DNA from: an uncultured Verrucomicrobiota bacterium | GTDB lineage: Bacteria > Verrucomicrobiota > Verrucomicrobiia > Opitutales > Seribacteraceae | Length of the DNA stretch: 64,000 nucleotides | Reading direction: 5' to 3' | Assembly: GCA_902612125.1 (NCBI GenBank) | Contig: CACMBV010000002.1 | Span: forward strand, 1-64,000 | Shown here: positions 1 to 64,000 of the stretch, one piece after another | Numbering within the stretch: the stretch's first letter is position 1 | Layout of the letters: every line of letters starts with the position of its first letter | Notes under the pieces: model-generated | The model's database searches: none | What the model was told of the DNA's origin: nothing | What the model saw: the letters and a program-made list of their open reading frames with translations, nothing else | Translations under genes and position numbers: made by a program

Positions 1-628
1 CACCCGTGGTGGCAAATGTACAAATCCCTAATGGAACCGACATTTCGATCTCGCCCGGACGCATGCTTACTCGTCTACCCTCCACCTCACAGTCAATAAC
101 CGACTCACCGTCAATCCATACCGTAAACTCGGCATCGGTTACCCTGAGTTTAATATCATACCATTGATGATCTTCAAAGACATAGGCATCACCGGTCTCG
201 TTTTCAGAGGCATCAAAATCATCTAGGCTGGAAATCCCAATTAATGCTCCGCCCCATCCCCCAAGGATCAAAGTCGCATGAGAATCCTTATACGGAAAGG
301 TAAGCCCACAGAAAAAATCACTCCCCATGGTACGTTTCGCCTGGAGGGTAATTTCATAATTCGATTTGGGTAGTTCCCGGCCTTTCCAGTGAAGCCCTGA
401 AAGTTCCGCTCCCATTTCAAGGACTAAGCTGCCATTTCCATCGATAAAAATCTCGCCTTTCCCCGCAAAGTCCGTTTTGGCCCAATTATCCAGATTCTTG
501 CCGTTAAAAAGAATTATGTCCGCCTTTTTTCCTGAAGGAGAGGGAGCTTGTTTGAGTCCCTCGGGGCTGGAGAAAACAAGCGTACATGACAGAACCGGTA
601 ATATAAAAATTAGAAGTGTTTTTTTCAT
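1..628 (-). CDS. DUF1080 (3-keto-disaccharide hydrolase-like) secreted protein, partial
   Basis: The reading frame starts with ATG at 628, directly after the gluconokinase stop, and runs off the window edge at base 1, so about 209 residues are visible and the C-terminus is missing. A signal peptide (MKKTLLIFILPVLSCTLVFS) is followed by a beta-sandwich with the DUF1080 hallmarks: 'LFNGKNLDNW' near residue 41, 'SNYEITLQAKR', 'HQWYDIKLRV' and 'VWIDGE'. The family has a concanavalin-like fold; members are annotated as 3-keto-glycoside hydrolases or carbohydrate binders acting outside the cytoplasm. It is the last visible gene of the minus-strand operon. The family call is firm; the substrate is unknown. 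Confidence 0.8.
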   Translation of the reverse strand, partial: MKKTLLIFILPVLSCTLVFSSPEGLKQAPSPSGKKADIILFNGKNLDNWAKTDFAGKGEIFIDGNGSLVLEMGAELSGLHWKGRELPKSNYEITLQAKRTMGSDFFCGLTFPYKDSHATLILGGWGGALIGISSLDDFDASENETGDAYVFEDHQWYDIKLRVTDAEFTVWIDGESVIDCEVEGRRVSMRPGEIEMSVPLGICTFATTG

Positions 629-1132
629 TTATGAGAAGGCTATATCCTTCAGTCTGGTTTCGATTTCTGCAATAATTTTTTGCCAACTTTGCTCAATCTT
701 AACAGAGAAGCCCTTTTCATCGGTCTGTAGGGATTCGAGGGTAGCAAGCTGATCCTCCAGTAAGGCAGGGTGGAAAAAATGACCTCTTCGGCCCTCTAAT
801 CTTTCCTGTAAAAGATCATGAGAACCAGTCAAATGGATGAAAATGGTCTGACGAGAGTGAGCTTGGAGGATATCCCGATAGGATCTTTTAAGGGCAGAGC
901 ACGCGAGAATGGTTGATCTGTCAGAACCACCGAGAAAAGCCTGTAATTCATGCAACCAAGTCAGACGATCTGCGTCCTTCAAGGGAAGGCCCCGATGCAT
1001 TTTATCTTTGTTTTGATTGGAATGAAAATCATCCCCGTCCGCAAAGCTGAAGTTTAGCTGCTTCGCCAACTTCTCCCCGATGAATGTTTTACCACAACCG
1101 GAAACACCCATCAGGATTAAAACCGTATACAC
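629..1132 (-). CDS. gntK: Gluconokinase
   Basis: A 167-residue cytoplasmic kinase that phosphorylates D-gluconate with ATP to 6-phosphogluconate, feeding the pentose phosphate or Entner-Doudoroff routes. The Walker A loop 'MGVSGCGKTFIG' lies at residues 8-19. It is followed by 'FADGDDFHSNQNKDKM' and 'PLKDADRLTWL', the substrate-side motifs of bacterial gluconokinases, and by 'CSALKRSYRD', 'FIHLTG' and 'GHFFHPALLEDQLATLE'. Length is normal for the shikimate-kinase-like GntK family. The stop codon touches the ATG of the downstream DUF1080 gene and the VOC gene lies 18 bp upstream, so translation is probably coupled within one operon. Confidence 0.9.
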   Translation of the reverse strand: MYTVLILMGVSGCGKTFIGEKLAKQLNFSFADGDDFHSNQNKDKMHRGLPLKDADRLTWLHELQAFLGGSDRSTILACSALKRSYRDILQAHSRQTIFIHLTGSHDLLQERLEGRRGHFFHPALLEDQLATLESLQTDEKGFSVKIEQSWQKIIAEIETRLKDIAFS

Positions 1133-1150
1133 TGAAAAAATGGCTGAAAC

Positions 1151-1537
1151 TTACTTGGGCTTTTCGATCACCTCGACCTCATAGCCTTCCGGAGCGTCGA
1201 CAAACGCAAAAGTCGAACCGGATGAACTTTTCGTAGGCCCGTCACTGAATTCAAAACCCACCTCTTCGATATGTTCAGCAAATTTATCCATATCTGCTAC
1301 CTCAAAAGCAAGGTGCATCAAATCTTCCTGAACCTTCACGGGACCGGAACCGGGGAAATAGGTAAGTTCAATTTCTTCATCACTGTTGGGAACTTTTAAA
1401 AAGACCAACTTGGACCCTCGGGGCGATTCATGCCTGCGGGTAACTTCCAACCCAAAAACCTTTTGGTAAAAATTGACGGTTTGTTCCAGATCACTTACCC
1501 GCATTCGGGTGTGCAAAAATTTTCGGACAATGTCCAC
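1151..1537 (-). CDS. VOC-family protein, lactoylglutathione lyase (glyoxalase I)-like
   Basis: A 128-residue single-domain vicinal-oxygen-chelate protein. The two beta-alpha-beta-beta-beta modules carry the expected metal ligands of glyoxalase I: His in 'FLHTRMRVSDLE', Glu in 'EIELTYFPG', His in 'EDLMHLAFEV' and Glu in 'GYEVEVIEKP'. Glyoxalase I isomerises the methylglyoxal-glutathione hemithioacetal to S-lactoylglutathione. All four ligands being present supports a real GloA-type enzyme rather than a dioxygenase or resistance protein. It sits between an ExbD gene and gluconokinase on the same strand, so it is co-transcribed with functions to which it has no obvious link. Confidence 0.8.
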   Translation of the reverse strand: MDIVRKFLHTRMRVSDLEQTVNFYQKVFGLEVTRRHESPRGSKLVFLKVPNSDEEIELTYFPGSGPVKVQEDLMHLAFEVADMDKFAEHIEEVGFEFSDGPTKSSSGSTFAFVDAPEGYEVEVIEKPK

Positions 1538-1556
1538 CTGGCGGGAAGTTCCCCCC

Positions 1557-2018
1557 TTAGGGAATCATTAGCGAGACTTTATCGATATTGGCCGCACTGC
1601 ATGCATTCAAAATGCTGACAAAGGTTTGGTGATCAGACAAGCCATCCGTTTCAATCTCCACTTTCAGCTCCGCCTCCTCCTTACTTTTTTGTCCTGTTTG
1701 AATGAGGGTGTCCCGGAGTTTCTTCGTGTTCGAAAGGTTGGTGATTAGTTGGGTAAGTTCAAAAGGATCATCCACCGGTATGGGAGAGCCGTTCAAAGTT
1801 ATCGTACCATCCGAAAGGGAGTTGATTTTTGCACTATCCATGGGGGTAATGCTGTCATTGCTCTGGGGCTTACCCGGGAGTTGAAATGAAAGCTGTGATT
1901 CGGGTTGAACCAGCATGGTCGTAACCATAAAATATATAAGGAGCAGAAATGTAACATCAATCATGGGGGTGAGATCAACTTCATCGACATCCCCTAAAAT
2001 TTTCCTGAAAGCTTCCAT
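1557..2018 (-). CDS. ExbD/TolR-type biopolymer transport protein (second copy)
   Basis: A 153-residue inner-membrane protein with one N-terminal transmembrane helix and a periplasmic domain. The diagnostic motif 'VDLTPMIDVTFLLLIYFMVT' holds the membrane Asp that carries protons in ExbD/TolR/MotB stators. The remaining ~115 residues form the periplasmic domain. It lies 11 bp after another ExbD gene and downstream of an ExbB gene, so the three together make a proton-driven stator. Two different ExbD subunits per ExbB is a recurrent arrangement in this bacterial group. The protein powered is unknown, because no TonB or TolA gene is adjacent. Confidence 0.88.
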   Translation of the reverse strand: MEAFRKILGDVDEVDLTPMIDVTFLLLIYFMVTTMLVQPESQLSFQLPGKPQSNDSITPMDSAKINSLSDGTITLNGSPIPVDDPFELTQLITNLSNTKKLRDTLIQTGQKSKEEAELKVEIETDGLSDHQTFVSILNACSAANIDKVSLMIP

Positions 2019-2029
2019 GAAAAGCCAGA

Positions 2030-2446
2030 TTACTCAGGTCTTTCCAGGGCGTTGATGACAACCTTGGACTTTTGACTCGCACCCCCGATTGCCCGGTAAA
2101 CGTCAAACATTACCGACTGGGGAACGGAACCATCCGCCCGCACCGTGGTGGGTTTGTTCGGATCTCGGGCAATTACTTTAGGTATGCTTCTAAAGTCAAT
2201 CGGACGCTCACCATCATAAGGCACCTGACCTAATTCAGGAGAATCTTTAATTGTAAACATGTTACTTGGTTCGGGAGTTTCCACCAACTTGGCATTCTTA
2301 GCCACAGGCATGTTTTCCAACTTCATATATCTTTCTGAAATTTTATTGGCCACCACCATGAAAAAGACAATCAAAAGGAAGACCACATCGATCATGGGAG
2401 TAAGATCAGGACTATCGTTGGAGGCGGGTGGCTCGAATCCTTTCAT
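2030..2446 (-). CDS. ExbD/TolR-type biopolymer transport protein (first copy)
   Basis: A 138-residue ExbD-like protein. A Pro/Asp-containing N-terminus is followed by the membrane helix 'PDLTPMIDVVFLLIVFFMVV' with the conserved proton-carrying Asp near residue 20. The periplasmic part includes 'PTTVRADGSVPQSVMFDVYR', which resembles the second half of ExbD domains ('I.AD....Y..V..V'). It is translated downstream of the MotA/TolQ/ExbB gene and 11 bp upstream of a second ExbD. It differs in sequence from that second copy, so the two are paralogues that probably form a hetero-stator rather than a recent duplication. Confidence 0.88.
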   Translation of the reverse strand: MKGFEPPASNDSPDLTPMIDVVFLLIVFFMVVANKISERYMKLENMPVAKNAKLVETPEPSNMFTIKDSPELGQVPYDGERPIDFRSIPKVIARDPNKPTTVRADGSVPQSVMFDVYRAIGGASQKSKVVINALERPE

Positions 2447-2498
2447 GAAACGGAAGAGAAATTACAGTAGGTCTGATGGAAAGAGTTTCCGGGGAAAC

Positions 2499-3320
2499 TT
2501 AAGCGGTCGGGGGAGCCTCAGGAGCAACCATTCCTTCTTCTGCTTCCTCCTCATAATATTCGCCTTCCACTTCCCCTTCGGCATCGAATCCTCCCCGGGC
2601 TGCCCGTACCAAGGTAAAAACCATGTCTCCTGCGGTTTGATTGACCGCGGCTGCAATGTTACCAAATTTGGTTTTAAAAAGAAAATAGGCAATCAAGGTG
2701 GGAATCGCCACAACCAGACCGGCAGCGGTGGTCCAAAGTGCACTACCAATATTTCCGGCCATCTGCTGGCTTGAATCGCCTCCCATGCCCGCCTCCGCCA
2801 GGACATTGAAGGCCCCGATCATACCACTGACCGTTCCAAGCAGTCCGATCATTGGGGCGATGGATCCAATGGTGTTTAACATGTTGATCCAGGTAAATGG
2901 TTTAGCCAGTTCCAATCCGGAGACTTCCTCCAGCCCCTTTTCTATGGATTCAATATCCAGTTCATCATCTTGAATCCTCTCGAGACCGCCCTTTAAAACG
3001 GCGGTGACGGGTAACTTATACTGGTCACACAACGCTTTCGCCCCTTCGATGTTTAACCCCTGTAGTTCCTGCATAATTGGCTGGATGACATCGTCCTTGA
3101 TGAAGGCCTTCCTGCGAATGGCGATGGTATTGTATATAATCAGCGTGAAGCCTCCAATCACCATAATCGCGAATGGTGCAATGAAGATGCCAAGAGAATC
3201 AACAAGTTGATCCCCAAAACTTTTGGTTTGGGCTTGGGCAACAGAGACAAGTAAGTCGGGGCATAACAAGGCAAAGCAGATTAGGAGGGTGTAAAGGGTG
3301 CGTGAGTTTCCGGATTTCAT
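2499..3320 (-). CDS. MotA/TolQ/ExbB proton-channel family protein
   Basis: A 273-residue inner-membrane protein. An N-terminal signal-like segment ending 'VSVAQAQ' precedes three transmembrane helices (about residues 40-64, 150-175 and 190-215). The ExbB signature is present: 'TWINMLNTIGSIAPMIGLLGTVSGMIGAF' region followed by 'SALWTTAAGLVVAIPTLIAY'. The C-terminus is an unusual acidic tail ('EGEYYEEEAEEG') ending 'APEAPPTA'. It is the proton-channel partner of the two ExbD proteins that follow. The operon context, with three exported TPR proteins upstream, suggests it energises an envelope process rather than classical TonB transport. Confidence 0.9.
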   Translation of the reverse strand: MKSGNSRTLYTLLICFALLCPDLLVSVAQAQTKSFGDQLVDSLGIFIAPFAIMVIGGFTLIIYNTIAIRRKAFIKDDVIQPIMQELQGLNIEGAKALCDQYKLPVTAVLKGGLERIQDDELDIESIEKGLEEVSGLELAKPFTWINMLNTIGSIAPMIGLLGTVSGMIGAFNVLAEAGMGGDSSQQMAGNIGSALWTTAAGLVVAIPTLIAYFLFKTKFGNIAAAVNQTAGDMVFTLVRAARGGFDAEGEVEGEYYEEEAEEGMVAPEAPPTA

Positions 3321-3389
3321 AAATGTTATTTTTGTAATGAATAGAAAGTCTTAAAATTTATTTCAGGTCAATAGCAGGATTTCAAATGT

Positions 3390-4622
3390 TTAAGCCGGGG
3401 GAGGTAAATTAGCCATACTTTCCTGGCTTTGTTTTTCCCACTTGGTGGATTTATAAAATATCATCACCTGTCTGTAAACATTACGGGCTGCTTCATGAAG
3501 TTCCAGGTTCTCATACGCTTCTGCGGCCATAATCAAGGACTCAGGGACCCATTCCAATCCGACCCGGGCGGTGACGATCCCCTCCGTCACTTCCAAAACG
3601 GACTGACGATAATATTCCGCGGATTTTACCTGATCACCCGCGGCTTCGTATTGCCGGGCGTATTGAACCCGGATTAGGGAGCGGATTAGCTTGTAAAGGG
3701 AGTATTCATTTGTCCTGCGGGCTGGAGGGTTTTCGTCGATTTTTTTTATCGATTGCAGGGCGGTGTTAAACATCTTTCCCGCGGCGGCGGCATATTTTTT
3801 ATCTCTTGCCGCATATTTACTGTAAGTTTCATACAGTTTTACATAACAGTAAATTGGCCATAACTGTAGAATTGTTTTATAGGGACTGTTAACGGATCTC
3901 GAAACAATCGGTCCCAGTCTGGCGTATTCGGTTATTGCCTCATTGTACAGGCCCTGATCCCGAAGAGAATTTGCGAGACGCAAATAGGATGCGTGATCGC
4001 CACTGTCGTCCCTAATTTGTACCCGCTGTAAAAGTGCCCTGGCCGTTTTGGCAGATTTAGGATTCTTGATGATCAATTTTCCCGCCAAATCGAGGGAAGC
4101 TTCGGAGAATTCCCGATATCCAAATTCGTCAAGCTTGGATAAATTTAAACGGGCTAAAATATAGAAAGCCTCGTTGAGTTGGTCCATTCCCAATAAAGCC
4201 TGTACATAATTCAAGCAGGCATCATGGATTGGGAAGTATTCGAAAGGTATTTCCACATACCGGAGTAATTTATAAATAACCGGACGCACGGCTGTGAGTA
4301 ATCTCGGGTCGTATTGCTCATTTGCCAGTCTGCTCATCGCCGCTCTTTCCGATGCCGGCCAATCGTAGGTGAATCCTTTGATATTCTGACGCTGCAAGCC
4401 CCTGAGTTCCAACTGGACTTTGGCGGTCCCCTGTTTGGCGAAAATGATTCCCTTCGAAGGATCCACTCCCAACAGGCTCATCGGCTGGGCTTTCATACCA
4501 TAGTAGACCTTTACGGGCAACTCTCCCGCATGTACCGCAAAATAATCCTGATTCCCCTGCCCCTGTGTAAATCCGCAAAGAACAAGATATAGAAAAAGAT
4601 TTCTGAAGATATTTATTTTCAT
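3390..4622 (-). CDS. Secreted TPR-repeat protein, function unknown
   Basis: A 410-residue protein with an N-terminal signal peptide (residues 1-22, ending 'FTQGQG'). It is mostly alpha-helical, with TPR-like pairs such as 'HASYLRLANSLRDQGLYNEA' and 'KSAEYYRQSVLEV...PESLIMAAEAYENLELHEAARNVYRQV'. TPR proteins are scaffolds for protein-protein contacts. Its ATG overlaps the stop of the upstream TPR lipoprotein (ATGA, 4619-4622) and the ExbB gene follows after about 70 bp, so it is translationally coupled to an envelope module. It is probably periplasmic. No enzymatic motif was seen. Confidence 0.72.
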   Translation of the reverse strand: MKINIFRNLFLYLVLCGFTQGQGNQDYFAVHAGELPVKVYYGMKAQPMSLLGVDPSKGIIFAKQGTAKVQLELRGLQRQNIKGFTYDWPASERAAMSRLANEQYDPRLLTAVRPVIYKLLRYVEIPFEYFPIHDACLNYVQALLGMDQLNEAFYILARLNLSKLDEFGYREFSEASLDLAGKLIIKNPKSAKTARALLQRVQIRDDSGDHASYLRLANSLRDQGLYNEAITEYARLGPIVSRSVNSPYKTILQLWPIYCYVKLYETYSKYAARDKKYAAAAGKMFNTALQSIKKIDENPPARRTNEYSLYKLIRSLIRVQYARQYEAAGDQVKSAEYYRQSVLEVTEGIVTARVGLEWVPESLIMAAEAYENLELHEAARNVYRQVMIFYKSTKWEKQSQESMANLPPPA

Positions 4623-6817
4623 TCCAAATAATTTCTTTGCCAGTCGGCATATTGTTTTTCAATTCCTGAAATTTGATCAACCAAGCCCGCCTGCTCATAG
4701 CAACGGATGGCCTGCTCAAAAGACTTTGGCACCCATTTTTGCGCGGATGGAAAGCTTAAGGTCGTCTCCAAATAATAGAAGCCGGCAGCCCCCCAGTCCT
4801 TGATTTCTTTTCTGCATTCTCCCATCATGTAGGAGGATTCAGCCTTGAGTTCAATGCCGGCACCTTCCCCGTTCCTAACTTCCTGAAAGGCTGTTTCCGC
4901 TTTTTTGTAGAGTTCTTCTTCTTTGGTGGACTTGGCTGCCTCATAAAAGGAGTTTCCCATCCTCATACGGGCGTCGTTGGCATTTTCATGCCAGGAGGAA
5001 TTATTCAAGGCCGATTCATAATGAAAAGCAGCTCCCTGAAAGTCTTTATTTTTTTCTTTTGCCTGCCCAAGTAGGTAATTGGCATCGAACAGAAATTCAC
5101 CGCCAGCCTCCCCGTAGTTTTCGACGAGACGTTCCATGGCTGCGACCGCATCTTCGATTGAATTTTGGGCAATCATTTTTTCCGCCATCCAAACCAAAAC
5201 ACCTGGGCTTGCCGCGGGGAAGTCACTCCTTTGCGGGTTGTAGCTACCCGCTGCCGAACTCGAACCAATTTGATCGAGAATAAACCTCATCCGCAACTCC
5301 AGCGGTTTTTTTCCCGATGCTGCAGCATCCTGCAATAACTTACTGAAGACTTTTTCAGGAGATATATCACTGGGAAAATTATCAAGAAAGCCTTGATAAC
5401 GGTTGAGGTAGCCCTCGAATTGAGCCTTGTGCGTATCACTGGTGAAAACTGCGGTTCTGGACTTGACCAGTTCCGTCATTACCTCGTTATCAATCCCCGG
5501 AAATTCAGTGTTTAAAAAGGGGAGTAATTTTTTACGATCCCTTAAAATTTCTTCAAGGGTGCCCTCGTGGGTTTCCTCGATACCAGCCCGGTTGACATAG
5601 CTAAAGGAAACCATACTGGTGGGAGATCCGAGTAATTTGAGTAATCGGAGAGTATTCCCGTACAAAATATCGTACTCTGCATATTTCTTGGCGTATTTCT
5701 TGAGCAAGGCGTCAACCCCGGCATTGGACGGATCGTTCCCAAATTTTTCGATATTATCGTAATACATTTTCAGCATTTCAGAAGGACGCCCCAGTTCCTC
5801 GCAGGCGAAACCAACCTTTTCCGTAGCTTCCGATAAACGTGCACCCTCTTTGTCGGCAAAATTTTGCTGATAATCCCGGTAAAGTTTTTCAATTTGAGAA
5901 AAAGCTTCGAAGGTAGCCAGTTCGAAAAGCTCGCCGTAGTCCAGGGCACCATCCTTGTTCGAATCGTACTCCACAAATGGCTTGGTGGTGTTCAAATCTC
6001 CCGCTTCAAATTCGTTTTTCTGGAGAGTCTCATCTTGATTACCGTCGAACTTGTAATAAAAATTGACCATCCCTTCCGGGTTCTCGGCGACTCTCTCCAA
6101 AAGTCCTCCTTCATTGAAAGTGGCATCCGATATTAAGCCCATATCCTCGGAGTTCCGGCGGACCATTTCGTAGTTTTTCCGGGCATTGGAAATCTGATCG
6201 TACGATGGTTGATCATCCGGACCCACTTCACTGATGGCCAGGTCCCCAAGACTCAGATATACCTCCGCAACCAATTTGTCATCCGGAAAATCCATCGCGA
6301 ATTGCTCAAATAATCGTATTGCATTTTTATTATCCTTGGAGCCTTGAAAAGCCACCGCCAGCCTGAAGGTTGCGTCCTTGGCATACTCCTCGTCCGGATA
6401 AAAGCGGGCTTTTCCCCCATTTTGCCAGTCGTCATTGATGGAGGCTTTTCCAAGCGAGATGACTTTCCCCCCGCCGGTTTTATCGGTTATTTTCCAGACG
6501 GCTCCATCAAACCACAGGGAAAAGCCTTCCTGGTTTTCATAGACCGGCTGTCCATTTTTCTCTTCGCCAGTGGGCAAATAAACTCCGTTTGGGTTTGGAA
6601 CCACTTTCTCCTCTTCCTTCTCCGCCCTTTCAATCCCTCTGGCACCCGAATCTTGATCTACCCTAGCTTCCGCCACAGGTGATGCCATTTCGCTATCCGT
6701 TTCTACAGTTGAATCGTCTGCTGCTTTTTCACTTACTTCCTCCTCTCCTCCACAGGAAGCAAGCAGAAATATGACCGAGGTTATGGATGAATAGATGAGA
6801 AATTTACAAAAGATCAT
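4619..6817 (-). CDS. TPR-repeat lipoprotein with an EF-hand pair
   Basis: A 732-residue protein starting with a lipoprotein signal: hydrophobic segment 'SSITSVIFLLASCGGEE' with the lipobox Cys near residue 22, then an acidic, probably disordered stretch to about residue 70. A short 'LWFDGAVWKITD' motif follows, then TPR/tetratricopeptide-like helices to the end ('ATFRLAVAFQGSKDNKNAIR', 'GNSFYEAAKSTKEEELYKKA', 'AESSYMMGECRKEIKDWGAA'). Around residues 256-300 two EF-hand loops are readable: 'DGNQDETLQKNEF' and 'DSNKDGALDYGEL', with Asp/Asn at positions 1, 3 and 5 and Glu at 12. It is likely anchored in the outer or inner membrane facing the periplasm. Calcium binding is inference. Confidence 0.75.
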   Translation of the reverse strand: MIFCKFLIYSSITSVIFLLASCGGEEEVSEKAADDSTVETDSEMASPVAEARVDQDSGARGIERAEKEEEKVVPNPNGVYLPTGEEKNGQPVYENQEGFSLWFDGAVWKITDKTGGGKVISLGKASINDDWQNGGKARFYPDEEYAKDATFRLAVAFQGSKDNKNAIRLFEQFAMDFPDDKLVAEVYLSLGDLAISEVGPDDQPSYDQISNARKNYEMVRRNSEDMGLISDATFNEGGLLERVAENPEGMVNFYYKFDGNQDETLQKNEFEAGDLNTTKPFVEYDSNKDGALDYGELFELATFEAFSQIEKLYRDYQQNFADKEGARLSEATEKVGFACEELGRPSEMLKMYYDNIEKFGNDPSNAGVDALLKKYAKKYAEYDILYGNTLRLLKLLGSPTSMVSFSYVNRAGIEETHEGTLEEILRDRKKLLPFLNTEFPGIDNEVMTELVKSRTAVFTSDTHKAQFEGYLNRYQGFLDNFPSDISPEKVFSKLLQDAAASGKKPLELRMRFILDQIGSSSAAGSYNPQRSDFPAASPGVLVWMAEKMIAQNSIEDAVAAMERLVENYGEAGGEFLFDANYLLGQAKEKNKDFQGAAFHYESALNNSSWHENANDARMRMGNSFYEAAKSTKEEELYKKAETAFQEVRNGEGAGIELKAESSYMMGECRKEIKDWGAAGFYYLETTLSFPSAQKWVPKSFEQAIRCYEQAGLVDQISGIEKQYADWQRNYLE

Positions 6818-6819
6818 TT

Positions 6820-8571
6820 TTATTCTCCAAGAGAGTCAGCCTCATCATAAGTTGCCAGCCCACCATCGTCCAGTGGTAATCCTTCCACATTTACCCCCAC
6901 CACAGCGGACAACATGGGTTTAGCTTCATCAAAACGGCCGGTGGCTAAAAGTGCCAGTCCACTCATGTAGTGAGCGGTGGGCATACCCGGGCTATTGCGA
7001 AACTCCGGACGGTTCACAAATCCTTTTTTCGAATTCATGACTCCGTTCTCATAACCGGCAAACTTGGTTAACAGGTCATCATACCTGCGATTACCAAAAT
7101 AGACAGCTCCCATCATATTAACGAAGTCACGGGCATACTTATGGTCAGGCATCACTGTAAGAAAATCATCACACAAGGCAAAGAACCTCTCATAATATTG
7201 AGCAGACTGTTCCTTGGCCCTGGAGGCTCGCTCTTTATCAATCGTAGACATCGCAGTCTGCAGACTGGCAGCCACTCTTCTCAGATTATCCGCCTGCAAG
7301 CGATAAGCGTTGCACATAATGAAAGTTACATCAGGTCTGAACTTCTTCCATTCTTTATTTTTGAGATATAATTCACCCAGCTCAATCGACTTATCCCGAA
7401 ACTTAACCGTGTTCGCGGAGGCAAAGGCCGCGTAGAGAAAATTTTCCACCATCTCATGTTCAGGAAAATCATTGAACAACCAGTAAAACCCCCAAAAGGA
7501 TTCCCAGTCCCTTTTCGTAGCCTGAAAGTTGTCTGCTTTTCTCCATCTTAGGGTGGTGGTAAAGGATGGAGTATCCTCGGCTAATTTTAGATGACCCTTG
7601 GCACTGGTCTGTTTCATGGCCAGTTCGTTGATCTTATCCTTTAGAATTTCCAGTCTTCTCTTGGGTAATCCCTGTCCTCGCAGCTGAACAAATTGCTCGA
7701 GTCTTTTTAGTTCCGTTTCCAGTCTCTTTTGTCTTTCCGTGTAATACACGACAATTTCCTCGGTTGTCATGGTGAGTGAATAAAAAAGGGACGCTTCCAC
7801 ATGCCTCTCTTCCTCCTTCAGCTGCTGTGCACCCTGCATCAAATTAACATTGAGTCTAAGATCATAACGGGCAGGTGTATCTCCGGATAAGCGGGGTAAT
7901 AGGGGGAAAACCTCATCAATGCGTTTTGTCTGAACAAACATTTCCGTCAGGCAGGAGACGGCATAGGCAGCCCGGTCCTCATCTTTGGCCGCATCGGCAA
8001 ACTTGAGCAGTTCACGAAAAGCGGGTTCCCCCTTGGCCCATTCCTGTTCAATGTGATAACATTGAGCCTTGCCATGATAAAGGTTGAGTAGCTCACTCCT
8101 TTTCACGATTTGCTTGCGGTAAGGCTGTGCGGGATCGAGCAGGGTTTCAATGACACGGGCAGCCTCTCTCCATTCTTGCAAGGAACGCAGGCAATCCGTC
8201 CTTTTCTGCATGGCCATAACTGCTTTGGGATCCTTTGGAAATTTCTCCGCAAAAAAACCGAACGCCTTGGCCGCCTTGATGATAAATTCCTTATCCCCCA
8301 CTTTCGCAAAACTTTGCAAATATCCGATACCCCGGACGAATCCAAATTGCTGGAGGATTTTTTCTACCGCCGGATCTTTTTCGTCCTCAAATCGAACTTC
8401 AAGCTCGTCCAGAAAAGGAGATGCTCCGGCAAAATCACCCTTCCCGATCATGCTTTGAGCATTTTCAATAACCTGCCTAAGGGGCATATCAGATGGATTC
8501 TGTCCTTGAAGCGGAAACGAACAGAGGAAAATCGTTAAAAGAAGGACAACGGGCTCGTAAAGTAAACGCAT
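6820..8571 (-). CDS. Secreted TPR-repeat protein heading the ExbB/ExbD operon
   Basis: A 583-residue protein with a signal peptide (residues 1-23, 'VVLLLTIFLCSFPLQGQ') and repeated helical pairs, for example 'ENAQSMIGKGDFAGASPFLDEL', 'MSGLALLATGRFDEAKPMLS' and 'HYMSGLALLATGRFDEA', which fit TPR consensus positions. A coiled-coil-like basic/acidic region lies near residues 255-320. It starts the minus-strand run whose following genes are two more TPR proteins and the ExbB/ExbD genes, with a 2-bp gap to the next. No catalytic motif was seen; a periplasmic scaffold role is inferred from signal peptide, repeats and context. Confidence 0.72.
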   Translation of the reverse strand: MRLLYEPVVLLLTIFLCSFPLQGQNPSDMPLRQVIENAQSMIGKGDFAGASPFLDELEVRFEDEKDPAVEKILQQFGFVRGIGYLQSFAKVGDKEFIIKAAKAFGFFAEKFPKDPKAVMAMQKRTDCLRSLQEWREAARVIETLLDPAQPYRKQIVKRSELLNLYHGKAQCYHIEQEWAKGEPAFRELLKFADAAKDEDRAAYAVSCLTEMFVQTKRIDEVFPLLPRLSGDTPARYDLRLNVNLMQGAQQLKEEERHVEASLFYSLTMTTEEIVVYYTERQKRLETELKRLEQFVQLRGQGLPKRRLEILKDKINELAMKQTSAKGHLKLAEDTPSFTTTLRWRKADNFQATKRDWESFWGFYWLFNDFPEHEMVENFLYAAFASANTVKFRDKSIELGELYLKNKEWKKFRPDVTFIMCNAYRLQADNLRRVAASLQTAMSTIDKERASRAKEQSAQYYERFFALCDDFLTVMPDHKYARDFVNMMGAVYFGNRRYDDLLTKFAGYENGVMNSKKGFVNRPEFRNSPGMPTAHYMSGLALLATGRFDEAKPMLSAVVGVNVEGLPLDDGGLATYDEADSLGE

Positions 8572-8640
8572 GATTTTGTGTGGGGTGGGTTTGATTAAAG
8601 ATACCTAGATCATTCCCGCAAGACTATTTTTGGCAGCAAG

Positions 8641-8646
8641 ATTATA
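8641..8646 (-). promoter_or_regulatory. Candidate -10 element for the TPR/ExbBD operon
   Basis: On the minus strand a perfect TATAAT lies 70 bp upstream of the 583-residue TPR protein start, in the gap after the oppF-like stop. No good -35 hexamer is seen at 16-18 bp, so this is a weak call. Confidence 0.3.
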
Positions 8647-8658
8647 CTCTAAATTCAT

Positions 8659-9651
8659 TCAATTCGAAGTGCAACATGGGCAGTCCAATACCCAGTGATC
8701 CTGATCCTTTTCGATCCATTTCATTTCCCCGCTAATGCTTTGATCATAATTCGGTGCCGATACCCTGTGCCCAAAAGCACAGCCCGGAGGAGGATTTATC
8801 GGGGAGGGAATGTCACCTGGAATGATAATTTTTTCTCTCTTTACACTTGGATCCGCTATGGGAATCGCAGATAGAAGCGCCTTGGTGTAGGCATGTCTCG
8901 GGTGGCTAAAAATTTGATTAGCGGGTGCCAATTCGACGATTTTCCCCAAATACATTACGGCGATCACATCCGAAATATGCCTGACCACTGCCAGATCATG
9001 AGCAATTAAAAGATAAGACAAACCCAGGTCCCGCTGCAAATCCATCAGTAAATTTAGAACCTGACTTTGTACGGAAACATCCAACGCTGAGACCGGCTCA
9101 TCAAGAACCAAGAGTTCCGGCTGTAAGGCGAGGGCCCTGGCGATTCCAATTCTTTGCCTCTGCCCCCCGGAAAACTCAAAGGGATATCTTGTGGCCGAAC
9201 TGGGGGGAAGACCCACCTGTTCCAGGAGTTGCTGCACACGTAATGATCTTTCCGGAATGCTTCCAATGTGATGAATCTCCAATGGTTCCTGTATAATCGA
9301 ACCCACGGTCATCCTTGAATTGAGGGATTCCGCAGGATCCTGAAAAACCATTTGCACGGATTTACAAAATTGTTTTCCACCTCCCTTTTCATTGGAATTA
9401 AATCCTTGGAAACAAACCTGACCACTGGTTGGAGCAACCAACTGAACGATCGCTTTGGCCAAGGTCGACTTACCACAACCGGACTCCCCAACCAGCCCCA
9501 GGGTTTGGCCTTTTTTGAGACTAAACCCGACCCCATCCACCGCCTTACAGGCTCCGATGGCCTTTCTAAAAACACCTCCACGAACGGGAAAATGTACCCG
9601 CAAGTCCTTGACCTTTAATAATTCTTCTCCGTCCTTCATCAAGACATGCAA
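8659..9651 (-). CDS. oppF: Peptide ABC transporter ATP-binding protein (OppF-like)
   Basis: A 330-residue cytoplasmic ATPase. Walker A 'GESGCGKSTLAKA' lies near residue 53, Q-loop 'VFQDPAESLNSRM', signature '[15 protein letters not shown]', Walker B 'LLVLDEPVSALD' and H-loop 'LIAHDLAVV'. The C-terminal oligopeptide/dipeptide transporter extension 'GDIPSPINPPPGCAFGHR' ends in a Cys cluster ('LDCPCC') that in related proteins binds an Fe-S cluster. It overlaps the upstream OppD-like gene by 13 bp. It is the last gene of the YejB-YejE-binding protein-OppD-OppF operon and hydrolyses ATP to drive peptide import. Confidence 0.92.
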   Translation of the reverse strand: MHVLMKDGEELLKVKDLRVHFPVRGGVFRKAIGACKAVDGVGFSLKKGQTLGLVGESGCGKSTLAKAIVQLVAPTSGQVCFQGFNSNEKGGGKQFCKSVQMVFQDPAESLNSRMTVGSIIQEPLEIHHIGSIPERSLRVQQLLEQVGLPPSSATRYPFEFSGGQRQRIGIARALALQPELLVLDEPVSALDVSVQSQVLNLLMDLQRDLGLSYLLIAHDLAVVRHISDVIAVMYLGKIVELAPANQIFSHPRHAYTKALLSAIPIADPSVKREKIIIPGDIPSPINPPPGCAFGHRVSAPNYDQSISGEMKWIEKDQDHWVLDCPCCTSN

Positions 9652-10631
9652 ACCGGGCAGGCTTCCACCCAGTGCCCCTCTGAGATCTCTACAAATTCAG
9701 GTCTTTGCGAGAGAACCTCCTGATTATGGGCCCGACCACTCCTGGGGCCGAAACGACACCCAGTGTTTAGATCAGATAAACCCGGGACGATCCCTTCGAT
9801 GGTTCTTAATTTGGTCTTCGGGGTTCCATGTAATTGAGGAATGGAGGCCAATAAATCCCGGGTGTAAGCATGCCGGGGGGAAGCGAAAATTTTGATGGTT
9901 GGCCCCCTTTCCACGATTCTCCCCGCATACATTACGCAGACCTGATCACAAGTTTCTGCGATCACGCCCAGATCATGCGTGATTAGTAAAATGGAGGAGG
10001 AGAATTCCTTCCTCAAATTTTGCAGTAAATCCAAAATTTGTGCCTGCACCGTGACATCCAGGGCGGTGGTGGGTTCGTCGGCAATGATCAACTTTGGCCT
10101 GCAGGCCAATGCCATGGCAATGACTACCCGCTGACGCATACCACCGGATAACTGATGTGGGTATTCATGCATCCGGGTATCTGGAGAAGGAATACCAACG
10201 GCTTTTAGCATTTGAACCGATCTTGACCATGCTTGGTGATCCTCCATTGGTTGATGCAGTTCAAACACCTCACTTAACTGAACTCCAATTTTTTGCACCG
10301 GATTCAAGGCATTCATCGGCTCCTGAAAGATCATTCCTATCTCATTGCCCCGGATGCCCTGCATCTCATCGGCACTTAAATCAAGCAGGTTTTTACCCTC
10401 AAAGAAGATATTACCGGAGGAAATTCTGCCCATCGGTCTGGGCAGAAGCCGCATGACCGAATAAGCGGTCACGCTCTTGCCGCAGCCTGATTCGCCCACC
10501 ACGCCTACGGTTTGGGCATGATCAACCTGCAAGCTGACCCTGTCCAAAGCCTCCACTTCTCCCTCATCCGTTTTAAAACAAACGGAGAGATCCTCAATCT
10601 GAAGCAAAGGAGTACCCGCTTGATCCGTCAT
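9639..10631 (-). CDS. oppD: Peptide ABC transporter ATP-binding protein (OppD-like)
   Basis: A 330-residue ABC ATPase. Walker A 'GESGCGKSVTAYSV', Q-loop 'IFQEPMNALNPV', signature '[15 protein letters not shown]', Walker B '[12 protein letters not shown]' and H-loop 'LITHDLGVIAE' are all intact. The OppD C-terminus is present ('IEGIVPGLSDLNTGCRFGPR' and a final 'ACPVC'). It pairs with the OppF-like ATPase, which overlaps its 3' end. In E. coli the Yej system has one fused ATPase (YejF); here the two halves are separate genes. Start is ATG at 10631, 24 bp after the binding-protein gene. Confidence 0.92.
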   Translation of the reverse strand: MTDQAGTPLLQIEDLSVCFKTDEGEVEALDRVSLQVDHAQTVGVVGESGCGKSVTAYSVMRLLPRPMGRISSGNIFFEGKNLLDLSADEMQGIRGNEIGMIFQEPMNALNPVQKIGVQLSEVFELHQPMEDHQAWSRSVQMLKAVGIPSPDTRMHEYPHQLSGGMRQRVVIAMALACRPKLIIADEPTTALDVTVQAQILDLLQNLRKEFSSSILLITHDLGVIAETCDQVCVMYAGRIVERGPTIKIFASPRHAYTRDLLASIPQLHGTPKTKLRTIEGIVPGLSDLNTGCRFGPRSGRAHNQEVLSQRPEFVEISEGHWVEACPVCMS

Positions 10632-10655
10632 CCTTCTATGCCCGACAGATCGTAT

Positions 10656-12857
10656 TTACCTGGATTTATATTTCTCATAAATCCGAATGGTTGGTTTTTC
10701 CGAAACGGGTTCTCCCTTTTCCATCGCCTCCAGGATTTTTTTCTTCTCGGACGGATCAATCCAGAAAACCTGAAATTCCTCATAATCACGGGACTCTCTC
10801 GGTCCCCAATCCTCCGGAAACTTAATCCAATTCCAATGACCGATCCTTAGCCATGGCTTCTTCCACGCAGGCACCCAGACCGCATGATCGTGGATCAGCT
10901 TACTCAATTTGTGGGCCATTTGGGTAATTCGCCCCAGGTCCTCTTCTTCCCGGTACTGATTGATCAGATTATCGATTGCCCGGACGGCCGTCTGGGTAAA
11001 GTTATTGGTGCTCACCTTGGTGGTCAGGTTTGGCTTGAGGGATCCATCATCCTGGTATTTGGAATCCCCTGATTCCTGATAGGCATTATCTGAGTGGTAG
11101 GGTTCCCAAAATCTTGGAAATAACTCCACGAAAGAATTAAAGGCGGAAAAAATAACCTGATGATTTTTTTCATTTGCAGCCTTCCAGGACGCAGTCGGTT
11201 CAAGTACCTTAAGCTTAAGTTCCAACCCGGCTTTTTTGGCCTGCTCTTTAAGCACCACCAAAACATCTTCAAAATGCCTGTAGCCGGTGAGTAATTCAAC
11301 CGACAGCCTTTCCCCTGAGTCATTGATTAAAATACCATCGCCTCCCCGCTTGGTGAATCCGGCTTTGGCAAAAGAATCCAAGGCTTTTTCAATGGAGAAC
11401 TCCCTCGCTTTTAAGGTTGGGTGGGAACGATCGCCATATCCGTCTGCCACCGTGTTCATCCGGACAAAATCTCCCCGAAAAATTCTTTCCAGAACCATCT
11501 CAAAATTCATCGCGTGATGAAAACCGATCCGAATATTCAAATCATCAAAAGGTGGTTTTTGTGAGTTGATTCTAAGTGCATAGGAAGGCGGAGGTGTCTG
11601 GTTAAAAAAAGTAACCTTGGAAAGATAACCCTTACTGACCAGCTCGTGATCGTCAGGCAGTTTGTCGTACCAAAATTCGGTTTTGGCCAACCCGAACATA
11701 TCCACACCCCCTTTGAGAAAAATCTCAAATGCTTTGTTGATATCCCTGACCACACTGACTTTTATTTTGTCAGGATTGAAACGGTGACGAAAAAATCGCT
11801 TTTGCGTGGCCCACCAGTCTGGCTGCCTGACCAAGGTGATTGACTTACCCTTGTCGACATTTTCGGGTAAAGCGACATAGGCACCCGTGGTTGGTTCGGG
11901 ATTCCATTGATATTTACTGAGAAATTCCCCATCCAGTTCACCGTAAAAATGCTCGGGTTTGGCCCGAATGGATACCCTTTCCACTACATCAGGTTTTGCT
12001 TTGTAAAAAGTGATCGAGAGGGTTTCTTCATCGTAGAGAGTAACTTTTTGAAATTTATCCTTACCGTAAAAATCGTTGTACCAGGGTGCCTGGATATGTT
12101 TGCTCCTCATGAAGTAAAAGAAAAAGAAGAAGTCTGACACCTTAACTTTTTCTCCATCGCTGTAACGGGCCTCGGGATCTAGTTTGAAATAGACCGTCCT
12201 ACCGTCTTCTCCGACTGCCCATGATGTAGCCAGGCCAGGATAATATCCATCTGAATTAGGGTGTGAGTGGACAAGGCTGATCACATTGTAATCGAGAAGA
12301 TAGCTTCGAAAAGCACCATTCGCATCAGGTCCAATTGTCCGGAGTGTACGGGGGAAATCTCTCATGAATACCTCCCAGGTTCCGCCCTTTCTTGCTTCCG
12401 GAGAAGAAAACTCTTTTTCTTCCGTCCCTTCCTGCCAATTCAAATGAGCGGGGATGTCATTTACCGAGGCTATGGAAAAACAATCTGCGTTGGTTTGATA
12501 AAATTCCAATACATCCTCTGAGCAGTCAGCAAGCAAAGGATGAGGCTCACCCCTTTCATTAACCATACCCGAGGGGATTACCGTGGCATTTTTTTCTTCG
12601 GAACCCCCAATTTCGCTCATCGAAAAAGATCCGGATCCTTTCATTTGTCTGGCAAACTCAATCGCAAATTCCCGGGCGAATTCCCGGGCCAGTTCCCGGG
12701 CAAATTCACGATCAATCGGCTTGTCCGGCATAGCCTCCTTTTCTTCCTTGGAAGGGCTGACCGTTCGAGGTGGTTTAAGCTTGGGATTATCGCAACCCGA
12801 AAAAAAGAAATTCGTTAAAAATAATAATAAGGGAATCAGGTGCTTTGCTATATTCAT
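10656..12857 (-). CDS. Extracellular solute-binding protein family 5, YejA-like lipoprotein
   Basis: Start ATG at 12857 was chosen over an upstream in-frame start (12890) because it gives a clean lipoprotein signal, 'LLLFLTNFFFSGCDN', with the lipobox Cys near residue 22; the protein is then 733 residues. After a linker of 4-residue 'EFAR' repeats comes a family 5 binding domain from about residue 140: 'YYPGLATSWAVGEDGRTVYF' and 'FHHAMNFEMVLERIF'. The large size and 'LRTIGPDANGAFR' resemble YejA-type peptide-binding proteins. It delivers peptides to the YejB/YejE-like permeases encoded just upstream. The specific ligand is unknown. Confidence 0.85.
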   Translation of the reverse strand: MNIAKHLIPLLLFLTNFFFSGCDNPKLKPPRTVSPSKEEKEAMPDKPIDREFARELAREFAREFAIEFARQMKGSGSFSMSEIGGSEEKNATVIPSGMVNERGEPHPLLADCSEDVLEFYQTNADCFSIASVNDIPAHLNWQEGTEEKEFSSPEARKGGTWEVFMRDFPRTLRTIGPDANGAFRSYLLDYNVISLVHSHPNSDGYYPGLATSWAVGEDGRTVYFKLDPEARYSDGEKVKVSDFFFFFYFMRSKHIQAPWYNDFYGKDKFQKVTLYDEETLSITFYKAKPDVVERVSIRAKPEHFYGELDGEFLSKYQWNPEPTTGAYVALPENVDKGKSITLVRQPDWWATQKRFFRHRFNPDKIKVSVVRDINKAFEIFLKGGVDMFGLAKTEFWYDKLPDDHELVSKGYLSKVTFFNQTPPPSYALRINSQKPPFDDLNIRIGFHHAMNFEMVLERIFRGDFVRMNTVADGYGDRSHPTLKAREFSIEKALDSFAKAGFTKRGGDGILINDSGERLSVELLTGYRHFEDVLVVLKEQAKKAGLELKLKVLEPTASWKAANEKNHQVIFSAFNSFVELFPRFWEPYHSDNAYQESGDSKYQDDGSLKPNLTTKVSTNNFTQTAVRAIDNLINQYREEEDLGRITQMAHKLSKLIHDHAVWVPAWKKPWLRIGHWNWIKFPEDWGPRESRDYEEFQVFWIDPSEKKKILEAMEKGEPVSEKPTIRIYEKYKSR
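12652..12711 (-). repeat. 12-bp in-frame tandem repeat encoding EFAR helix
   Basis: Four units of 12 bp (12664-12675, 12676-12687, 12688-12699, 12700-12711) with core AATTCCCGGGC on the plus strand, plus one diverged unit at the 3' side. On the coding strand they give 'REFARELAREFAREFAIEFA', a period-4 charged helix between the lipobox and the binding domain. Confidence 0.85.
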
Positions 12858-12858
12858 A

Positions 12859-13929
12859 TCATTCGTAAATGGAAAATTTTTTGGGATCAAAAGCCTCGCG
12901 AATCGCTTCTCCCACGAAAGTCACGAGGGTTAATGTGAGCACCAGTGCCGTGACCGTGGAGGTCACAATCCAGGGTGCCGTGCGGAGATTGTTAACTCCC
13001 TGTTTCAGGAGTTCCCCCCAACTTGGAGTGGGAGGTGGTAACCCGTAGCCAAGAAAGTCGAGTGCCGTGATTGAAGAAATCGCCGCCGCAATGGTAAAGG
13101 GGGCAAAGGTCACCAAAGTGGAGACCACATTGGGAAGTAAATGTTTAAAGACTATGCGAAAGGGTCCAGCCCCGATTACTTTGGCAGCCGAAATGTAATC
13201 CCTCGCCTTTTCCTTGTAGACTGAAGCCCGAATGTAGTAAGTCATGCCCGTCCATGAAAAAAGCACCATGATGATCAAAAGGGAGGACACTTGCCACCCA
13301 ATCCCCCACCCTCCGGGCATCACCGAGACCAAAATAATCACCATATATAGAAAAGGTACATTGGCCCAAATTTCCACAAACCGAAGGCCCAGCATATCAC
13401 TCTTTCCACCCAGATATCCCATGAAACTGCCCACCGCAATGGCAATCAGGTAGGTCAGGACTAGGTATCCCATCGCAAAAGTCATCGCTATGCGGAAACC
13501 ATAGAGTAGGCGAGCCAAAACATCCCTTTCCGTTTTGTCGGTGCCGCAATAATGTCTCCTCTCGAAACTTGGTGGTGAAAATCCATTGGACTCTTCCAAT
13601 CGATAATCCATTTCATAGGGTCCATAGGGCACTGGTGGCATGAGAACCCAATCATCCCTATTTTCTTGGGTAAATTTTCTTTTAAGCTCGCGGTAATTAA
13701 CTTCATAGTCATAGCCCAGGCCAAAATCCTTCCCGCTCATTTGCTGGCCGTAAGTGGGAAAGAAAAACTTGCCCCCGTAGCTGACGACGAGGGCTCTTTT
13801 ATTAACCAAAAGCTCTCCGGCTAAGCTGATGAGATAGAGGAAAACAAGAATCAAAAAAGACCAGTACCCCCGCTTGATTGAACGGAAACGTTGCAGTTTT
13901 TTCTTGGTTAATGGATTGAATCGCAACAT
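12859..13929 (-). CDS. yejE: Peptide ABC transporter permease, YejE-like
   Basis: A 356-residue inner-membrane permease. The N-terminus 'RSIKRGYWSFLILVFLYLIS' followed by 'NKRALVVSYGGKFFFP' and 'MPPVPYGPYEMDY' matches the long periplasmic segment typical of YejE rather than the shorter OppC/DppC. Then come 'GTDKTERDVLARLLYGFRIA', the EAA loop 'YISAAKVIGAGPFRIVFKHLLPN' and the end 'FVGEAIREAFDPKKF'. It follows the YejB-like gene by 6 bp and its stop overlaps the region of the binding-protein start. Together with the YejB-like subunit it forms the transmembrane channel for peptide import. Confidence 0.9.
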   Translation of the reverse strand: MLRFNPLTKKKLQRFRSIKRGYWSFLILVFLYLISLAGELLVNKRALVVSYGGKFFFPTYGQQMSGKDFGLGYDYEVNYRELKRKFTQENRDDWVLMPPVPYGPYEMDYRLEESNGFSPPSFERRHYCGTDKTERDVLARLLYGFRIAMTFAMGYLVLTYLIAIAVGSFMGYLGGKSDMLGLRFVEIWANVPFLYMVIILVSVMPGGWGIGWQVSSLLIIMVLFSWTGMTYYIRASVYKEKARDYISAAKVIGAGPFRIVFKHLLPNVVSTLVTFAPFTIAAAISSITALDFLGYGLPPPTPSWGELLKQGVNNLRTAPWIVTSTVTALVLTLTLVTFVGEAIREAFDPKKFSIYE

Positions 13930-13935
13930 TGGAGT

Positions 13936-15360
13936 CTATTCAAAACGAACCCTGGGGTCAACGAGAGCAACCAGGGCATCTGAAAGTATGTTTCCCAGGA
14001 GCATCAAGGATGCGGACAGGGTCAGGATTCCCATGACCACCGGGTAGTCGCGGTCGATCACTGAATTAAACCCAAGCAGACCAAAACCATCGATATCAAA
14101 AATGGTTTCGATTAGAAAAGATCCGGTAACAAAAAGCGTAACTTGATGGCCCACATTCGTGGCAAGTGGTACAAGAGAGTTCCTCAAGGCGTGCTTACGA
14201 ACCGCATTTTTAAAGGAAACACCCTTAGCCATGGCCGTGCGGACATAATCCGCCGAGAGGTTGTCCATCAAATGATTTTTCATCAGCATGGTGACAAAGG
14301 CAAAACCACCAATTAAATAACAACACAAAGGCTGAACGGTATGAGTAAGTAAATCCACCAGCCTGTCCCAGGTTCCGAGTTCTTCGAAACCATCGCTCAC
14401 CAGCCCCCCCATGGGCAAAAAATCCATGTTTACTGATAAAAAGAGAAGCAGCAGAGAACCAAGAGCATATCCAGGAACAGCATAGCCCACGAAAATCAGG
14501 ATCGAAGTCAGGTCATCAGATAGTTGTTTATGCCGGACTGCCTTGAAAACTCCAAGGGGAATACAAATTAAATAAGTTATAAAAAAAGTAAGGAGACCAA
14601 AATAGGTGGAGACCGGTAAACGTTCAGCAATAACCTGCAAAACGGATTCTCCATACCTGGTTGACTGCCCAAAATTTCCCTGGAGCACGCCTTCATATCG
14701 GGTCATAAAAAGTTCTGCTATGGGAGCTGACTTTTGAACAATTTTGTCACTTTTCCTCATCCTAACATTCCAATTTCCGAGTAATTCAGCCTCATTGAGG
14801 AATTCTACACCACCCTGATTGTCCCTGCGCAGGTCAATTCTTTCCCTGGCACCTTCTATCAAAAAATTCTTTTGCCCTGCCTCGAAGGCATCGATTTCTC
14901 CATCCTTATTCTGATCGATTTCATCGAATTTCACATATCTTGAAATCTTTTCAGGAACCTCCCCGGCCTGCACATATCCATCCCCGTCCCAATCCAATTC
15001 AGCAAGATGAAAGGTGGGAATCCGTACCCTTTCGGAAAGCTGGGTTTCAAAATTCGAAAACCTGATCTGACGAAATTCAGTTTCCCTGGGCATTATGCCC
15101 AGCCAAATGAGATAAGCCTCCCAATGGGGCCTATCAAATCCATACAAGCGCTTCATCTGCTCTAATTGTTCCTGCGATAATGCCTGATCGGAGCCCACGC
15201 CCTGTCCGCCCCCCCCGTCCTGCGAAACCTGTTGCATTTGCATCATGGCCTGCTCAAGCGGCCCACCCGGTGCCAGCCGCGTAATGGCAAAGACCAAAAC
15301 ACTGATTCCAAAAAGCGTTGGTGGAATCAGGAGCATTCTTCTTAGAAAATAATCACGCAT
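13936..15360 (-). CDS. yejB: Peptide ABC transporter permease, YejB-like, with inserted EF-hand pair
   Basis: A 474-residue permease, about 100 residues longer than usual for YejB. TM1 with 'RRMLLIPPTLFGISVLVFAI' and 'TRLAPGGPLEQ' is normal, as are the C-terminal membrane domain ('ERLPVSTYFGLLTFFITYLI', EAA loop 'YVRTAMAKGVSFKNAVRKHALRN') and end 'DALVALVDPRVRFE'. Between TM1 and TM2, about residues 85-215, lies extra sequence with two EF-hand loops: 'DWDGDGYVQAGEV' near residue 124 and 'DQNKDGEIDAFEA' near residue 150. This loop faces the periplasm. It is the first gene of the minus-strand importer operon. Calcium sensing by the loop is a hypothesis. Confidence 0.88.
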   Translation of the reverse strand: MRDYFLRRMLLIPPTLFGISVLVFAITRLAPGGPLEQAMMQMQQVSQDGGGGQGVGSDQALSQEQLEQMKRLYGFDRPHWEAYLIWLGIMPRETEFRQIRFSNFETQLSERVRIPTFHLAELDWDGDGYVQAGEVPEKISRYVKFDEIDQNKDGEIDAFEAGQKNFLIEGARERIDLRRDNQGGVEFLNEAELLGNWNVRMRKSDKIVQKSAPIAELFMTRYEGVLQGNFGQSTRYGESVLQVIAERLPVSTYFGLLTFFITYLICIPLGVFKAVRHKQLSDDLTSILIFVGYAVPGYALGSLLLLFLSVNMDFLPMGGLVSDGFEELGTWDRLVDLLTHTVQPLCCYLIGGFAFVTMLMKNHLMDNLSADYVRTAMAKGVSFKNAVRKHALRNSLVPLATNVGHQVTLFVTGSFLIETIFDIDGFGLLGFNSVIDRDYPVVMGILTLSASLMLLGNILSDALVALVDPRVRFE

Positions 15361-15454
15361 TAATTTGCTTTATTCCTATGCCGAGTGTGTCCACAGTTCA
15401 AAGCCAAAGCATCAAAAACTCAATCATTCCTCAAACCTTTTGCTTGCCAAGAGG
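15361..15454. promoter_or_regulatory. Divergent intergenic region between two peptide importers
   Basis: The 94-bp gap between the YejB-like start (minus) and the chosen start of the OppA-like gene (plus) must hold promoters for both operons. On the minus strand TTGAAC and TAGGAA are 17 bp apart, a weak sigma-70 candidate. No operator palindrome was seen. Confidence 0.3.
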
Positions 15455-17131
15455 ATGTGCCTAAACACTTTTCAAGTTATTAAAACTTTTCTTCCACGGA
15501 CTTACCCGAAATGCCCATACCTTTGGCTCGTTCTCACGCTTTTCCTGCATGGAGGATGCTCTGCTCCCAGTAATGTTGAAAATGCAATCGAGGAGCAGAT
15601 TCTTCATTTTGGCCTTGGCTCGGAGCCCCAATACCTAGACCCCCATTTAGCAAGCAGTGTTTCGGCCCACAATGTAATCAGTGCCCTCATTGAGGGGCTG
15701 GTAAGCGAAGACCCGAAGACCCTAAAACCGGTCCCCGGAGTGGCAGAAAAGTGGGATATCTCAGAAGATGGACTCCTCTACATCTTTCACCTGCGAAAAA
15801 ACGCACAGTGGAGCAACGGAGATCCAGTCACTGCCCATGATTTCGTTTATTCGTACCGGCGGATTCTTAACCCCAATCTTGCATCGCAATATGCCAGTAT
15901 GCTCCACGGGCTAAAGAATGCCAGAAAATATCATGAAGATGGGGTAAGCTGGGAAGAGGCTGGCGTGGGTGCCATTGCCCTGGATGACCACACGCTTCAA
16001 CTAACCCTGGAAAACCCCACCCCGTATTTTCTCGAACTTCTTAACCATTACAGCTGGTTCCCGGCACACCCACCAACCATCGAGAAATTTAATGCTTTCG
16101 AAAAGCAGGGGACGCCCTGGACAAGACCCGGGAATTATGTGGGGAATGGACCTTTTATTCTTACGGAGCACAAAGTTAACTCAGTCATCGAAGTCCAAAA
16201 GAATCCTCACTATTGGGATACTGAGACCGTCTTGCTGGAAGCCATTCGTTTTTATCCGATTGAAAGTGCCGATACGGAAGAAAGGGCATTTCGATCAGGC
16301 TTCCTCCACCTCACCCAAACCGTATCCTCGGACCGGATTGATTTTCTGGAACAAAATCATCCTGAATGGATTCACTTCGAGCCATATTTGGGAACCTACT
16401 TTTACCGTTTTAATCTTGAGGAACCTCCCTTTGATGATGTCCGGGTAAGACTTGCATTCAACCTGGCAACCAACCGTCAAGCCATCGTTGAAAAAGTAAC
16501 CAAAGGTGGGCAAAAGCCAGCCCTTTGCTTTACACCCCCGGGAACCGGAGGTTTTACCCCGGAATCCAGGTTTCACTTCGATCCCCAGAAAGCTAAGGCA
16601 TTACTTCAAGACTATCTGGACGAAAAAGGACTGCAGTCCCTCCCCAGGATAGAACTCAAATATAACACCTCGGAGGGTCATAAAAAGGTTGCGGAAGCCC
16701 TCCAGGGTATGTGGAAAACTCATTTGGGGGCTGAGATTCAGCTACTCAACATGGAATGGAAAGTCTTCCTCTCAACCATTGAAAAGCGAGATTTCGCTCT
16801 CGCCCGGGCCGGATGGATCGGGGATTATGTGGATGCGAACACCTTTCTCCATATGTGGAGGACGGGCGATGGCCACAATAACACCGGTTGGTCCAACGCC
16901 CGCTACGATGAATTGCTGGAGCTGGCGGCCAGGGAACCGGATCCGGAAAAAAGATTTTTACATTTTGAGGAATGTGAAAAGTTGCTTGCTGAGCATGCAC
17001 CCATCCTCCCCATTTATTTTTATGTCCATGTGACCTTAAGGAATCCCACAGTCAAAGGCTGGTACCCTACCCTGCTGGACCATCATCCCTATAAATATGT
17101 ACGCCTTGAAAGACTCAAGGGGAACAACTGA
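15455..17131 (+). CDS. oppA: Oligopeptide ABC transporter substrate-binding lipoprotein (OppA-like)
   Basis: ATG at 15455 is the first in-frame ATG; a longer TTG-initiated form from 15365 is possible but has no signal-like start. The protein (558 residues) has a long basic n-region, hydrophobic core and lipobox 'TLFLHGGC', so it should be lipid-anchored on the periplasmic side. Family 5 signatures follow: 'LGSEPQYLDPHLASSV', 'PGVAEKWDISEDGLLYIFHL', 'NAQWSNGDPVTAHDFVYSYR', 'KNPHYWD' and 'VRLAFNLATNRQAIVEKV'. It heads a plus-strand Opp operon. The stop overlaps the next start (TGATG), indicating coupled translation. Confidence 0.9.
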   Translation: MCLNTFQVIKTFLPRTYPKCPYLWLVLTLFLHGGCSAPSNVENAIEEQILHFGLGSEPQYLDPHLASSVSAHNVISALIEGLVSEDPKTLKPVPGVAEKWDISEDGLLYIFHLRKNAQWSNGDPVTAHDFVYSYRRILNPNLASQYASMLHGLKNARKYHEDGVSWEEAGVGAIALDDHTLQLTLENPTPYFLELLNHYSWFPAHPPTIEKFNAFEKQGTPWTRPGNYVGNGPFILTEHKVNSVIEVQKNPHYWDTETVLLEAIRFYPIESADTEERAFRSGFLHLTQTVSSDRIDFLEQNHPEWIHFEPYLGTYFYRFNLEEPPFDDVRVRLAFNLATNRQAIVEKVTKGGQKPALCFTPPGTGGFTPESRFHFDPQKAKALLQDYLDEKGLQSLPRIELKYNTSEGHKKVAEALQGMWKTHLGAEIQLLNMEWKVFLSTIEKRDFALARAGWIGDYVDANTFLHMWRTGDGHNNTGWSNARYDELLELAAREPDPEKRFLHFEECEKLLAEHAPILPIYFYVHVTLRNPTVKGWYPTLLDHHPYKYVRLERLKGNN

Positions 17132-18048
17132 TGATTAAGTTTATCCTCCTTCGAATTCTCCAGGCAATACCCACCTTGTTCATCATTGCCACCCTTACCT
17201 TTTTCATGACGAGATTGGCTCCCGGAGGCCCTTTCGATGCGGAAAAAAATATTCCTGAGGAAATTAAGGAAAAACTGGAATCTCATTTTGGTTTGGAAAA
17301 ACCCCTGCACACACAGTATTTTTTATATCTTGGTAATCTTTTACGGGGTGACCTGGGTCCCTCATTTAAATACATGGGATGGGAAGTCTCGGAGTTAATT
17401 GCCAAGGCCTTTCCGGTATCCGCTCAGTTGGGACTTTTTTCCCTCCTCATTGCCTTGGCTCTGGGATTACCGGCAGGTGTCGTGGCTGCCCTGCGTAAAA
17501 ATTCGGCTTATGATTATTGCCTGATGATAACTGCCATGCTGGGAATTTGCCTGCCAACCTTTGTGCTGGGCCCCCTTTTAATTTTATTCTTTTCCTCATG
17601 GCTTGGCTGGCTCCCCCCGCTTGGTTGGTATTCCTTTGCGGACATGGTACTGCCTTCGCTCACCCTCGGTCTGTTTTATGGAGCTTACATTGCCAGACTT
17701 ACAAGGGCGGGCATGCTCGATACCCTCAACCAAGACTACATCCGCACCGCCCGGGCAAAGGGTGCTCCTCCCGTTCGGGTTGTCCTACGACATGCGATAA
17801 AAGGCGGACTGCTCCCGGTGGTGACTTTTTTAGGTCCGGCTTTTGCCGGCCTGATCAGTGGCTCGTTCATCATTGAGAGTATTTTCTTTATTCCCGGGCT
17901 GGGCCGGTTTTTTGTCACTGCCGCATTTAACCGTGATTATACCATGGTCTTGGGTACGGTCCTGTTTTACGCCTGCCTGATAATCATTTTGAATCTTCTG
18001 GTGGATATGATTCAGGCAAGCATCGACCCGAAAACAAGGAACCGATGA
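17131..18048 (+). CDS. oppB: Oligopeptide ABC transporter permease (OppB-like)
   Basis: A 305-residue inner-membrane permease with six predicted helices. The N-terminus 'LLRILQAIPTLFIIATLTFFMTRLAPGGPFD' region is typical of OppB/DppB, followed by 'LESHFGLEKPLHTQYFLYL' and the EAA loop 'DYIRTARAKGAPPVRVVLRHAIK'. The C-terminus 'DMIQASIDPKTRNR' matches the usual 'DPR' ending. The ATG overlaps the OppA stop and its own stop overlaps the OppC start (ATGA). It forms the heterodimeric channel with the following OppC-like protein. Confidence 0.93.
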   Translation: MIKFILLRILQAIPTLFIIATLTFFMTRLAPGGPFDAEKNIPEEIKEKLESHFGLEKPLHTQYFLYLGNLLRGDLGPSFKYMGWEVSELIAKAFPVSAQLGLFSLLIALALGLPAGVVAALRKNSAYDYCLMITAMLGICLPTFVLGPLLILFFSSWLGWLPPLGWYSFADMVLPSLTLGLFYGAYIARLTRAGMLDTLNQDYIRTARAKGAPPVRVVLRHAIKGGLLPVVTFLGPAFAGLISGSFIIESIFFIPGLGRFFVTAAFNRDYTMVLGTVLFYACLIIILNLLVDMIQASIDPKTRNR

Positions 18049-18941
18049 GTATCGAAAGTGCCAAATCTAAGGATTTTATATCCGAAAACCCGGACGGTTC
18101 TTCTCTTTGGAAGGACGCATGGATACGACTTCGTGCCAACCGGCTAGCCACCATCAGTCTTTACTTTTTTATCTTCATCTCATTACTCACCCTCCTGGGT
18201 CCCGAAATCGCAACTTCTAGTTATGAAGACCAGAATCTTAACCGTACCTTTGCCCCACCTGGTGCCGAATCCCTTTTTGGCACGGATAACCTGGGCCGTG
18301 ATCTTTTTGCACGCGTGCTCCATGGCGGTAGGATTTCATTGGCGGTAGGCTTTCTGGCTACCTCGGTTTCCCTGATCATCGGGGTTGCATATGGGATGAC
18401 ATCCGGCTACCTCGGGGGGAAAATGGATGCCCTGATGATGCGTTTCGTGGATATTCTCTACTCCCTGCCGTTTACTATTTTTGTAATCCTGCTCATGGTA
18501 CTTTTTGGCCGAAATTTCATTCTTCTTTTTGTTGCCATTGGGGCAGTCGAGTGGCTGACCATGGCACGAATTACCCGGGCACAAACCCTCAGCCTTAAGC
18601 AAGCCGAATTCATCGAAGCAGCCCGTGCCCTGGGATATTCCCATCCGCGGGTTCTGTTTCGGCACATACTGCCCAATTTGCTTGGACCCGTGATCGTCTA
18701 CGCCACGCTCACCGTACCGGCGGTGATGCTTCTAGAAGCGGTTCTCAGCTTTCTGGGGCTTGGGGTTCAGGCACCCATGAGCTCGTGGGGAAGTTTAATC
18801 AAGGAAGGATCCGAGAAAATGGATATTGCTCCGTGGCTGATATTTTTTCCGGGGGTATTCTTTAGCTTAACCTTGCTTGCCCTTAATTTTCTGGGAGATG
18901 GTTTGCGCGATGCCCTCGACCCCAGAGCCGCCAAAGAATGA
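18045..18941 (+). CDS. oppC: Oligopeptide ABC transporter permease (OppC-like)
   Basis: A 298-residue permease. It opens with the OppC_N region 'SLWKDAWIRLRANRLATISL', then 'GTDNLGRDLFARVLHGGRIS', 'SGYLGGKMDALMMRFVDILY' and the EAA loop 'EFIEAARALGYSHPRVLFRHILPN'. It ends 'LGDGLRDALDPRA'. Both ends overlap neighbouring genes by 4 bp (ATGA), which is the classic coupled Opp arrangement. It partners the OppB-like subunit. Confidence 0.93.
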   Translation: MSIESAKSKDFISENPDGSSLWKDAWIRLRANRLATISLYFFIFISLLTLLGPEIATSSYEDQNLNRTFAPPGAESLFGTDNLGRDLFARVLHGGRISLAVGFLATSVSLIIGVAYGMTSGYLGGKMDALMMRFVDILYSLPFTIFVILLMVLFGRNFILLFVAIGAVEWLTMARITRAQTLSLKQAEFIEAARALGYSHPRVLFRHILPNLLGPVIVYATLTVPAVMLLEAVLSFLGLGVQAPMSSWGSLIKEGSEKMDIAPWLIFFPGVFFSLTLLALNFLGDGLRDALDPRAAKE

Positions 18942-20686
18942 TGAAATTTTTGGAGATCAATAAACTGAAGACCTTTTTTCACACCCGATCGGGAACGGTT
19001 CGGGCCGTGGATGAGGTGTCGTTTTCCTTAGATAAAGGTGAAATTGTGGGAATTGTGGGTGAGTCGGGTTCCGGAAAATCAGTGACCTGTCATTCCATTC
19101 TTGGTCTTCTGCCCCAACCTCCTGCCCGCATTGAAGGAGGACAGATACGGTTCCAGGAAGAAAATCTCCTTAGTCTACCGGAGGGAAGTCTGCGGTCTTT
19201 GCGGGGCAAAAAGATTTCCATTGTTTTTCAGGACCCCATGAGTTGCCTAAACCCATTCATGACGATTCTTGATCAAGTTGCGGAACCGCTGATAATTCAT
19301 GAAAATATTTCCCGGGAAGAGGCGGAACGCCAGGCCATTGAAATGATGGAAAAAGTGGGCATACGGGACGCGGCCACCCGGGCCGGATCCTATCCTCACG
19401 AATTTTCTGGAGGTATGCGCCAGCGGGTGATGATTGCCATGGCACTGGTTACCAAGCCGGATCTTCTTCTTGCTGATGAACCCACCACGGCTTTGGATGT
19501 AACCGTACAGGCTAAAATACTGGAAATCCTTAAATCCCTGCGAAAAGAACTAGGCATTTCCGTCCTTTTTATTACCCATGACCTTGGGGTTGTGGCAGAG
19601 ATTGCGGATAGAATTGTGGTGATGTACCGAGGAAAAATTGTGGAGCAGGGAAAAGTGGAGGATATTTTCAGGAAACCGAAACACCCCTATGTAAAGGGCC
19701 TTTTGGCATGCAGACCGACTTTGGATTGTAAGTATCATACGCTTCCTACGGTGGATGACTTTCTGGAAACCAAACTTAAGGATGATGGAACCATTGAAAT
19801 TTATGAGCATACCGATGCAGATCACCGGCTCCGTCAATTAAAGGCAGTCAATCTCTCGGAAAGTGGCCCGGGTTCGGAAACCAAAAAAACCTTGGTGAAG
19901 GTATCCGACCTCAAGGTTTATTTTCCCGGCTTGGGAGGTTTCCCCGGAGGGGCAAAAGAGCAAGTTCGGGCAGTCGATGGCATCAGTTTATCGGTCAAAA
20001 AAGGAAAAACCGTCGGTTTAGTGGGTGAATCAGGCTGCGGGAAAACAACCGCAGGCAGAGCCATTCTTCACTTGATCAAGCCAACGGCCGGAACGGTCGT
20101 TTACGATGGTAAGTCACTTGGTGGTTTATCCAGGGAAACTTTAGTTGAATATCGTAAAAAAATGCAAATTATCTTCCAGGACCCCTACGCCTCCCTTAAT
20201 CCGCGACTGACCATTGAACAGGCCCTGACAGAGCCCATGGTTGTTCATCAGATTGGAAAAAATTATAACCAAAGAAGAGAAAGGGTGGTCAGCCTTCTGG
20301 AAGAAGTTGGACTCTCCTCCCAACTTCTTCTTCGCTATCCTCATGAATTTTCAGGAGGTCAGAGACAACGGATTTGCGTTGCCAGGGCATTGGCGGTGGA
20401 GCCCGAATTTATCGTTTGCGATGAGTGCGTTTCAGCGATGGATGTTTCGGTGCAGGCCCAGGTTTTAAATCTACTACGGGATTTACAAAAGAAGAGACAA
20501 CTTACCTATCTTTTCATTTCGCACGATCTTTCCGTGGTAAAATTTATTTCAGATGATGTAGTGGTGATGCAAGCGGGGAAAATTGTTGAATCCGGAACCG
20601 CACAGGAAGTCTATGCGAATCCAAAAGATGACTACACCCGGGATTTAATTTCTGCTATCCCCTCTCCCTACAATTTGGTCAAATAA
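18938..20686 (+). CDS. Fused dual-domain peptide ABC transporter ATPase (OppD-OppF)
   Basis: A 582-residue protein with two complete ABC ATPase domains in tandem. The first (residues 1-255) has Walker A '[13 protein letters not shown]', signature '[15 protein letters not shown]', Walker B '[12 protein letters not shown]' and H-loop '[11 protein letters not shown]'. The second (about 315-582) has Walker A '[13 protein letters not shown]', signature '[15 protein letters not shown]', Walker B '[12 protein letters not shown]' and '[10 protein letters not shown]'. In the second Walker B the usual 'DEP' is 'DEC'; the catalytic Glu is intact. The arrangement resembles YejF/DppDF fusions. It completes a four-gene importer. 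Confidence 0.93.
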
Positions 20687-20691
20687 TTGTA
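20669..20691. terminator. AT-rich hairpin at a convergent gene junction
   Basis: Perfect 7-bp arms TACAATT and AATTGTA with a 9-nt loop span the end of the fused ATPase gene and the 7-bp gap to the oppositely oriented transglutaminase-like gene. The stem is weak and no T tract follows, so terminator function is only possible. Confidence 0.3.
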
Positions 20692-20693
20692 AA

Positions 20694-21548
20694 TCAGGAA
20701 TCCAGCTTTTTTACCTGCACATCCACTTTCATGCTTTCCGGTTTTCTCCCAAAATAAGTGCCCGTCACCGGGGCCACATCCCGGTAATCCCTGCCCGAGC
20801 CTATAATTACATAATTATCATCGACGACCCGATTGTTCGTTGGATCCAGGCCAAACCACCCGCTCCCATTGACCAGGATTTCCAACCAGGCATGGGATGC
20901 CCCGGACCCCCGCATACTTTGATTACGAGTCGGGTCGAAAAAATATCCACTGACATAGCGTGCAGGAATGCCCAGGCAACGACAAAGGGCAATGGCAGCA
21001 TGAGCAAAGTCCTGGCAAACTCCCTTTTTATTAAGCAAAACTTCATTGGCATGCGTGCTGACACTGGTGGTGGAAACACAATATTCAAAGTTCAAGTAGA
21101 TGTGCTCCATAATTTGGTAAGCCGTCTGGAAAACATCCCTCGAATTTCCCTGTAGATCAACCGCCATTCGCCAAGTTTCCGGGCTTGTATCTATGAAATA
21201 GGAGCTTTGCAAATAAGGCCTGCATTCGGAATTTCCTTCCATCTCGCGCAACGATTTCATGGAAGTCCCATAGGGAAAATTCTCAAAGTCCACCCGTTTC
21301 TCAGTAATAATCGTCGAACGGCTCTCAATCTTCAGCTTGGAGTGATCCTTGGGGATTTCGAAGTGGTGAACCAGGTTCCCATTCAGATCAAGGTACTGCC
21401 TCATTTGTGTGGTGGGAATTACACTGACAAAACAGGAATCACACTTCTGCCAATCATTGGTGAGAGGATGCAAGCGAAGTTCATTGTAACTTTCGCGTAC
21501 TGGAGAAGAATATCTGTAGTGAGTTTTGTGTAAGATGTATAAACGCAT
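20694..21548 (-). CDS. Transglutaminase-like family protein
   Basis: A 284-residue protein. The N-terminal 'bacterial transglutaminase-like' beta-domain begins 'LYILHKTHYRYSSPVRESYN', with 'NELRLHPLTNDWQ'. The cysteine-protease-like core follows with catalytic Cys in 'NKKGVCQDFAHAAIALCR', His in 'GSGASHAWLEILV' and Asp in 'GWFGLDPTNNRVVDDN'. It has no signal peptide, so is probably cytoplasmic. It is the third gene of a conserved trio (ATP-grasp, alpha-E, transglutaminase) in a minus-strand operon with 12-bp and 1-bp gaps. The trio's biochemical role is not established; a peptide or amide-bond forming/cleaving function is usually inferred. Confidence 0.9.
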   Translation of the reverse strand: MRLYILHKTHYRYSSPVRESYNELRLHPLTNDWQKCDSCFVSVIPTTQMRQYLDLNGNLVHHFEIPKDHSKLKIESRSTIITEKRVDFENFPYGTSMKSLREMEGNSECRPYLQSSYFIDTSPETWRMAVDLQGNSRDVFQTAYQIMEHIYLNFEYCVSTTSVSTHANEVLLNKKGVCQDFAHAAIALCRCLGIPARYVSGYFFDPTRNQSMRGSGASHAWLEILVNGSGWFGLDPTNNRVVDDNYVIIGSGRDYRDVAPVTGTYFGRKPESMKVDVQVKKLDS

Positions 21549-21560
21549 TGACCGCTGCGG

Positions 21561-22535
21561 CTACTGCTGCTGCATTTGTCGCTGAACCATGGGGGCAACG
21601 CCGGCGTTTTTGATTTCAAAAGGTAATAAGACATAGGTTTCAAAAATGCTCTGTCCCACCTCGATCAGCTTCCTCTGTAATTGATCAATCGATTCATGCA
21701 AGCCATCCGCAAGAAAAGATTCAATTCCGGAAAAATTGAGTTGGGCAAGCGCACTGCCCGTTAATCTTTCTGCCTCATTGGAGAAATTACCCGACGGCAC
21801 GCCCGAAATCTCATGCAAAAGAGTATCAATACTGGCTATGGCGAACCTAAGGGATCTGGGAAAGTCTCTTGAAAACAATAGGAAATCAGCCACATTTTGC
21901 AGGGAAAGTGCTCCCTGATAACGCCTTCGGTACGCTGAAAGCGCGCTGCAACTACGCAGGGCACCGATAAGATCCAGTCGAGTTGGTTCATTACCAAGCA
22001 TGGTCAGGGTGTCAAGTACACGACTGGTCTGGTCGGATCTTTCCAAGTACCTTCCAAGGGACATAAATCGCCAGCCCTCATCATGATGAATCGTGGCATC
22101 TGAAAGTCCCTGAAAAACGAGGGAAAAACGGATTATCCTCCGAAAAAAACTCTGCGGATCAATGTTGAACTTTTCGGGCAAAGTGGGAGCATTTAAATAG
22201 AGGTACAAATTGTTAAGTTCGACCCAAATTTCTTCCGATAATTGGTCCCTGACCATGCGGGCGTTTTCGCGGGCCATATTTATGCAGGTGCAGACCGAGC
22301 TCGACCAATTCCTGGAGAACAAAATGAAATGTTCATGGTCATCCAATTCGTCACTGGCAAAATCCTCCACCGCACACATCGCACTGAGGGCAGAATGCCA
22401 ATAATCCCTTTTCGCTCCAGTGGCGTAGGACTCCAGATCCGTATCCCGGTTTACTTCGACTAAGCGGGTCACGCCTTCAGCCCGTTCAACATAGCGACTC
22501 ATCCAATAGAGATTATCTGCAACCCGAGAAAGCAT
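21561..22535 (-). CDS. Alpha-E domain-containing protein
   Basis: A 324-residue all-helical protein. The N-terminus 'MLSRVADNLYWMSRYVERAE' is the hallmark of the alpha-E family, and 'ENARMVRDQLSEEIWVELN', 'GWRFMSLGRYLERSDQTSRV' and 'LLFSRDFPRSLRFAI' are further conserved blocks. Alpha-E proteins have no known enzymatic activity on their own and always accompany the circularly permuted ATP-grasp protein and a transglutaminase-like protein, as here. The gene starts 1 bp after the ATP-grasp stop, so the two are translationally coupled. It ends in 'QRQMQQQ'. Confidence 0.92.
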   Translation of the reverse strand: MLSRVADNLYWMSRYVERAEGVTRLVEVNRDTDLESYATGAKRDYWHSALSAMCAVEDFASDELDDHEHFILFSRNWSSSVCTCINMARENARMVRDQLSEEIWVELNNLYLYLNAPTLPEKFNIDPQSFFRRIIRFSLVFQGLSDATIHHDEGWRFMSLGRYLERSDQTSRVLDTLTMLGNEPTRLDLIGALRSCSALSAYRRRYQGALSLQNVADFLLFSRDFPRSLRFAIASIDTLLHEISGVPSGNFSNEAERLTGSALAQLNFSGIESFLADGLHESIDQLQRKLIEVGQSIFETYVLLPFEIKNAGVAPMVQRQMQQQ

Positions 22536-22536
22536 C

Positions 22537-23985
22537 TTAGTTTTTCAACACCCAGGTGTCCTTGCTTCCGCCACCCTGAGATGAATTTACCACCAGTGAA
22601 TCTTTTTTTAAGGCAACCCGCGTAAGACCGCCTGGGAGAATCTCGATATCTTCACCATACAAAATAAAGGGCCGAAGGTCGACATGCCTGCCTTCCACCC
22701 CATCCGGGCAAAAGGTCGGATGCCGGGACAGGGATATGATCGGTTGGGCAATGTAATCCCTGGGGTTCTCTTTGATTCTGGCCGCAAATTCTTTTCTTTC
22801 CTTATCCGTGGAAGAGTTTCCTATCAGCATGCCATAACCACCGGACTCATTGGCTGATTTCACCACCAAATCAGAAAGATTATCGAGCACGAACTTTCTA
22901 TCCTGATCACGCCAGCATAAATAGGTGGGCACTTGTGCGAGGATTGGATCCTGCCCGAGGTAATAGCGAATCATTTCCGGTACATAGGCATAGGTCACTT
23001 TATCATCCACGACTCCGGTTCCTATTCCATTGGCGAGGGCCACATTACCCTTAAGGTAGGCATCCATTAACCCGCTGACCCCGAGCAAAGATTCTTCATT
23101 GAAAAACAGCGGATCCAGATATTCATCATCCAATCTTCGGTAAATGACATCCACTTGGACAAGTCCCTGGGTGGTTCTCATATACACGAAACCATCTATG
23201 GCAATCAGGTCCTTGCCCTCAACGATCTCAATACCCATCTGCCGGGCAAGAAAAGTATGCTCAAAGTAAGCACTGTTGTAAACTCCCGGGGTTAAGAGAA
23301 CACAAACCGGTTTTTGAGATTGCCTGGGCGAAAGATATTCCAAAGACCTTAACAAATATTCCGGATATGCTTCGACTGACCGTACCGACATTTTTTGATA
23401 GGTGCGGGGAAAAGTCTTTTTCATAATTTCCCGGTTTTCCAAAAGATAGGAAGCTCCCGAGGGACAACGGGCATTATCCTCCAGAACCAAATAGTTACCG
23501 CCCTCGTCCCGTATCAAATCCGTCCCGCAGACATGAACATATATGTCCTTGGGTACATCAAAGCCAATCATCTCTTTGCGGTAGTGTGCCGATGATTTTA
23601 CCACTTCTCCAGGGATCACTCCATCGGATAGAATCTTCGCACCATGGTAAACATCATTAAGAAATAAATTCAGGGCCAGAATTCTTTGCCGCAGACCCTG
23701 CTCTACTTTCTGCCATTCTGAGTCGGGAATGACCCGGGGAATTAAGTCAAAGGGGAAAATACGTTCCGTACCTTTGTCGTCGCTGTAGACTGTGAAGGTT
23801 ACTCCGTGCTCGAGAAATGAAGAGTCGGCCTGCTTTTTCTTTTCTTCCAATTCTTTTGCCGATAAGCACCCGATACGGTCGTAGATTGGTTGGTAAAAAT
23901 CGAAAGCTTCTGAGTTTTTCGACCCGTCAAACATTTCATCAAAGAAATGACCGGGTTGGTAATTTTCAAAGCAATTCGGGTTCAT
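22537..23985 (-). CDS. Circularly permuted type 2 ATP-grasp protein
   Basis: A 482-residue cytoplasmic protein. Diagnostic segments are 'YDEMFDG'-like 'GHFFDEMFDGSKN', 'RIFPFDLIPRVIPDSEWQ', 'GTDLIRDEGGNYLVLEDNAR' with 'CPSGASYLLENR', 'VTYAYVPEMIRYYL' and 'VVKSANESGGYGMLIG'. Circularly permuted ATP-grasp enzymes form acyl-phosphate intermediates for amide ligation; a peptide-modifying role is inferred for this subfamily. It heads the trio operon with alpha-E and transglutaminase genes. The gap upstream (23986-24077) separates it from the glycosylase gene on the same strand. Confidence 0.92.
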   Translation of the reverse strand: MNPNCFENYQPGHFFDEMFDGSKNSEAFDFYQPIYDRIGCLSAKELEEKKKQADSSFLEHGVTFTVYSDDKGTERIFPFDLIPRVIPDSEWQKVEQGLRQRILALNLFLNDVYHGAKILSDGVIPGEVVKSSAHYRKEMIGFDVPKDIYVHVCGTDLIRDEGGNYLVLEDNARCPSGASYLLENREIMKKTFPRTYQKMSVRSVEAYPEYLLRSLEYLSPRQSQKPVCVLLTPGVYNSAYFEHTFLARQMGIEIVEGKDLIAIDGFVYMRTTQGLVQVDVIYRRLDDEYLDPLFFNEESLLGVSGLMDAYLKGNVALANGIGTGVVDDKVTYAYVPEMIRYYLGQDPILAQVPTYLCWRDQDRKFVLDNLSDLVVKSANESGGYGMLIGNSSTDKERKEFAARIKENPRDYIAQPIISLSRHPTFCPDGVEGRHVDLRPFILYGEDIEILPGGLTRVALKKDSLVVNSSQGGGSKDTWVLKN

Positions 23986-24077
23986 GAGGCAAATGGATGA
24001 GTTGAAAGATTTGCAACTTTTATGCCATTCATATCCCTTTTGTACAAATTTGAATGAAATTGGTGATTTATTTCTTT

Positions 24078-25013
24078 CTATTCATCTAAAATACCCAACC
24101 TCTCCGCTGAAAATAGAAATTGCTGGGCGAGACCGGCTAACTTGCCAAAGTGTATTCGGGCAAAATGAGTTTTCTGGGTGGTGCTCCACCCGTGCAACAA
24201 ATACCTATTGTCCAAACTTTTCTCGATCCAGGTATCAATCGGAAAGGCTTCCAGAAAGTGTCCCCCAAAAAGTAAGACACAGTCAGCGATTTTTCCTCCC
24301 ACTCCCGGCAACTTCATAAGTTCTTTTTTGGCGTCTGTATATTTTCTATGAGGAATAGACTCGAGCCAGCCGGACCGGCTTTTTATAAATTGGGCCGTCT
24401 GGAAAACATACTTCGCCCGATATCCTAACTTGATTAAGCGAAGGTCTGCCTCTGGAATTTCCGACAATCTATCCCATCCCGGAAAACTGTAGATCCCTTC
24501 CCCTAAATCTTCACCAAACCTTTGAAAAACCGCCTCCCCAACCGATTGAATTTGGGGAATGCTTTTGGCAGAACTGAGAATAAAAAAGAAAAGCGTTTGA
24601 TCCATCGGTTGCCTTAAGATGCGAAGACCCTTCAACTTATCGATACTCCTGCGAAGCACAGGGTCTGATCTCCATGGCAGTTGATCTAGGGATGATTCAT
24701 ACGCTTCTCCCAAACAAAAGTATTCTTCGATCAATTCTTTTGGACGAACGGTTTTTTGATCACATCGCCATTCCGCTCTCCCTTCTCGCCATCTGCATTC
24801 AAAAATATTCCTCCCGATCTTTCCTCTCCAATGTAAACTTCCAACCGTATGCCAGTCAAAAGACTGACCACCCACGAGGGTTTCCCCTAAACTTAGATCG
24901 TTAAAATGATTTCCGGACTTAAAAGGACACCAGGAGTCCCAAAAGCTTTCTTTTTTCAATTTATTTCTGGTGGGCCCAAAGAGCACTCTGCGAAGTAAAC
25001 AACGGGCTTCCAT
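24078..25013 (-). CDS. 8-oxoguanine DNA glycosylase / HhH-GPD base-excision enzyme (OGG1-like)
   Basis: A DNA repair glycosylase/AP lyase of the helix-hairpin-helix GPD superfamily. The OGG-type N-terminal half has 'LVGGQSFDWH', followed by 'LRILRQPMDQTLFFFILSSA' (N of the usual QNN replaced). The catalytic hairpin 'MKLPGVGGKIADCVLLFG' contains the Schiff-base Lys, and 'EAFPIDTWIEKSL' contains the catalytic Asp. The ATG at 25013 overlaps the upstream secreted-protein gene by 53 bp; an in-frame TTG at 24959, just past that gene's stop, is a plausible alternative start (294 residues) beginning 'KKESFWDSWCPF'. The product removes oxidised purines from DNA. Substrate range is not certain. Confidence 0.82.
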   Translation of the reverse strand: MEARCLLRRVLFGPTRNKLKKESFWDSWCPFKSGNHFNDLSLGETLVGGQSFDWHTVGSLHWRGKIGRNIFECRWREGRAEWRCDQKTVRPKELIEEYFCLGEAYESSLDQLPWRSDPVLRRSIDKLKGLRILRQPMDQTLFFFILSSAKSIPQIQSVGEAVFQRFGEDLGEGIYSFPGWDRLSEIPEADLRLIKLGYRAKYVFQTAQFIKSRSGWLESIPHRKYTDAKKELMKLPGVGGKIADCVLLFGGHFLEAFPIDTWIEKSLDNRYLLHGWSTTQKTHFARIHFGKLAGLAQQFLFSAERLGILDE

Positions 25014-25449
25014 CCGCAGTAAGCATCACTACCTTCCAAGCAACCAGCTTCATCGTCAGTTCATTCCAGTCTTTTCCGGTTACGCCCAGCAGCAGGGTTT
25101 TTTTTTCCGCTGAAATTTCTGTAACCGGGAAAGATAAAATTCGAGGCTGCGGATGGGTGGATTCTATCAATTGCAGCTCTATGGATTTTGCGTTTCGTCG
25201 ATGGGAATTTTTTTTCCCCAACGGGATGGAAAAATAAAGCCCCTTTCGTGGCTGGTCCGTCCTTAAAATCAGCCTGTCTCCCGTATATTCTTTCCCGCTA
25301 AAAAACTCCGGGATTCTTGAAAAGGCTTCCTCAGGGAAATACTTGGCATGGATAGTTGGGCTATCATTGGCCAAGACAAGGGAAGAACGGCACCATAGGG
25401 ATAATGTGACAAGGAGGGTTACACAAGGGATCCACTTGCACTTACCCAT
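24961..25449 (-). CDS. Small secreted protein of unknown function
   Basis: A 162-residue protein with a signal peptide ('VTLLVTLSLWCRSSLVLA', cleavage near residue 28). The mature part is beta-rich ('DRLILRTDQPRKGLYFSIPL', 'SIELQLIESTHPQPRILSFP') and ends 'SALWAHQK'. No family was recognised. It lies 8 bp after the small basic protein gene on the same strand and overlaps the glycosylase reading frame. The pattern suggests a periplasmic beta-sandwich of about 130 residues, but function cannot be named. Confidence 0.6.
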   Translation of the reverse strand: MGKCKWIPCVTLLVTLSLWCRSSLVLANDSPTIHAKYFPEEAFSRIPEFFSGKEYTGDRLILRTDQPRKGLYFSIPLGKKNSHRRNAKSIELQLIESTHPQPRILSFPVTEISAEKKTLLLGVTGKDWNELTMKLVAWKVVMLTADGSPLFTSQSALWAHQK

Positions 25450-25457
25450 CGAATTCC

Positions 25458-25733
25458 TTATTCTTGGGAATCTAATGTTTTTCCGGGATCTTCTGTGCCG
25501 GTTGCATCCTTTTCCCCTGCAACATCAGGACCGAGGACATCCTCAGCTTTTGCTTTTTCGGCGACGGGTTCTGGCTTGTCCGCGGGACCCGCTTTTTTGC
25601 GAGCTGATTTCTTTGCCGATGGCTTCGCTTTGTTGGAAGCGACCGGTTTTTCTGCATTCAATGCAGTTTTTTGCCTGGCAAGGTATGCGGTTCGCCTACG
25701 GCGTTTTATAAGTTTCTTGTATTGTTTGCCCAT
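25458..25733 (-). CDS. Small basic protein with RRRR N-terminus and Lys/Ala/Pro-rich tail
   Basis: A 91-residue protein beginning 'MGKQYKKLIKRRRRTAYLAR', followed by a low-complexity Ala/Lys/Pro/Glu tail. The first ~22 residues match, from memory, a short N-terminal block of small proteins in Verrucomicrobia and relatives that have no assigned function. The strongly basic head suggests binding to RNA or DNA, possibly the ribosome, while the tail is probably disordered and turns acidic at the end. No signal peptide. It lies in one run with the secreted protein gene downstream. Confidence 0.65.
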   Translation of the reverse strand: MGKQYKKLIKRRRRTAYLARQKTALNAEKPVASNKAKPSAKKSARKKAGPADKPEPVAEKAKAEDVLGPDVAGEKDATGTEDPGKTLDSQE

Positions 25734-25787
25734 GATTTAGGTTTAAAGGGTAATGGTTAGCAGAAATCCAAAGATAATGCGAGCAAA

Positions 25788-26873
25788 TCAGGTGATTGTA
25801 ACGGGACCACCTGTGGTGGCGGATTCGTAAGTGGCATCGATGATTTTCATTAAGGCCAGGGCCTGACTGGGAGAGTTCAATGGTGCTTCCTCACCCGAAA
25901 TAGAACGAATGAAATTCTCTGCGGAACGAATTCTGCCCATATCTTCATTTTCCTCTGTTATAATACTACGGTTAACCGAACTTCCATGTTCCTGCACATA
26001 CAGCTCGCAATCATCAATCGCAGTTTCATCGAGGCCATCCGAACCAAACAAACGACGGATCATTCCCCCCGCTTTCTTTCCTTGAAAAGTAACGGAGACT
26101 TCCTCGCGCTTATTCATTTCTGCCCATGAAATTTGAAAACTAAGTACCTGGCCGGTGTCGAAAGTAACGAACCCGTGAGCGGCACTCTCAACATCGGTTA
26201 CCCCATCGGCAACATCGGGTATTCCCCAGGGTCCTTTAAAGCCTTTGTCTTCAATAAAATCATCAAATGTTTGGGCCAGCACATGAGCTGGATTCGGGTA
26301 ATCCATGTAAAAAAGGGCAAGATCCACCATATGTAAAAGATCAATCAAGGGACCGCCACCGGACATCTCCTTATTGGTGAACCATCCGCCAAAGCCGGGA
26401 ATACCGGTGCGACGGATCCACTTGGCTTGGGCAGAATTAATTTGTCCCACTTCCCCGGCTTCGATGTACCTCCGCAATGCATAGGATTCGGGTCTGGCCC
26501 GGTTATTGAAATTAAACATTAAGGTCTTGCCTGCCTTTTCAGAGGCCAATTTCATTTCACTGACTTCGGTTGCATTAAGGGCGGGCGGCTTCTCGCAAAA
26601 GACATGCTTCCCCGCTTCTAAAACTTGGATTGCGAGGGGGCAATGGGTGCGATTGGGGGTGATAATGCTGATCGCATCCAAATCCGTCAATTCACTCAAC
26701 ATTTTAGCCGAATCTGAAAAGACATGAGGCACCTGGTATTTTTCCGCTGCGCTTTTGGCCGCCACTTCGTTCATGTCGCAAATCGCGATCAGGTCAGCAC
26801 CACCGGCACGAAACCCGGCAGCATGATACTGGAGCATACCTCCTGCTCCGATTATTCCAATTTTTTTACTCAT
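25788..26873 (-). CDS. Gfo/Idh/MocA family oxidoreductase
   Basis: A 361-residue NAD(P)-dependent sugar or polyol dehydrogenase. The Rossmann motif 'IGIIGAGGMLQYHAAGFRAG' is followed by 'ISIITPNRTHCPLAIQVLEAGKHVFCEKPP', whose 'EKP' Lys is the catalytic residue of the family. The C-terminal alpha/beta domain begins near residue 130 and includes 'GGGPLIDLLHMVDLALFYM' with the conserved Asp/His pair. It is the last gene of a three-gene operon with a second family member (7 bp upstream) and a TIM-barrel isomerase. The actual substrate cannot be read from sequence. Confidence 0.9.
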   Translation of the reverse strand: MSKKIGIIGAGGMLQYHAAGFRAGGADLIAICDMNEVAAKSAAEKYQVPHVFSDSAKMLSELTDLDAISIITPNRTHCPLAIQVLEAGKHVFCEKPPALNATEVSEMKLASEKAGKTLMFNFNNRARPESYALRRYIEAGEVGQINSAQAKWIRRTGIPGFGGWFTNKEMSGGGPLIDLLHMVDLALFYMDYPNPAHVLAQTFDDFIEDKGFKGPWGIPDVADGVTDVESAAHGFVTFDTGQVLSFQISWAEMNKREEVSVTFQGKKAGGMIRRLFGSDGLDETAIDDCELYVQEHGSSVNRSIITEENEDMGRIRSAENFIRSISGEEAPLNSPSQALALMKIIDATYESATTGGPVTIT

Positions 26874-26880
26874 TAATTGA

Positions 26881-28047
26881 TTACTTGGGGATGATAGGAA
26901 ATTTAACCCATTTATCCTTTGATTTTGAACTCTTCACTACCGTCTCGATAAAAGCCATTCCGATGATGCCGTCGCGGATATCCGGGAAATCGTAGCCAGA
27001 TTTTCGGGGGTATTTCCCTGCGACTTCGTCAGTGATTGCCACTGCTGCTGCGTTGTAAACATTTGCAAATGCTTCGATAAAACCTTCCGGGTGACCAAAA
27101 GGTATACGTGTATTTTCAGCCGCTGATCCTTTCACATAACCATTGCCCCGGCGCCAAACCTGCCGCGGAGCCCGGGCGTCCTTAACCAACAGATCATTGG
27201 GTTCTTCCTGATGCCATTCAATGGATTTCTTGGTTCCATACACGCGAATATTTAAATCATTCTCATCTCCATTGGATACTTGTGAAGCGTATATTATTCC
27301 TTTGGCCCCACCCTTGAAACGAACCAATATATTTCCATCATCATCGAGCTTACGGCCGGGAATATTAACGGAAAGATCGGCGCATAATTTATCAATTTCC
27401 AAACCAGTGATGTAATGAACCAAATTTTCGGCATGCGTTCCGATATCTCCCATACAATTTGAAATCCCGGCAATTTGAGGATTGGCCCGCCAGTTGGCAA
27501 TCGCCTTTTCCTCTCCAGTAAGTGCGGTAATCGCATACCCCTGGGGATACTCACAGACCACTTTAATAATTTCTCCAAGATCACCCTTGCTGACCATTTC
27601 GCGGGCAAGTTTAACCATCGGGTAACCTGTATAGTTATGAGTTAAAGCGAAGACTTTTTTAGTCTTGTTGACGATCTTTCGTAATTCCCTTGCCTGGGCT
27701 AAATCGAATGTAACGGGCTTGTCACAAATGACATTGAAACCAGATCGGAGAAAGGTTTTGGCCACATCAAAATGTAAATGGTTCCGAACCACAATGGTTA
27801 CAAAATCAATTTTTTGGTCTTCCGGTAAGGCCTTTTCTTTCTCTGCCATTTCCTGATAGGATTCATAGACCCTAGAAAGATCTAAGTGAAAATCCTTACC
27901 AGAAAGTTTACTTTTTTTAGGATCCGAGGAAAAGGCACCGGCGACGAGTTCGATATTTCCATCAAGGTTGGCCGCCCTTCGATGAACGCCCCCGATAAAG
28001 GCTCCGCGTCCACCCCCGACCATACCCATTCGCAATTTTCTTTTCAT
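26881..28047 (-). CDS. Gfo/Idh/MocA family oxidoreductase (long form)
   Basis: A 388-residue dehydrogenase with Rossmann motif 'MGMVGGGRGAFIGGVHRRAA', a form seen in the MocA-like subgroup that acts on sugar acids or inositol derivatives. The catalytic 'CDKPVTFDLAQA' (Lys) lies near residue 110. The C-terminal domain has 'SNCMGDIGTHAENLVHYITG' with Asp and His at the active site. It shares an operon with another family member and an isomerase, so a two-step oxidation/reduction with isomerisation of a sugar is likely. The substrate is unknown. Confidence 0.9.
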   Translation of the reverse strand: MKRKLRMGMVGGGRGAFIGGVHRRAANLDGNIELVAGAFSSDPKKSKLSGKDFHLDLSRVYESYQEMAEKEKALPEDQKIDFVTIVVRNHLHFDVAKTFLRSGFNVICDKPVTFDLAQARELRKIVNKTKKVFALTHNYTGYPMVKLAREMVSKGDLGEIIKVVCEYPQGYAITALTGEEKAIANWRANPQIAGISNCMGDIGTHAENLVHYITGLEIDKLCADLSVNIPGRKLDDDGNILVRFKGGAKGIIYASQVSNGDENDLNIRVYGTKKSIEWHQEEPNDLLVKDARAPRQVWRRGNGYVKGSAAENTRIPFGHPEGFIEAFANVYNAAAVAITDEVAGKYPRKSGYDFPDIRDGIIGMAFIETVVKSSKSKDKWVKFPIIPK

Positions 28048-28067
28048 ACCAAAAGTCGTCTTTTAAT

Positions 28068-29111
28068 TTATTGATTTTCCTTATCGAAGGCAGAATCAAA
28101 TGCCATTTGATTGGGAGTGAAATCCAATTGCTTTACAAATTCACAGGATTCAGTAGCACCATGGAAGCGATCCATGCGGCTGTCTTCCCACTCAATCGAA
28201 AGGGGTCCTGCATATTTAATGTCATTCAAAGCCACAATAATTTCTTCAAAATCTACATCTCCCCTTCCCACAGAACGGAAATCCCATTGTCGTCTTGGAT
28301 CCGCAAAAGTCGTGTGTCCACCAAAAACGCCGACAGTACCGTCTCCGTGCCCCCACCAAGCGTCTTTCATATGGGCATGATAGATCCGGTCCGAAAAAAT
28401 TCTTATAAACTTCACATAATCTACCCCCTGGTAGCCAAGATGAGAAGGGTCGTAGTTGAAACCAAATCTCTTGTGACCTTTCACCGCGTCAAGGGCACGC
28501 TGAGCACTCGCGATATCAAACGCTATTTCCGTTGGATGTACCTCCAAAGCAAAGTTGACCTCCTGCTTGTCAAATTCCTGAAGAATAGGACCAAAACGTT
28601 TGGCAAAGTCTGCAAAGCCTTTATCCCAAAATGCCTGATCTGTGGGCGGAAAGGCATAAATTGAATGCCAGATACTGGATCCGGTGAAGCCATTAACTAC
28701 CGCGGGAAAGTCGTCTTTCTTTTTCCGGCCCGGCTTCTCGTTGATAAAGTTTCGGCAAGCTTTGGCGGTCTTGGCCAGCTTTTTAGCTGCACGCTTGCGG
28801 ACTTTTTCCGGATCCCCCTCACCCCAGACATCCGGAGGAAGAATTGCCTGATGTCGCTCATCAATTAAGTCACACACTGCCTGGCCAACCAAGTGACTGG
28901 AAATAGCGAATGAGCTAAGTCCGTGGTCGGAAAGAATTTCCCACCTTTCCCTGCAGTATTTTTTGGAAACGGCGGCTTTATCCACATCAAAGTGATCTCC
29001 CCAGCAGGCGAGTTCAAGTCCATCATAGCCCATTTGGGCTGCTTTTTCAGCAAGATCGGGTAGGGATAGGTCGGCCCACTGGCCGGTAAACAAGGTTACG
29101 GGTCTTGGCAT
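28068..29111 (-). CDS. Sugar phosphate isomerase/epimerase (xylose isomerase-like TIM barrel)
   Basis: A 347-residue AP endonuclease 2/xylose-isomerase-like TIM barrel. The strand pattern is clear: '[20 protein letters not shown]', '[19 protein letters not shown]' (metal-ligand Glu), '[16 protein letters not shown]' (Asp/His), '[11 protein letters not shown]' and '[13 protein letters not shown]' (final metal-ligand Glu). It begins the operon with two Gfo/Idh/MocA dehydrogenases. It should isomerise or epimerise a sugar intermediate in the same pathway using a divalent metal. Cytoplasmic; no signal peptide. Confidence 0.88.
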
Positions 29112-29199
29112 ATTGTTGGAGGGGTTGAGTAGAGAAAATGATTTTTGAAAGACTTCAGACTAATGAGCAAACATTTTTTGAGATCTTTTCTCCATTTTG

Positions 29200-29865
29200 T
29201 CATTCATAAGGCAACACCAATACTTTTTCAGCAGACCGGAAGCCCAGATTTACCACTTTTCCTTTCAAGGTTTTGAGGGTGATTGCATCAGCACAAACTT
29301 CCTTCCCTATAATTTTTAATAACTGCCCTGGCACCAAATTTGATTTTCTGGCAAACCTGAGAAATTCTTTATTCTGATCAATAATTGACTCAATTCTAAC
29401 ACTTGCATCTTCAGGGAATTCAGACAGTGGCTTCGATGTCATCTGCTGGATAACACCACCCTTTGAAGGAATGGGGTCGCCATGTGGATCAAAACGGGGA
29501 CGGCCCAAGAAGTCATCCAATTTCTCCAGTACTTTTTCAGAAATCGCATGCTCTAATTCCTCTGCCTCCGCGTGAATTTCGCTCCAGTCCAAACCAAGGG
29601 TTTCCACCAAAAAAGTCTCCAACAACCGATGTCTCCGCAACATGTTCATGGCCAGCTTTTTACCCTTTTTGGTGAGAGAAACCCCGACTCTGGGGAAATA
29701 CTTAATCCAGCCATCCCTTTCCAGACTCTTGGCCATCGAGGTCGCCGTCCCTGGAGTCACTCCCAGAACCTTGGCGACCTGCCCCATGGGTACTTTTGAA
29801 ATTTCTTCCTCCAAGGTAATTACCAGAATTTCTTTCAAATAATTTTCTACGGTGGAAGTAGCCAT
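29200..29865 (-). CDS. mntR: DtxR/MntR-family metal-dependent transcriptional repressor
   Basis: A 221-residue regulator. The winged helix-turn-helix is at residues 1-65 ('VENYLKEILVI', 'QVAKVLGVTPGTATSMAKSL', 'TKKGKKLAMNMLRRHRLLE'). The metal-binding dimerisation domain is at about 65-140 ('WSEIHAEAEELEHAISEKV', 'DPHGDPIP'). A FeoA/SH3-like domain occupies about 150-221. With Mn(II) or Fe(II) such repressors bind palindromic operators. It is divergent from a metal ABC importer whose promoter holds an 18-bp palindrome, so it very likely represses that operon when metal is sufficient. The SH3-like domain makes it closer to DtxR/IdeR/TroR than to short Bacillus MntR. Confidence 0.88.
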   Translation of the reverse strand: MATSTVENYLKEILVITLEEEISKVPMGQVAKVLGVTPGTATSMAKSLERDGWIKYFPRVGVSLTKKGKKLAMNMLRRHRLLETFLVETLGLDWSEIHAEAEELEHAISEKVLEKLDDFLGRPRFDPHGDPIPSKGGVIQQMTSKPLSEFPEDASVRIESIIDQNKEFLRFARKSNLVPGQLLKIIGKEVCADAITLKTLKGKVVNLGFRSAEKVLVLPYE

Positions 29866-29891
29866 GACCTGAGTTTGGTATTTTAAGAAGA

Positions 29892-29919
29892 TTGACTCAA
29901 GGTATTTCTAATCTATAAT
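29892..29919 (+). promoter_or_regulatory. Sigma-70-type promoter of the metal ABC importer
   Basis: TTGACT (29892-29897) and a perfect TATAAT (29914-29919) are separated by 16 bp, upstream of the metal-binding lipoprotein gene (start 29954). Expected transcription start near 29926, inside the operator palindrome. Confidence 0.75.
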
Positions 29920-29935
29920 TTTGACTAATCAAAAT
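29918..29935. promoter_or_regulatory. Palindromic operator for the DtxR/MntR-type repressor
   Basis: ATTTTGACTAATCAAAAT has perfect 7-bp arms around a 4-bp centre. It overlaps the last bases of the -10 element and the likely transcription start, so a bound repressor would block initiation. Length and AT-rich symmetry fit DtxR/MntR-family sites; assignment to the adjacent repressor is inference. Confidence 0.7.
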
Positions 29936-29953
29936 AAATATTTCTGAATACTA

Positions 29954-30919
29954 ATGAAAAGATTTTTGCCAATCATATTTATTCCTATCTCATTTTGCTT
30001 TTTCCTCTTCATCGGTTGTGAGAGTAAACCAGCAAATGAGACTGGAGATTTGCATGCCACTCAAAGAATATCGATCGTAACCACCACTACTCAAGTTAAT
30101 GATATCGTCCGAAGATTGGTCGGAGACTCCTGCGTGGTAACTCCCCTGATGGGTCCTGGGATTGACCCTCATTCCTACAAACCCACGGCGCATGACATGA
30201 CCTCCATTTCGACCGCGGACCTGGTTGTTTTTCACGGACTCAAATTCGAGGGAAAATTAGCATCCTTGTTATCTCAGGGACATTCTAAAGTCACTAGCTA
30301 TGATGTAAGTTCTGCTGTCCCCAAGGACCTCTTGATTTATATAAATGAAACTGAGACTGACTTGCCCGACCCTCATATTTGGTTTTCACCCAAACTTTGG
30401 ACCATCTGTATCGAAGGAATTTCAGCATTTCTTTCGCGGGAACTTCCTCAATTGAAGGGAGAAATCGTCGATCGAAAAAAACTTATTCTGCGGGGGATCG
30501 AGAATGTATCCAACTGGGCTAGATCAAAAATTCAGTCTATTCCTGAGGATAAGAGAATTTTAATCACCAGCCATGATGCGTTTCGATACCTGGGTGAATA
30601 TTTTGATCTCGAAGTGATTGCCCTACAGGGGATCTCCACTCTTCAGGAGGCTGGATTAAATGACAGAACGAATCTGGTCGATTTCATCTCCAAGAAAAAA
30701 ATCAACTGCCTCTTTATCGAGAGTAGCGTCAATCCGAAAGGCTTGCAAGAGATTGCCAAAGAGACGGGTGCTCGAATTGGTAAACCTTTATATTCCGATG
30801 CTTTTGGGACTAGGGCTGACCTAAGTACCGGTCCCAATCAAAATACTTACGCACACGATACCTGGGAAGGAATGCTGGTTTACAATATTGAGACCATTGT
30901 AAATGGTCTCAATCCTTAG
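29954..30919 (+). CDS. Metal ABC transporter substrate-binding lipoprotein (TroA/ZnuA-like)
   Basis: A 321-residue cluster A-I binding protein. The lipobox 'FFLFIGCES' anchors it to the membrane (Cys near residue 23). Expected metal ligands are visible: His in 'GPGIDPHSYKPTAHD', His in 'DLPDPHIWFSP', a His in 'ILITSHDAFRYLGEYF' and Asp in 'PLYSDAFGT'. A His at the third position matches TroA- or ZnuA-like sites rather than the Glu of PsaA/MntC proteins. No long His-rich loop is present, so zinc versus manganese stays open. It is the first gene of a four-gene importer. Confidence 0.9.
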   Translation: MKRFLPIIFIPISFCFFLFIGCESKPANETGDLHATQRISIVTTTTQVNDIVRRLVGDSCVVTPLMGPGIDPHSYKPTAHDMTSISTADLVVFHGLKFEGKLASLLSQGHSKVTSYDVSSAVPKDLLIYINETETDLPDPHIWFSPKLWTICIEGISAFLSRELPQLKGEIVDRKKLILRGIENVSNWARSKIQSIPEDKRILITSHDAFRYLGEYFDLEVIALQGISTLQEAGLNDRTNLVDFISKKKINCLFIESSVNPKGLQEIAKETGARIGKPLYSDAFGTRADLSTGPNQNTYAHDTWEGMLVYNIETIVNGLNP

Positions 30920-30922
30920 GAA

Positions 30923-31687
30923 ATGAAACCTCAGGGTCTGCCCATCGAGGTTCATGACCTCACCGTTTCCTATCAAAAAAAACCGGTTCTTTACGGCGTC
31001 GACCTAGAGATCGCGGAAGGCTCGCTGGTTGGCATTCTCGGGCCTAATGGGGCAGGCAAATCCACCCTGATCAAAACCATCATGAACATGATAAAACCCA
31101 ATGGCGGCTATGTTAAAATATTTGGAGATGCCCCCCAAAAAGGAATCAAAAGAATCGGTTATATCCCTCAAAAGGAATCGGTTGACTGGGATTTTCCGGT
31201 CACCGTTTCCGATGTCGTGCTTATGGGGCGCTACGGCCATCACGGCTGGTTAAGCAGGATTGGCCAAGAAGATAGAAACAAAGCCAGTGAATGCCTTGAG
31301 CAGGTTAATATGCTGGCTTATGCCGATAGACCCATAGGTAACCTCTCCGGAGGACAGCAACAAAGAGTTTTCCTGGCAAGAGCCTTGGCTCAGGAGAGTG
31401 AGGTTTACCTAATGGACGAGCCGTTTGCCGGGGTGGATGCCGTAACCGAAAAGACCATGATTTCCATCCTCCGGGAAATGCAAAAATCGGGAAAGACCCT
31501 GATGGTGGTTCATCATGACTTAGCTTCCGCCAAAGAGTATTTTGATCAACTCCTGTTGCTCAATATGAGAAAAGTGGCTTACGGTTCAGTTCCAGAAGTT
31601 TTCACGCATGAATTGCTACAAAAGACTTATGGTGGAAAATTGGCCGTCCTTTCCGAAATGGCAACCAAGGTAGCCAAGGCTTCTTAA
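30923..31687 (+). CDS. Metal ABC transporter ATP-binding protein (TroB/ZnuC-like)
   Basis: A 254-residue ATPase with Walker A 'GPNGAGKSTLIKTI', Q-loop 'GYIPQKESVDWDFPVTVSDV' (this 'VDWDFP' form is typical of Mn/Zn importers of the TroB/MntB kind), signature 'LSGGQQQRVFLARAL', Walker B 'VYLMDEPFAGVD' and H-loop 'MVVHHDLASAKEYFD'. It begins 3 bp after the binding-protein stop with AGGA just upstream of the ATG. It powers the two permeases that follow. Confidence 0.93.
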   Translation: MKPQGLPIEVHDLTVSYQKKPVLYGVDLEIAEGSLVGILGPNGAGKSTLIKTIMNMIKPNGGYVKIFGDAPQKGIKRIGYIPQKESVDWDFPVTVSDVVLMGRYGHHGWLSRIGQEDRNKASECLEQVNMLAYADRPIGNLSGGQQQRVFLARALAQESEVYLMDEPFAGVDAVTEKTMISILREMQKSGKTLMVVHHDLASAKEYFDQLLLLNMRKVAYGSVPEVFTHELLQKTYGGKLAVLSEMATKVAKAS

Positions 31688-31721
31688 ATTCCATAACTGG
31701 GAAGCAAAACCAAACGTTTCG

Positions 31722-33197
31722 ATGGATTCACGAATAACTAAAGGGATTAAAAACTGGATAATCTATCTTGGGATTTTATCCGCTTCCTCTTTGCTACTCG
31801 ATGCCAAACAAATAGGTTCAGGAGAGGAATTTAACTGGCTCACCCAAGCGGAAAGGTTTTTTGAGATGAAAGACCCATCCGTTCGCAGGGTAGCCCTTGG
31901 GGCCTTGCTGATGGGAATTTCTTGCGGACTAATTGGAAGTTTTGTGGTCACAAGAAGGCTTTCGCTTTTTGGTGACACTCTTTCTCATGCGGTTCTTCCT
32001 GGAGTTGCCATTGGTTTTATTTGGGCCGGGGAAAAAGATAATTTTTCATTGATGATTGGGGCGGGTCTGGCAGGTTTTGCCGGAGTATGCTGCATCAGCT
32101 TACTAAGAAAATTTACTAAAATCCACCAAGACAGTTCTTTAGGAATTGTTCTCTCCGCTTTCTATGCAATCGGCATCTGTCTGCTCACCCGCATTCAAAA
32201 AATTGGATACTCCAACCAGTCAGGGCTTGATTCTTTTATCTTTGGGCAAGTGTCGGCCCTTTCATCAGATGATCTCATCGGGTTATTGATTGCCCTTGGC
32301 TTCATTGGGATATTCATTGTTCTAAACTTCAGGCAATTGCTGGCCACTGGGTTTGATCCCCAATTCTCTAAATCCATAGGCATCCCGAATGATTTTTTAC
32401 AATTTGGCCTCTGGGTGCTGATTGCTTTTTGCGTCATTTCTTCGCTGCAACTGGTTGGAGTGATCCTCGTTTCAGCCATGCTGGTAATTCCGGCCGCCAC
32501 CGCATCTCTCTTCTCCAAAAGAATGAAAGAATACCTGCTTCTCTCTTCCCTTCTGGGGGCGGGAGCCGGATTAGGCGGTACTTTTTTATCCTTTTTGGGG
32601 AAAAATCTTCCTGCGGGTCCAATCATCGTTTTGGTTTCTTCATCTATCTTTTTCTTGATTTTGTTCCTCAGACCAGAGAAGGGTGTTCTTTTCCGTTGGC
32701 TAAATGCCAGATCAGTGCAGTCTCGAATCGCCATCGAAAATATGCTCAAGACTGCCTTTCAAATCGTGGAACAGAACGGATTTGAAGATAATGAAATAAG
32801 TTCACTCGAAATCATGAAGAGGAGAGGTTTGAGCCGGGCAGAAGTTGAGAAGGAAATTGAAAACCTTGCCCATTCCGGACTGGCCACCAAAAATCTTAGC
32901 TCGAACCCTGCCGCAAATCTTCCTCCGCAAACAGTTCTAACTCTCACGCCCAAAGGCTGGGAATATGCATGCAGAATTGTAAGAAATCATCGACTCTGGG
33001 AACTTTACCTCACCGATGAAGCTCACTATGAACCCGATCATGTTCATGATGATGCAGAAAAGATTGAACATGTATTGGGCGAGGAAACCGTTCGACAAAT
33101 TGAAAGGCTCCTGAAAAATCCCAAAACTGATCCGCACGGGAAGCTGATCCCCAGCATCACGGATATTCACCAGGGCAGCCTTTCAAGATCAACCTGA
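31722..33197 (+). CDS. Metal ABC transporter permease fused to a DtxR-like C-terminal domain
   Basis: A 491-residue protein. After an N-terminal hydrophobic segment, residues 50-310 form the ABC-3 family permease ('GSFVVTRRLSLFGDTLSHAVLPGVAIGF', seen in blocks; 'VGVILVSAMLVIPAATASL'). From about residue 330 the chain becomes soluble: a winged-helix part ('RGLSRAEVEKEIENLAHSGL', 'LTLTPKGWEYACRIVRNHRL') and a dimerisation-like part ('DHVHDDAEKIEHVLGEE', 'KNPKTDPHGKLIPSI') homologous to the DtxR family. This cytoplasmic domain keeps His/Glu/Asp residues of the metal site. The fusion is known in some TroC-like proteins, but its role is not settled. Confidence 0.88.
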   Translation: MDSRITKGIKNWIIYLGILSASSLLLDAKQIGSGEEFNWLTQAERFFEMKDPSVRRVALGALLMGISCGLIGSFVVTRRLSLFGDTLSHAVLPGVAIGFIWAGEKDNFSLMIGAGLAGFAGVCCISLLRKFTKIHQDSSLGIVLSAFYAIGICLLTRIQKIGYSNQSGLDSFIFGQVSALSSDDLIGLLIALGFIGIFIVLNFRQLLATGFDPQFSKSIGIPNDFLQFGLWVLIAFCVISSLQLVGVILVSAMLVIPAATASLFSKRMKEYLLLSSLLGAGAGLGGTFLSFLGKNLPAGPIIVLVSSSIFFLILFLRPEKGVLFRWLNARSVQSRIAIENMLKTAFQIVEQNGFEDNEISSLEIMKRRGLSRAEVEKEIENLAHSGLATKNLSSNPAANLPPQTVLTLTPKGWEYACRIVRNHRLWELYLTDEAHYEPDHVHDDAEKIEHVLGEETVRQIERLLKNPKTDPHGKLIPSITDIHQGSLSRST

Positions 33198-33220
33198 ACT
33201 ACCTCTTCTCTTCCTAATCC

Positions 33221-34168
33221 ATGAACCTCATCCCGAAGTTTGATCCCGTAAGGGTTTTCTTGGAACCTTGGTCCACGCCCGAATTGATTTCATGGAATAG
33301 TCAGGTTATCCTCATGGGGTTGCTTGTATGCTGGGCAAGCGGAATGATTGGCTCGTTTATTGTTGTACGAAGAATGGCCTTAATGGGTGATGCCATAAGC
33401 CATGGGATTCTTCCCGGAGTCATCATTGCGTTTCTGGCCTTTGGTTCTCTCGACGTTGGGCCAATGCTTCTGGGAGCCTGTTTGGCCGGTTTAGCCTGCA
33501 GTTTTTCCATTGAATGGCTCCAACAAAACTCGCCCATAAAAAAAGACGCATCCATGGCCATTGTTTTCACTTCTTTTTTTGCCCTTGGGGTTACCCTGAT
33601 CAACTTGCAGACTGGCCACCTCGATCTCGACACAGACTGTGTATTGTATGGAGAAATTGGCCTCACTCCTCTTGCTCCGAATATCACGCTTGCAGGGAAT
33701 AATGTAGGAAATCGTTCATTATGGGTTATGGGCCTGATTTGCCTGATAATTGTATCCTTAATTTGTCTGTTCTACAGGCAGATTTTAGTGACCAGCTTTG
33801 ATGCCACGCTTGCTCATTCAATCGGCTTACCGGTTAAAAGTATTCAACAGTTTCTTATGCTGCTTCTCGCCCTCTCCACAGTGGCAAGCCTTGAATCTGT
33901 GGGGGTAATCTTAGTGGTGGCTATGTTGGTTTTTCCAAGTGTTACCGCGTCTTTCTTTTTTAGCCGCTTACCATCAATTTTAGTTTGTACTTTTCCCCTG
34001 GGTATCGCTTATACCTTTGGTGGGTTCCACTTGGCTTACTGGCTCGATTGCTCGATTGCCGCTGCTATGGCAATTACAGCCACAGTGTGCTTCATCGCAG
34101 CGTTGGGATTATGTCCCAACTCGTTTTTATGGAAAATAGTCGCCCACAAAAAAAGCCCTCATAACTGA
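33221..34168 (+). CDS. Metal ABC transporter permease (TroD-like)
   Basis: A 315-residue ABC-3 permease with eight or so transmembrane helices. Conserved stretches include 'GSFIVVRRMALMGDAISHGILPGV', shown in part, then 'TGHLDLDTDCVLYGEI', 'QILVTSFDATLAHSIGLP' and 'ESVGVILVVAMLVFPSVTAS'. It lacks the regulatory extension of the preceding permease, so the channel is an asymmetric heterodimer. The coding region ends inside a strong hairpin that probably terminates transcription. Confidence 0.92.
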   Translation: MNLIPKFDPVRVFLEPWSTPELISWNSQVILMGLLVCWASGMIGSFIVVRRMALMGDAISHGILPGVIIAFLAFGSLDVGPMLLGACLAGLACSFSIEWLQQNSPIKKDASMAIVFTSFFALGVTLINLQTGHLDLDTDCVLYGEIGLTPLAPNITLAGNNVGNRSLWVMGLICLIIVSLICLFYRQILVTSFDATLAHSIGLPVKSIQQFLMLLLALSTVASLESVGVILVVAMLVFPSVTASFFFSRLPSILVCTFPLGIAYTFGGFHLAYWLDCSIAAAMAITATVCFIAALGLCPNSFLWKIVAHKKSPHN

Positions 34169-34175
34169 GGGCTTT
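34152..34175. terminator. Bidirectional intrinsic terminator
   Basis: Perfect 9-bp stem AAAGCCCTC / GAGGGCTTT with a 6-nt loop. On the minus strand it is followed by a run of seven T, so it terminates the small Cys protein gene well; on the plus strand it closes the metal importer operon, overlapping its stop codon. Confidence 0.8.
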
Positions 34176-34200
34176 CAAATTTGCTATAGGTAGAAATCGC

Positions 34201-34500
34201 TTAGCTGGTTTTTTCTTTACCTTTGGCGACGGCTACTTTTGTGGCAACCTTGTTTGAGCAGTTACATCCAGAGATGGATACTCGAGAGCCGGCTTCAAGT
34301 TTGGTCGGGCAATCAAAACCTTCCATTTTGGTTTTGCTACCGACTTGGAATTTCTTTTCTTTTTTGCCAAGTGCAACAGTGAGAGTTTTAGATTCCTCAT
34401 CGAAGCCGACAACTTTACCTTTGATTGTTTTTGAAGGACAACCTGCAAAAACGGAACCTGCAAAGAGCAGTGATAATATAGCTGTGCTTAGGATTTTCAT
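34201..34500 (-). CDS. Small exported Cys-containing protein
   Basis: ATG at 34500 was chosen because it begins a signal peptide ('MKILSTAILSLLFAGSVFA'); an upstream in-frame start adds 13 residues without function. The 99-residue product has four Cys after the leader, in 'GCPSK', 'DCPTK' and 'GCNCSN', and a beta-rich centre 'KGKVVGFDEESKTLTVALG' that resembles short OB/DUF5666-like modules. 'FAGC' could also serve as a lipobox. It lies between metal-transport operons and reads toward the terminator. A metal-binding or redox role is possible; no family was recognised. Confidence 0.6.
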   Translation of the reverse strand: MKILSTAILSLLFAGSVFAGCPSKTIKGKVVGFDEESKTLTVALGKKEKKFQVGSKTKMEGFDCPTKLEAGSRVSISGCNCSNKVATKVAVAKGKEKTS

Positions 34501-34572
34501 GGTTATTATAAGTTTAGGGTTTGAATTTAAAGTACCCAATCAATAGTCAAATTGTGCTTTCACAAGACTAAT

Positions 34573-34588
34573 TTTCGTTTTTACGAAA
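34573..34588. promoter_or_regulatory. Inverted repeat in divergent intergenic region
   Basis: TTTCGT-TTTT-ACGAAA, perfect 6-bp arms, in the gap between the Cys protein (minus) and the HupE/UreJ-like gene (plus). It could be an operator; sequence differs from the palindrome upstream of the metal importer. Confidence 0.35.
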
Positions 34589-34623
34589 GAATTTTCATTA
34601 ATGTTACAAACCACTATTCTTAA

Positions 34624-35802
34624 ATGATTTTGAAAAAGTTTCTACCAGCCTATCTTTTTTTGAGTCTGCTTTCTGTCCATGCCCACCCAATCCCTGATAT
34701 TCCAGTCTTAGGGAATTTTTATTCCGATGGCAATGCAACCATAGTGGTGGAGATCGATCCACGCAGTTTTGCTGAAGATCCAGAGTCCATTCCTTTCATA
34801 ACAGAAAAAACCTTCCAAAATCTTTCTGACTCGAATAAATCAGAATTGCTTCTTGAAGCTGAACAAATGATCAAGGATGCTTTTGATTTACGCTTTGGTG
34901 AAATTTCATGGTTCCTTCCGGAATTTGACCTAAAGTTTATTGAAAAGGACGGTGGAGATCTAAGCGAAGAGGACATTGTTGTGATTGAGGGTCGTTATCA
35001 CACCTTACTGGATAGCAATGACAGCTTTTATCAGATTCGTGCCAAGGAGGAGGCTCCCTATGATTTGATTTTCACCAATCAAATTAACGGAAAACCACAA
35101 CGGAGAGTAAATGTACTTTTTCCTGAGGAAGAAAGTTTTAAATTTGATCTTTCCTTTATTGACGCAAAACCGCTTGCTCAACCTCAAGTTGAGCAAGCAC
35201 CTGGAATCATCGCTAAAAAAAGCGCGGAAGAGCGTAGAGAAGATGCAAGAAGCACCTTTTACTCGTTCACCAGGCAGGGTTTTGTTCATGTTCTCCCCCT
35301 TGGACTTGATCACATCCTTTTCGTGCTTGGTCTGTTCTTTCTTTCAAGAAAATGGAAACCTATTTTATATCAAGTCTCGGTATTCACCGTTGCTCACACC
35401 ATAACCCTCGGGCTTGCCACCCTGGATCTCGTTTCTGCCCCATCTAATGTGGTTGAGCCTATTATCGCTGCCAGCATTGCGGTGGTAGCCCTGGAAAATA
35501 TTTTCTTCCCCAACTACCGCCATTCTAGGCTTTTAATTGTCTTCTTCTTCGGCTTGATTCATGGACTTGGCTTTGCCGGTGCCTTGTCAGCTTTTGATTT
35601 GGACCCAACATCCCTTGTCATTGGTTTGCTTGGGTTTAATGTTGGAGTTGAATTTGGGCAGTTGGCCGTAATTGCCATCGTTTTTGTCCTCACCATCTGG
35701 ATCAAGGATGAAGCAAAGTACCGTAAATGGGTTGTCGTCCCCGGGTCAGCACTCATTGCATTGATGGGAATTTATTGGACTATCGAACGCGTTTTCTTTT
35801 AA
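34624..35802 (+). CDS. HupE/UreJ-2 family membrane protein with periplasmic N-terminal domain
   Basis: A 392-residue protein. A signal peptide (residues 1-21, 'LSLLSVHAHP') leads a soluble domain of about 190 residues, followed from about 215 by six transmembrane helices of the HupE/UreJ-2 type. Conserved membrane His residues are present in 'FVHVLPLGLDHILFVLGLFF', 'FTVAHTITLGLA' and 'FFGLIHGLGFAGAL'. The related HupE proteins move nickel or cobalt, but this extended subfamily has no proven substrate. It is the first gene of a plus-strand group with a Met-rich barrel and TonB receptor downstream, supporting a role in metal handling. Confidence 0.85.
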   Translation: MILKKFLPAYLFLSLLSVHAHPIPDIPVLGNFYSDGNATIVVEIDPRSFAEDPESIPFITEKTFQNLSDSNKSELLLEAEQMIKDAFDLRFGEISWFLPEFDLKFIEKDGGDLSEEDIVVIEGRYHTLLDSNDSFYQIRAKEEAPYDLIFTNQINGKPQRRVNVLFPEEESFKFDLSFIDAKPLAQPQVEQAPGIIAKKSAEERREDARSTFYSFTRQGFVHVLPLGLDHILFVLGLFFLSRKWKPILYQVSVFTVAHTITLGLATLDLVSAPSNVVEPIIAASIAVVALENIFFPNYRHSRLLIVFFFGLIHGLGFAGALSAFDLDPTSLVIGLLGFNVGVEFGQLAVIAIVFVLTIWIKDEAKYRKWVVVPGSALIALMGIYWTIERVFF

Positions 35803-35812
35803 AAATTTTTCA

Positions 35813-36208
35813 ATGCAATCCTTTGTACGCCAAAGCCTATGGCTAAAAGTTGCACTCCTTACTATGATTGCAACAACCAGTTTACCTATTGGTATTCTGC
35901 AATTGGGCGTATGGGCGAGTATGTTTGATGAATTTTATGACCAGACCCAATCCGTGAGTCTATCAGCGGAATGGACATTGGACGGAAACAACCGGTGTTC
36001 CGGTTGTGAATTAGTGACGGACTTGGGTTCCGGAACTCAAGAGTCTCCTCGCAACTATCACTCCTTGGCCTTGGATACCAAACTCATCAATGAACCAGCC
36101 CTTCCCGTCATTATTGAAAAGCCGCTATTTTTGGGCAGGTTATATTTTCAGCACGTAAAATTCCCAATTGCATGGACTCAAGTGGAGATACACCCACCAA
36201 GAGCCTAA
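35813..36208 (+). CDS. Hypothetical exported or membrane-anchored protein
   Basis: A 131-residue protein, 10 bp after the HupE/UreJ-like gene and probably co-transcribed. An N-terminal hydrophobic stretch ('VALLTMIATTSLPIGILQLG') acts as signal or anchor. The rest is soluble with a 'NRCSGCELV' Cys pair near residue 62 and a beta-rich end ('PLFLGRLYFQHVKFPIAW'). No family was recognised. The CxxC could bind metal or form a disulfide. Its position ties it to the HupE/UreJ-like protein. Confidence 0.6.
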   Translation: MQSFVRQSLWLKVALLTMIATTSLPIGILQLGVWASMFDEFYDQTQSVSLSAEWTLDGNNRCSGCELVTDLGSGTQESPRNYHSLALDTKLINEPALPVIIEKPLFLGRLYFQHVKFPIAWTQVEIHPPRA

Positions 36209-36257
36209 AGAGAGTTCATTTAATTTTTAATCTAGCCTTTTGGCTCCCTTTTTGAAT

Positions 36258-36276
36258 TCGAAGATCCACTCTTCGA
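36258..36276 (+). promoter_or_regulatory. Hairpin directly upstream of the Met-rich barrel gene
   Basis: Perfect 7-bp arms TCGAAGA / TCTTCGA, 5-nt loop, followed after 6 nt by TTTTT (36283-36287) and the start codon at 36292. It could terminate or attenuate transcription from the upstream genes, or regulate translation of the barrel. Confidence 0.5.
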
Positions 36277-36291
36277 TAACTCTTTTTGATT

Positions 36292-37290
36292 ATGAAACTT
36301 TTTACTGCAATTACACTTATTTCTACCCTCATTTTTTCTTCCTTATCCGCTCACGAAGGTCCATGGACCGCAGCACGCCCGGATGGTCACGCCCCAATCT
36401 CAGTGATGGGAGATCATATGCACGAGATGGGCGAATGGATGGTCTCTTACCGCTATATGTCAATGAATATGGACGGGTTACTGAAAGGATCTAATTCTAT
36501 AACCGCATCCTCACAATTAACGGGAATGAGTACCATGGTTCCAACTAAGATGACTATGGACATGCATATGTTTGGCACGATGTATGCCATTTCCGATAAA
36601 TGGACGCTAATGGCCATGTTGAATTATTTAGATAATGATATGGAAATGATCATGCCAATGAATATGAGCATGGATATGGGAAGTTCTGGGATTGGCGATT
36701 TGAAAATTGCAGGACTCTACGACCTTGCACAATGGGATAGTAGGCGAAGAATGCATTTAAAATTGGGATTAAATCTTCCAACTGGATCGATCGATGAAAA
36801 GGATTCGATGTCGAGAGTCCTTGGCTATGGGATGCAACTAGGATCCGGAACTTATGATTTCGAACCTGCCATTACTTACTTAGCACAAACCGAAAACTAT
36901 TCGTACGGTGCCCAGCTAGGAGGCATTCTGAGAATTGGAGAAAATGATCAGGATTACACCCTAGGCAACAAGTTTGAGGCAACCCTTTGGGGAGCACGTA
37001 AAATTACTGAATCTTTAAGTGCATCAGCTAAATTCGATTACTCGAGTCAAAGTGAAGTCGATGGAAAAGATACCCGAATGAATGAAGCAATGTCTCCTGC
37101 CCTTGACCCAAAGTCTCAAGGTCGCGATATCACCACATTTGGCCTTGGTTTGAATTATTATTTTCAAAACGGCGGATTAAGCGGCCATCGCCTTGCAGCA
37201 GAGTGGGAAACTCCTATCGACCAAAAAGTGAATGGAGTGCAACTGGAGTTCGATTCTGTTTGGACGCTTGGTTGGCAATACGCATGGTAA
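36292..37290 (+). CDS. Met-rich outer-membrane beta-barrel protein
   Basis: ATG at 36292 (two codons inside the longest frame) gives a 332-residue protein with a signal peptide ending 'FSSLSAHEG'. Residues 35-130 are packed with Met and some His: 'MGDHMHEMGEWMVSYRYMSM', 'MSTMVPTKMTMDMHMFGTMY', 'MEMIMPMNMSMDMGSSG'. The remainder is amphipathic beta strands ('RMHLKLGLNLPTGSI', 'TTFGLGLNYYF') ending in aromatic 'WTLGWQYAW', as in outer-membrane barrels. It resembles the 'phenol MetA degradation/transporter' barrel group. Met clusters of this kind commonly bind Cu(I) or Ag(I); a metal role is inferred. Confidence 0.8.
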   Translation: MKLFTAITLISTLIFSSLSAHEGPWTAARPDGHAPISVMGDHMHEMGEWMVSYRYMSMNMDGLLKGSNSITASSQLTGMSTMVPTKMTMDMHMFGTMYAISDKWTLMAMLNYLDNDMEMIMPMNMSMDMGSSGIGDLKIAGLYDLAQWDSRRRMHLKLGLNLPTGSIDEKDSMSRVLGYGMQLGSGTYDFEPAITYLAQTENYSYGAQLGGILRIGENDQDYTLGNKFEATLWGARKITESLSASAKFDYSSQSEVDGKDTRMNEAMSPALDPKSQGRDITTFGLGLNYYFQNGGLSGHRLAAEWETPIDQKVNGVQLEFDSVWTLGWQYAW

Positions 37291-37383
37291 TCAAAAAGTG
37301 TTGAAGTCTTAATAACTTTGCTTGTTAACTTAAAAGATTACCGATGAGTTTTTAGATATTTTCAGAGATCTAGCAAAATAGTA

Positions 37384-38604
37384 ATGAGTGGCGAAACCAA
37401 AGATTATCCAAAAGGTATCGCCTCAAAAACTCAAAAGTTTGATCTCTGGAGAAATACTTGCAATGGCATTGTAGAGGCGAGTTTTGCCTCTACATGTCTG
37501 CTGGTTGCCATTCGGTATTTCGAGGCATCCGATACCGCAAAATCATTATTGGCCAGTGGAGGAGCTATAGGATTTCTTTTTGCCCCTCTATTTTTAATTC
37601 TTATCGGAAAGAGCAGAATGCCCGTTAGTAAAATCTGCTCAGCCCTGATGGCGTTTACGGCTATTTTTATTTTAATCTCCGCTATATCACCCTCTGCTTG
37701 GTTTTATGTAATTTGTGTATTACTTGGCTGTATACTTGCGGTTCAGGTACCATCGATGATGGTTCATGTATACTCTAATAATTATAGCCCTAATGAAAAA
37801 GGAGGGCGAATATCTGGTAACCTTATGCTTTCATCCGCGGCCGGGGGTGCCACCGCACTTGTCATCGGACTAATTCTGGATTTGGACCTCGGGTTCTTTA
37901 AGCTTATTGCCTTTGGCACCTTCCTGATTTGCCTTGGTACGGCATACTTCCATCTAAAAATTCCATCCAAACCACTCGAATCAGGTTCTCTAGGCTTATT
38001 AAAAAATCTTTTGCAAGCGACTAAAGATCGGCTTTTCTTGTGGATGTTATCGGGATTAATGCTCACAGGCATTGGCGTCATGTTGACGATCCCGATTCGT
38101 GTGGAATATTTAGTTAATCCGGCTTATGGACTGAATTTCAGCAACACCATGGTTCTTTGTATTACTATGGTAGTTCCGCTGGTCACAGATGTTGGCAGCA
38201 CCCCAATTTGGGGCCGGGCTTATGATAAGTTTAACTTAGCCTATGTAAGAACTTTTGCAGGCATTTTTTTCCTATTGGGTCTTTTTCTTTTCTTTCAGTC
38301 CAAAAGTCTCCCCTTACTGTGTCTTGCATCCGCATTAATTGGAACAGGTGTTGGCGGAGGCACAATGGTTTGGACATTATGGGTAACCAAAGTAGCACCC
38401 AAAGGAAGCGAATCTACATACATGAGTCTGCATTTATTTTTTACCGGAATGAGAGGCTTACCTGCCCCTTTTCTGGGTTACTGGATTCTTACGAACCTGG
38501 GACCCAGTGCAGTCTCATGGGGATCCGCAATATTGATCACGCTCGGTTGCCTTGTTTTCATCAGGCTTGCATCCGATAAAAGATTAATACCGAACTATTT
38601 GTGA
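37384..38604 (+). CDS. MFS transporter
   Basis: A 406-residue polytopic protein with about 12 hydrophobic segments ('GFLFAPLFLILIGKSRMPVS', 'VPSMMVHVYSNNYSPNEKGGR', 'GTGVGGGTMVWTLWVTKVAP'). The loop 'NNYSPNEKGGRISGNL' between TM4 and TM5 and the symmetric six-plus-six layout fit the major facilitator superfamily. It sits between the Met-rich barrel and a TonB-dependent receptor on the same strand. The substrate is unknown; context suggests a metal chelate or siderophore-like compound. Confidence 0.8.
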   Translation: MSGETKDYPKGIASKTQKFDLWRNTCNGIVEASFASTCLLVAIRYFEASDTAKSLLASGGAIGFLFAPLFLILIGKSRMPVSKICSALMAFTAIFILISAISPSAWFYVICVLLGCILAVQVPSMMVHVYSNNYSPNEKGGRISGNLMLSSAAGGATALVIGLILDLDLGFFKLIAFGTFLICLGTAYFHLKIPSKPLESGSLGLLKNLLQATKDRLFLWMLSGLMLTGIGVMLTIPIRVEYLVNPAYGLNFSNTMVLCITMVVPLVTDVGSTPIWGRAYDKFNLAYVRTFAGIFFLLGLFLFFQSKSLPLLCLASALIGTGVGGGTMVWTLWVTKVAPKGSESTYMSLHLFFTGMRGLPAPFLGYWILTNLGPSAVSWGSAILITLGCLVFIRLASDKRLIPNYL

Positions 38605-38628
38605 GCTGAAGGATACATAATTCCTCTC

Positions 38629-40827
38629 TTGCTAGAAAATCACTTTCAGTTTTTGTATAAAATTCTGCTCTTGAATCTCTTTTGTCTACATATCGGTTTC
38701 GTCTTTGCCCTTTTGATTGGTCTCCATCCGACTGTAGCCTTTTCCAGTGCAAAAAAAGAAATGATTGACGAACTCACTCCCATGGTTGTTACGGCTAAAG
38801 GTGGGTTCCCGGAGCCCTTGAATTCAACGGCTTGGTCGATTACTACTTTGGAAACTGAAGCCATAAAAGGGAATGCTAGATCGTTGCCCGAAGCTTTATC
38901 CGGAATTCCTTCCATTATGGTTCAAAAAACTGCACTGGGCCAATCTTCGCCGTACATCCGCGGGTTAACCGGATACCATAATGTGTTATTAGTTGATGGG
39001 ATTCGTCTTAATCATTCCGCTATGCGTTCTGGTCCCAACCAATACTGGAGTACAGTCGAACTTTTTGGTTCCGAACGAGTGGAAGCGCTACGGGGCACTC
39101 ATGGAGTTTTATTTGGAGCCGACGCGGTGGGAGGCATTGTTAATTCGCTCTTTTCCGAGCCCCAATATTCTAATCAAAAAAAAACCAGATCATTTGAAGC
39201 GCTTGGGCGGGCTTCTTCGGCCGAGAATTCATGGAGTGCTGGATTTTCAGCCGAAGTTTCCTCTCCAAAATGGTTTGCTGAAATTTCACATATAAAGCGT
39301 TCCTTTGGCGACCTGGAAGGAGGAAAAAAAGTAGGGCGACAAAAGAATACCGGCTACGATGTGAGAGGTTCCCAGGCAAGGTTGTCCCGAAAGCTAACCG
39401 AGCATGCAAACTTGATCTTCGGTATTCAGAAAAATTTCATGAATGATGTTCCCAGAACGCATAAAACGATTGATGGTTTAACCTGGGAAGGTTTGTCGCC
39501 TGGCAAAGAAATCTGGCGACGAATTGATCAAGACAGGAATCTTTACTATGGAAGGCTTGCCTGGGACGATATTGAGGGAATAGCAAATTCGGGAATATTG
39601 ACTCTTAGTCTTCATACGCACGATCAGGAAAGAAACCGAATGAAAGGTAATTCAGGTGTGGCTACAGGAGGTGACCTGCAAACCTTTAATCTGGAAGATA
39701 TCGGCCTGACAGCACGTTTTGTGAAAGAGGATTTCCTTCAAGGCAGCCTGGCTTATGGAGCCGAATGGCACCAAGAGGAGCTGGTCTCTAGCGGGTACCA
39801 ATTTGATGCCAACGGGCATCGTTCCATCAGCCTGGTACAGGGCCCCCTGGCAGCTGACGCCATCTATAACCGGTTTGCCACTTATTTTGAATATAAACAC
39901 GCATTCGATTCTGGGTGGTCGATAGAGCCGGGAATTCGTTATTCGGCAATAAAAGCAAAGTTAAGAAAATTCTACGAAAGGAACAGCGACGCCTCCACCT
40001 TGTATGCACCGGAAGAAAAAACATATGAAGAAATGATAGGCAGCCTAAGGGCAACTAAGCAGATCAACGAGGAGCTTTTTATTTTTAGCGGTTTGTCTCA
40101 AGGCTTCAGGCCACCGAGCCTCTATGATCTTACCTCCACTGATGAGACAAGTGCGGTGGAAAGGCCCAATATTAAACTAGACCCGGAAAAATTTCTCCAA
40201 GCTGAATTGGGCATCAGGGGAAGTACAGGTTCATGGGAATGGCAAACCTCTTATTATCACACTTGGATCAAAGACATGATCGTTCGCTCGCCCGTCGAAT
40301 CCGGGAAATCTGATGTTTTAAAATCAAACGGGGATGGATTTATCCAGGGTGTGGAACTTGAACTTGGTTATCAGTGGACGCCATCCTGGAAATCCGAGCT
40401 TTCTTTTTCTTGGATGGACGGAGAAGTTGAACAAATGCTTGATCATAATGCGTCGGGAACAGTCGCGATCAACGGTCGTAATTATTTACCGGTAAACCGG
40501 GCAACCACCCGTCTCATGCCGGTGCAGGCAAAGTTTAGCATACAATATAAACCCGTGGGTTCAAACTGGTCATCTGCTCTATCTTTTCTTGGGGTTAGTG
40601 AAGCGAAAGATCTTTCGCTCAAGGATGAAACAGATGTTTCGAGAATACCCAGTAATGGCACCCCCGGTTTCTTCCTAGCCAATATTTATGGTAATTACGA
40701 TCTTTCAGAAAACAGCTCCATATGTCTTGCTCTAGAAAATATCGGCGATGTTGATTACCGGGTACATGGGTCCGGTCTGAATGGTGCAGGCCGGAATGTT
40801 ATCCTCTCCTGCTCCCTTGTTTTTTAG
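38629..40827 (+). CDS. TonB-dependent outer-membrane receptor
   Basis: A 732-residue receptor. The start is probably TTG at 38629, because the signal peptide ('ILLLNLFCLHIGFVFALLIG') lies before the first in-frame ATG (38761). A TonB-box-like 'ELTPMVVTAKG' is followed by the plug: 'ARSLPEALSGIPSIMVQKTA', 'SSPYIRGLTGYHNVLLVDGI', 'ERVEALRGTHGVLFGADAVG'. The beta-barrel runs to a C-terminal aromatic residue ('NVILSCSLVF'). It should import a chelated metal or similar nutrient using TonB energy, although no TonB gene is nearby; the ExbB/ExbD genes at 1557-3320 could supply energy. Confidence 0.9.
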   Translation: MLENHFQFLYKILLLNLFCLHIGFVFALLIGLHPTVAFSSAKKEMIDELTPMVVTAKGGFPEPLNSTAWSITTLETEAIKGNARSLPEALSGIPSIMVQKTALGQSSPYIRGLTGYHNVLLVDGIRLNHSAMRSGPNQYWSTVELFGSERVEALRGTHGVLFGADAVGGIVNSLFSEPQYSNQKKTRSFEALGRASSAENSWSAGFSAEVSSPKWFAEISHIKRSFGDLEGGKKVGRQKNTGYDVRGSQARLSRKLTEHANLIFGIQKNFMNDVPRTHKTIDGLTWEGLSPGKEIWRRIDQDRNLYYGRLAWDDIEGIANSGILTLSLHTHDQERNRMKGNSGVATGGDLQTFNLEDIGLTARFVKEDFLQGSLAYGAEWHQEELVSSGYQFDANGHRSISLVQGPLAADAIYNRFATYFEYKHAFDSGWSIEPGIRYSAIKAKLRKFYERNSDASTLYAPEEKTYEEMIGSLRATKQINEELFIFSGLSQGFRPPSLYDLTSTDETSAVERPNIKLDPEKFLQAELGIRGSTGSWEWQTSYYHTWIKDMIVRSPVESGKSDVLKSNGDGFIQGVELELGYQWTPSWKSELSFSWMDGEVEQMLDHNASGTVAINGRNYLPVNRATTRLMPVQAKFSIQYKPVGSNWSSALSFLGVSEAKDLSLKDETDVSRIPSNGTPGFFLANIYGNYDLSENSSICLALENIGDVDYRVHGSGLNGAGRNVILSCSLVF

Positions 40828-40831
40828 AAAA

Positions 40832-40848
40832 TGGGGAAGGCATTCCCA
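40832..40848 (+). terminator. Short hairpin after the TonB receptor gene
   Basis: TGGGGA / TTCCCA arms (one G-T pair) with 5-nt loop, just past the receptor stop. No T tract follows, so terminator function is doubtful. Confidence 0.25.
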
Positions 40849-40899
40849 AATAAAAATCAGTAGTAACGCTATATTTTTCTGTAACTTTAGCCTAAGGCT

Positions 40900-40905
40900 T
40901 ATAAT
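40900..40905 (+). promoter_or_regulatory. Candidate -10 element for the DUF1549 operon
   Basis: A perfect TATAAT ends 10 bp before the DUF1549/1553 start codon (40916). The -35 region is poor (TTCTGT at 17 bp). If used, transcription would start only a few bases before the ATG, giving an almost leaderless mRNA. Confidence 0.35.
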
Positions 40906-40915
40906 ATGCTAGATT

Positions 40916-43063
40916 ATGAAATTCAGAGTGATACTGACCGTCATCTTCTCCCCCTTTGTCCTGTTTGCTGGAAATAAACTTTCGAAAAAAGAAACTGATT
41001 CAGAAGTTGCAGCCATCAATCAAATTTTGGGCTCAACCTACAAGAAGCATGACATCGAGGTTCCTGCCAAACTGGATGATGCCCTCCTTGCGAGAAGAAT
41101 CTACTTGAAAGTTGCCGGTCGGATACCCACACACGATGAATTAATATCTTACCTGGCAAATCCGTCCAAAAGTAAAAAAAATCAACTGATCAACCAGTTG
41201 GTTGAATCCTCTGCTTATGACAGTCAGATGTTTAATTGGTGGGCTGACTTACTCAGACTCCAAACAAGAATGCGTGGAGGGAACCAAATCGGTGCGGGCC
41301 AGTTATATGTTCACTGGGTTAAGGAACAGGTAAAGAAAAATGTTCCTTTCGATGAGATGGCGTACAACTTAATCACGGCTGAGGGTTATCCCTGGGAGAA
41401 TGGTGCGGTTGGTTATTATCTTCGAGATGCCGGAATGCCCTTGGATAATATGTCAAACACCACCCAGATTTTCCTGGGTACCCAAATGGTTTGTGCTCAG
41501 TGCCACGATCATCCCTTTGATCGCTGGACTCAAATGGATTACTACCAAATGGCGTCTTACACTTACGGTATAAATTCTTCCCGGGGAGGAGATATTCAAA
41601 ACAAAATCAGGAAACATTTTGATAAAAAAAACAAAGGTCTGTCCTACCAGAAAAAGAAAATTCAATCGAAGGAGACGCAGGCTTTTCGAAGGTCGGTTCA
41701 GGAAATGTTGCGCCCTCTCAGGTACGGGGCAACCCACACCAATCGTAAACTTACCTTGCCCCATGATTATCAATATGACGATGGGAAACCCAAGTCATTG
41801 GTGACTCCATCTCCCATATTTGATAATCCCATTTCAAAAAATGAAGGTACATCCAAAGTCCATGCTTACGCTCAGTGGTTGACCACTCCGGAAAACCCCC
41901 GCTTCACCAAAGTCATTGCCAACCGCATGTGGAAAAAAGTTTTCGGTCGTGGATTGGTTGAGTCCGTGGACGATTGGCGTGATGATACTGTTGCCTCCAT
42001 TCCGGCCCTGTTGGAATATTTGGAAAAGCTGATGATTCGTGTGGATTTCGATCTAAAGGAATTTCAAAGGGTATTATTTCAAGTGAAAGCATTTGAACAT
42101 GCAGCTCCTGAATTTATTCCTAATGTTGAAACTCCCTACTATTTTGAAGCTCCCATTCTCGAAAGAATGTCTGCAGAACAAATCTGGGACTCCCTAGTTG
42201 CTTTATCGATTCCCGATTCCGATGACAGAAGTCAAAATGCAAAAATAATCGAACATAGACTGCAACGCTTTCAGGAATATCAGCAAGAAATTGAATCTCT
42301 CAATGGAGAAAAGCTTACCCATCTCGCCGTAAAAGGAGCTAAGGCCAGCAAGGAGATCAATGACCAGATGGAAGATCTTCAGAAACAACTGCGTGAAGCA
42401 CAAGAGGCGGATGACAGGGAAGCGGTTTCCCGCCTACGCAGGGAATATGGAAAGGCCAGAAATCAGCAACGAACAGTTTTTGCCGAGTTGATTATGGGGC
42501 CGGATTTTGAAGTAAAGTCTCTCTATGGAAATAGCGGAAAGATATACAGTAACAATGACCGATGGAAAGGATTCAGCGGACAGATTTACAGAGCTTCTGA
42601 ACTGCAAACTCCTGCCCAGCCTGGTCATTTCCTGCAGGAGTTTGGCCAGTCCGATCGTGAAATCACAGACAATGCGAACAGACACGCATCCGTAACTCAG
42701 GCTCTTACTTTACTTAACGGCACATTTTACGGGGCATTGTTCCACAAGGAGTCGCCCCTGATGAAAAAGCTTGATGAGGCTATTTCTCCGAGTGATAAGA
42801 TCGATGTTTTGTTTCTTTCCATTCTTAACCGCATGCCTACTTCAGAAGAAACCAAGTTTTGTATGGCCGAACTTTCCCCCGCCGCGAGCAAACCGATCGA
42901 TTACAACCAGAAAATTCCTGATCATTTATCGAAAGAAAAAAAGAAGGTTCTCAAAAAACACATAGAAAAAAAGCTCGCTTGGGCCAACTTTAATCGAAAC
43001 CGAGAATATTTTTCCTTGGCTTGGTCTTTACTGAACACCCGTCAATTCTCTTTCGTCCAATAA
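40916..43063 (+). CDS. DUF1549 + DUF1553 domain protein
   Basis: A 715-residue secreted protein with a signal peptide ('ILTVIFSPFVLFAG'). DUF1549 is at about residues 30-240: 'LARRIYLKVAGRIPTHDELI', 'MFNWWADLLRLQ' and the closing 'VCAQCHDHPFDRWTQMDYYQ', whose CxxCH resembles a heme or Cys motif. DUF1553 is at about 310-700 ('RFTKVIANRMWKKVFGRGLV', 'RRFQ'-like region and 'LTLLNGTFYG'), interrupted by a coiled-coil segment near 460-520. It has no PSCyt1 cytochrome domain in front. It pairs with the DUF1501 gene 21 bp downstream, the invariant partner in planctomycetes and verrucomicrobia. The pair's role is unproven; sulfatase/polysaccharide breakdown is a common suggestion. Confidence 0.92.
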   Translation: MKFRVILTVIFSPFVLFAGNKLSKKETDSEVAAINQILGSTYKKHDIEVPAKLDDALLARRIYLKVAGRIPTHDELISYLANPSKSKKNQLINQLVESSAYDSQMFNWWADLLRLQTRMRGGNQIGAGQLYVHWVKEQVKKNVPFDEMAYNLITAEGYPWENGAVGYYLRDAGMPLDNMSNTTQIFLGTQMVCAQCHDHPFDRWTQMDYYQMASYTYGINSSRGGDIQNKIRKHFDKKNKGLSYQKKKIQSKETQAFRRSVQEMLRPLRYGATHTNRKLTLPHDYQYDDGKPKSLVTPSPIFDNPISKNEGTSKVHAYAQWLTTPENPRFTKVIANRMWKKVFGRGLVESVDDWRDDTVASIPALLEYLEKLMIRVDFDLKEFQRVLFQVKAFEHAAPEFIPNVETPYYFEAPILERMSAEQIWDSLVALSIPDSDDRSQNAKIIEHRLQRFQEYQQEIESLNGEKLTHLAVKGAKASKEINDQMEDLQKQLREAQEADDREAVSRLRREYGKARNQQRTVFAELIMGPDFEVKSLYGNSGKIYSNNDRWKGFSGQIYRASELQTPAQPGHFLQEFGQSDREITDNANRHASVTQALTLLNGTFYGALFHKESPLMKKLDEAISPSDKIDVLFLSILNRMPTSEETKFCMAELSPAASKPIDYNQKIPDHLSKEKKKVLKKHIEKKLAWANFNRNREYFSLAWSLLNTRQFSFVQ

Positions 43064-43084
43064 CTTCAAAAATTTCAAAAGCCC

Positions 43085-44389
43085 ATGAATATAAACTCTT
43101 CCCTTTTTTCCGATGAACTAAACCGGAGAAGATTTGTCTCCCTGGCTGCCAAGAGTTTTCTTGGGGTAAGCATTCTCCCCTGGACAACCCATCAGGCACT
43201 GAAAGGGGCTGGACTGGGTCTCAACCGACCGCTCAACCACGCACCCAAGGCCAAGAATGTAATTTATCTTTATATGTCTGGTGGGATGACCCACCTCGAC
43301 ACCTTTGACCCAAAGCCCGAAGCTGAAACTGGAGGCCCGACCACTGCGATAAAAACAAAGGCGGATGGAATCCAGCTTGCCGAAAACCTACCCCTGCTTG
43401 CCAACCATGCGGATAAAATTGCGGTCATTCGAGGTATGACCTCCACCAAAGGGGCCCACCAGCAGGGCAATTATTTCATGCATACCAGCTATGCCCAAAG
43501 GTCGACCATCGTACATCCAAGCATGGGGGCATGGATGACCCGGCTCGATGGGCGTTTCAACCCAACCCTGCCGGGAGCGGTCGTGGTCGGTGGCGGAAGT
43601 AGGCATCCCCTTTCAGGATTTCTTTCGACCTCGCATCAACCCCTGGCAGTGGGTAATCCAAATGAAGGTCTGAAAAATGTACGCATGCTCTGGGGTATGA
43701 GCGATGAAAAATTCGAAAGGGGATTGAAACTTTCCCAAAAACTGGACCGTTCCTTCATAAATAAATATAATTTCGACCAAGTAAATGCATATAGTGATAT
43801 GTATGACGATGCCGTTCGCTTGATGAAAAGTAAGGACATCAAGGCCTTTGATCTTAAGGAGGAGACCCAAGCCACCCGCGACTCCTATGGAGCGGAGAAT
43901 TTTGGTCAAGGGGTTCTGCTCGCGAGACGATTGGTGGAAAGACAAGTCCGATTCGTAGAGGTGCAACTGGGCGGATGGGATACTCACCAAAATAATTTCA
44001 CCCGGGTTCCGGAAAGGTGTGCTATTTTAGACCAAGCTCTTTCAGCGTTGCTCAACGACCTCTCAAAACGGGGCCTTCTGGACGAAACACTGGTCGTCCT
44101 AGCTACCGAATTCGGAAGAACTCCAACTATTAATGTCAATGAAGGTCGCGATCACTACCCAAAAGCCTTTTCCTGCATGCTTGCCGGAGGTGGGATCAAG
44201 GGAGGTCAAGTCTGGGGTGCAACGGATGAGGAAGGTCGGGAGGTCATTGAAAAGAAAGTCGAGATCCCAGATTTCAACGCCACCATTGCTTACTCCCTCG
44301 GATTGCCATTGGATGAAATCATCTATTCTCCGACCCGCAGACCTTTCACTCTTTCCGACAAAGGCCAACCACTTACTCAATTGATATAA
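43085..44389 (+). CDS. DUF1501 domain protein (sulfatase-like fold)
   Basis: A 434-residue protein with a twin-Arg-like leader, 'NRRRFVSLAAKSFLGVSILP', suggesting Tat export. DUF1501 blocks follow: 'KNVIYLYMSGGMTHLDTFDP', 'IAVIRGMTSTKGAHQQGNYF', 'QLGGWDTHQNNF' and 'LDETLVVLATEFGRTPTIN' with 'GRDHYPKAFSCMLAGGGIKG'. The fold is that of alkaline-phosphatase/sulfatase enzymes, with Asp/His metal ligands, but the substrate is unknown. It is translated just after the DUF1549/1553 partner. Confidence 0.93.
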   Translation: MNINSSLFSDELNRRRFVSLAAKSFLGVSILPWTTHQALKGAGLGLNRPLNHAPKAKNVIYLYMSGGMTHLDTFDPKPEAETGGPTTAIKTKADGIQLAENLPLLANHADKIAVIRGMTSTKGAHQQGNYFMHTSYAQRSTIVHPSMGAWMTRLDGRFNPTLPGAVVVGGGSRHPLSGFLSTSHQPLAVGNPNEGLKNVRMLWGMSDEKFERGLKLSQKLDRSFINKYNFDQVNAYSDMYDDAVRLMKSKDIKAFDLKEETQATRDSYGAENFGQGVLLARRLVERQVRFVEVQLGGWDTHQNNFTRVPERCAILDQALSALLNDLSKRGLLDETLVVLATEFGRTPTINVNEGRDHYPKAFSCMLAGGGIKGGQVWGATDEEGREVIEKKVEIPDFNATIAYSLGLPLDEIIYSPTRRPFTLSDKGQPLTQLI

Positions 44390-44422
44390 GTTCCTTCGTC
44401 ATACCGAAAACAAAGTTTCAAC

Positions 44423-44444
44423 ATCTTTCCTCTCGACGAAAGAT
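44423..44444. other. Hairpin between DUF1501 and cyclophilin genes
   Basis: Arms ATCTTTC / GAAAGAT (7 bp) with an 8-nt loop in the 106-bp gap. No T tract follows; possible weak terminator or RNA-processing site. Confidence 0.3.
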
Positions 44445-44495
44445 ACTCACTTCGGTTTACTCCCTGCTTTTAAACCGTAAATTTATTACCTAATT

Positions 44496-45104
44496 ATGAA
44501 GAAGTATTTTGCATTCCTTCTGCTCATGCTTCCCCTTGCCATGACAGAAGCCAAGCCCATCAACCCAGAAAACACTCTCACGATCGAGTTACAGGACGGT
44601 CCAGTCGTTATCGAACTCTTCCCGGATGTCGCTCCCAAACATGTGGAAAGAATTAAAATGCTTGTGGGCGAAGGTAAATATGATGGTGTCGTTTTCCATC
44701 GGGTAATTGACGGATTTATGGCCCAAACCGGAGATGTTGAGTTTGGTAATAAAAAAGATTTTAATTCGGGTCGGGTGGGCACCGGAGGATCAGACCTTCC
44801 AGATCTAAAGGAAGAGTTTAACGATAAAAAACATATCAGAGGAACCTGCTCCATGGCTCGATCATCCAGCCCAAATAGTGCCAACAGCCAGTTTTTTATC
44901 TGCTTTGATGACGCTTCATTTCTGGACAGGCAGTATACAGTTTGGGGTCAGGTGATAGACGGAATGGAACTTGTGGACAAGATTAAGAAAGGCTCCTCTT
45001 CCGACAATGGATCTGTCAGCGATCCTGATCACATGATAAAACTCAGTATCGGAAAGCCTGAAGAATCTTCTTCTAAATCTGATTCTGAGGAGAAAAAAAA
45101 GTAA
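44496..45104 (+). CDS. Periplasmic cyclophilin-type peptidyl-prolyl isomerase
   Basis: A 202-residue protein with a signal peptide ('FAFLLLMLPLAMTEA'). The cyclophilin core is complete: 'VVIELFPDVAPKHVERIKML', 'GVVFHRVIDGFMAQTGD' with catalytic Arg (in 'FHRV'), 'GTCSMARSSSPNSANSQFFI' and 'QYTVWGQVIDGMELVDKI'. It speeds cis-trans proline isomerisation of exported proteins. A charged Ser/Lys tail follows the domain. It is convergent with the DUF3299 gene. Confidence 0.93.
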   Translation: MKKYFAFLLLMLPLAMTEAKPINPENTLTIELQDGPVVIELFPDVAPKHVERIKMLVGEGKYDGVVFHRVIDGFMAQTGDVEFGNKKDFNSGRVGTGGSDLPDLKEEFNDKKHIRGTCSMARSSSPNSANSQFFICFDDASFLDRQYTVWGQVIDGMELVDKIKKGSSSDNGSVSDPDHMIKLSIGKPEESSSKSDSEEKKK

Positions 45105-45136
45105 TCCTTCCCGCAGCATTTGGAAAGAGTGGATGC

Positions 45137-45871
45137 TTACAAAGCAGGGCCGGTAATTTCGTCACAGGTCATGTGATAAAGTCCAACGAAAAACTCTTCA
45201 TCCCAACGCTCCTCCACACTAAACTGACCGGTAACCCGGATGATGCGATCCATCATCACCTCCACTCCTTTGGTCGCATGGACAACCACCCATCCATTGG
45301 CCTCCGGGGCCTGCCCGAAACAACAACTCATTTGATCAGGGAGTAGTAAGAATTCTTTTACTTCGTTATTTTCGTCCACAATGGTGGGTATCATAAATCC
45401 TTCGATGGCTACCAGATTTCCGGATTTATCACGCAGTCTCTTGGGTACCCGCTGGGCATAGGCAGAAAAATCAAATTCCTGTCCATCTTTCTCCCATTCC
45501 ACCACATATTCAAAATTCATCATATCGCGAAACGCTAATGGTTGATATTCACTTCCCTCTTCAAGCGGAGGGAGGTTTGAAACTTCAGGGTCTTCCGAAT
45601 TGTTGTTGTCTGCAGGCTTTGCTTGCCCTTTGACCACCAAGCCCTCTTCAAGAACTTTTCCATCGATTGTGCTGTCATTTTCGTCAGACGAAAGAACCAA
45701 GGATTGATTTTCATCAGGCACGGCTGGCTCCCTAATTTCGATAATTGGCTCGCCAACGATGTCTTTTGGAAAGTCATCTGCGGGTTCAGGGCTCTGTTCA
45801 CTGCAGCCAATTCCCAAGACTAAGATTCCCAAGAGCAAGAAAAAGTTCGAGAAATCTTTGAATTTATACAT
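45137..45871 (-). CDS. DUF3299 lipoprotein
   Basis: ATG at 45871 was chosen because it begins a lipoprotein signal 'FLLLGILVLGIGCSEQ' (Cys near residue 23); a longer frame to 45979 has no leader. The protein is 244 residues. After an acidic linker, the DUF3299 domain occupies about residues 125-240: 'GNLVAIEGFMIPTIVDENNE', 'LLPDQMSCCFGQAPEANGWV' with the diagnostic adjacent Cys pair, and 'VTGQFSVEERW'. It is the third gene after an ABC ATPase and permease on the same strand (61 bp gap). A role in metal (perhaps zinc) handling by this three-gene set is remembered from Vibrio systems but not verified. Confidence 0.82.
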   Translation of the reverse strand: MYKFKDFSNFFLLLGILVLGIGCSEQSPEPADDFPKDIVGEPIIEIREPAVPDENQSLVLSSDENDSTIDGKVLEEGLVVKGQAKPADNNNSEDPEVSNLPPLEEGSEYQPLAFRDMMNFEYVVEWEKDGQEFDFSAYAQRVPKRLRDKSGNLVAIEGFMIPTIVDENNEVKEFLLLPDQMSCCFGQAPEANGWVVVHATKGVEVMMDRIIRVTGQFSVEERWDEEFFVGLYHMTCDEITGPAL

Positions 45872-45932
45872 GAGAGAAGTTCTTAGTGATAAACGCTTCC
45901 TATGAGCAAGAAAGTTTCTTGCAAACCATGGT

Positions 45933-47153
45933 TTAGGAAATGGGTTGCAGGAGATCGACCAACTCAGAACGATAGGCATTCACGGCTGCTCCCAAACCGC
46001 CGACCAGTCCGGAAAAAATAATCGCCATGATTACCCAGAGGTCCTGTAGTTGTAAATTCATCCCGTCAAGTAATACACCAGTCTCTTCCACGATGATGCC
46101 TTGCGTGATCAACCCGATTCCCTGCATAATCAATAGGGACCCAAGGACGCCAAGAACAGAAATGATCAAAGAATGACCAAAGATCACTCCGGTCAAAATT
46201 AGCCGCCCCGAGCCCAGGCTCCGCAGGATGGCAAAATCTCTTTTCCTCATATTGAGCGAAGAGTGCATGGTTGAGGCAACCATAAGAATGCCAACCGCCG
46301 CAATCACATAGGCGATCACTTCCAGCACTCCTCGAAACCAGTTCATTTTATCAAAAAAAGAAGCCAGAGTCGCAGCAACTGGCCAGGCAAAGGTAGCCTG
46401 GTTTCCCTGCCGATTGTATCTTATCTCGAGGTTGAACCCTGTGGCTCCTTTGAGTGATAATAGGACTGCGCTGACCGACTGAGCCATTTCCTGATCATGT
46501 CCTTCCATCAGCTGAATTCCTTTGATCGGTACCCAGATCACCTTGTCACTGGGCGTTCCCGTCGCTTCAAGCAGGCCAACCACCACATACACATCCTCAT
46601 GTTGCGTATCTTCCTTAAAATTCAAACCGTGATAGGGTTGAAACTTGTCACCGATTTTAAGATTTAGTTTGTCCGCAACGAACGAACCAACCAATGCCTC
46701 CTTGGCCATTTCAGAAAAAACTCGACCTCTTCGCAATTTGTATTTCTCTCCTTTTTTCCATTCATGTTCGAAAAATAATTCAGGGTCTGTACCCACCAGT
46801 CGGTATCCTAAATAATTATCTCCCACGGCGATAGGATATGCTTCTTCAACTCCCGGAGTTTTTTTGATTAGTTCATATTGTTCCCAGGGAAGATTGCCAG
46901 GGGAAGCATCCAAGTGAAAAAGAGCGTTCAGAATGAGTTGCAGTTTTGAGCCTCTTGCTCCCAGGACCGCATCAAATCCTCCGCTCGCATTCGCAAAAGA
47001 GGTTTGGGTCTGCTTTTGAATTTTCATTGTACCCAGAAAAAGCCCGCCCGCCAAGGCTATGGAAAAAGCCGCGACTAGGGACCCAAAAAAATGTTGCCTA
47101 AAACCCTTGCTTGCCAAGAAGAAAATTAGACCAATCTTTGAATTAAGTTTCAT
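45933..47153 (-). CDS. FtsX/MacB-type ABC transporter permease
   Basis: A 406-residue permease. TM1 ('FFGSLVAAFSIALAGGLFLG') is followed by a periplasmic MacB-PCD-like domain ('GGFDAVLGARGSKLQLILNA', 'AYPIAVGDNYLGYRLVGTDP') and then three FtsX helices ('VIAYVIAAVGILMVASTMHS', 'FAILRSLGSGRLILTGVIFG', 'LWVIMAIIFSGLVGGLGAAV'). This architecture belongs to exporters or mechanotransmitters such as MacB/LolCE, not importers. It works with the ATPase encoded 8 bp upstream; the DUF3299 lipoprotein is its likely periplasmic partner. Confidence 0.88.
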   Translation of the reverse strand: MKLNSKIGLIFFLASKGFRQHFFGSLVAAFSIALAGGLFLGTMKIQKQTQTSFANASGGFDAVLGARGSKLQLILNALFHLDASPGNLPWEQYELIKKTPGVEEAYPIAVGDNYLGYRLVGTDPELFFEHEWKKGEKYKLRRGRVFSEMAKEALVGSFVADKLNLKIGDKFQPYHGLNFKEDTQHEDVYVVVGLLEATGTPSDKVIWVPIKGIQLMEGHDQEMAQSVSAVLLSLKGATGFNLEIRYNRQGNQATFAWPVAATLASFFDKMNWFRGVLEVIAYVIAAVGILMVASTMHSSLNMRKRDFAILRSLGSGRLILTGVIFGHSLIISVLGVLGSLLIMQGIGLITQGIIVEETGVLLDGMNLQLQDLWVIMAIIFSGLVGGLGAAVNAYRSELVDLLQPIS

Positions 47154-47161
47154 TTATTGAC

Positions 47162-47864
47162 TCACCCCACTTTATTGAGATCTTCCCATTTTATCGAATG
47201 TTCGAAACAACTGAAGATCCTCGGTTCATGAGAAACCACAATCAAGGCACATTGATTTTTCATACATAAAGATTTAAGCAGTTCAATCGATCGTGTCGCA
47301 TTTTCGGGATCCAGGCTGCCGGTTGGCTCATCTGCCAGAATTAATTTTGGATCATTCGCAAGGGCCCGGGCGATGCCCACTCTTTGCTGCTGCCCGATTG
47401 ACAACTGGGCAGGCAGATGATTTTCTCTTTCCGACATCCCCACGGCAAACAGTAATTCTTTCGCTCTTTGATCACTGGCATTTCCTGCCAAAGCCATTGC
47501 CACTAAAATGTTCTCCAAAGCTGTACAACCCTGAAGAAGGTGAAACGATTGAAAAACATAACCTAGCGTTTTCGCCCTCATACGGTCTTTCTCAGATTCT
47601 GAAAGTTCAGAAACTTTCGTTGCTGCAATTGATATACTCCCTGAGTCTGCTTTCATGGTTCCTGCTAAAAGATTGAGAAAAGTACTTTTTCCACTTCCGC
47701 TCCTGCCAAAAATGGCAATCTGTTTGCCTGCACCCAGGGTAAAACTCGGGATATCCACCACCTCTATATTTTGGCCATCGCTCTTCCTGAATGTTTTTTT
47801 TCAAATTCCTGACCTCCAAAAATTGAAGATCCCCATCTATCGTTTGTTTAGAAGATGCAGACAT
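47162..47864 (-). CDS. LolD/MacB-type ABC ATPase, reading frame broken at an A8 run
   Basis: The main frame (199 codons from GTG 47761) carries Walker A '[17 protein letters not shown]', signature '[15 protein letters not shown]' (Ile for the usual Gly), Walker B '[12 protein letters not shown]' and 'VVSHEP', but lacks the first two beta strands. Those are encoded upstream in another frame: ATG 47864 gives '[20 protein letters not shown]' then 'LKK'. At a run of eight T on the plus strand (47794-47801, A8 on the coding strand) dropping one A restores '[18 protein letters not shown]', exactly the missing ABC N-terminus. So the gene is intact apart from one base. It may be an assembly error, a mutation, or programmed slippage at A8. 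Confidence 0.85.
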
Positions 47865-47937
47865 CGACAACTATGTACTGATTTAAATCGAATGAATCAA
47901 GATTCGTGTAACTCAAACTTTAAAAGAAAATTAAGAC

Positions 47938-47957
47938 TTGTTAATAATTGTTAATAA
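47938..47957. repeat. Perfect 10-bp direct repeat in divergent promoter region
   Basis: TTGTTAATAA occurs twice back to back, between the ABC ATPase (minus) and Nudix (plus) genes. It may be a regulator site; nothing else is recognisable in the 118-bp gap. Confidence 0.6.
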
Positions 47958-47982
47958 GGGTAGATGAATAGTTGGTGTGGTT

Positions 47983-48384
47983 ATGGAAAAAGGTGTAGTT
48001 AAGTGGGGGGTTATTCCCTTTCGGGGAGTTGATAATGAGAACCTCGAGTTTCTGGTTGTCTCGACCAAGAATGGTAACTGGAGTCTGCCCAAGGGTAATC
48101 CCATGAAAAAACTCGGTTCGAAGGGAACCGCTTTGCAGGAAGCGTATGAAGAAGCTGGAATCATCGGAACAGTTGTGGATCAAAAAATTTCCACTATAGT
48201 AAAAGGTAAATGTATGGCTTTTTACCCGATGGAAGTGAAAAACGAACTTGCCGTTTGGCCTGAATCTGACTGGAGACAAAGAAAATGGATTCGAACAAAC
48301 GAAGCCAAAGATTATCTTAATCACGGTTCGCTTAGATCCATTCTCAAAGAACTTTCAGGGAAACTTTTACCATCCTGTACTTGA
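47983..48384 (+). CDS. Nudix hydrolase
   Basis: ATG 47983 gives 133 residues (a GTG two codons upstream is possible). It is a small Nudix protein: 'WGVIPFRGVDNENLEFLVVS', 'NWSLPKGNPMKKLGSKGTAL' then 'QEAYEEAGIIGTVV'. The Nudix box keeps the metal-binding 'EAYEEAG' but shows Leu and Gln where the usual first Glu and Arg lie, as in diphosphoinositol-polyphosphate hydrolase-like members ('PKGxPxK...EAAxxEAYEEAG'). Such proteins cleave nucleoside or polyphosphate diphosphates. It lies 31 bp upstream of the DUF3570 gene on the same strand. Confidence 0.82.
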   Translation: MEKGVVKWGVIPFRGVDNENLEFLVVSTKNGNWSLPKGNPMKKLGSKGTALQEAYEEAGIIGTVVDQKISTIVKGKCMAFYPMEVKNELAVWPESDWRQRKWIRTNEAKDYLNHGSLRSILKELSGKLLPSCT

Positions 48385-48415
48385 CCATAATGAAGTACTG
48401 AGCGAAACCTTACTT

Positions 48416-49552
48416 GTGAAGGTTCTATCTCTTTCCCTTTGGCTACTTCTCCTTCGCCTCCTGGAAATTTCGTCCTGGGGCCAGAACTACTTACGCGGAA
48501 AGTATCGTGAATGGATCGAAGATAATGATCGGGTGGAAGTACGATCCTGGTATGCAGAAACAGAAGTTGAGCTTGAACAAGGCTGGTCGCTGGATTTCCT
48601 GGGCACAATTGATGCCTGGTCAGGAGCGACGCCGTACGGGCTGCCACCCTCTTCCGCCATCGCTGTAAATGATTGGCTGCAAATCGTACCGGAGGAGATA
48701 AGAAAAGCGGGCCTGTTTACCGTAAAGAAAGAAACCCAAAATCATGACTTTTCATTCGAATATGGAATCAGCGATGAGCCCGATTACCTGTCCCGTAGTT
48801 ATGCCGTCCAATATTCATACAAACTAGCGGCTGAGACCTTGATTGTAACATGCGGGTTTTCGTTGCAGGATGATTCCGTCAAAGACTTTACTGGAAGTTT
48901 TGTGGAAAAAAAGACCCCTTCGCTATCCGCTGGCTTAACCCGAATTCTCGATAAATTCACCAGTATATCCTTCAACTTTACCTACTCATGGCCAACCGGG
49001 TATTTAAGCGATCCTTATAAAAATACTCCACATGAAATTTTTGGAAGCATTGGTTTGGCACCTGAAAATCGTCCCGATAAACGGGAGATTTTTATCTTCT
49101 ACTCAGAATTATCCCGTTACTTGGATTCATTGAAAATAGGGACTCATCTGAGTTACAGGTATTTCCAGGATGACCACCGTTTGAGCGGTCATACCATTGA
49201 AATTGAAGCAAACAAAAGACTCGGAGAAAAATGGATACTTTCCCCGCGCTATCGGTTTTACACTCAAAATCAGACATCCTTTTATAGCCCAAAAATTCGC
49301 ACTTATGCATTCTTTGATACTTACATGTTATCACCCGATTCATCCGAAGGTCCTTTTTATTCAGCGGATCATCGATTGTCTTCCTTTGATTCACATGGCT
49401 TGGGCTTAAAACTATCCTTCTTGATGGAGGATAATCTTACCCTTGATGCAGGATACGATCGCTACCTTACTAAAGGAAATGACGGGGTAACGGATGCTCG
49501 CGTCTACCCGGACGCCAATGTTTTCACGATTGGGCTGCAATGGGAACTTTAA
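48416..49552 (+). CDS. DUF3570 family outer-membrane beta-barrel protein
   Basis: GTG at 48416 was chosen because it starts a signal peptide ('KVLSLSLWLLLLRLLEISSW'); the longer frame from 48248 overlaps the Nudix gene and is not signal-like. The 378-residue mature protein is beta-rich with 'YREWIEDNDRVEVRSWYAET', 'LDFLGTIDAWSGATPYGLPP', 'SISFNFTYSWPTGYLSDPYK' and 'KLGEKWILSPRYRFYTQNQT'-like strands, matching the DUF3570 barrel family (cut here for space). It ends in aromatic 'VFTIGLQWEL'. In many Gram-negatives DUF3570 genes travel with ApbE and DUF4266 genes, as here. Role: probable outer-membrane export/insertion component; unproven. Confidence 0.82.
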   Translation: MKVLSLSLWLLLLRLLEISSWGQNYLRGKYREWIEDNDRVEVRSWYAETEVELEQGWSLDFLGTIDAWSGATPYGLPPSSAIAVNDWLQIVPEEIRKAGLFTVKKETQNHDFSFEYGISDEPDYLSRSYAVQYSYKLAAETLIVTCGFSLQDDSVKDFTGSFVEKKTPSLSAGLTRILDKFTSISFNFTYSWPTGYLSDPYKNTPHEIFGSIGLAPENRPDKREIFIFYSELSRYLDSLKIGTHLSYRYFQDDHRLSGHTIEIEANKRLGEKWILSPRYRFYTQNQTSFYSPKIRTYAFFDTYMLSPDSSEGPFYSADHRLSSFDSHGLGLKLSFLMEDNLTLDAGYDRYLTKGNDGVTDARVYPDANVFTIGLQWEL

Positions 49553-50526
49553 CCTCTCCTTTGGATAAACCTTTTTTTTTGAGTCAGGAAAGAGATCTCA
49601 CGGTCCTCTCTTTTCAAGCTTTCGGCACTAGATGCAAGGTTAAATACTCCGCTTGTGAGTCGATCGACTTTGAATTCGCCTCGCAGAAAGTCGTTAGTTG
49701 GGTACAGGAATTCGAACAAAGATACTCCCGTTATTTGCCAAATAACTGGTTATCAAAGATCAATGAGTCGGCAGGTGAAAAACCTGTTTTGTTGAACGAA
49801 GAGGATGAAATGGTACTTAAAGCAGCCAGTTTTGCCTTCTTTCAAAGTAACCAGGCGATTGACCCTTCCTGCCTTCCACTCACCACTCTTTGGCAAGAGG
49901 CAAAAGCAAAAAATCAAGTGCCGGGAGATTTGGAAATTTGCCAAGCCAGGGATTTGGTGGATTGGCAAAATGTGCAAATTTCAGAAAAAGAGATTTACCT
50001 GCCAATACAAGGAATGGGATTGGATTTTGGAGGCTTTGGCAAGGAATACGCCGTTGATCAAGTCGCAGAAAAGCTGAAATTGCTTTCGTGCCAAAACTTT
50101 TTGGTTGATTTCGGCGGTGATATTTTTGCTTCCGGTTTTGCTTCCGAAGATGTTCCCTGGAAAATAGGCATCGAAAAACCTGTGGGAGAAGGAAGTCCCG
50201 GGTTTCTAGTCAGCCTGAGCAACCGGGCTTTGGCCACTTCCGGAAATTACCGCAGGTTTTTCGATTTGAACGGGAAAAGATATGGTCACACGGTTGATCA
50301 TAGTACGGGCTATCCCACCATTCATTCGGAACTCAGTGCCTCTGTAATAAGCCCAAGCTGCCTTAAGTCTGGAATTATTTCCACCTCTTGTTTGATGGTC
50401 GGCAAACAGGCAGGGCTTCGAATGATCGATTCGGAGTGGAATGTCGAGGGTTGTATTCAGTCATTTGATTCTCCCCTGCTCAGCAATAAATTTTATCAAT
50501 ACATTCAAAATGAAAACCTCACTTAA
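49540..50526 (+). CDS. apbE: FAD:protein FMN transferase (ApbE family)
   Basis: A 328-residue ApbE protein that attaches FMN to a Thr or Ser of target flavoproteins. Visible motifs are 'FGTRCKVKYSA', 'IDPSCLPLTTLW', 'GMGLDFGGFGKEYAVDQVAE' (FAD/Mg site), 'QNFLVDFGGDIFASG', 'RALATSGNYRRFF' and 'GKRYGHTVDHSTGYPT'. Unlike most ApbE proteins it shows no signal peptide or lipobox, so it may act in the cytoplasm. Its ATG overlaps the DUF3570 stop by 13 bp and its own 3' end overlaps the DUF4266 gene by 17 bp. The likely target is encoded in the same operon. Confidence 0.9.
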   Translation: MGTLTSPLDKPFFLSQERDLTVLSFQAFGTRCKVKYSACESIDFEFASQKVVSWVQEFEQRYSRYLPNNWLSKINESAGEKPVLLNEEDEMVLKAASFAFFQSNQAIDPSCLPLTTLWQEAKAKNQVPGDLEICQARDLVDWQNVQISEKEIYLPIQGMGLDFGGFGKEYAVDQVAEKLKLLSCQNFLVDFGGDIFASGFASEDVPWKIGIEKPVGEGSPGFLVSLSNRALATSGNYRRFFDLNGKRYGHTVDHSTGYPTIHSELSASVISPSCLKSGIISTSCLMVGKQAGLRMIDSEWNVEGCIQSFDSPLLSNKFYQYIQNENLT

Positions 50527-50731
50527 TCTATCGACCCTTCTTGCCATAATTCTCACTGGTTGCACCCCTAAGATGACGGTTAGCCCCATGGAAAGATATC
50601 ATTTAGCGGATGTGGTCATGAAAGCCGATCGCGATCCGCTTTCTCAGAAGATGAACGACCACGCTTATTTTTCAAGAGAAGGTTCAAGAGGTGGACGGGG
50701 TATAGGGGGTGGTGGTTGCGGATGCAATTAA
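50510..50731 (+). CDS. DUF4266 small lipoprotein
   Basis: ATG at 50510 gives a 73-residue lipoprotein with lipobox 'LLAIILTGC' (Cys18). The mature part has the DUF4266 pattern: 'MERYHLADVVMKADRDPLSQ', then 'HAYFSREGSRGG' and the highly characteristic C-terminus 'GGGGCGCN'. The longer in-frame ORF upstream lacks a signal. Its start overlaps the apbE 3' end and its end overlaps the next gene, so all are translated from one message. Function is unknown; association with ApbE and DUF3570 is known for the family. Confidence 0.88.
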   Translation: MKTSLNLSTLLAIILTGCTPKMTVSPMERYHLADVVMKADRDPLSQKMNDHAYFSREGSRGGRGIGGGGCGCN

Positions 50732-51819
50732 GCAAAAAAAAACTGCGGGTAATCCTGTCTTTTGCCCTGCTTGTTGAAGCCAGATCATTTGCCCCAAAAA
50801 TCATCAAAATTTCCGGACTGCTCCTCAAACCCGTACCCAGTTTTTTAAAATCCGTTCACGGGTGGATGCCGGCGACCGCTGGTGTGGTTACCACTCATGC
50901 TCTCTCCGGTGCCACAACAGAAGTAAAGTCATATCAGGGAAATTCCCTTAGTGTTAAAACTGGAGAGACTGTAAGCTTTCGATTCTTCACCTCAAGGTAT
51001 ACGGCTGGAAGCTACAGAGTTTCTGGTTTACCAAACGGGTTAAGTTATGACGGAAGAAATACTATTAGCGGATCAATCTCCGAGGCAGGCAATTATTCCG
51101 TCAACATCATTGGATATCGCGGTTACAGCCAAAACGGATCTTCCACCCCCACTTTTTTACTCAGTGTAGATGCCAGCGATCCTGTTCTACCCATAGATTC
51201 TGATGGTGATGGCGTAGATGATTCGAGTGACCAGTTCCCCGATGACCCTAAACGGGCTTCGGGTTCTGACTTTGACAGCGACGGCACCGACGATGAATTT
51301 GACAATGATGATGACAATGACGGGGTCGTCGACACTTCCGATCTCTATCCCAAGGATGCTCTGCGGGCATCAGGGAACGATGCGGACGGCGATGGCACCG
51401 ATGACGAATTCGACGGCGACCGAGACGGGGATGGCGTGGATAATACAACTGATCAGTTCCCCGATGACCCCAAACGGGCTTCCGCCGATGACTTTGCCGG
51501 TGACAGCAATGAAACAATCACAACTAATTTTTCGTCCACAACCAACTTAAGTGATAACTGGTTCGATGCCTGGTTAGGCATCTTTTACACCGCCAACAAA
51601 CAAAATTGGATCTTTCATTCTCACCTAGGGTGGTTATACATACATCCAGTTGGAAAAGACGCTTTTTGGTTTTATGATTATGACCTCGGATGGTTATACA
51701 CCTCCAAGGACTTATACCCCTATTTTTACCGAAATTCTCCAGCTGGATGGCTTTATCATTTAGCTAATTCCAAAAAAAGTCGGTTTTGGAGTTACTCGCA
51801 GGAAATCGAGTTGGAGTAA
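50722..51819 (+). CDS. Surface protein with SGAT motif, thrombospondin-3 Ca repeats and Trp/Tyr-rich tail
   Basis: ATG at 50722 gives 365 residues. The N-terminus is hydrophobic/basic but not a textbook leader. Residues 57-66 read 'TTHALSGATT', containing SGAT, the core of ApbE flavinylation sites. A beta-sandwich (putative Ig, 'VSFRFFTSRYTAGSYRVSGL', 'GLSYDGRNTISGSISEAGNY') covers about 70-150. Thrombospondin type 3-like Asp-rich repeats follow to about 260 ('DSDGDGVDDSSDQFPDDPKR', 'DADGDGTDDEFDGDRDGDGV'). The end is a Trp/Tyr-rich module, 'GWLYIHPVGKDAFWFYD' and 'LGWLYTSKDLYPYFY', of a kind seen on secreted proteins of marine verrucomicrobia. It is probably exposed on the cell surface. Confidence 0.78.
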   Translation: MQLSKKKLRVILSFALLVEARSFAPKIIKISGLLLKPVPSFLKSVHGWMPATAGVVTTHALSGATTEVKSYQGNSLSVKTGETVSFRFFTSRYTAGSYRVSGLPNGLSYDGRNTISGSISEAGNYSVNIIGYRGYSQNGSSTPTFLLSVDASDPVLPIDSDGDGVDDSSDQFPDDPKRASGSDFDSDGTDDEFDNDDDNDGVVDTSDLYPKDALRASGNDADGDGTDDEFDGDRDGDGVDNTTDQFPDDPKRASADDFAGDSNETITTNFSSTTNLSDNWFDAWLGIFYTANKQNWIFHSHLGWLYIHPVGKDAFWFYDYDLGWLYTSKDLYPYFYRNSPAGWLYHLANSKKSRFWSYSQEIELE

Positions 51820-51866
51820 CTCACCTATTATTTTAAAGTGGCTGTCGCTTCTATGCGTAACGCCTC

Positions 51867-52778
51867 ATGAATCAGGATTTCAAAAAAGTCTTCAAAACTC
51901 CCAAATATACGGGGGTAACTTTGGCTCTCCTCTCCATGTTTGTCCTGACCAGCATGATGGTCGTTTGGGACAGAATTTCGGAAAAACCGGAAAGCAAAAA
52001 TTCGCAATCACTGGAAATATTTTGTGAAACACAATTAGAGCCTATTTTTCGCCCTGCCTTTCAATCTTTTTACCAAAATACCGGTATCGGGATTAAGGTT
52101 TCATTTTTATCCAGAGAAGAAATTCAGGCTTCATTATCCAAGAAAGATAACAGGCGAGCTATCATTTTCTTAGGTGAGAATGATTATAATTCGGGGGAAG
52201 GCTTAAAAGGCAATTTTGAAGAGAAAATTGTTATTGGGTACCAGTCAGCTAAGAAGGATAAATTCGATGAAAAAAATCAGAACGGTAAATCTGTGTATTG
52301 TCTTGTAGGCAGAGTACTTAATCAACCATCTGATGCCTTTGCCCTCATCCGCTTCATCCTTTCCCCGGATCATGGCCATGCTCTTTTAACCAAAGAGGGA
52401 TTCGTCCCGCAACCCGGAGATAAGTGGGAAAGGATTCCTTTTTTATTAGTCTATGCCTCCGAAAATCAGCGTGCCTGGTTATCTCACTGTTTAAAGACCT
52501 TTTCCATTCGGGAAGGGATTCAGGTTGAGTTGAACATTCGAAGCGAACAGGGTATTGACAAAGCAGTTTCCTTGATTGCAAAAAGCCGTGCCAAGCAATA
52601 TCTTCCAGATATTGTAATCGGATGCCCCAAAATCCAAAATTACCGTGACTTGTTTTCACCCCCCCAATTTATAAATGATCAAAAGATGATGGCTCCCTGC
52701 TATATTTCTAAGACAAGTCGATACTGGCATTCTGCCCAAAGATTACTAAACGCTCTGGAAAAGTGTTCTTCCAAGTAG
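51867..52778 (+). CDS. Membrane-anchored periplasmic binding protein, ModA-like fold
   Basis: A 303-residue protein with an uncleaved-looking N-terminal helix ('GVTLALLSMFVLTSMMVVWD') and a bilobal type II periplasmic binding fold: 'SLEIFCETQLEPIFRPAFQS', 'GIGIKVSFLSREEIQASLSK', 'ALIRFILSPDHGHALLTKEG' with 'FVPQPGDKW' and 'LPDIVIGCPK'. The fold resembles molybdate/tungstate-type binding proteins (ModA), but no permease or ATPase is adjacent. It could scavenge or sense an oxyanion for the neighbouring module, or be a scaffold. It follows the surface protein by 47 bp. Confidence 0.7.
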   Translation: MNQDFKKVFKTPKYTGVTLALLSMFVLTSMMVVWDRISEKPESKNSQSLEIFCETQLEPIFRPAFQSFYQNTGIGIKVSFLSREEIQASLSKKDNRRAIIFLGENDYNSGEGLKGNFEEKIVIGYQSAKKDKFDEKNQNGKSVYCLVGRVLNQPSDAFALIRFILSPDHGHALLTKEGFVPQPGDKWERIPFLLVYASENQRAWLSHCLKTFSIREGIQVELNIRSEQGIDKAVSLIAKSRAKQYLPDIVIGCPKIQNYRDLFSPPQFINDQKMMAPCYISKTSRYWHSAQRLLNALEKCSSK

Positions 52779-52817
52779 ACTTTACGATTTGCGAAAATTG
52801 AATTTCCCTCATTTGAT

Positions 52818-53798
52818 ATGAAAATGGTTAAGCTGATTACAATCTTTTTACTGGGGTTGAATGTCGTTCACGGTGACATGGTTGATCTTGCTGCATGGGA
52901 GAAACAATCCCCAGAAGATCTCACAGACTTGCTTGCCATTCAGGAACGCCTACGGGAACTCTTACCGGATGCAAAAAAAGCCCTTGTTTCCATCGAGGCA
53001 GGAGATGGTGCAGGAAGTGGTGTGATCGTATCCAAAGAAGGACTTGTCCTAACCGCTGCTCATGTCATTGGAAAAACAGGCAAAAAAATGCAAGTTCGTC
53101 TACCAACCGGCAAACGAAATTCAGCCGTAACTTTGGGCGGATCTGAAATTTCAGATGCAGCCATGCTTAAAATCAAAGGGGAAGAGGAATGGCCATTCGT
53201 TGCTATCGCCAAAAGGGGTGAATCCAAGGTAGGGGATTGGTGTTTTGGCCTGGGGCACCCGGGTGGGTTTGATAAAGATAGAGGAATTGTTGTGCGCGTA
53301 GGTAAAATCATTGCCAAAAAAGATGAAACCATGCAGACAGACAGCCGTCTTCTTGGAGGAGATTCCGGGGGTCCCCTATTTGATTTTGATGGCCGATTAA
53401 TTGCCATTCACAGTCGGGTATCGCAAAAGCCTGACCAAAATTTTCATGTTCCAGTAGAATCTTTTCTTGCTAATTGGGAAACATTTCGCGACGAGGAACT
53501 GATTTCCTATGATATAATGCAAGACGGGGGATTCTTTGGCGTTGCCTGTGAAGAAATTGAAGCCGGCCTCATCGTTCGAGAAGTAATCCCTGGGACTGCC
53601 GCCGAAAAAGCCGGACTCAAACTCAACGATATTTTGCTAGAGGTAAATGATGAGCCTTTAGATTCAAGGGAAGAATTCATTATTATCATCTCATCCTTAA
53701 AACCCGGTGATGAGGCTAGGATTCTTTACCAACGAGATGGAGCCCAGCTTGCAGTAAAGGTAAATTTAGGAGTGCGACCAAAAGTAGCCGAAGAATGA
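52818..53798 (+). CDS. Trypsin-like serine protease with PDZ domain (HtrA/S1C-like)
   Basis: A 326-residue exported protein (signal peptide 'ITIFLLGLNVVHG'). The S1C catalytic triad is intact: His82 in 'LVLTAAHVIG', Asp113 in 'SEISDAAMLKIK' and Ser183 in 'LGGDSGGPLFDFDG'. A PDZ domain spans about 230-320 ('GFFGVACEEIEAGLIVREVI', 'GLKLNDILLEVNDEPLDSRE'). HtrA-type proteases degrade misfolded periplasmic proteins. The 4-bp ATGA overlap with the next gene couples it to a pseudoprotease, which may regulate or recruit it. Confidence 0.9.
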   Translation: MKMVKLITIFLLGLNVVHGDMVDLAAWEKQSPEDLTDLLAIQERLRELLPDAKKALVSIEAGDGAGSGVIVSKEGLVLTAAHVIGKTGKKMQVRLPTGKRNSAVTLGGSEISDAAMLKIKGEEEWPFVAIAKRGESKVGDWCFGLGHPGGFDKDRGIVVRVGKIIAKKDETMQTDSRLLGGDSGGPLFDFDGRLIAIHSRVSQKPDQNFHVPVESFLANWETFRDEELISYDIMQDGGFFGVACEEIEAGLIVREVIPGTAAEKAGLKLNDILLEVNDEPLDSREEFIIIISSLKPGDEARILYQRDGAQLAVKVNLGVRPKVAEE

Positions 53799-54787
53799 AA
53801 TTTTTTCTATCTCTCCTTGTCACCATTCCATTGCTTGGCGAAATAGAGCAACAGGACAACAACGGCTCTGGCAAAACCCTGCCTCTGAAGTATAGGCTCA
53901 ACGGGAAGTCCACTCAGGACGCGTTTGGTAAGGCAAAACATACCGCACTTGCTGCGACTGCCAAATTAACAAGGAATGATAAACTGATTGCCATGGGTGC
54001 GATTGTTAGTCCTGAAGGATATATTCTGACCAAAGCGAGTTCCTGTGTAGGTGCACGGCTTGCCACCCTTGCGAATGGCGAAATCTATCAATTACGAATA
54101 AAAAAACGTAATGAAGAGTTGGACCTGGCTTTGTACCAGATGATATCCGACAAAAAGGATTTTCCCTATGTTTCCTGGAATGAAAAAAATGCCTCGGACC
54201 AAGTCTCATGGGTTCTCTCTGCTTTCACTGAACTGGATGAAATAAGAGTTGGCATTACCAGTGGCAAAAAGAGGGAAATTGGCCGAGAAGGCGGCGTCAT
54301 GGGTGTCATTCTGGGTAATGAAAGCAAAGAAGGCGTTCGCGTTACCGAAGTCGTCCCGCAAGCAGCTGCCGATAAAGCCGGGTTGCGGAACGGAGATATA
54401 ATGCAAAAAGTGGATGGGAGAACTGTCAGAAAACGGGATCAGGTCGTGAATCTAGTTAGTAAAAAGGACCCGGGTGATGTGGTCTCGGTTGAAGTTTTAC
54501 GAAAAAATAAATCTATGAATTTCAGAATTACCCTGGGTCATCGCTCCGTTACCTTTGATCTTTTTAATCGAAACTTACAAATGAGCGGTCCTGTTTCCAA
54601 AAGGAAAGATAACTTTCCCTTGATTATTCAGCATGACCTACCACTGCCCAAAGAGGCCATGGGGGGTCCTTTATTTGATCTGGAAGGTAATTGTATAGGT
54701 ATCAATATTGCCAGGGTGGACCGGGTGACGGTTTTTTCACTACCGGCCCGTATTGCTAGCAAAATGACCACCGACTTGAAAAAGTAA
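53795..54787 (+). CDS. Catalytically dead S1C-like protease homologue with embedded PDZ domain
   Basis: A 330-residue exported protein ('FFLSLLVTIPLLGE') related to the protease upstream but inactive by sequence. The His position reads Ser82 ('YILTKASSCV' where 'LTAAHV' is expected), and the nucleophile is Met289 ('KEAMGGPLFDLEG' for 'DSGGPL'); only the Asp ('LDLALYQM') remains. The PDZ domain (about 165-245, 'EGVRVTEVVPQAAADKAGLR') lies inside the protease fold, before the 'GGPLF' part, instead of after it. It is likely a regulatory or binding partner of the active protease. Confidence 0.82.
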   Translation: MKFFLSLLVTIPLLGEIEQQDNNGSGKTLPLKYRLNGKSTQDAFGKAKHTALAATAKLTRNDKLIAMGAIVSPEGYILTKASSCVGARLATLANGEIYQLRIKKRNEELDLALYQMISDKKDFPYVSWNEKNASDQVSWVLSAFTELDEIRVGITSGKKREIGREGGVMGVILGNESKEGVRVTEVVPQAAADKAGLRNGDIMQKVDGRTVRKRDQVVNLVSKKDPGDVVSVEVLRKNKSMNFRITLGHRSVTFDLFNRNLQMSGPVSKRKDNFPLIIQHDLPLPKEAMGGPLFDLEGNCIGINIARVDRVTVFSLPARIASKMTTDLKK

Positions 54788-54795
54788 GGGATGAC

Positions 54796-55989
54796 TTATC
54801 TCAGCGGAAACCCTAGAACGACTCGAAAGCCAATTTCAGAGCCACGCCATGAAGGGGCTGAACTTTCCCTGTTAGCAGATCTACACTCATAAGCTGTTCT
54901 ATAAAAACTACCTCCGCGCAAAACCCTGTTTTTTCCATGCAATGGACCCATGGGGTTGACTACCATGCCTTCGGGATACTCGCCGTAATAATCATAACAC
55001 CATTCCATCACACTTCCATGCATATCGAATACGCCCCAACGATTCGAAGGAAATCTTGAAAATTTCGGGCCTACCGGAATTAATTTACCTCGATTGATCA
55101 AGGTGCCCTCATCCCCCATGATGTAGTCTTCTTTACTACCATCTAAGTTGGCATTAAGACCGGAGAGCGTGTTGCCCTCACCCAAACCGCATGGTCCTGC
55201 ATTACCCGCTCGGCACGCATATTCCCATTCGGCCTCGGTGGGCAACCGGTAGATCATCCCCTGTGGAATAAGGCCGTTGCTATACCCATATTCCGTAAGC
55301 TTATGACAATATGATACTGCCTGCGTGTAAGAAACCTGATTTACGGGTAGCTGGTTTTGTCGGTCAAGTAGCGTTTGCAGGATGGTGGAATATTCGTTTA
55401 CGGTAAAATTAAGTGACTCCGCAACCTTAGTCTTGAAATTCTTTGCTACTTGATTCCAAACATTGACTAAGTGGATCATAGATCGGAGACTCATAAAAAG
55501 GGAACTAATTTCAGGATTGGTCAGTTTCTTAAAATCAGCATGCAGGAAAGGGGGTAATTTACCTTTAAGTGAAGGCTGTAAAAGGAGATTTTTATAGAGT
55601 GATAGGACTAATTCTTTCTCAGAATTTTTTAACTCGAAAGAATGATCCTTCTTGGAAGTAGCCAAGGCGTTCCACTCATTAATGGTAAGCTCGTACATTG
55701 AAATGTAATATAAATTAGATATTTGAACTTTATGCTGCCATTCGTCTAGATCCCTTCCATTTTCTCTGTCGGCACTGCCCATTAGAAACTCACCCGGCAT
55801 AATCTTTACGAATTTGGATTTAAATTCCGCGGTTTGAAGTTTGTGGAGATCTTTTTCCAAAGGCTGGAGATTGCTTTTATGCGGGAAGGGCAAAGGCAAT
55901 GGGCGGGTATTCGTTGAAGCTTTTTTATTTTCTTCCTTGGAACATGAAAGGAAGAGAACAAGAAAGATGGAAATGAAAACAAGCTTCAT
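54796..55989 (-). CDS. SUMF1/FGE-fold lipoprotein with an insertion
   Basis: A 397-residue lipoprotein (lipobox 'LVLFLSCSKE'). The formylglycine-generating-enzyme fold is split: 'IMPGEFLMGSADRENGRDLD' and 'YYISMYELTINEWNAL' come first, then about 100 inserted helical residues, then 'LPVNQVSYTQAVSYCHKLTE', 'YRLPTEAEWEYACRAGN' and 'RVLRGGSFYRTAYECRSANR' with 'GFRVVL'. Only one of the two catalytic Cys expected in true FGE is near the right place, so it is probably not a sulfatase-activating enzyme but a binding protein of this fold. It follows a two-component pair on the same strand (12 bp gap). Confidence 0.82.
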   Translation of the reverse strand: MKLVFISIFLVLFLSCSKEENKKASTNTRPLPLPFPHKSNLQPLEKDLHKLQTAEFKSKFVKIMPGEFLMGSADRENGRDLDEWQHKVQISNLYYISMYELTINEWNALATSKKDHSFELKNSEKELVLSLYKNLLLQPSLKGKLPPFLHADFKKLTNPEISSLFMSLRSMIHLVNVWNQVAKNFKTKVAESLNFTVNEYSTILQTLLDRQNQLPVNQVSYTQAVSYCHKLTEYGYSNGLIPQGMIYRLPTEAEWEYACRAGNAGPCGLGEGNTLSGLNANLDGSKEDYIMGDEGTLINRGKLIPVGPKFSRFPSNRWGVFDMHGSVMEWCYDYYGEYPEGMVVNPMGPLHGKNRVLRGGSFYRTAYECRSANRESSAPSWRGSEIGFRVVLGFPLR

Positions 55990-56001
55990 CCAAAATCAAG
56001 A

Positions 56002-57657
56002 CTACGCCTGAGTCATTGGTAATTTAATATAAAAAGTGGTGCCTTCACCCTCAACGCTTTCGAACCAAATCTGCCCATTGTGAGACTTGACTACCACGTT
56101 GTGAGCAATGGCCAAGCCCTGACCTGTTCCGACTCCGACTTCTTTGGTAGTGAAAAAGGGTTCGAAGATTCTTTCCTGTACCATGGGGGGGATACCTCCT
56201 CCATTATCGGTAATTGAAATGACCACGCAGTCATCCGAAGGATAATACCTGGTTTTTATATTAATTTCACCCTTTCCTTTTGACTCAGAACGGTCGCGAA
56301 TGGCGTGTGCCCCATTCACAATTAAATTCAAGACCACTTGGTTAATTTCTCCAACATTACAGGGTACCATTGGTAGACTTTCGTCCAAACCCGTAATTAC
56401 CTCCGCATGATACTTCCATTCATTCGTGGCTACCACGATGGTCGACTTAATTGCCTGATTGAGATCATTGGGTTTCTTGGCTGATTCCGCATCCCGGTAG
56501 GCAAAATTTTTCATGGACTTTACGATGGTCGTTATGCGTGAAATTCCTTCTTCAGCTTGCTGGACCGCCTCAGGGGCATTTTCCGTCAAGAAGGAAAGTT
56601 CCTTATCATCAGGAGCCCGGTTGGAACCGGAAATTTTGGAAATAAATCCTTCGATTGCCTCTTTAAGAAAAAGGATGTTGTCGTTAGCGAATTGAGAAGG
56701 CGAATTGATCTCATGGGCGATTCCTGACGCCAGTTGCCCTACTGCTTCCATTTTTTGGGCATGAACCAGCTGGGTCTCCAACTCTTTTCTCTGTTTAATT
56801 TCCAACTTTAATTGCTCAGTCTTTTTGACTAAAGCGGATGTTCTTTGTTTAACGGTAACTTCCAATCCATTAATCAGACCCTGCAATCTTCTCGTAAGTG
56901 ACTTAACCTCCTCCGGCCCAATTTCAGGAGAATTAAAAGCCTGATTATTTTCAATGGATCTGGCGGCTGCCTCTTCAAGCCGGGAAATCGGCCGGGCAAA
57001 ACTGCGATAGGTTACAAAGGCCAATCCAATAATCAGGGCAAGATATAAAATACTTACGGTAAACAAGGATAATCTGCTATTTTGCTCACGGGCATCGAGT
57101 TCTTGCCACTTCACCCGTAGGGATTCATTGGCATTTTGTAAGCTTTGTAACGCTTGCATCTCCAAATAGTCTAAATTGTTTTTTAGTGTCTCCCGCACGG
57201 AGTCGTACTTATTCCTAGCCAAGGCATTACCTCCAATCCAATTTTCATTTTTTGGAGACGGTTGCAGCTTCTGCATTTGGGAGATGGCACTTTCCATTTC
57301 CCTAATCCCTTTTGCGATCGGAAGCATAATTTCATCAGGAAAATTTTCGTGATATAAGTCAGATAACTTGTTGGCACCCTCTTTGGAAAGGGCAATGGCA
57401 TCATTGGCTATACTAAAGACACCATCATAATCCTTGGGATATATCTCCATGGTCACAAAAATCCCTCTGGTGGTTTCAAGAAAAGCCATAACATCGGCAT
57501 GTCGACTGGAGGAGGATCCTGACTTTTGGGCCTCTTGTTCAAGCTCATCCGTGGCCTTATTTAATCCCGAGAAGGTAAACCAACCAAAGATTGCAATGCA
57601 TAAGGCTCCGATAAGACTGCCACTGGTGAGCAGCACGATATAGCTTCGTACTCTCAC
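56002..57657 (-). CDS. Sensor histidine kinase
   Basis: A 551-residue inner-membrane kinase. TM1 is at about 8-30, a periplasmic helical sensor region to about 195, TM2 at 196-218 and a HAMP segment after it ('[18 protein letters not shown]'). A coiled-coil leads to the HisKA box '[18 protein letters not shown]' with the phospho-accepting His near residue 314, as in the NtrB/LuxQ-like class. The ATPase domain has N box '[17 protein letters not shown]', G1 '[11 protein letters not shown]' and G2 '[15 protein letters not shown]'. It is co-transcribed with the response regulator upstream (22 bp) and the SUMF1-fold lipoprotein downstream. Confidence 0.92.
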
Positions 57658-57679
57658 TTTAACACATCATAACTGCATG

Positions 57680-58828
57680 TTACTTTATAAAATTTAGCGG
57701 AACCAGAACCTGTATTTTTTTGGGGAACGGGCTATCTTCGTAGCATGAATTATAATTACGGATAACCTTAAGTAGCTGCCTATCCACATCGGTCCCGGCA
57801 GCCGCAATTAAAAAACCATCGTCAAGCCTCAACTCCTGTGACAACCTCATACCAATATCAATATCCGCAATGCTTATTTCCTGCAGGCTAGAAGTCTCCT
57901 GCGCGATTACAATTAAATCGGAAAGAGAATTAGTGACCTTCGGATCGTAATCCTTTTCCCTCTCCTTGAGCGTGTTGACGATGAGACTTCGATTATATCC
58001 TTGTTCTTCGTAATAATCGAAATCTAAAGCTACCTTCAAAATGGATGCCGCAATCCGTATCCCATCTTCTTTTTCCTGTTCAAACCGATATTGGACATCT
58101 ACACTTTTAAGAATTTCCCCCACTTCTTCCAGCCCTGGAATTTTGTTAAGTATATTTCTTGTATCTTCGGGAAATTTTGCCAAAAGGGTTTTAACTTCCT
58201 TGGTTAACTCTTTTCGGTAGTACACATCTTCAGTTACATTCTCAGGTAATGCCAAATAAGCAAGTTGGGAAAAAACCGACGCGACATCGACTCGCCAGGA
58301 ATGCGGGATTGCTAGTTTTTCGGCAAGTTCGTTCGCCATTCTACGAACCCGTTGTACCCTGCCAAAAAAAAGCGGTTTTGCAGTTGATAATGATTCAGCC
58401 AAGGCATCCACAGCTCCTCTGAGAGTTTGATCCAGCAGGATTCTCTTACTCTTGACCAAATCATGCTGCTCAAGTCCATCATTTAGAACTTTAATCAGTC
58501 GTTCAGGTGGACAGGGCTTGGAAAGCATACGGAAAACATTTCCGTCATTCACAGCCGCCATCGCTGAATCAAAATCGGTATGTCCTGTCAATAAAATCGT
58601 GGACACTTCATGGTCTCTTTTTTTGATCTCCGCCAACATATCCGCCCCATTCATCCCGGGCATCCTCATATCGGAAAGAACCAAGGCAAAACCACCTTCC
58701 TTTTCAAAAACCTCAAGACCTTCCATTCCATCGGAAGCTAAATGTAATTCGAAATCTTTACGCAAATTTAACTGGAATCCTCTGAGAATAGAATCCTCAT
58801 CATCTACGCACAATATTTTATTGTTCAT
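57680..58828 (-). CDS. Response regulator with C-terminal helical (degenerate HD-like) domain
   Basis: A 382-residue regulator. The receiver domain (1-125) has the acidic pair 'CVDDEDSILRG', phospho-acceptor Asp53 in 'LVLSDMRMPGMNG', Thr81 in 'TILLTGHTD' and Lys104 in 'MLSKPCPP'. From about 130 on comes a helical domain resembling HD-GYP proteins in layout ('AVDALAESLSTAKPLFFGRV', 'RVRRMANELAEKLAIPHSWR') but lacking the HD and GYP motifs, so it is not expected to hydrolyse cyclic-di-GMP. No DNA-binding domain is present. It precedes its kinase in the same operon. Confidence 0.88.
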   Translation of the reverse strand: MNNKILCVDDEDSILRGFQLNLRKDFELHLASDGMEGLEVFEKEGGFALVLSDMRMPGMNGADMLAEIKKRDHEVSTILLTGHTDFDSAMAAVNDGNVFRMLSKPCPPERLIKVLNDGLEQHDLVKSKRILLDQTLRGAVDALAESLSTAKPLFFGRVQRVRRMANELAEKLAIPHSWRVDVASVFSQLAYLALPENVTEDVYYRKELTKEVKTLLAKFPEDTRNILNKIPGLEEVGEILKSVDVQYRFEQEKEDGIRIAASILKVALDFDYYEEQGYNRSLIVNTLKEREKDYDPKVTNSLSDLIVIAQETSSLQEISIADIDIGMRLSQELRLDDGFLIAAAGTDVDRQLLKVIRNYNSCYEDSPFPKKIQVLVPLNFIK

Positions 58829-58931
58829 TTAGGGGATATAAAGGGTATGGTTTTGATAATTCATTAAGAGGGATCGTGAACAAGGATCAACGCAAAAATG
58901 CTCAATCAACAAACACGGTCCAAAAGAAATC

Positions 58932-59107
58932 CTAAAAATGATTTACCTTATAAATAAAGTCGTACTTCTCGAAAGAGGTTAACGCATCGATGGTTTTTTT
59001 TGTTTCAGTGATCATTAAGGGTGGGTAATCCTGATTGATTGTCAAATCCTTGGAACCCACTTTGCCTCGGTCAGACCCAGTATTTTGAATCTTAACTTCC
59101 GTCCCGG
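58932..59107 (-). pseudogene. C-terminal fragment of a decayed secreted protein gene
   Basis: In the 1-kb stretch without an intact gene, the minus strand here reads 'GIAGTEVKIQNTGSDRGKVG' then 'SKDLTINQDYPPLMITETKK' and ends at TAG 58932 after 'DFIYKVNHF'. It has normal protein-like composition but no start. It may be the former C-terminus of the ThuA-like pseudogene just upstream (one frameshift away) or of another gene. The remaining bases 58829-58931 show nothing recognisable. Confidence 0.45.
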
Positions 59108-59116
59108 CAATTCCAT

Positions 59117-59748
59117 TTAAAAAAATTTACTATAATTGTTGGATCCTCTGATCACATGAGTCCCTTGGTGAAACCAAACCCCACGCCTTTTATGATAATT
59201 CTTTCCTCGCTGGTAAACCCAGGCCGCATACTTGGCTTCCGCTCGCTTTATAATGTCTTCCCATAAACGAGGATTATTGCTGCATGGAAAATACTTTACT
59301 GGCAGCTTGATATAGTTAGTCATCCTTTGGGGATTTACAGACCCATTTGTTTCGAAGTAATCATCGATCCATTGTGAAAATAATCCCCTGGGATATCCTT
59401 GAGAACTTCAATACCGTAGTGATTGGAAGTAAAGCCATTTTCTTTCTTCCTAAGTTTTCCAAACACCTTTAAATATTATCTAATCAAATATCTCCCCCCT
59501 CCATCGCACTTAAGAACGATAAAATCGTCATCCTCAAAAATGGAAGGATTCTTGGGAAAGCAATCATCGGTAACTATAATTCTAAAACTCCATCTTCACC
59601 GCATTGATACACTTTGAAGACATTCTACTCCATGAAAAATGCACATGGTAAGGATGACTTGTCATCCCAGCAATTAAGGCTACATCCTCTACCGCGTTGA
59701 AAAAGATAATGATAAAAACAATGGAAATATGCGGAAGACAAATTTCAC
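59117..59748 (-). pseudogene. Decayed ThuA-like (trehalose utilisation family) secreted protein gene
   Basis: Reading the minus strand in pieces gives a ThuA-domain protein broken by at least three frameshifts and one TAA. GTG 59748 begins a leader 'KFVFRIFPLFLSLSFS'; a shift leads to 'VEDVALIAGMTSHPYHVHFS'; another shift to 'RIIVTDDCFPKNPSIFEDDD' and 'FIVLKCDGGGRYLI' then TAA; then 'NGFTSNHYGIEVLKDIPGDY' and, after a shift, 'SQWIDDYFETNGSVNPQRMT' to the stop at 59117. ThuA landmarks (DGGGG, HYGVEVPKD, W..YFE.HWSVNPHW) are recognisable though eroded. ThuA-like proteins act on sugars in this phylum. The gene is dead. Confidence 0.7.
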
Positions 59749-59903
59749 CGTAATTAAATTTTACGGTATGGTTTGGGTGCCAAGTTAGGATTTAACCTGA
59801 AACAATCTTTGCTCTCTACCAAACTTTATAGTTACGAAACAAAAATACTTTTTTTGGTATTAATCGCTTCCATTTTAGTAAAAATATCTTCTAATTTAAT
59901 CCT

Positions 59904-61184
59904 ATGAAAACAAATCTTTATTCAAGAAGACAATTTGTAAAAGCAGGATCGGCTATCTCCGCAGGATCCATCCTCGCCTCTCCGAACATTGCCAATGCTC
60001 AAAACAACTCCAAAGCCATTAAAGTGGGGTTAATCGGAATAGGTGGTCGGGGAAGCGGAGCGGCGGCACAAGCAATGGCAGCTGACGATAATGTAGTCCT
60101 TACTGCCATTGGGGATATGTTTGAGGATCGCATAAAATTACGCAGCCGTATTCTCAAGGCTCGGGGCCGCGAAAAATACCAGGTAACCCCGGAAACCACT
60201 TTTTTCGGGTTTGATGCGTATAAAAAAGTAATTGATTCTGGAGTGGATGTGGTAATTCTCACCTCACCTCCTAACTTTAGACCACAACACTTGGAATATG
60301 CCGTTGAAAAAGGCATCCACTGTTTCTTCGAAAAACCGGTGGCAGTTGATGCCCCTGGAGTCCGCAAAGTGATCGAGCTCGCCAAAAAAGCAAAGGAAAA
60401 GAATTTAGGATTTATGTCAGGCTTCTGCTGGAGGCATCACCTGCCAAAACAGGAAGTATTTAGTAGAATTTTGGGCGGAGCCTTGGGTGATGTGCACGCC
60501 ATGTACTCCACTTACAATGGAGGGGAGGTATGGAAGAAAAAACGTGAAGAGGGTTGGGGAGACTTGGAGGCACAGCTTAGAAACTGGAATGCCCATCTTT
60601 GGCTTTCCGGAGACTCGATTGTTGAACAGGCGGTTCACTGTATCGACATGATGCAATGGTCCATGGGCGATCAACTTCCCCTGCATGCGGTAGGTTCTGG
60701 CGGGAGGCAAGTCTATGATGATCCTGATAAATACGGAAATATTTATGATCATTTTGCCTGTGTATTTGAATGGGAAAACGGTGCAAAGGGCTATCATTTC
60801 TCGCGACAGCAAAACGGCACAGCTGGCAGTTACGAAGTCGAATTGTTTGGCACGAAGGGAACTTGTTCTGCCAAAAATCGGCATACAATTATCGCTGGTG
60901 ACAATTCATGGAGATACCGGGGTGAAAACAATGATATGTACCAGACGGAGCATGATCTTTTATTTGCCTCCATCCGCGAAGGGAAACCTTTTAATGACGG
61001 GGAAAAATCGGCTCATAGTACCATGGTGGCCATACTCGGAAGGATGGTGGCATACACCGGCCAAAAAATTACTTACCAGCAGGCACTCAATTCTAATGAG
61101 GATTTGACCCCGTCACATAATGATTGGGAAAAAAGCCTAGGAGTGCCCGCTCCACCGATTCCCGGAGTAACCCGATTTACTTAA
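59904..61184 (+). CDS. Tat-exported Gfo/Idh/MocA family oxidoreductase
   Basis: A 426-residue dehydrogenase with a twin-Arg signal 'SRRQFVKAGSAISAGSILAS' (cleavage after 'ANA'), so it folds with cofactor in the cytoplasm and acts in the periplasm. The Rossmann motif 'VGLIGIGGRGSGAAAQAMAA' and catalytic 'HCFFEKPVAVDAPGVRKVIE' (EKP Lys) are intact, as are 'WLSGDSIVEQAVHCIDMMQW' (His/Asp) and 'GVTRFT' end. The group of periplasmic Gfo/Idh/MocA proteins is common in planctomycetes and verrucomicrobia and acts on sugars. The gap 59749-59903 upstream contains AT-rich DNA only. Confidence 0.92.
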   Translation: MKTNLYSRRQFVKAGSAISAGSILASPNIANAQNNSKAIKVGLIGIGGRGSGAAAQAMAADDNVVLTAIGDMFEDRIKLRSRILKARGREKYQVTPETTFFGFDAYKKVIDSGVDVVILTSPPNFRPQHLEYAVEKGIHCFFEKPVAVDAPGVRKVIELAKKAKEKNLGFMSGFCWRHHLPKQEVFSRILGGALGDVHAMYSTYNGGEVWKKKREEGWGDLEAQLRNWNAHLWLSGDSIVEQAVHCIDMMQWSMGDQLPLHAVGSGGRQVYDDPDKYGNIYDHFACVFEWENGAKGYHFSRQQNGTAGSYEVELFGTKGTCSAKNRHTIIAGDNSWRYRGENNDMYQTEHDLLFASIREGKPFNDGEKSAHSTMVAILGRMVAYTGQKITYQQALNSNEDLTPSHNDWEKSLGVPAPPIPGVTRFT

Positions 61185-61213
61185 GCACTAAAAGTCTCCT
61201 ACAGACTGTGCTT
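61183..61213. terminator. Bulged hairpin at a convergent gene junction
   Basis: AAGCAC/GTGCTT (6 bp) and AGTCT/AGACT (5 bp) stack with a 4-nt bulge and 5-nt loop, covering the ends of both converging genes. No T tract; could end transcription from both sides. Confidence 0.4.
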
Positions 61214-62576
61214 CAATTATCTTTAGGGACTGGTAGAATTGATAAAACAGAGGATCTTTTTCCCCAACTTCCATAATTATATCCGGGCCCATTTGTTCAA
61301 AATTCGCACCTATTTTAAGAATTAATTCCCGGTTATCTGCTAGAGAAATACTGGGATCATCTGCGTGCAGATCCCGATATTCTCTGACCATTTTGCAATC
61401 AAATGCCTGGGAATTCTCTGTTTCAATTCTTGGTAGTTCTGACTGTAGTGTACTTACAGTCGAAAAATCAAGTTGATCAGGAATTTGCTCACTCCTGGTG
61501 ACCTGAGTTGAAGTAGTAACAGTTGGTTCAGGTTTGGTGGCTTTTTTAATTGCAAAAGAGCGTAGTTCCTTTTTTTCCTCCAAGCTTTCAAAAAAACTTA
61601 CACACTCTTGGATCAGAGGAATTGGAAAAGAAAGGAGATTTTTGTCAGAGAAATTGTCCCGAATTCTCATCAAACCGCCTATTTTGGATGGGTAAATGTA
61701 ATTGGAATCCCGAGACGCGGAAACCCAGTCCAGTAAGCCATCGACAAGCTCCATATTCTCTAATTCTTCCTTTCCCAAAGTACAATAAAACCAGGGAGCA
61801 CTCTCAACTTGAGGTGCTTCGGCAAAACCACTGGGGGAATCTACAATGATCATATTTACCAAGAAAGGATTACTTGAACAACTGCTCAGCAAGATTTCAG
61901 CCTCTCGACCATAGGCTCTGCAGACAATTTTCTGACTAACTGCAGGATAGCTTTTCTTTAGCAGACGTAGATCATTGATCAGGTTATCTTTGCTCCTGAC
62001 CGGAAGAGAAAGGCAGGCCATACCCTTCTCAAGGAAGAAATCATAGCTTCTATGCTCTGTGTAGGTTTTTTCCAAAGACAAAGATGTGGATGCAGGCATA
62101 ACGTCGACGAATAAAGCTTTGGCATACTCCATCTGATCCCTTTGTCTTCCAGCCCACCCTTTTACCACCTCTTCGTCTGTAGGAAACCTTTTCAGCCCTG
62201 GCAAAATCAAGCCCCGGATGTGATTAATGTCTATAATCCTGTATGACTTACGCAGGGGATCCGGTTCATTGACATAGTCAACAAAGTGATCCCGTTGGGG
62301 TCTGCCAAAACTCATAATCTTAGCAGCATACTTATCTTCCTCTAAGGCTTTAAACAGGGAGAATTCCACCTCGCTGCTGTTACTTGGCGTCTTTGCAAAA
62401 TGGCTTAAGGGGAGTATTCTCAAGTATTTATTTATGTTCTCTGAAATCTTGCTCCCCCAGCTGCTTTCGAGGCGAAAAGTGGCGTACTTCTCAACCATTC
62501 TAAAACAAATCCCCTCAAATAAAAAAAGGGCAAATATGGTTAAACAAAAAGGTAATATTCTAGCGGCAAATCTCAT
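61188..62576 (-). CDS. Membrane-anchored protein of unknown function
   Basis: A 462-residue protein with an N-terminal membrane segment ('ILPFCLTIFALFLFEGICF') and a large soluble part. Residues about 150-290 show a loose alpha/beta pattern ('MACLSLPVRSKDNLINDLRL', 'VSQKIVCRAYGREAEILLSS', 'VNMIIVDSPSGFAEAP') that could be a degenerate alpha/beta-hydrolase, but no catalytic triad was identified. A Thr/Glu-rich, probably disordered stretch follows near 350-390. Its start overlaps the upstream gene by 4 bp (ATGA). Not recognised. Confidence 0.6.
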   Translation of the reverse strand: MRFAARILPFCLTIFALFLFEGICFRMVEKYATFRLESSWGSKISENINKYLRILPLSHFAKTPSNSSEVEFSLFKALEEDKYAAKIMSFGRPQRDHFVDYVNEPDPLRKSYRIIDINHIRGLILPGLKRFPTDEEVVKGWAGRQRDQMEYAKALFVDVMPASTSLSLEKTYTEHRSYDFFLEKGMACLSLPVRSKDNLINDLRLLKKSYPAVSQKIVCRAYGREAEILLSSCSSNPFLVNMIIVDSPSGFAEAPQVESAPWFYCTLGKEELENMELVDGLLDWVSASRDSNYIYPSKIGGLMRIRDNFSDKNLLSFPIPLIQECVSFFESLEEKKELRSFAIKKATKPEPTVTTSTQVTRSEQIPDQLDFSTVSTLQSELPRIETENSQAFDCKMVREYRDLHADDPSISLADNRELILKIGANFEQMGPDIIMEVGEKDPLFYQFYQSLKIIEAQSVGDF

Positions 62577-63463
62577 GAACTATTACTTACTTTGCCTAAT
62601 TCAGAATTTTCGGGATCTGGATTTCCAGTCCCTATATCATCTTTCAAATCAGCTAGTTCAGCTGGTAATTCTGTCACCGGCGGTGGAGGCAACTCGTCGT
62701 CTAGCGTATCCGCAGGGGTGCTTTCTTCCATGGATGGAGGAGAGAGAGGCTCGGCACTTTCGTCAACTCCTTCGTGAGTAACATTATCTTCAGTTGGCTC
62801 TTTTACAGTTTTTTCCTGATCCCCGGTGCCATCGGTTTCCTCTTGATCGATATTTGTATCCATTGCTCCATCACTCAAAAAAGAATTTTCTAGATCGTTC
62901 TTTAGATCATCTACGGTTGGGATTTGAGAAGAAACCTTCTTGGAAGAAATCGCCTTTTCTTTCCTTAGACTAAGTAAAACGAATACTACCACTGCAACGA
63001 TAGAAAAGATTGTAAATTGTGAAAGCTCTACCTTTTCAATTCTAGACAGAATATGATCCTCGCTAATCACTTTTAACCAAAGATAAGATATAAAGAGAGT
63101 GACGGGCACAATCACGGAAAAGTAGAGAAAATTTAGTTTTAGTTTCTTGTTTTTCAAAGTGCCAACATAGAATATAAAACCGCCATACAGAACCACACAT
63201 ATTGTACAGATGATCTTTAAGCGAAAAACTTGTTCAACAATAGAGTCTACACTCGCGGATCCCAGTAACTGAGGTATCGTGAAGCCAACAAAGTAAGAAT
63301 AACATAAATTGACGAGGAAATTTTCTAAGGCTGAAAAATCAAATGCCAGCCCAATCCAAAAAAGTCCGAGAACAAGAAACATAGCCGTCCCTAGGGAGAA
63401 AAAAAATACTCTGCTTATGGAGTTCATGGGCAAGTTTATTTTTTCTATTTCATTTACACCCAT
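62573..63463 (-). CDS. Polytopic membrane protein with acidic C-terminal tail, function unknown
   Basis: ATG at 63463 was chosen over a TTG 12 codons upstream that overlaps the DUF1587 fragment. The 296-residue protein has about five transmembrane helices in residues 10-165 ('VFFFSLGTAMFLVLGLFWIG', 'IICTICVVLYGGFIFYVGTL', 'FTIFSIVAVVVFVLLSL'). A long acidic, Pro-rich tail follows ('EETDGTGDQEKTVKEPTEDN', 'LDDELPPPPVTELPAELADL'). Not recognised. It is translated together with the following gene (4-bp overlap) and both may be cargo genes inserted in the DUF1587 locus. Confidence 0.6.
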   Translation of the reverse strand: MGVNEIEKINLPMNSISRVFFFSLGTAMFLVLGLFWIGLAFDFSALENFLVNLCYSYFVGFTIPQLLGSASVDSIVEQVFRLKIICTICVVLYGGFIFYVGTLKNKKLKLNFLYFSVIVPVTLFISYLWLKVISEDHILSRIEKVELSQFTIFSIVAVVVFVLLSLRKEKAISSKKVSSQIPTVDDLKNDLENSFLSDGAMDTNIDQEETDGTGDQEKTVKEPTEDNVTHEGVDESAEPLSPPSMEESTPADTLDDELPPPPVTELPAELADLKDDIGTGNPDPENSELGKVSNSS

Positions 63464-63495
63464 AATGGCAAGAGTTTGTTCAGGAGCAAATCTTG

Positions 63496-64000
63496 TCAAA
63501 AAAAGACTAGCGGAAATGAATGTTTTAAATATTTTTCCATCACGAGCGGAGAAAGCGTAAGCACTTCACCAATGGTATCAAAACCGTAGCCTGTGTCATC
63601 TGCGGGTAAGTAATTCCGGGCATCAATTTTAATTTTAAAAAGGTCCTCTACGGTATTTTCGTATTCTATTCGGTTCAATCTTCTTAAGACCACATGACCG
63701 GGGTCATATTCACTGGAATCATGCCCGAAAGCAGCCTGCTCAATCCACGAGAATATCATGCTGATTTCAGGGTCAAAGGGCTGAGGCACATTGGCCGGGG
63801 GCATATTCCGGTGATAAAGATTCTTCCATACCCAGTCCCATTTTTTTGAATGCTGGTCGAAATTGCCCAAACTTACCAACTCGTCCATAGCAAAATCCCC
63901 TTTCTTGGCCCCGTCTCCGTGAAAATCATAGCAATACTCTTCCAATAAAGGTAAAACTTTTTGAGGAAAGAACCGATTTTCTTTTTTGGAAAAGGCAAAA
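63496..64000 (-). pseudogene. Truncated DUF1587 (planctomycete cytochrome) protein with broken heme motif
   Basis: The frame enters from beyond the window and covers 167 codons. It contains the cytochrome-like start 'KVLPLLEEYCYDFHGDGAKK', where CxxCH reads CYDFH because the second Cys codon is TTT. Then comes DUF1587: 'MPPANVPQPFDPEISMIFSW', 'RRLNRIEYENTVEDLF', 'LPADDTGYGFDTIGEVLTLS' and 'PLVMEKYLK'. Normal members continue for several hundred residues (DUF1592, DUF1588, DUF1585); here homology stops at 'MEKYL' and the frame ends 9 residues later. Unrelated membrane-protein genes follow. It is most likely a disrupted gene. Confidence 0.75.

Follow-up and report, generated by a model that had tools for sequence, protein, structure and literature searches.

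The functional unit in the segment analysed here is a cassette of four genes, DUF3570-ApbE-DUF4266-X, whose surroundings (a Nudix gene, a binding protein gene and a pair of HtrA genes) constitute a separate resident locus. The surface protein X appears to be a conserved and previously undescribed fourth cassette protein, and its sequence suggests, with a probability of roughly 0.6, that it serves ApbE as a second substrate, one located on the cell surface and tagged at its N-terminal end, within a four-gene flavin relay cassette. X as a conserved fourth partner appears to be what is new, the DUF3570-ApbE-DUF4266 flavin-attachment set being known already. To our knowledge, DUF3570 systems are known as electron-transfer sets and no cell-surface partner has been described for them. 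A conserved X with a flavinylation-like site bears on where the flavins of these systems go, and an ApbE without a signal peptide in all examined loci raises the question of whether flavinylation occurs in the cytosol and is followed by export to the outer membrane.

A four-gene cassette within a resident locus

Eight plus-strand open reading frames were confirmed between positions 47983 and 54787 of the window (the whole stretch of 64,000 nucleotides that was analysed), with the overlaps of 13, 17, 10 and 4 bp between neighbouring genes that the initial annotation had given (Table 1). That annotation had joined all eight genes into one module that would make, export, anchor and quality-control a surface flavoprotein, a reading in keeping with the tight packing in the window and with 12 further loci, from genera g1 and g3, in which the cassette is again followed by the binding protein and the HtrA pair. 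As a necessary association the module is refuted, since loci exist with either half alone. In three genomes of the window's own genus (loci L243, L244 and L245) the resident four stand together and uninterrupted, Nudix directly before the binding protein, and the insert that separates these two genes in the window is exactly DUF3570-ApbE-DUF4266-X; one of these genomes (G021, with L245) has no DUF3570 match at all. Conversely, the cassette occurs without the four resident genes in loci L032, L033, L035, L039 and L047, is located elsewhere than the resident locus in genomes G018 and G030, and is found as a unit at differing genomic places. The pseudo-HtrA gene was detected in nine of the ten genus members searched, with or without DUF3570, and genomes devoid of DUF3570 still hold the HtrA pair. 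A single eight-gene module is therefore hardly credible. Adjacency is nonetheless not limited to the core set: the initial linking of an SGAT surface protein to DUF3570-ApbE-DUF4266 is borne out in the order at large and also in a second order of its class, whereas the other four genes proved separable.

Table 1. Genes and sites of the analysed segment, in window coordinates
Feature	Position	Strand	Remarks
Nudix-like protein	47983..48384	+	Resident locus; weak Pfam match; next to the binding protein in the cassette-free loci L243, L244 and L245
DUF3570 protein	48416..49552	+	Pfam PF12094, 7e-50; predicted outer-membrane beta-barrel; GTG start; signal peptide-like N-terminus
DUF3570 flavinylation site, D66-A-W-S-G-A-T72	48611..48631	+	Orthologue alignment; site class of PMC8238504
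ApbE flavin transferase	49540..50526	+	Pfam PF02424, 4e-64; without signal peptide; predicted cytosolic
DUF4266 small lipoprotein	50510..50731	+	Pfam PF14086, 2.7e-19; C-terminal CxC (GGCGCN)
Surface protein X	50722..51819	+	Signal/anchor N-terminus, GAT motif, Ig-like domain, variable linker, C-terminal Trp/Tyr 'GWLY' domain
Predicted ApbE site of X, H59-A-L-S-G-A-T65	50896..50916	+	Motif-blind profile
Asp-rich thrombospondin type 3-like repeats in the linker of X	51199..51500	+	Insert outside the conserved protein
Predicted reduced ModA-like binding protein with membrane anchor	51867..52778	+	Resident locus
HtrA-like protease, intact H82-D113-S183	52818..53798	+	Resident locus; also found without cassette
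HtrA-like pseudoprotease (His->Ser82, Ser->Met289, PDZ inserted)	53795..54787	+	Resident locus

Among the resident genes, the Nudix assignment lies slightly below threshold (20.6 bits against a Pfam cut-off of 21.1), as does the only Pfam match of the binding protein in the window, to SBP_bac_11 (E 0.12). This protein matches both halves of the binding protein from locus L036 at 1e-9, and its counterparts within the genus can be aligned to the form found in g3, a full-length tandem SBP_bac_11 protein scoring over threshold and followed by a permease and an ATPase. The protein had been taken for an orphan periplasmic binding protein, a description that gives way in view of the full tandem ModA-like protein of the sister genus with its permease and ATPase; judged from these alignments, the window protein is a reduced ModA-like protein. 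The g3 genes correspond to ModABC-type importers in Pfam domains and order, whereas the window keeps only the reduced binding protein, the permease and ATPase being gone. The HtrA genes are supported by trypsin and PDZ domains in Pfam, and the proposal of an HtrA-like protease with an inactive partner was confirmed: the triad is intact in the first protein, while the second has Ser82, Asp110 and Met289 in place of His-Asp-Ser, and both the His and the Ser are missing from all of its aligned orthologues.

The flavin-attachment core

The DUF3570, ApbE and DUF4266 genes, mutually adjacent in the window, make up a set known from the literature, whose DUF3570 member receives flavin from ApbE, with covalent FMN demonstrated for the DUF3570 protein of Chlorobium luteolum (PMC8238504). 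The initial annotation was right in regarding them as a functional co-occurring core; its qualification that the set is without an established function has to be dropped, because flavin attachment by the cognate ApbE has been demonstrated for a DUF3570 protein (PMC8238504). When compared to the DUF3570-ApbE-DUF4266 clusters (with thioredoxin and DsbD) described by Meheust et al. 2021 (PMC8238504), the window has the same three families and the DUF3570 motif, with one motif per DUF3570 protein instead of the two reported there, and in addition a fourth conserved gene, X, with a motif of its own. A thioredoxin-like gene is present in most, although not all, of the published DUF3570/ApbE clusters (PMC8238504), and in distant loci of the order (L086, for example) a TlpA-like thioredoxin gene likewise separates ApbE from DUF4266. 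The window's cassette has no such gene, and its own genome, which is 64% complete, gave no DsbD_TM match that would point to DsbD as the electron donor.

The single site in the window's DUF3570 protein, DAWSGAT, conforms to the [S/T]GA[S/T] flavinylation motif, and across 14 aligned orthologues G70, A71 and T72 are invariant and S69 almost so. This site had gone unnoticed in the initial annotation, which named only the SGAT of the surface protein. The GTG start is backed by the alignment of orthologues, and the AlphaFold2 model is all-beta (pLDDT 69.5, pTM 0.62), its closest Foldseek matches being porins such as OmpC (E 1.9e-8). Hydropathy revealed no hydrophobic N-terminal stretch on ApbE in any of 68 related loci (68/68). 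Absence of a signal peptide is shared with the cytosolic Klebsiella ApbE that acts on a soluble fumarate reductase (cited in PMC12052999); the predicted substrates here, unlike the Klebsiella one, are exported, and modification would therefore precede export.

Protein X and its distribution

No Pfam family, FMN_bind included, matches X at E values up to 1, and nothing resembling it turned up in the papers searched on DUF3570/DUF4266 and on flavinylation. In the structure model an Ig-like domain (residues 75-152) has high pLDDT and resembles adhesin domains such as that of SraP, while the motif region and the C-terminus are of low confidence. C-terminal domains vary among X proteins, with Ig, NHL and GWLY types. 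The protein had been presented as a Ca-repeat surface protein; the Asp-rich repeats are an insert of the window's sequence, absent from the 18 other sequences in the alignment of orthologues, and a calcium-repeat function was rejected for this reason.

Across the order, the N-terminal profile of X was detected in 73 of 373 genomes and DUF4266 in 71, with 70 holding both (Fisher p ~5e-71, a statistic that ignores phylogeny); only 3 of the 302 genomes without DUF4266 carry the profile. X is the next gene 3' of DUF4266 in 19 of the 20 loci from the organism's own family and in 27 of 38 from other families of the order; in three more it sits later in the operon. In a phylum sample of 388 genomes, an X match occurs in six genomes belonging to other families of the class, in each case directly after DUF4266. 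In 13 loci from other classes DUF4266 has no X beside it, and the core therefore works without X there. Distances between X proteins correlate more closely with those of ApbE (r 0.92) and DUF3570 (0.88) than with those of HtrA1 (0.75) and HtrA2 (0.48).

A candidate flavinylation tag

The N-terminal motif of X, [HNDQ]-[SAT]-[LV]-[AST]-G-A-[TS], has its parallel in the ApbE consensus, D-x-x-[ST]-G-A-[TS]. With the motif columns left out of the profile, GA[T/S] was still recovered at 117 of 120 hits. These comprise 116 unique sequences, in which the final residue is always Thr or Ser (116/116) and the Gly, as well as G-A-[TS] as a whole, is kept in 112, although most of the N-terminus is only 14-35% identical to that of the window. 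The DUF3570 proteins of X-bearing loci use the same letters, D-[AST]-x-[AST]-G-A-[TS], including Ala at the first Ser/Thr position, and the X proteins of five of the six genomes from other families of the class read D-[TS]-V-[TAS]-G-A-T.

Some observations count against a flavinylated X. Where the consensus has Asp, X mostly has His, Asn or Gln (Asp 20/112, His 59, Asn 27), and the first Ser/Thr position is often Ala (54/112, against 52/112 for Ser/Thr); the letter at this first position does not co-vary with that of DUF3570 in family f13; [AST]-G-A|T also fits signal peptidase; and X is not found beside DUF4266 outside the class. Loss of the Asp has been reported to have a minor effect on ApbE tagging, with Gly to Ala partly tolerated and tagging best at protein ends (PMC12052999). 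Co-variation of motif letters was considered as proof of a shared enzyme and rejected: in f13, the best-sampled family, the first letters of X and DUF3570 match 15 times where 15.6 are expected, and a signal appears only between families.

The main rival of a flavinylated X is that the motif is a signal peptidase I site ending a signal of about 60 residues (LLQRTP...GAT), X being a surface protein with special export and no flavin. Its residues suit the enzyme, with Ala, Ser or Thr (rarely Val) at -3, the required Ala always at -1, and a hydrophobic or amphipathic stretch upstream. Cleavage, however, requires neither Gly at -2 nor Thr/Ser at +1, despite their near-complete or complete conservation; distant members carry the canonical Asp; and a second plausible cleavage region lies right behind the invariant Pro50 in family f1. 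A generic export signal would also be expected in genomes without the cassette, and is disfavoured because the X N-terminus is almost confined to DUF4266 genomes. We consider this reading unlikely. More doubtful still is a structural or adhesive role in which the unmodified motif docks X to ApbE or the barrel. Tight co-occurrence and co-evolution with the cassette, the adhesin-like variety of C-terminal domains and the likeness to SraP would agree with such a partner, but a modified acceptor needs just such an unvarying hydroxyl residue at the motif's end, and the motif runs parallel, position for position, to the ApbE consensus as well as to the site in DUF3570.

Were X flavinylated, the signal-peptide-less ApbE would attach FMN to the Thr/Ser of [AST]GA[TS] in the exported DUF3570 and X, a modification demonstrated for DUF3570 in a relative and predicted for X. 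X would then be displayed as a surface Ig-like protein with the flavin tag near its mature N-terminus, beside the flavinylated barrel, and the CxC lipoprotein DUF4266, together with the TlpA-like thioredoxin where present, may feed or drain electrons, so that the cassette would act as a relay of flavins located at the outer membrane or spanning it. Export after modification, the electron flow and its acceptor are the presumed parts of this scheme. Evenly balanced, in our estimation, is the broader proposal of a new class of ApbE substrates, surface Ig-like proteins that would receive flavin on a short tag at the N-terminus, from a cytosolic ApbE and ahead of export, and would decorate the verrucomicrobial surface with covalent flavin beside the flavinylated outer-membrane barrel. 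X is linked to apbE in the examined loci, as are DUF2271, Flavodoxin_4 and FMN_red, the ApbE substrates without FMN_bind (PMC8238504, PMC11334425), and its motif resembles their [ST]GA[ST] type; unlike theirs, its motif precedes an Ig-like domain instead of lying on a flavin-binding fold, and the Asp and first Ser/Thr are relaxed.

Gene layout and the DUF3570-ApbE-DUF4266 core

The initial annotation described eight plus-strand genes with overlaps of 13, 17, 10 and 4 bp, a layout confirmed by an ORF check; with GTG at 48416 as the DUF3570 start, the Nudix gene and DUF3570 do not overlap. By its named relatives, the genome falls within marine Opitutales/Opitutia of the Verrucomicrobiota. Pfam supports DUF3570, ApbE, DUF4266 and both HtrA-like proteins, with Nudix marginal, and a Pfam search found no family for the surface protein, here termed X. 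The DUF3570-ApbE-DUF4266 set is already published (Meheust et al., PMC8238504): that study demonstrated flavinylation of one DUF3570 protein by the cognate ApbE, at [S/T]GA[S/T] sites, and described clusters in which DUF4266, with CxC at its C-terminus, is accompanied by a thioredoxin-like protein and in many cases by DsbD. The DUF3570 protein of the window carries the motif DAWSGAT, and its AlphaFold2 model is all-beta (pLDDT 69.5), with porins as top Foldseek matches and Thr72 at a strand end. Other classes include two loci (L157 and L158) where the gene right after DUF4266 encodes a barrel-like protein with SGASGDY, which may be a further DUF3570-like type.

Judged by hydropathy rather than a trained signal-peptide predictor, 68/68 loci encode an ApbE that lacks a hydrophobic stretch at its N-terminus, while most DUF3570 and DUF4266 N-termini have one. 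Cytosolic ApbEs exist, including one that acts on a soluble fumarate reductase (PMC12052999). Taken together, these points imply that the predicted substrates would be flavinylated before export. Every ApbE of the DUF3570 loci L031-L155 is without a hydrophobic signal-like N-terminus, though its predicted substrates are exported. Two more ApbE genes occur in the window's own genome.

Features with coordinates
Feature	Location	Remark
X gene	50722-51819	HALSGAT
DUF3570 motif	48611-48631	DAWSGAT
Calcium-type repeats of X	51199-51500	
Trp/Tyr domain of X	51538-51819	C-terminal
DUF3299, FtsX-like permease, FtsE-like ATPase	45137-47761 (minus)	divergent from the eight-gene locus
FGE-sulfatase-like protein, histidine kinase, response regulator	54796-58828 (minus)	convergent
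ThiF-like gene and ModABC-like importer with tandem binding protein	L048:12862-16716	sister genus g3; between X and HtrA pair
Tandem X genes	L069:3305-4951	HATAGAT in both copies
Tandem X genes	L070:3225-4871	HATAGAT in both copies
Further ApbE gene	G000 C1:171172-172005	own genome
Further ApbE gene	G000 C5:88126-88965	own genome

The surface protein X and its motif

X is a member of the core, as had been proposed for this SGAT surface protein and as adjacency and co-occurrence bear out. In the window's family it lies directly 3' of DUF4266 in 19/20 loci, the exception (L035) having an X-like ORF about 5 kb off. Elsewhere in the order, 38 DUF4266 loci come from other families; X follows directly in 27 of these and further along in the same direction in L087, L090 and L101; for the remainder it is mostly elsewhere in the genome. 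Of 373 genomes in the order, 73 give a hit to a profile of the X N-terminus (A3), 71 have DUF4266 and 70 have both (Fisher p ~5e-71, which ignores phylogeny and is uncorrected for shared ancestry); counted by genus, the figures are 25/100 and 24/100. These are sequence data throughout, with relatives sampled as MAGs. In a phylum sample, six genomes belonging to further families of the class give an X hit, in each case directly after DUF4266, and X is absent from the DUF4266 loci of other classes. Two loci hold X genes duplicated in tandem.

Gly-Ala-Thr are the sole invariant residues across 27 diverse X N-termini. A profile built only from columns before the motif, to avoid circularity, gave 120 hits, with GA[T/S] at the expected position in 117. 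The consensus is [HNDQ]-[SAT]-[LV]-[AST]-G-A-[TS], and DUF3570 in the same loci has D-[AST]-x-[AST]-G-A-[TS]-P-x-G in nearly all cases. ApbE sites follow the consensus D-x-x-[ST]-G-A-[ST]; replacing its Asp has only minor effects, changing Gly to Ala roughly halves flavinylation, and short tags perform best at protein ends (PMC12052999). Five X members from other families of the class have the canonical Asp (e.g. DTVTGAT, DSVSGAT). Positions -3 and -1 of the X motif also match a signal-peptidase I site, a reading that accounts neither for the Gly nor for the constant final residue, which is Thr or Ser in 116/116 unique sequences; four of these replace the Gly, as [ST]AA[TS].

Beyond the motif, the Ig-like domain of X is well modelled in the predicted structure and the calcium-type repeats are confined to the window; in distant families the part after the motif holds Ig and NHL repeats. 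The C-terminal Trp/Tyr domain is a general module, since it recurs at 18 other places in its own genome (64% complete). It possibly serves in surface sorting or anchoring. The domain has no Pfam name, and the ORFs in which it recurs reach about 3,450 residues.

Cassette and resident locus

The proposal that the eight genes form one module did not hold, because the cassette (DUF3570-ApbE-DUF4266-X) and the resident genes occur separately, and X distances agree better with those of ApbE and DUF3570 than with those of HtrA1 or HtrA2. Loci L243 (G018), L244 (G030) and L245 (G021) have Nudix followed by the binding protein with no cassette in between, in the window's order of PPI, DUF3299, FtsX-like, FtsE-like, Nudix, binding protein, HtrA1, HtrA2, sulfatase-modifying-factor-like protein, histidine kinase and response regulator; a DUF3570 search of G021 gave no match. 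Conversely, HtrA genes are missing from L032, L033, L035, L039 and L047, all of which have the cassette. In a joined ApbE and DUF3570 tree, some branches of which are weakly supported, relocated cassettes of G022, G039, G035 and G018 group with outgroup families and not with the main-locus type.

The description of an HtrA-like protease with an inactive partner was correct, as judged by catalytic residues: the His, Asp and Ser of HtrA1 are intact in 13/13 sequences, whereas in every aligned HtrA2 orthologue Ser or Ala replaces the His and Met replaces the Ser. In the sister genus (L048), a ThiF-like gene, a tandem SBP_bac_11 binding protein of 494 residues and a permease-ATPase pair precede the HtrA pair. 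Each half of this tandem protein can be aligned with the binding protein of the window, which is best read as a putative reduced remnant of a ModA-like importer, a label that refers to domain type and gene order, not to substrate.

The DUF3299/FtsX-like/FtsE-like set is conserved beside the eight-gene locus within the genus. It corresponds to zrgE-zrgB-zrgC of the Vibrio Zur regulon (PMC9817125), and the window's ATPase-permease pair resembles PA4064-PA4065 of Pseudomonas (PMC11481552). On the other side, the FGE-sulfatase-like/kinase/regulator set adjoins the HtrA pair in most genus members examined.
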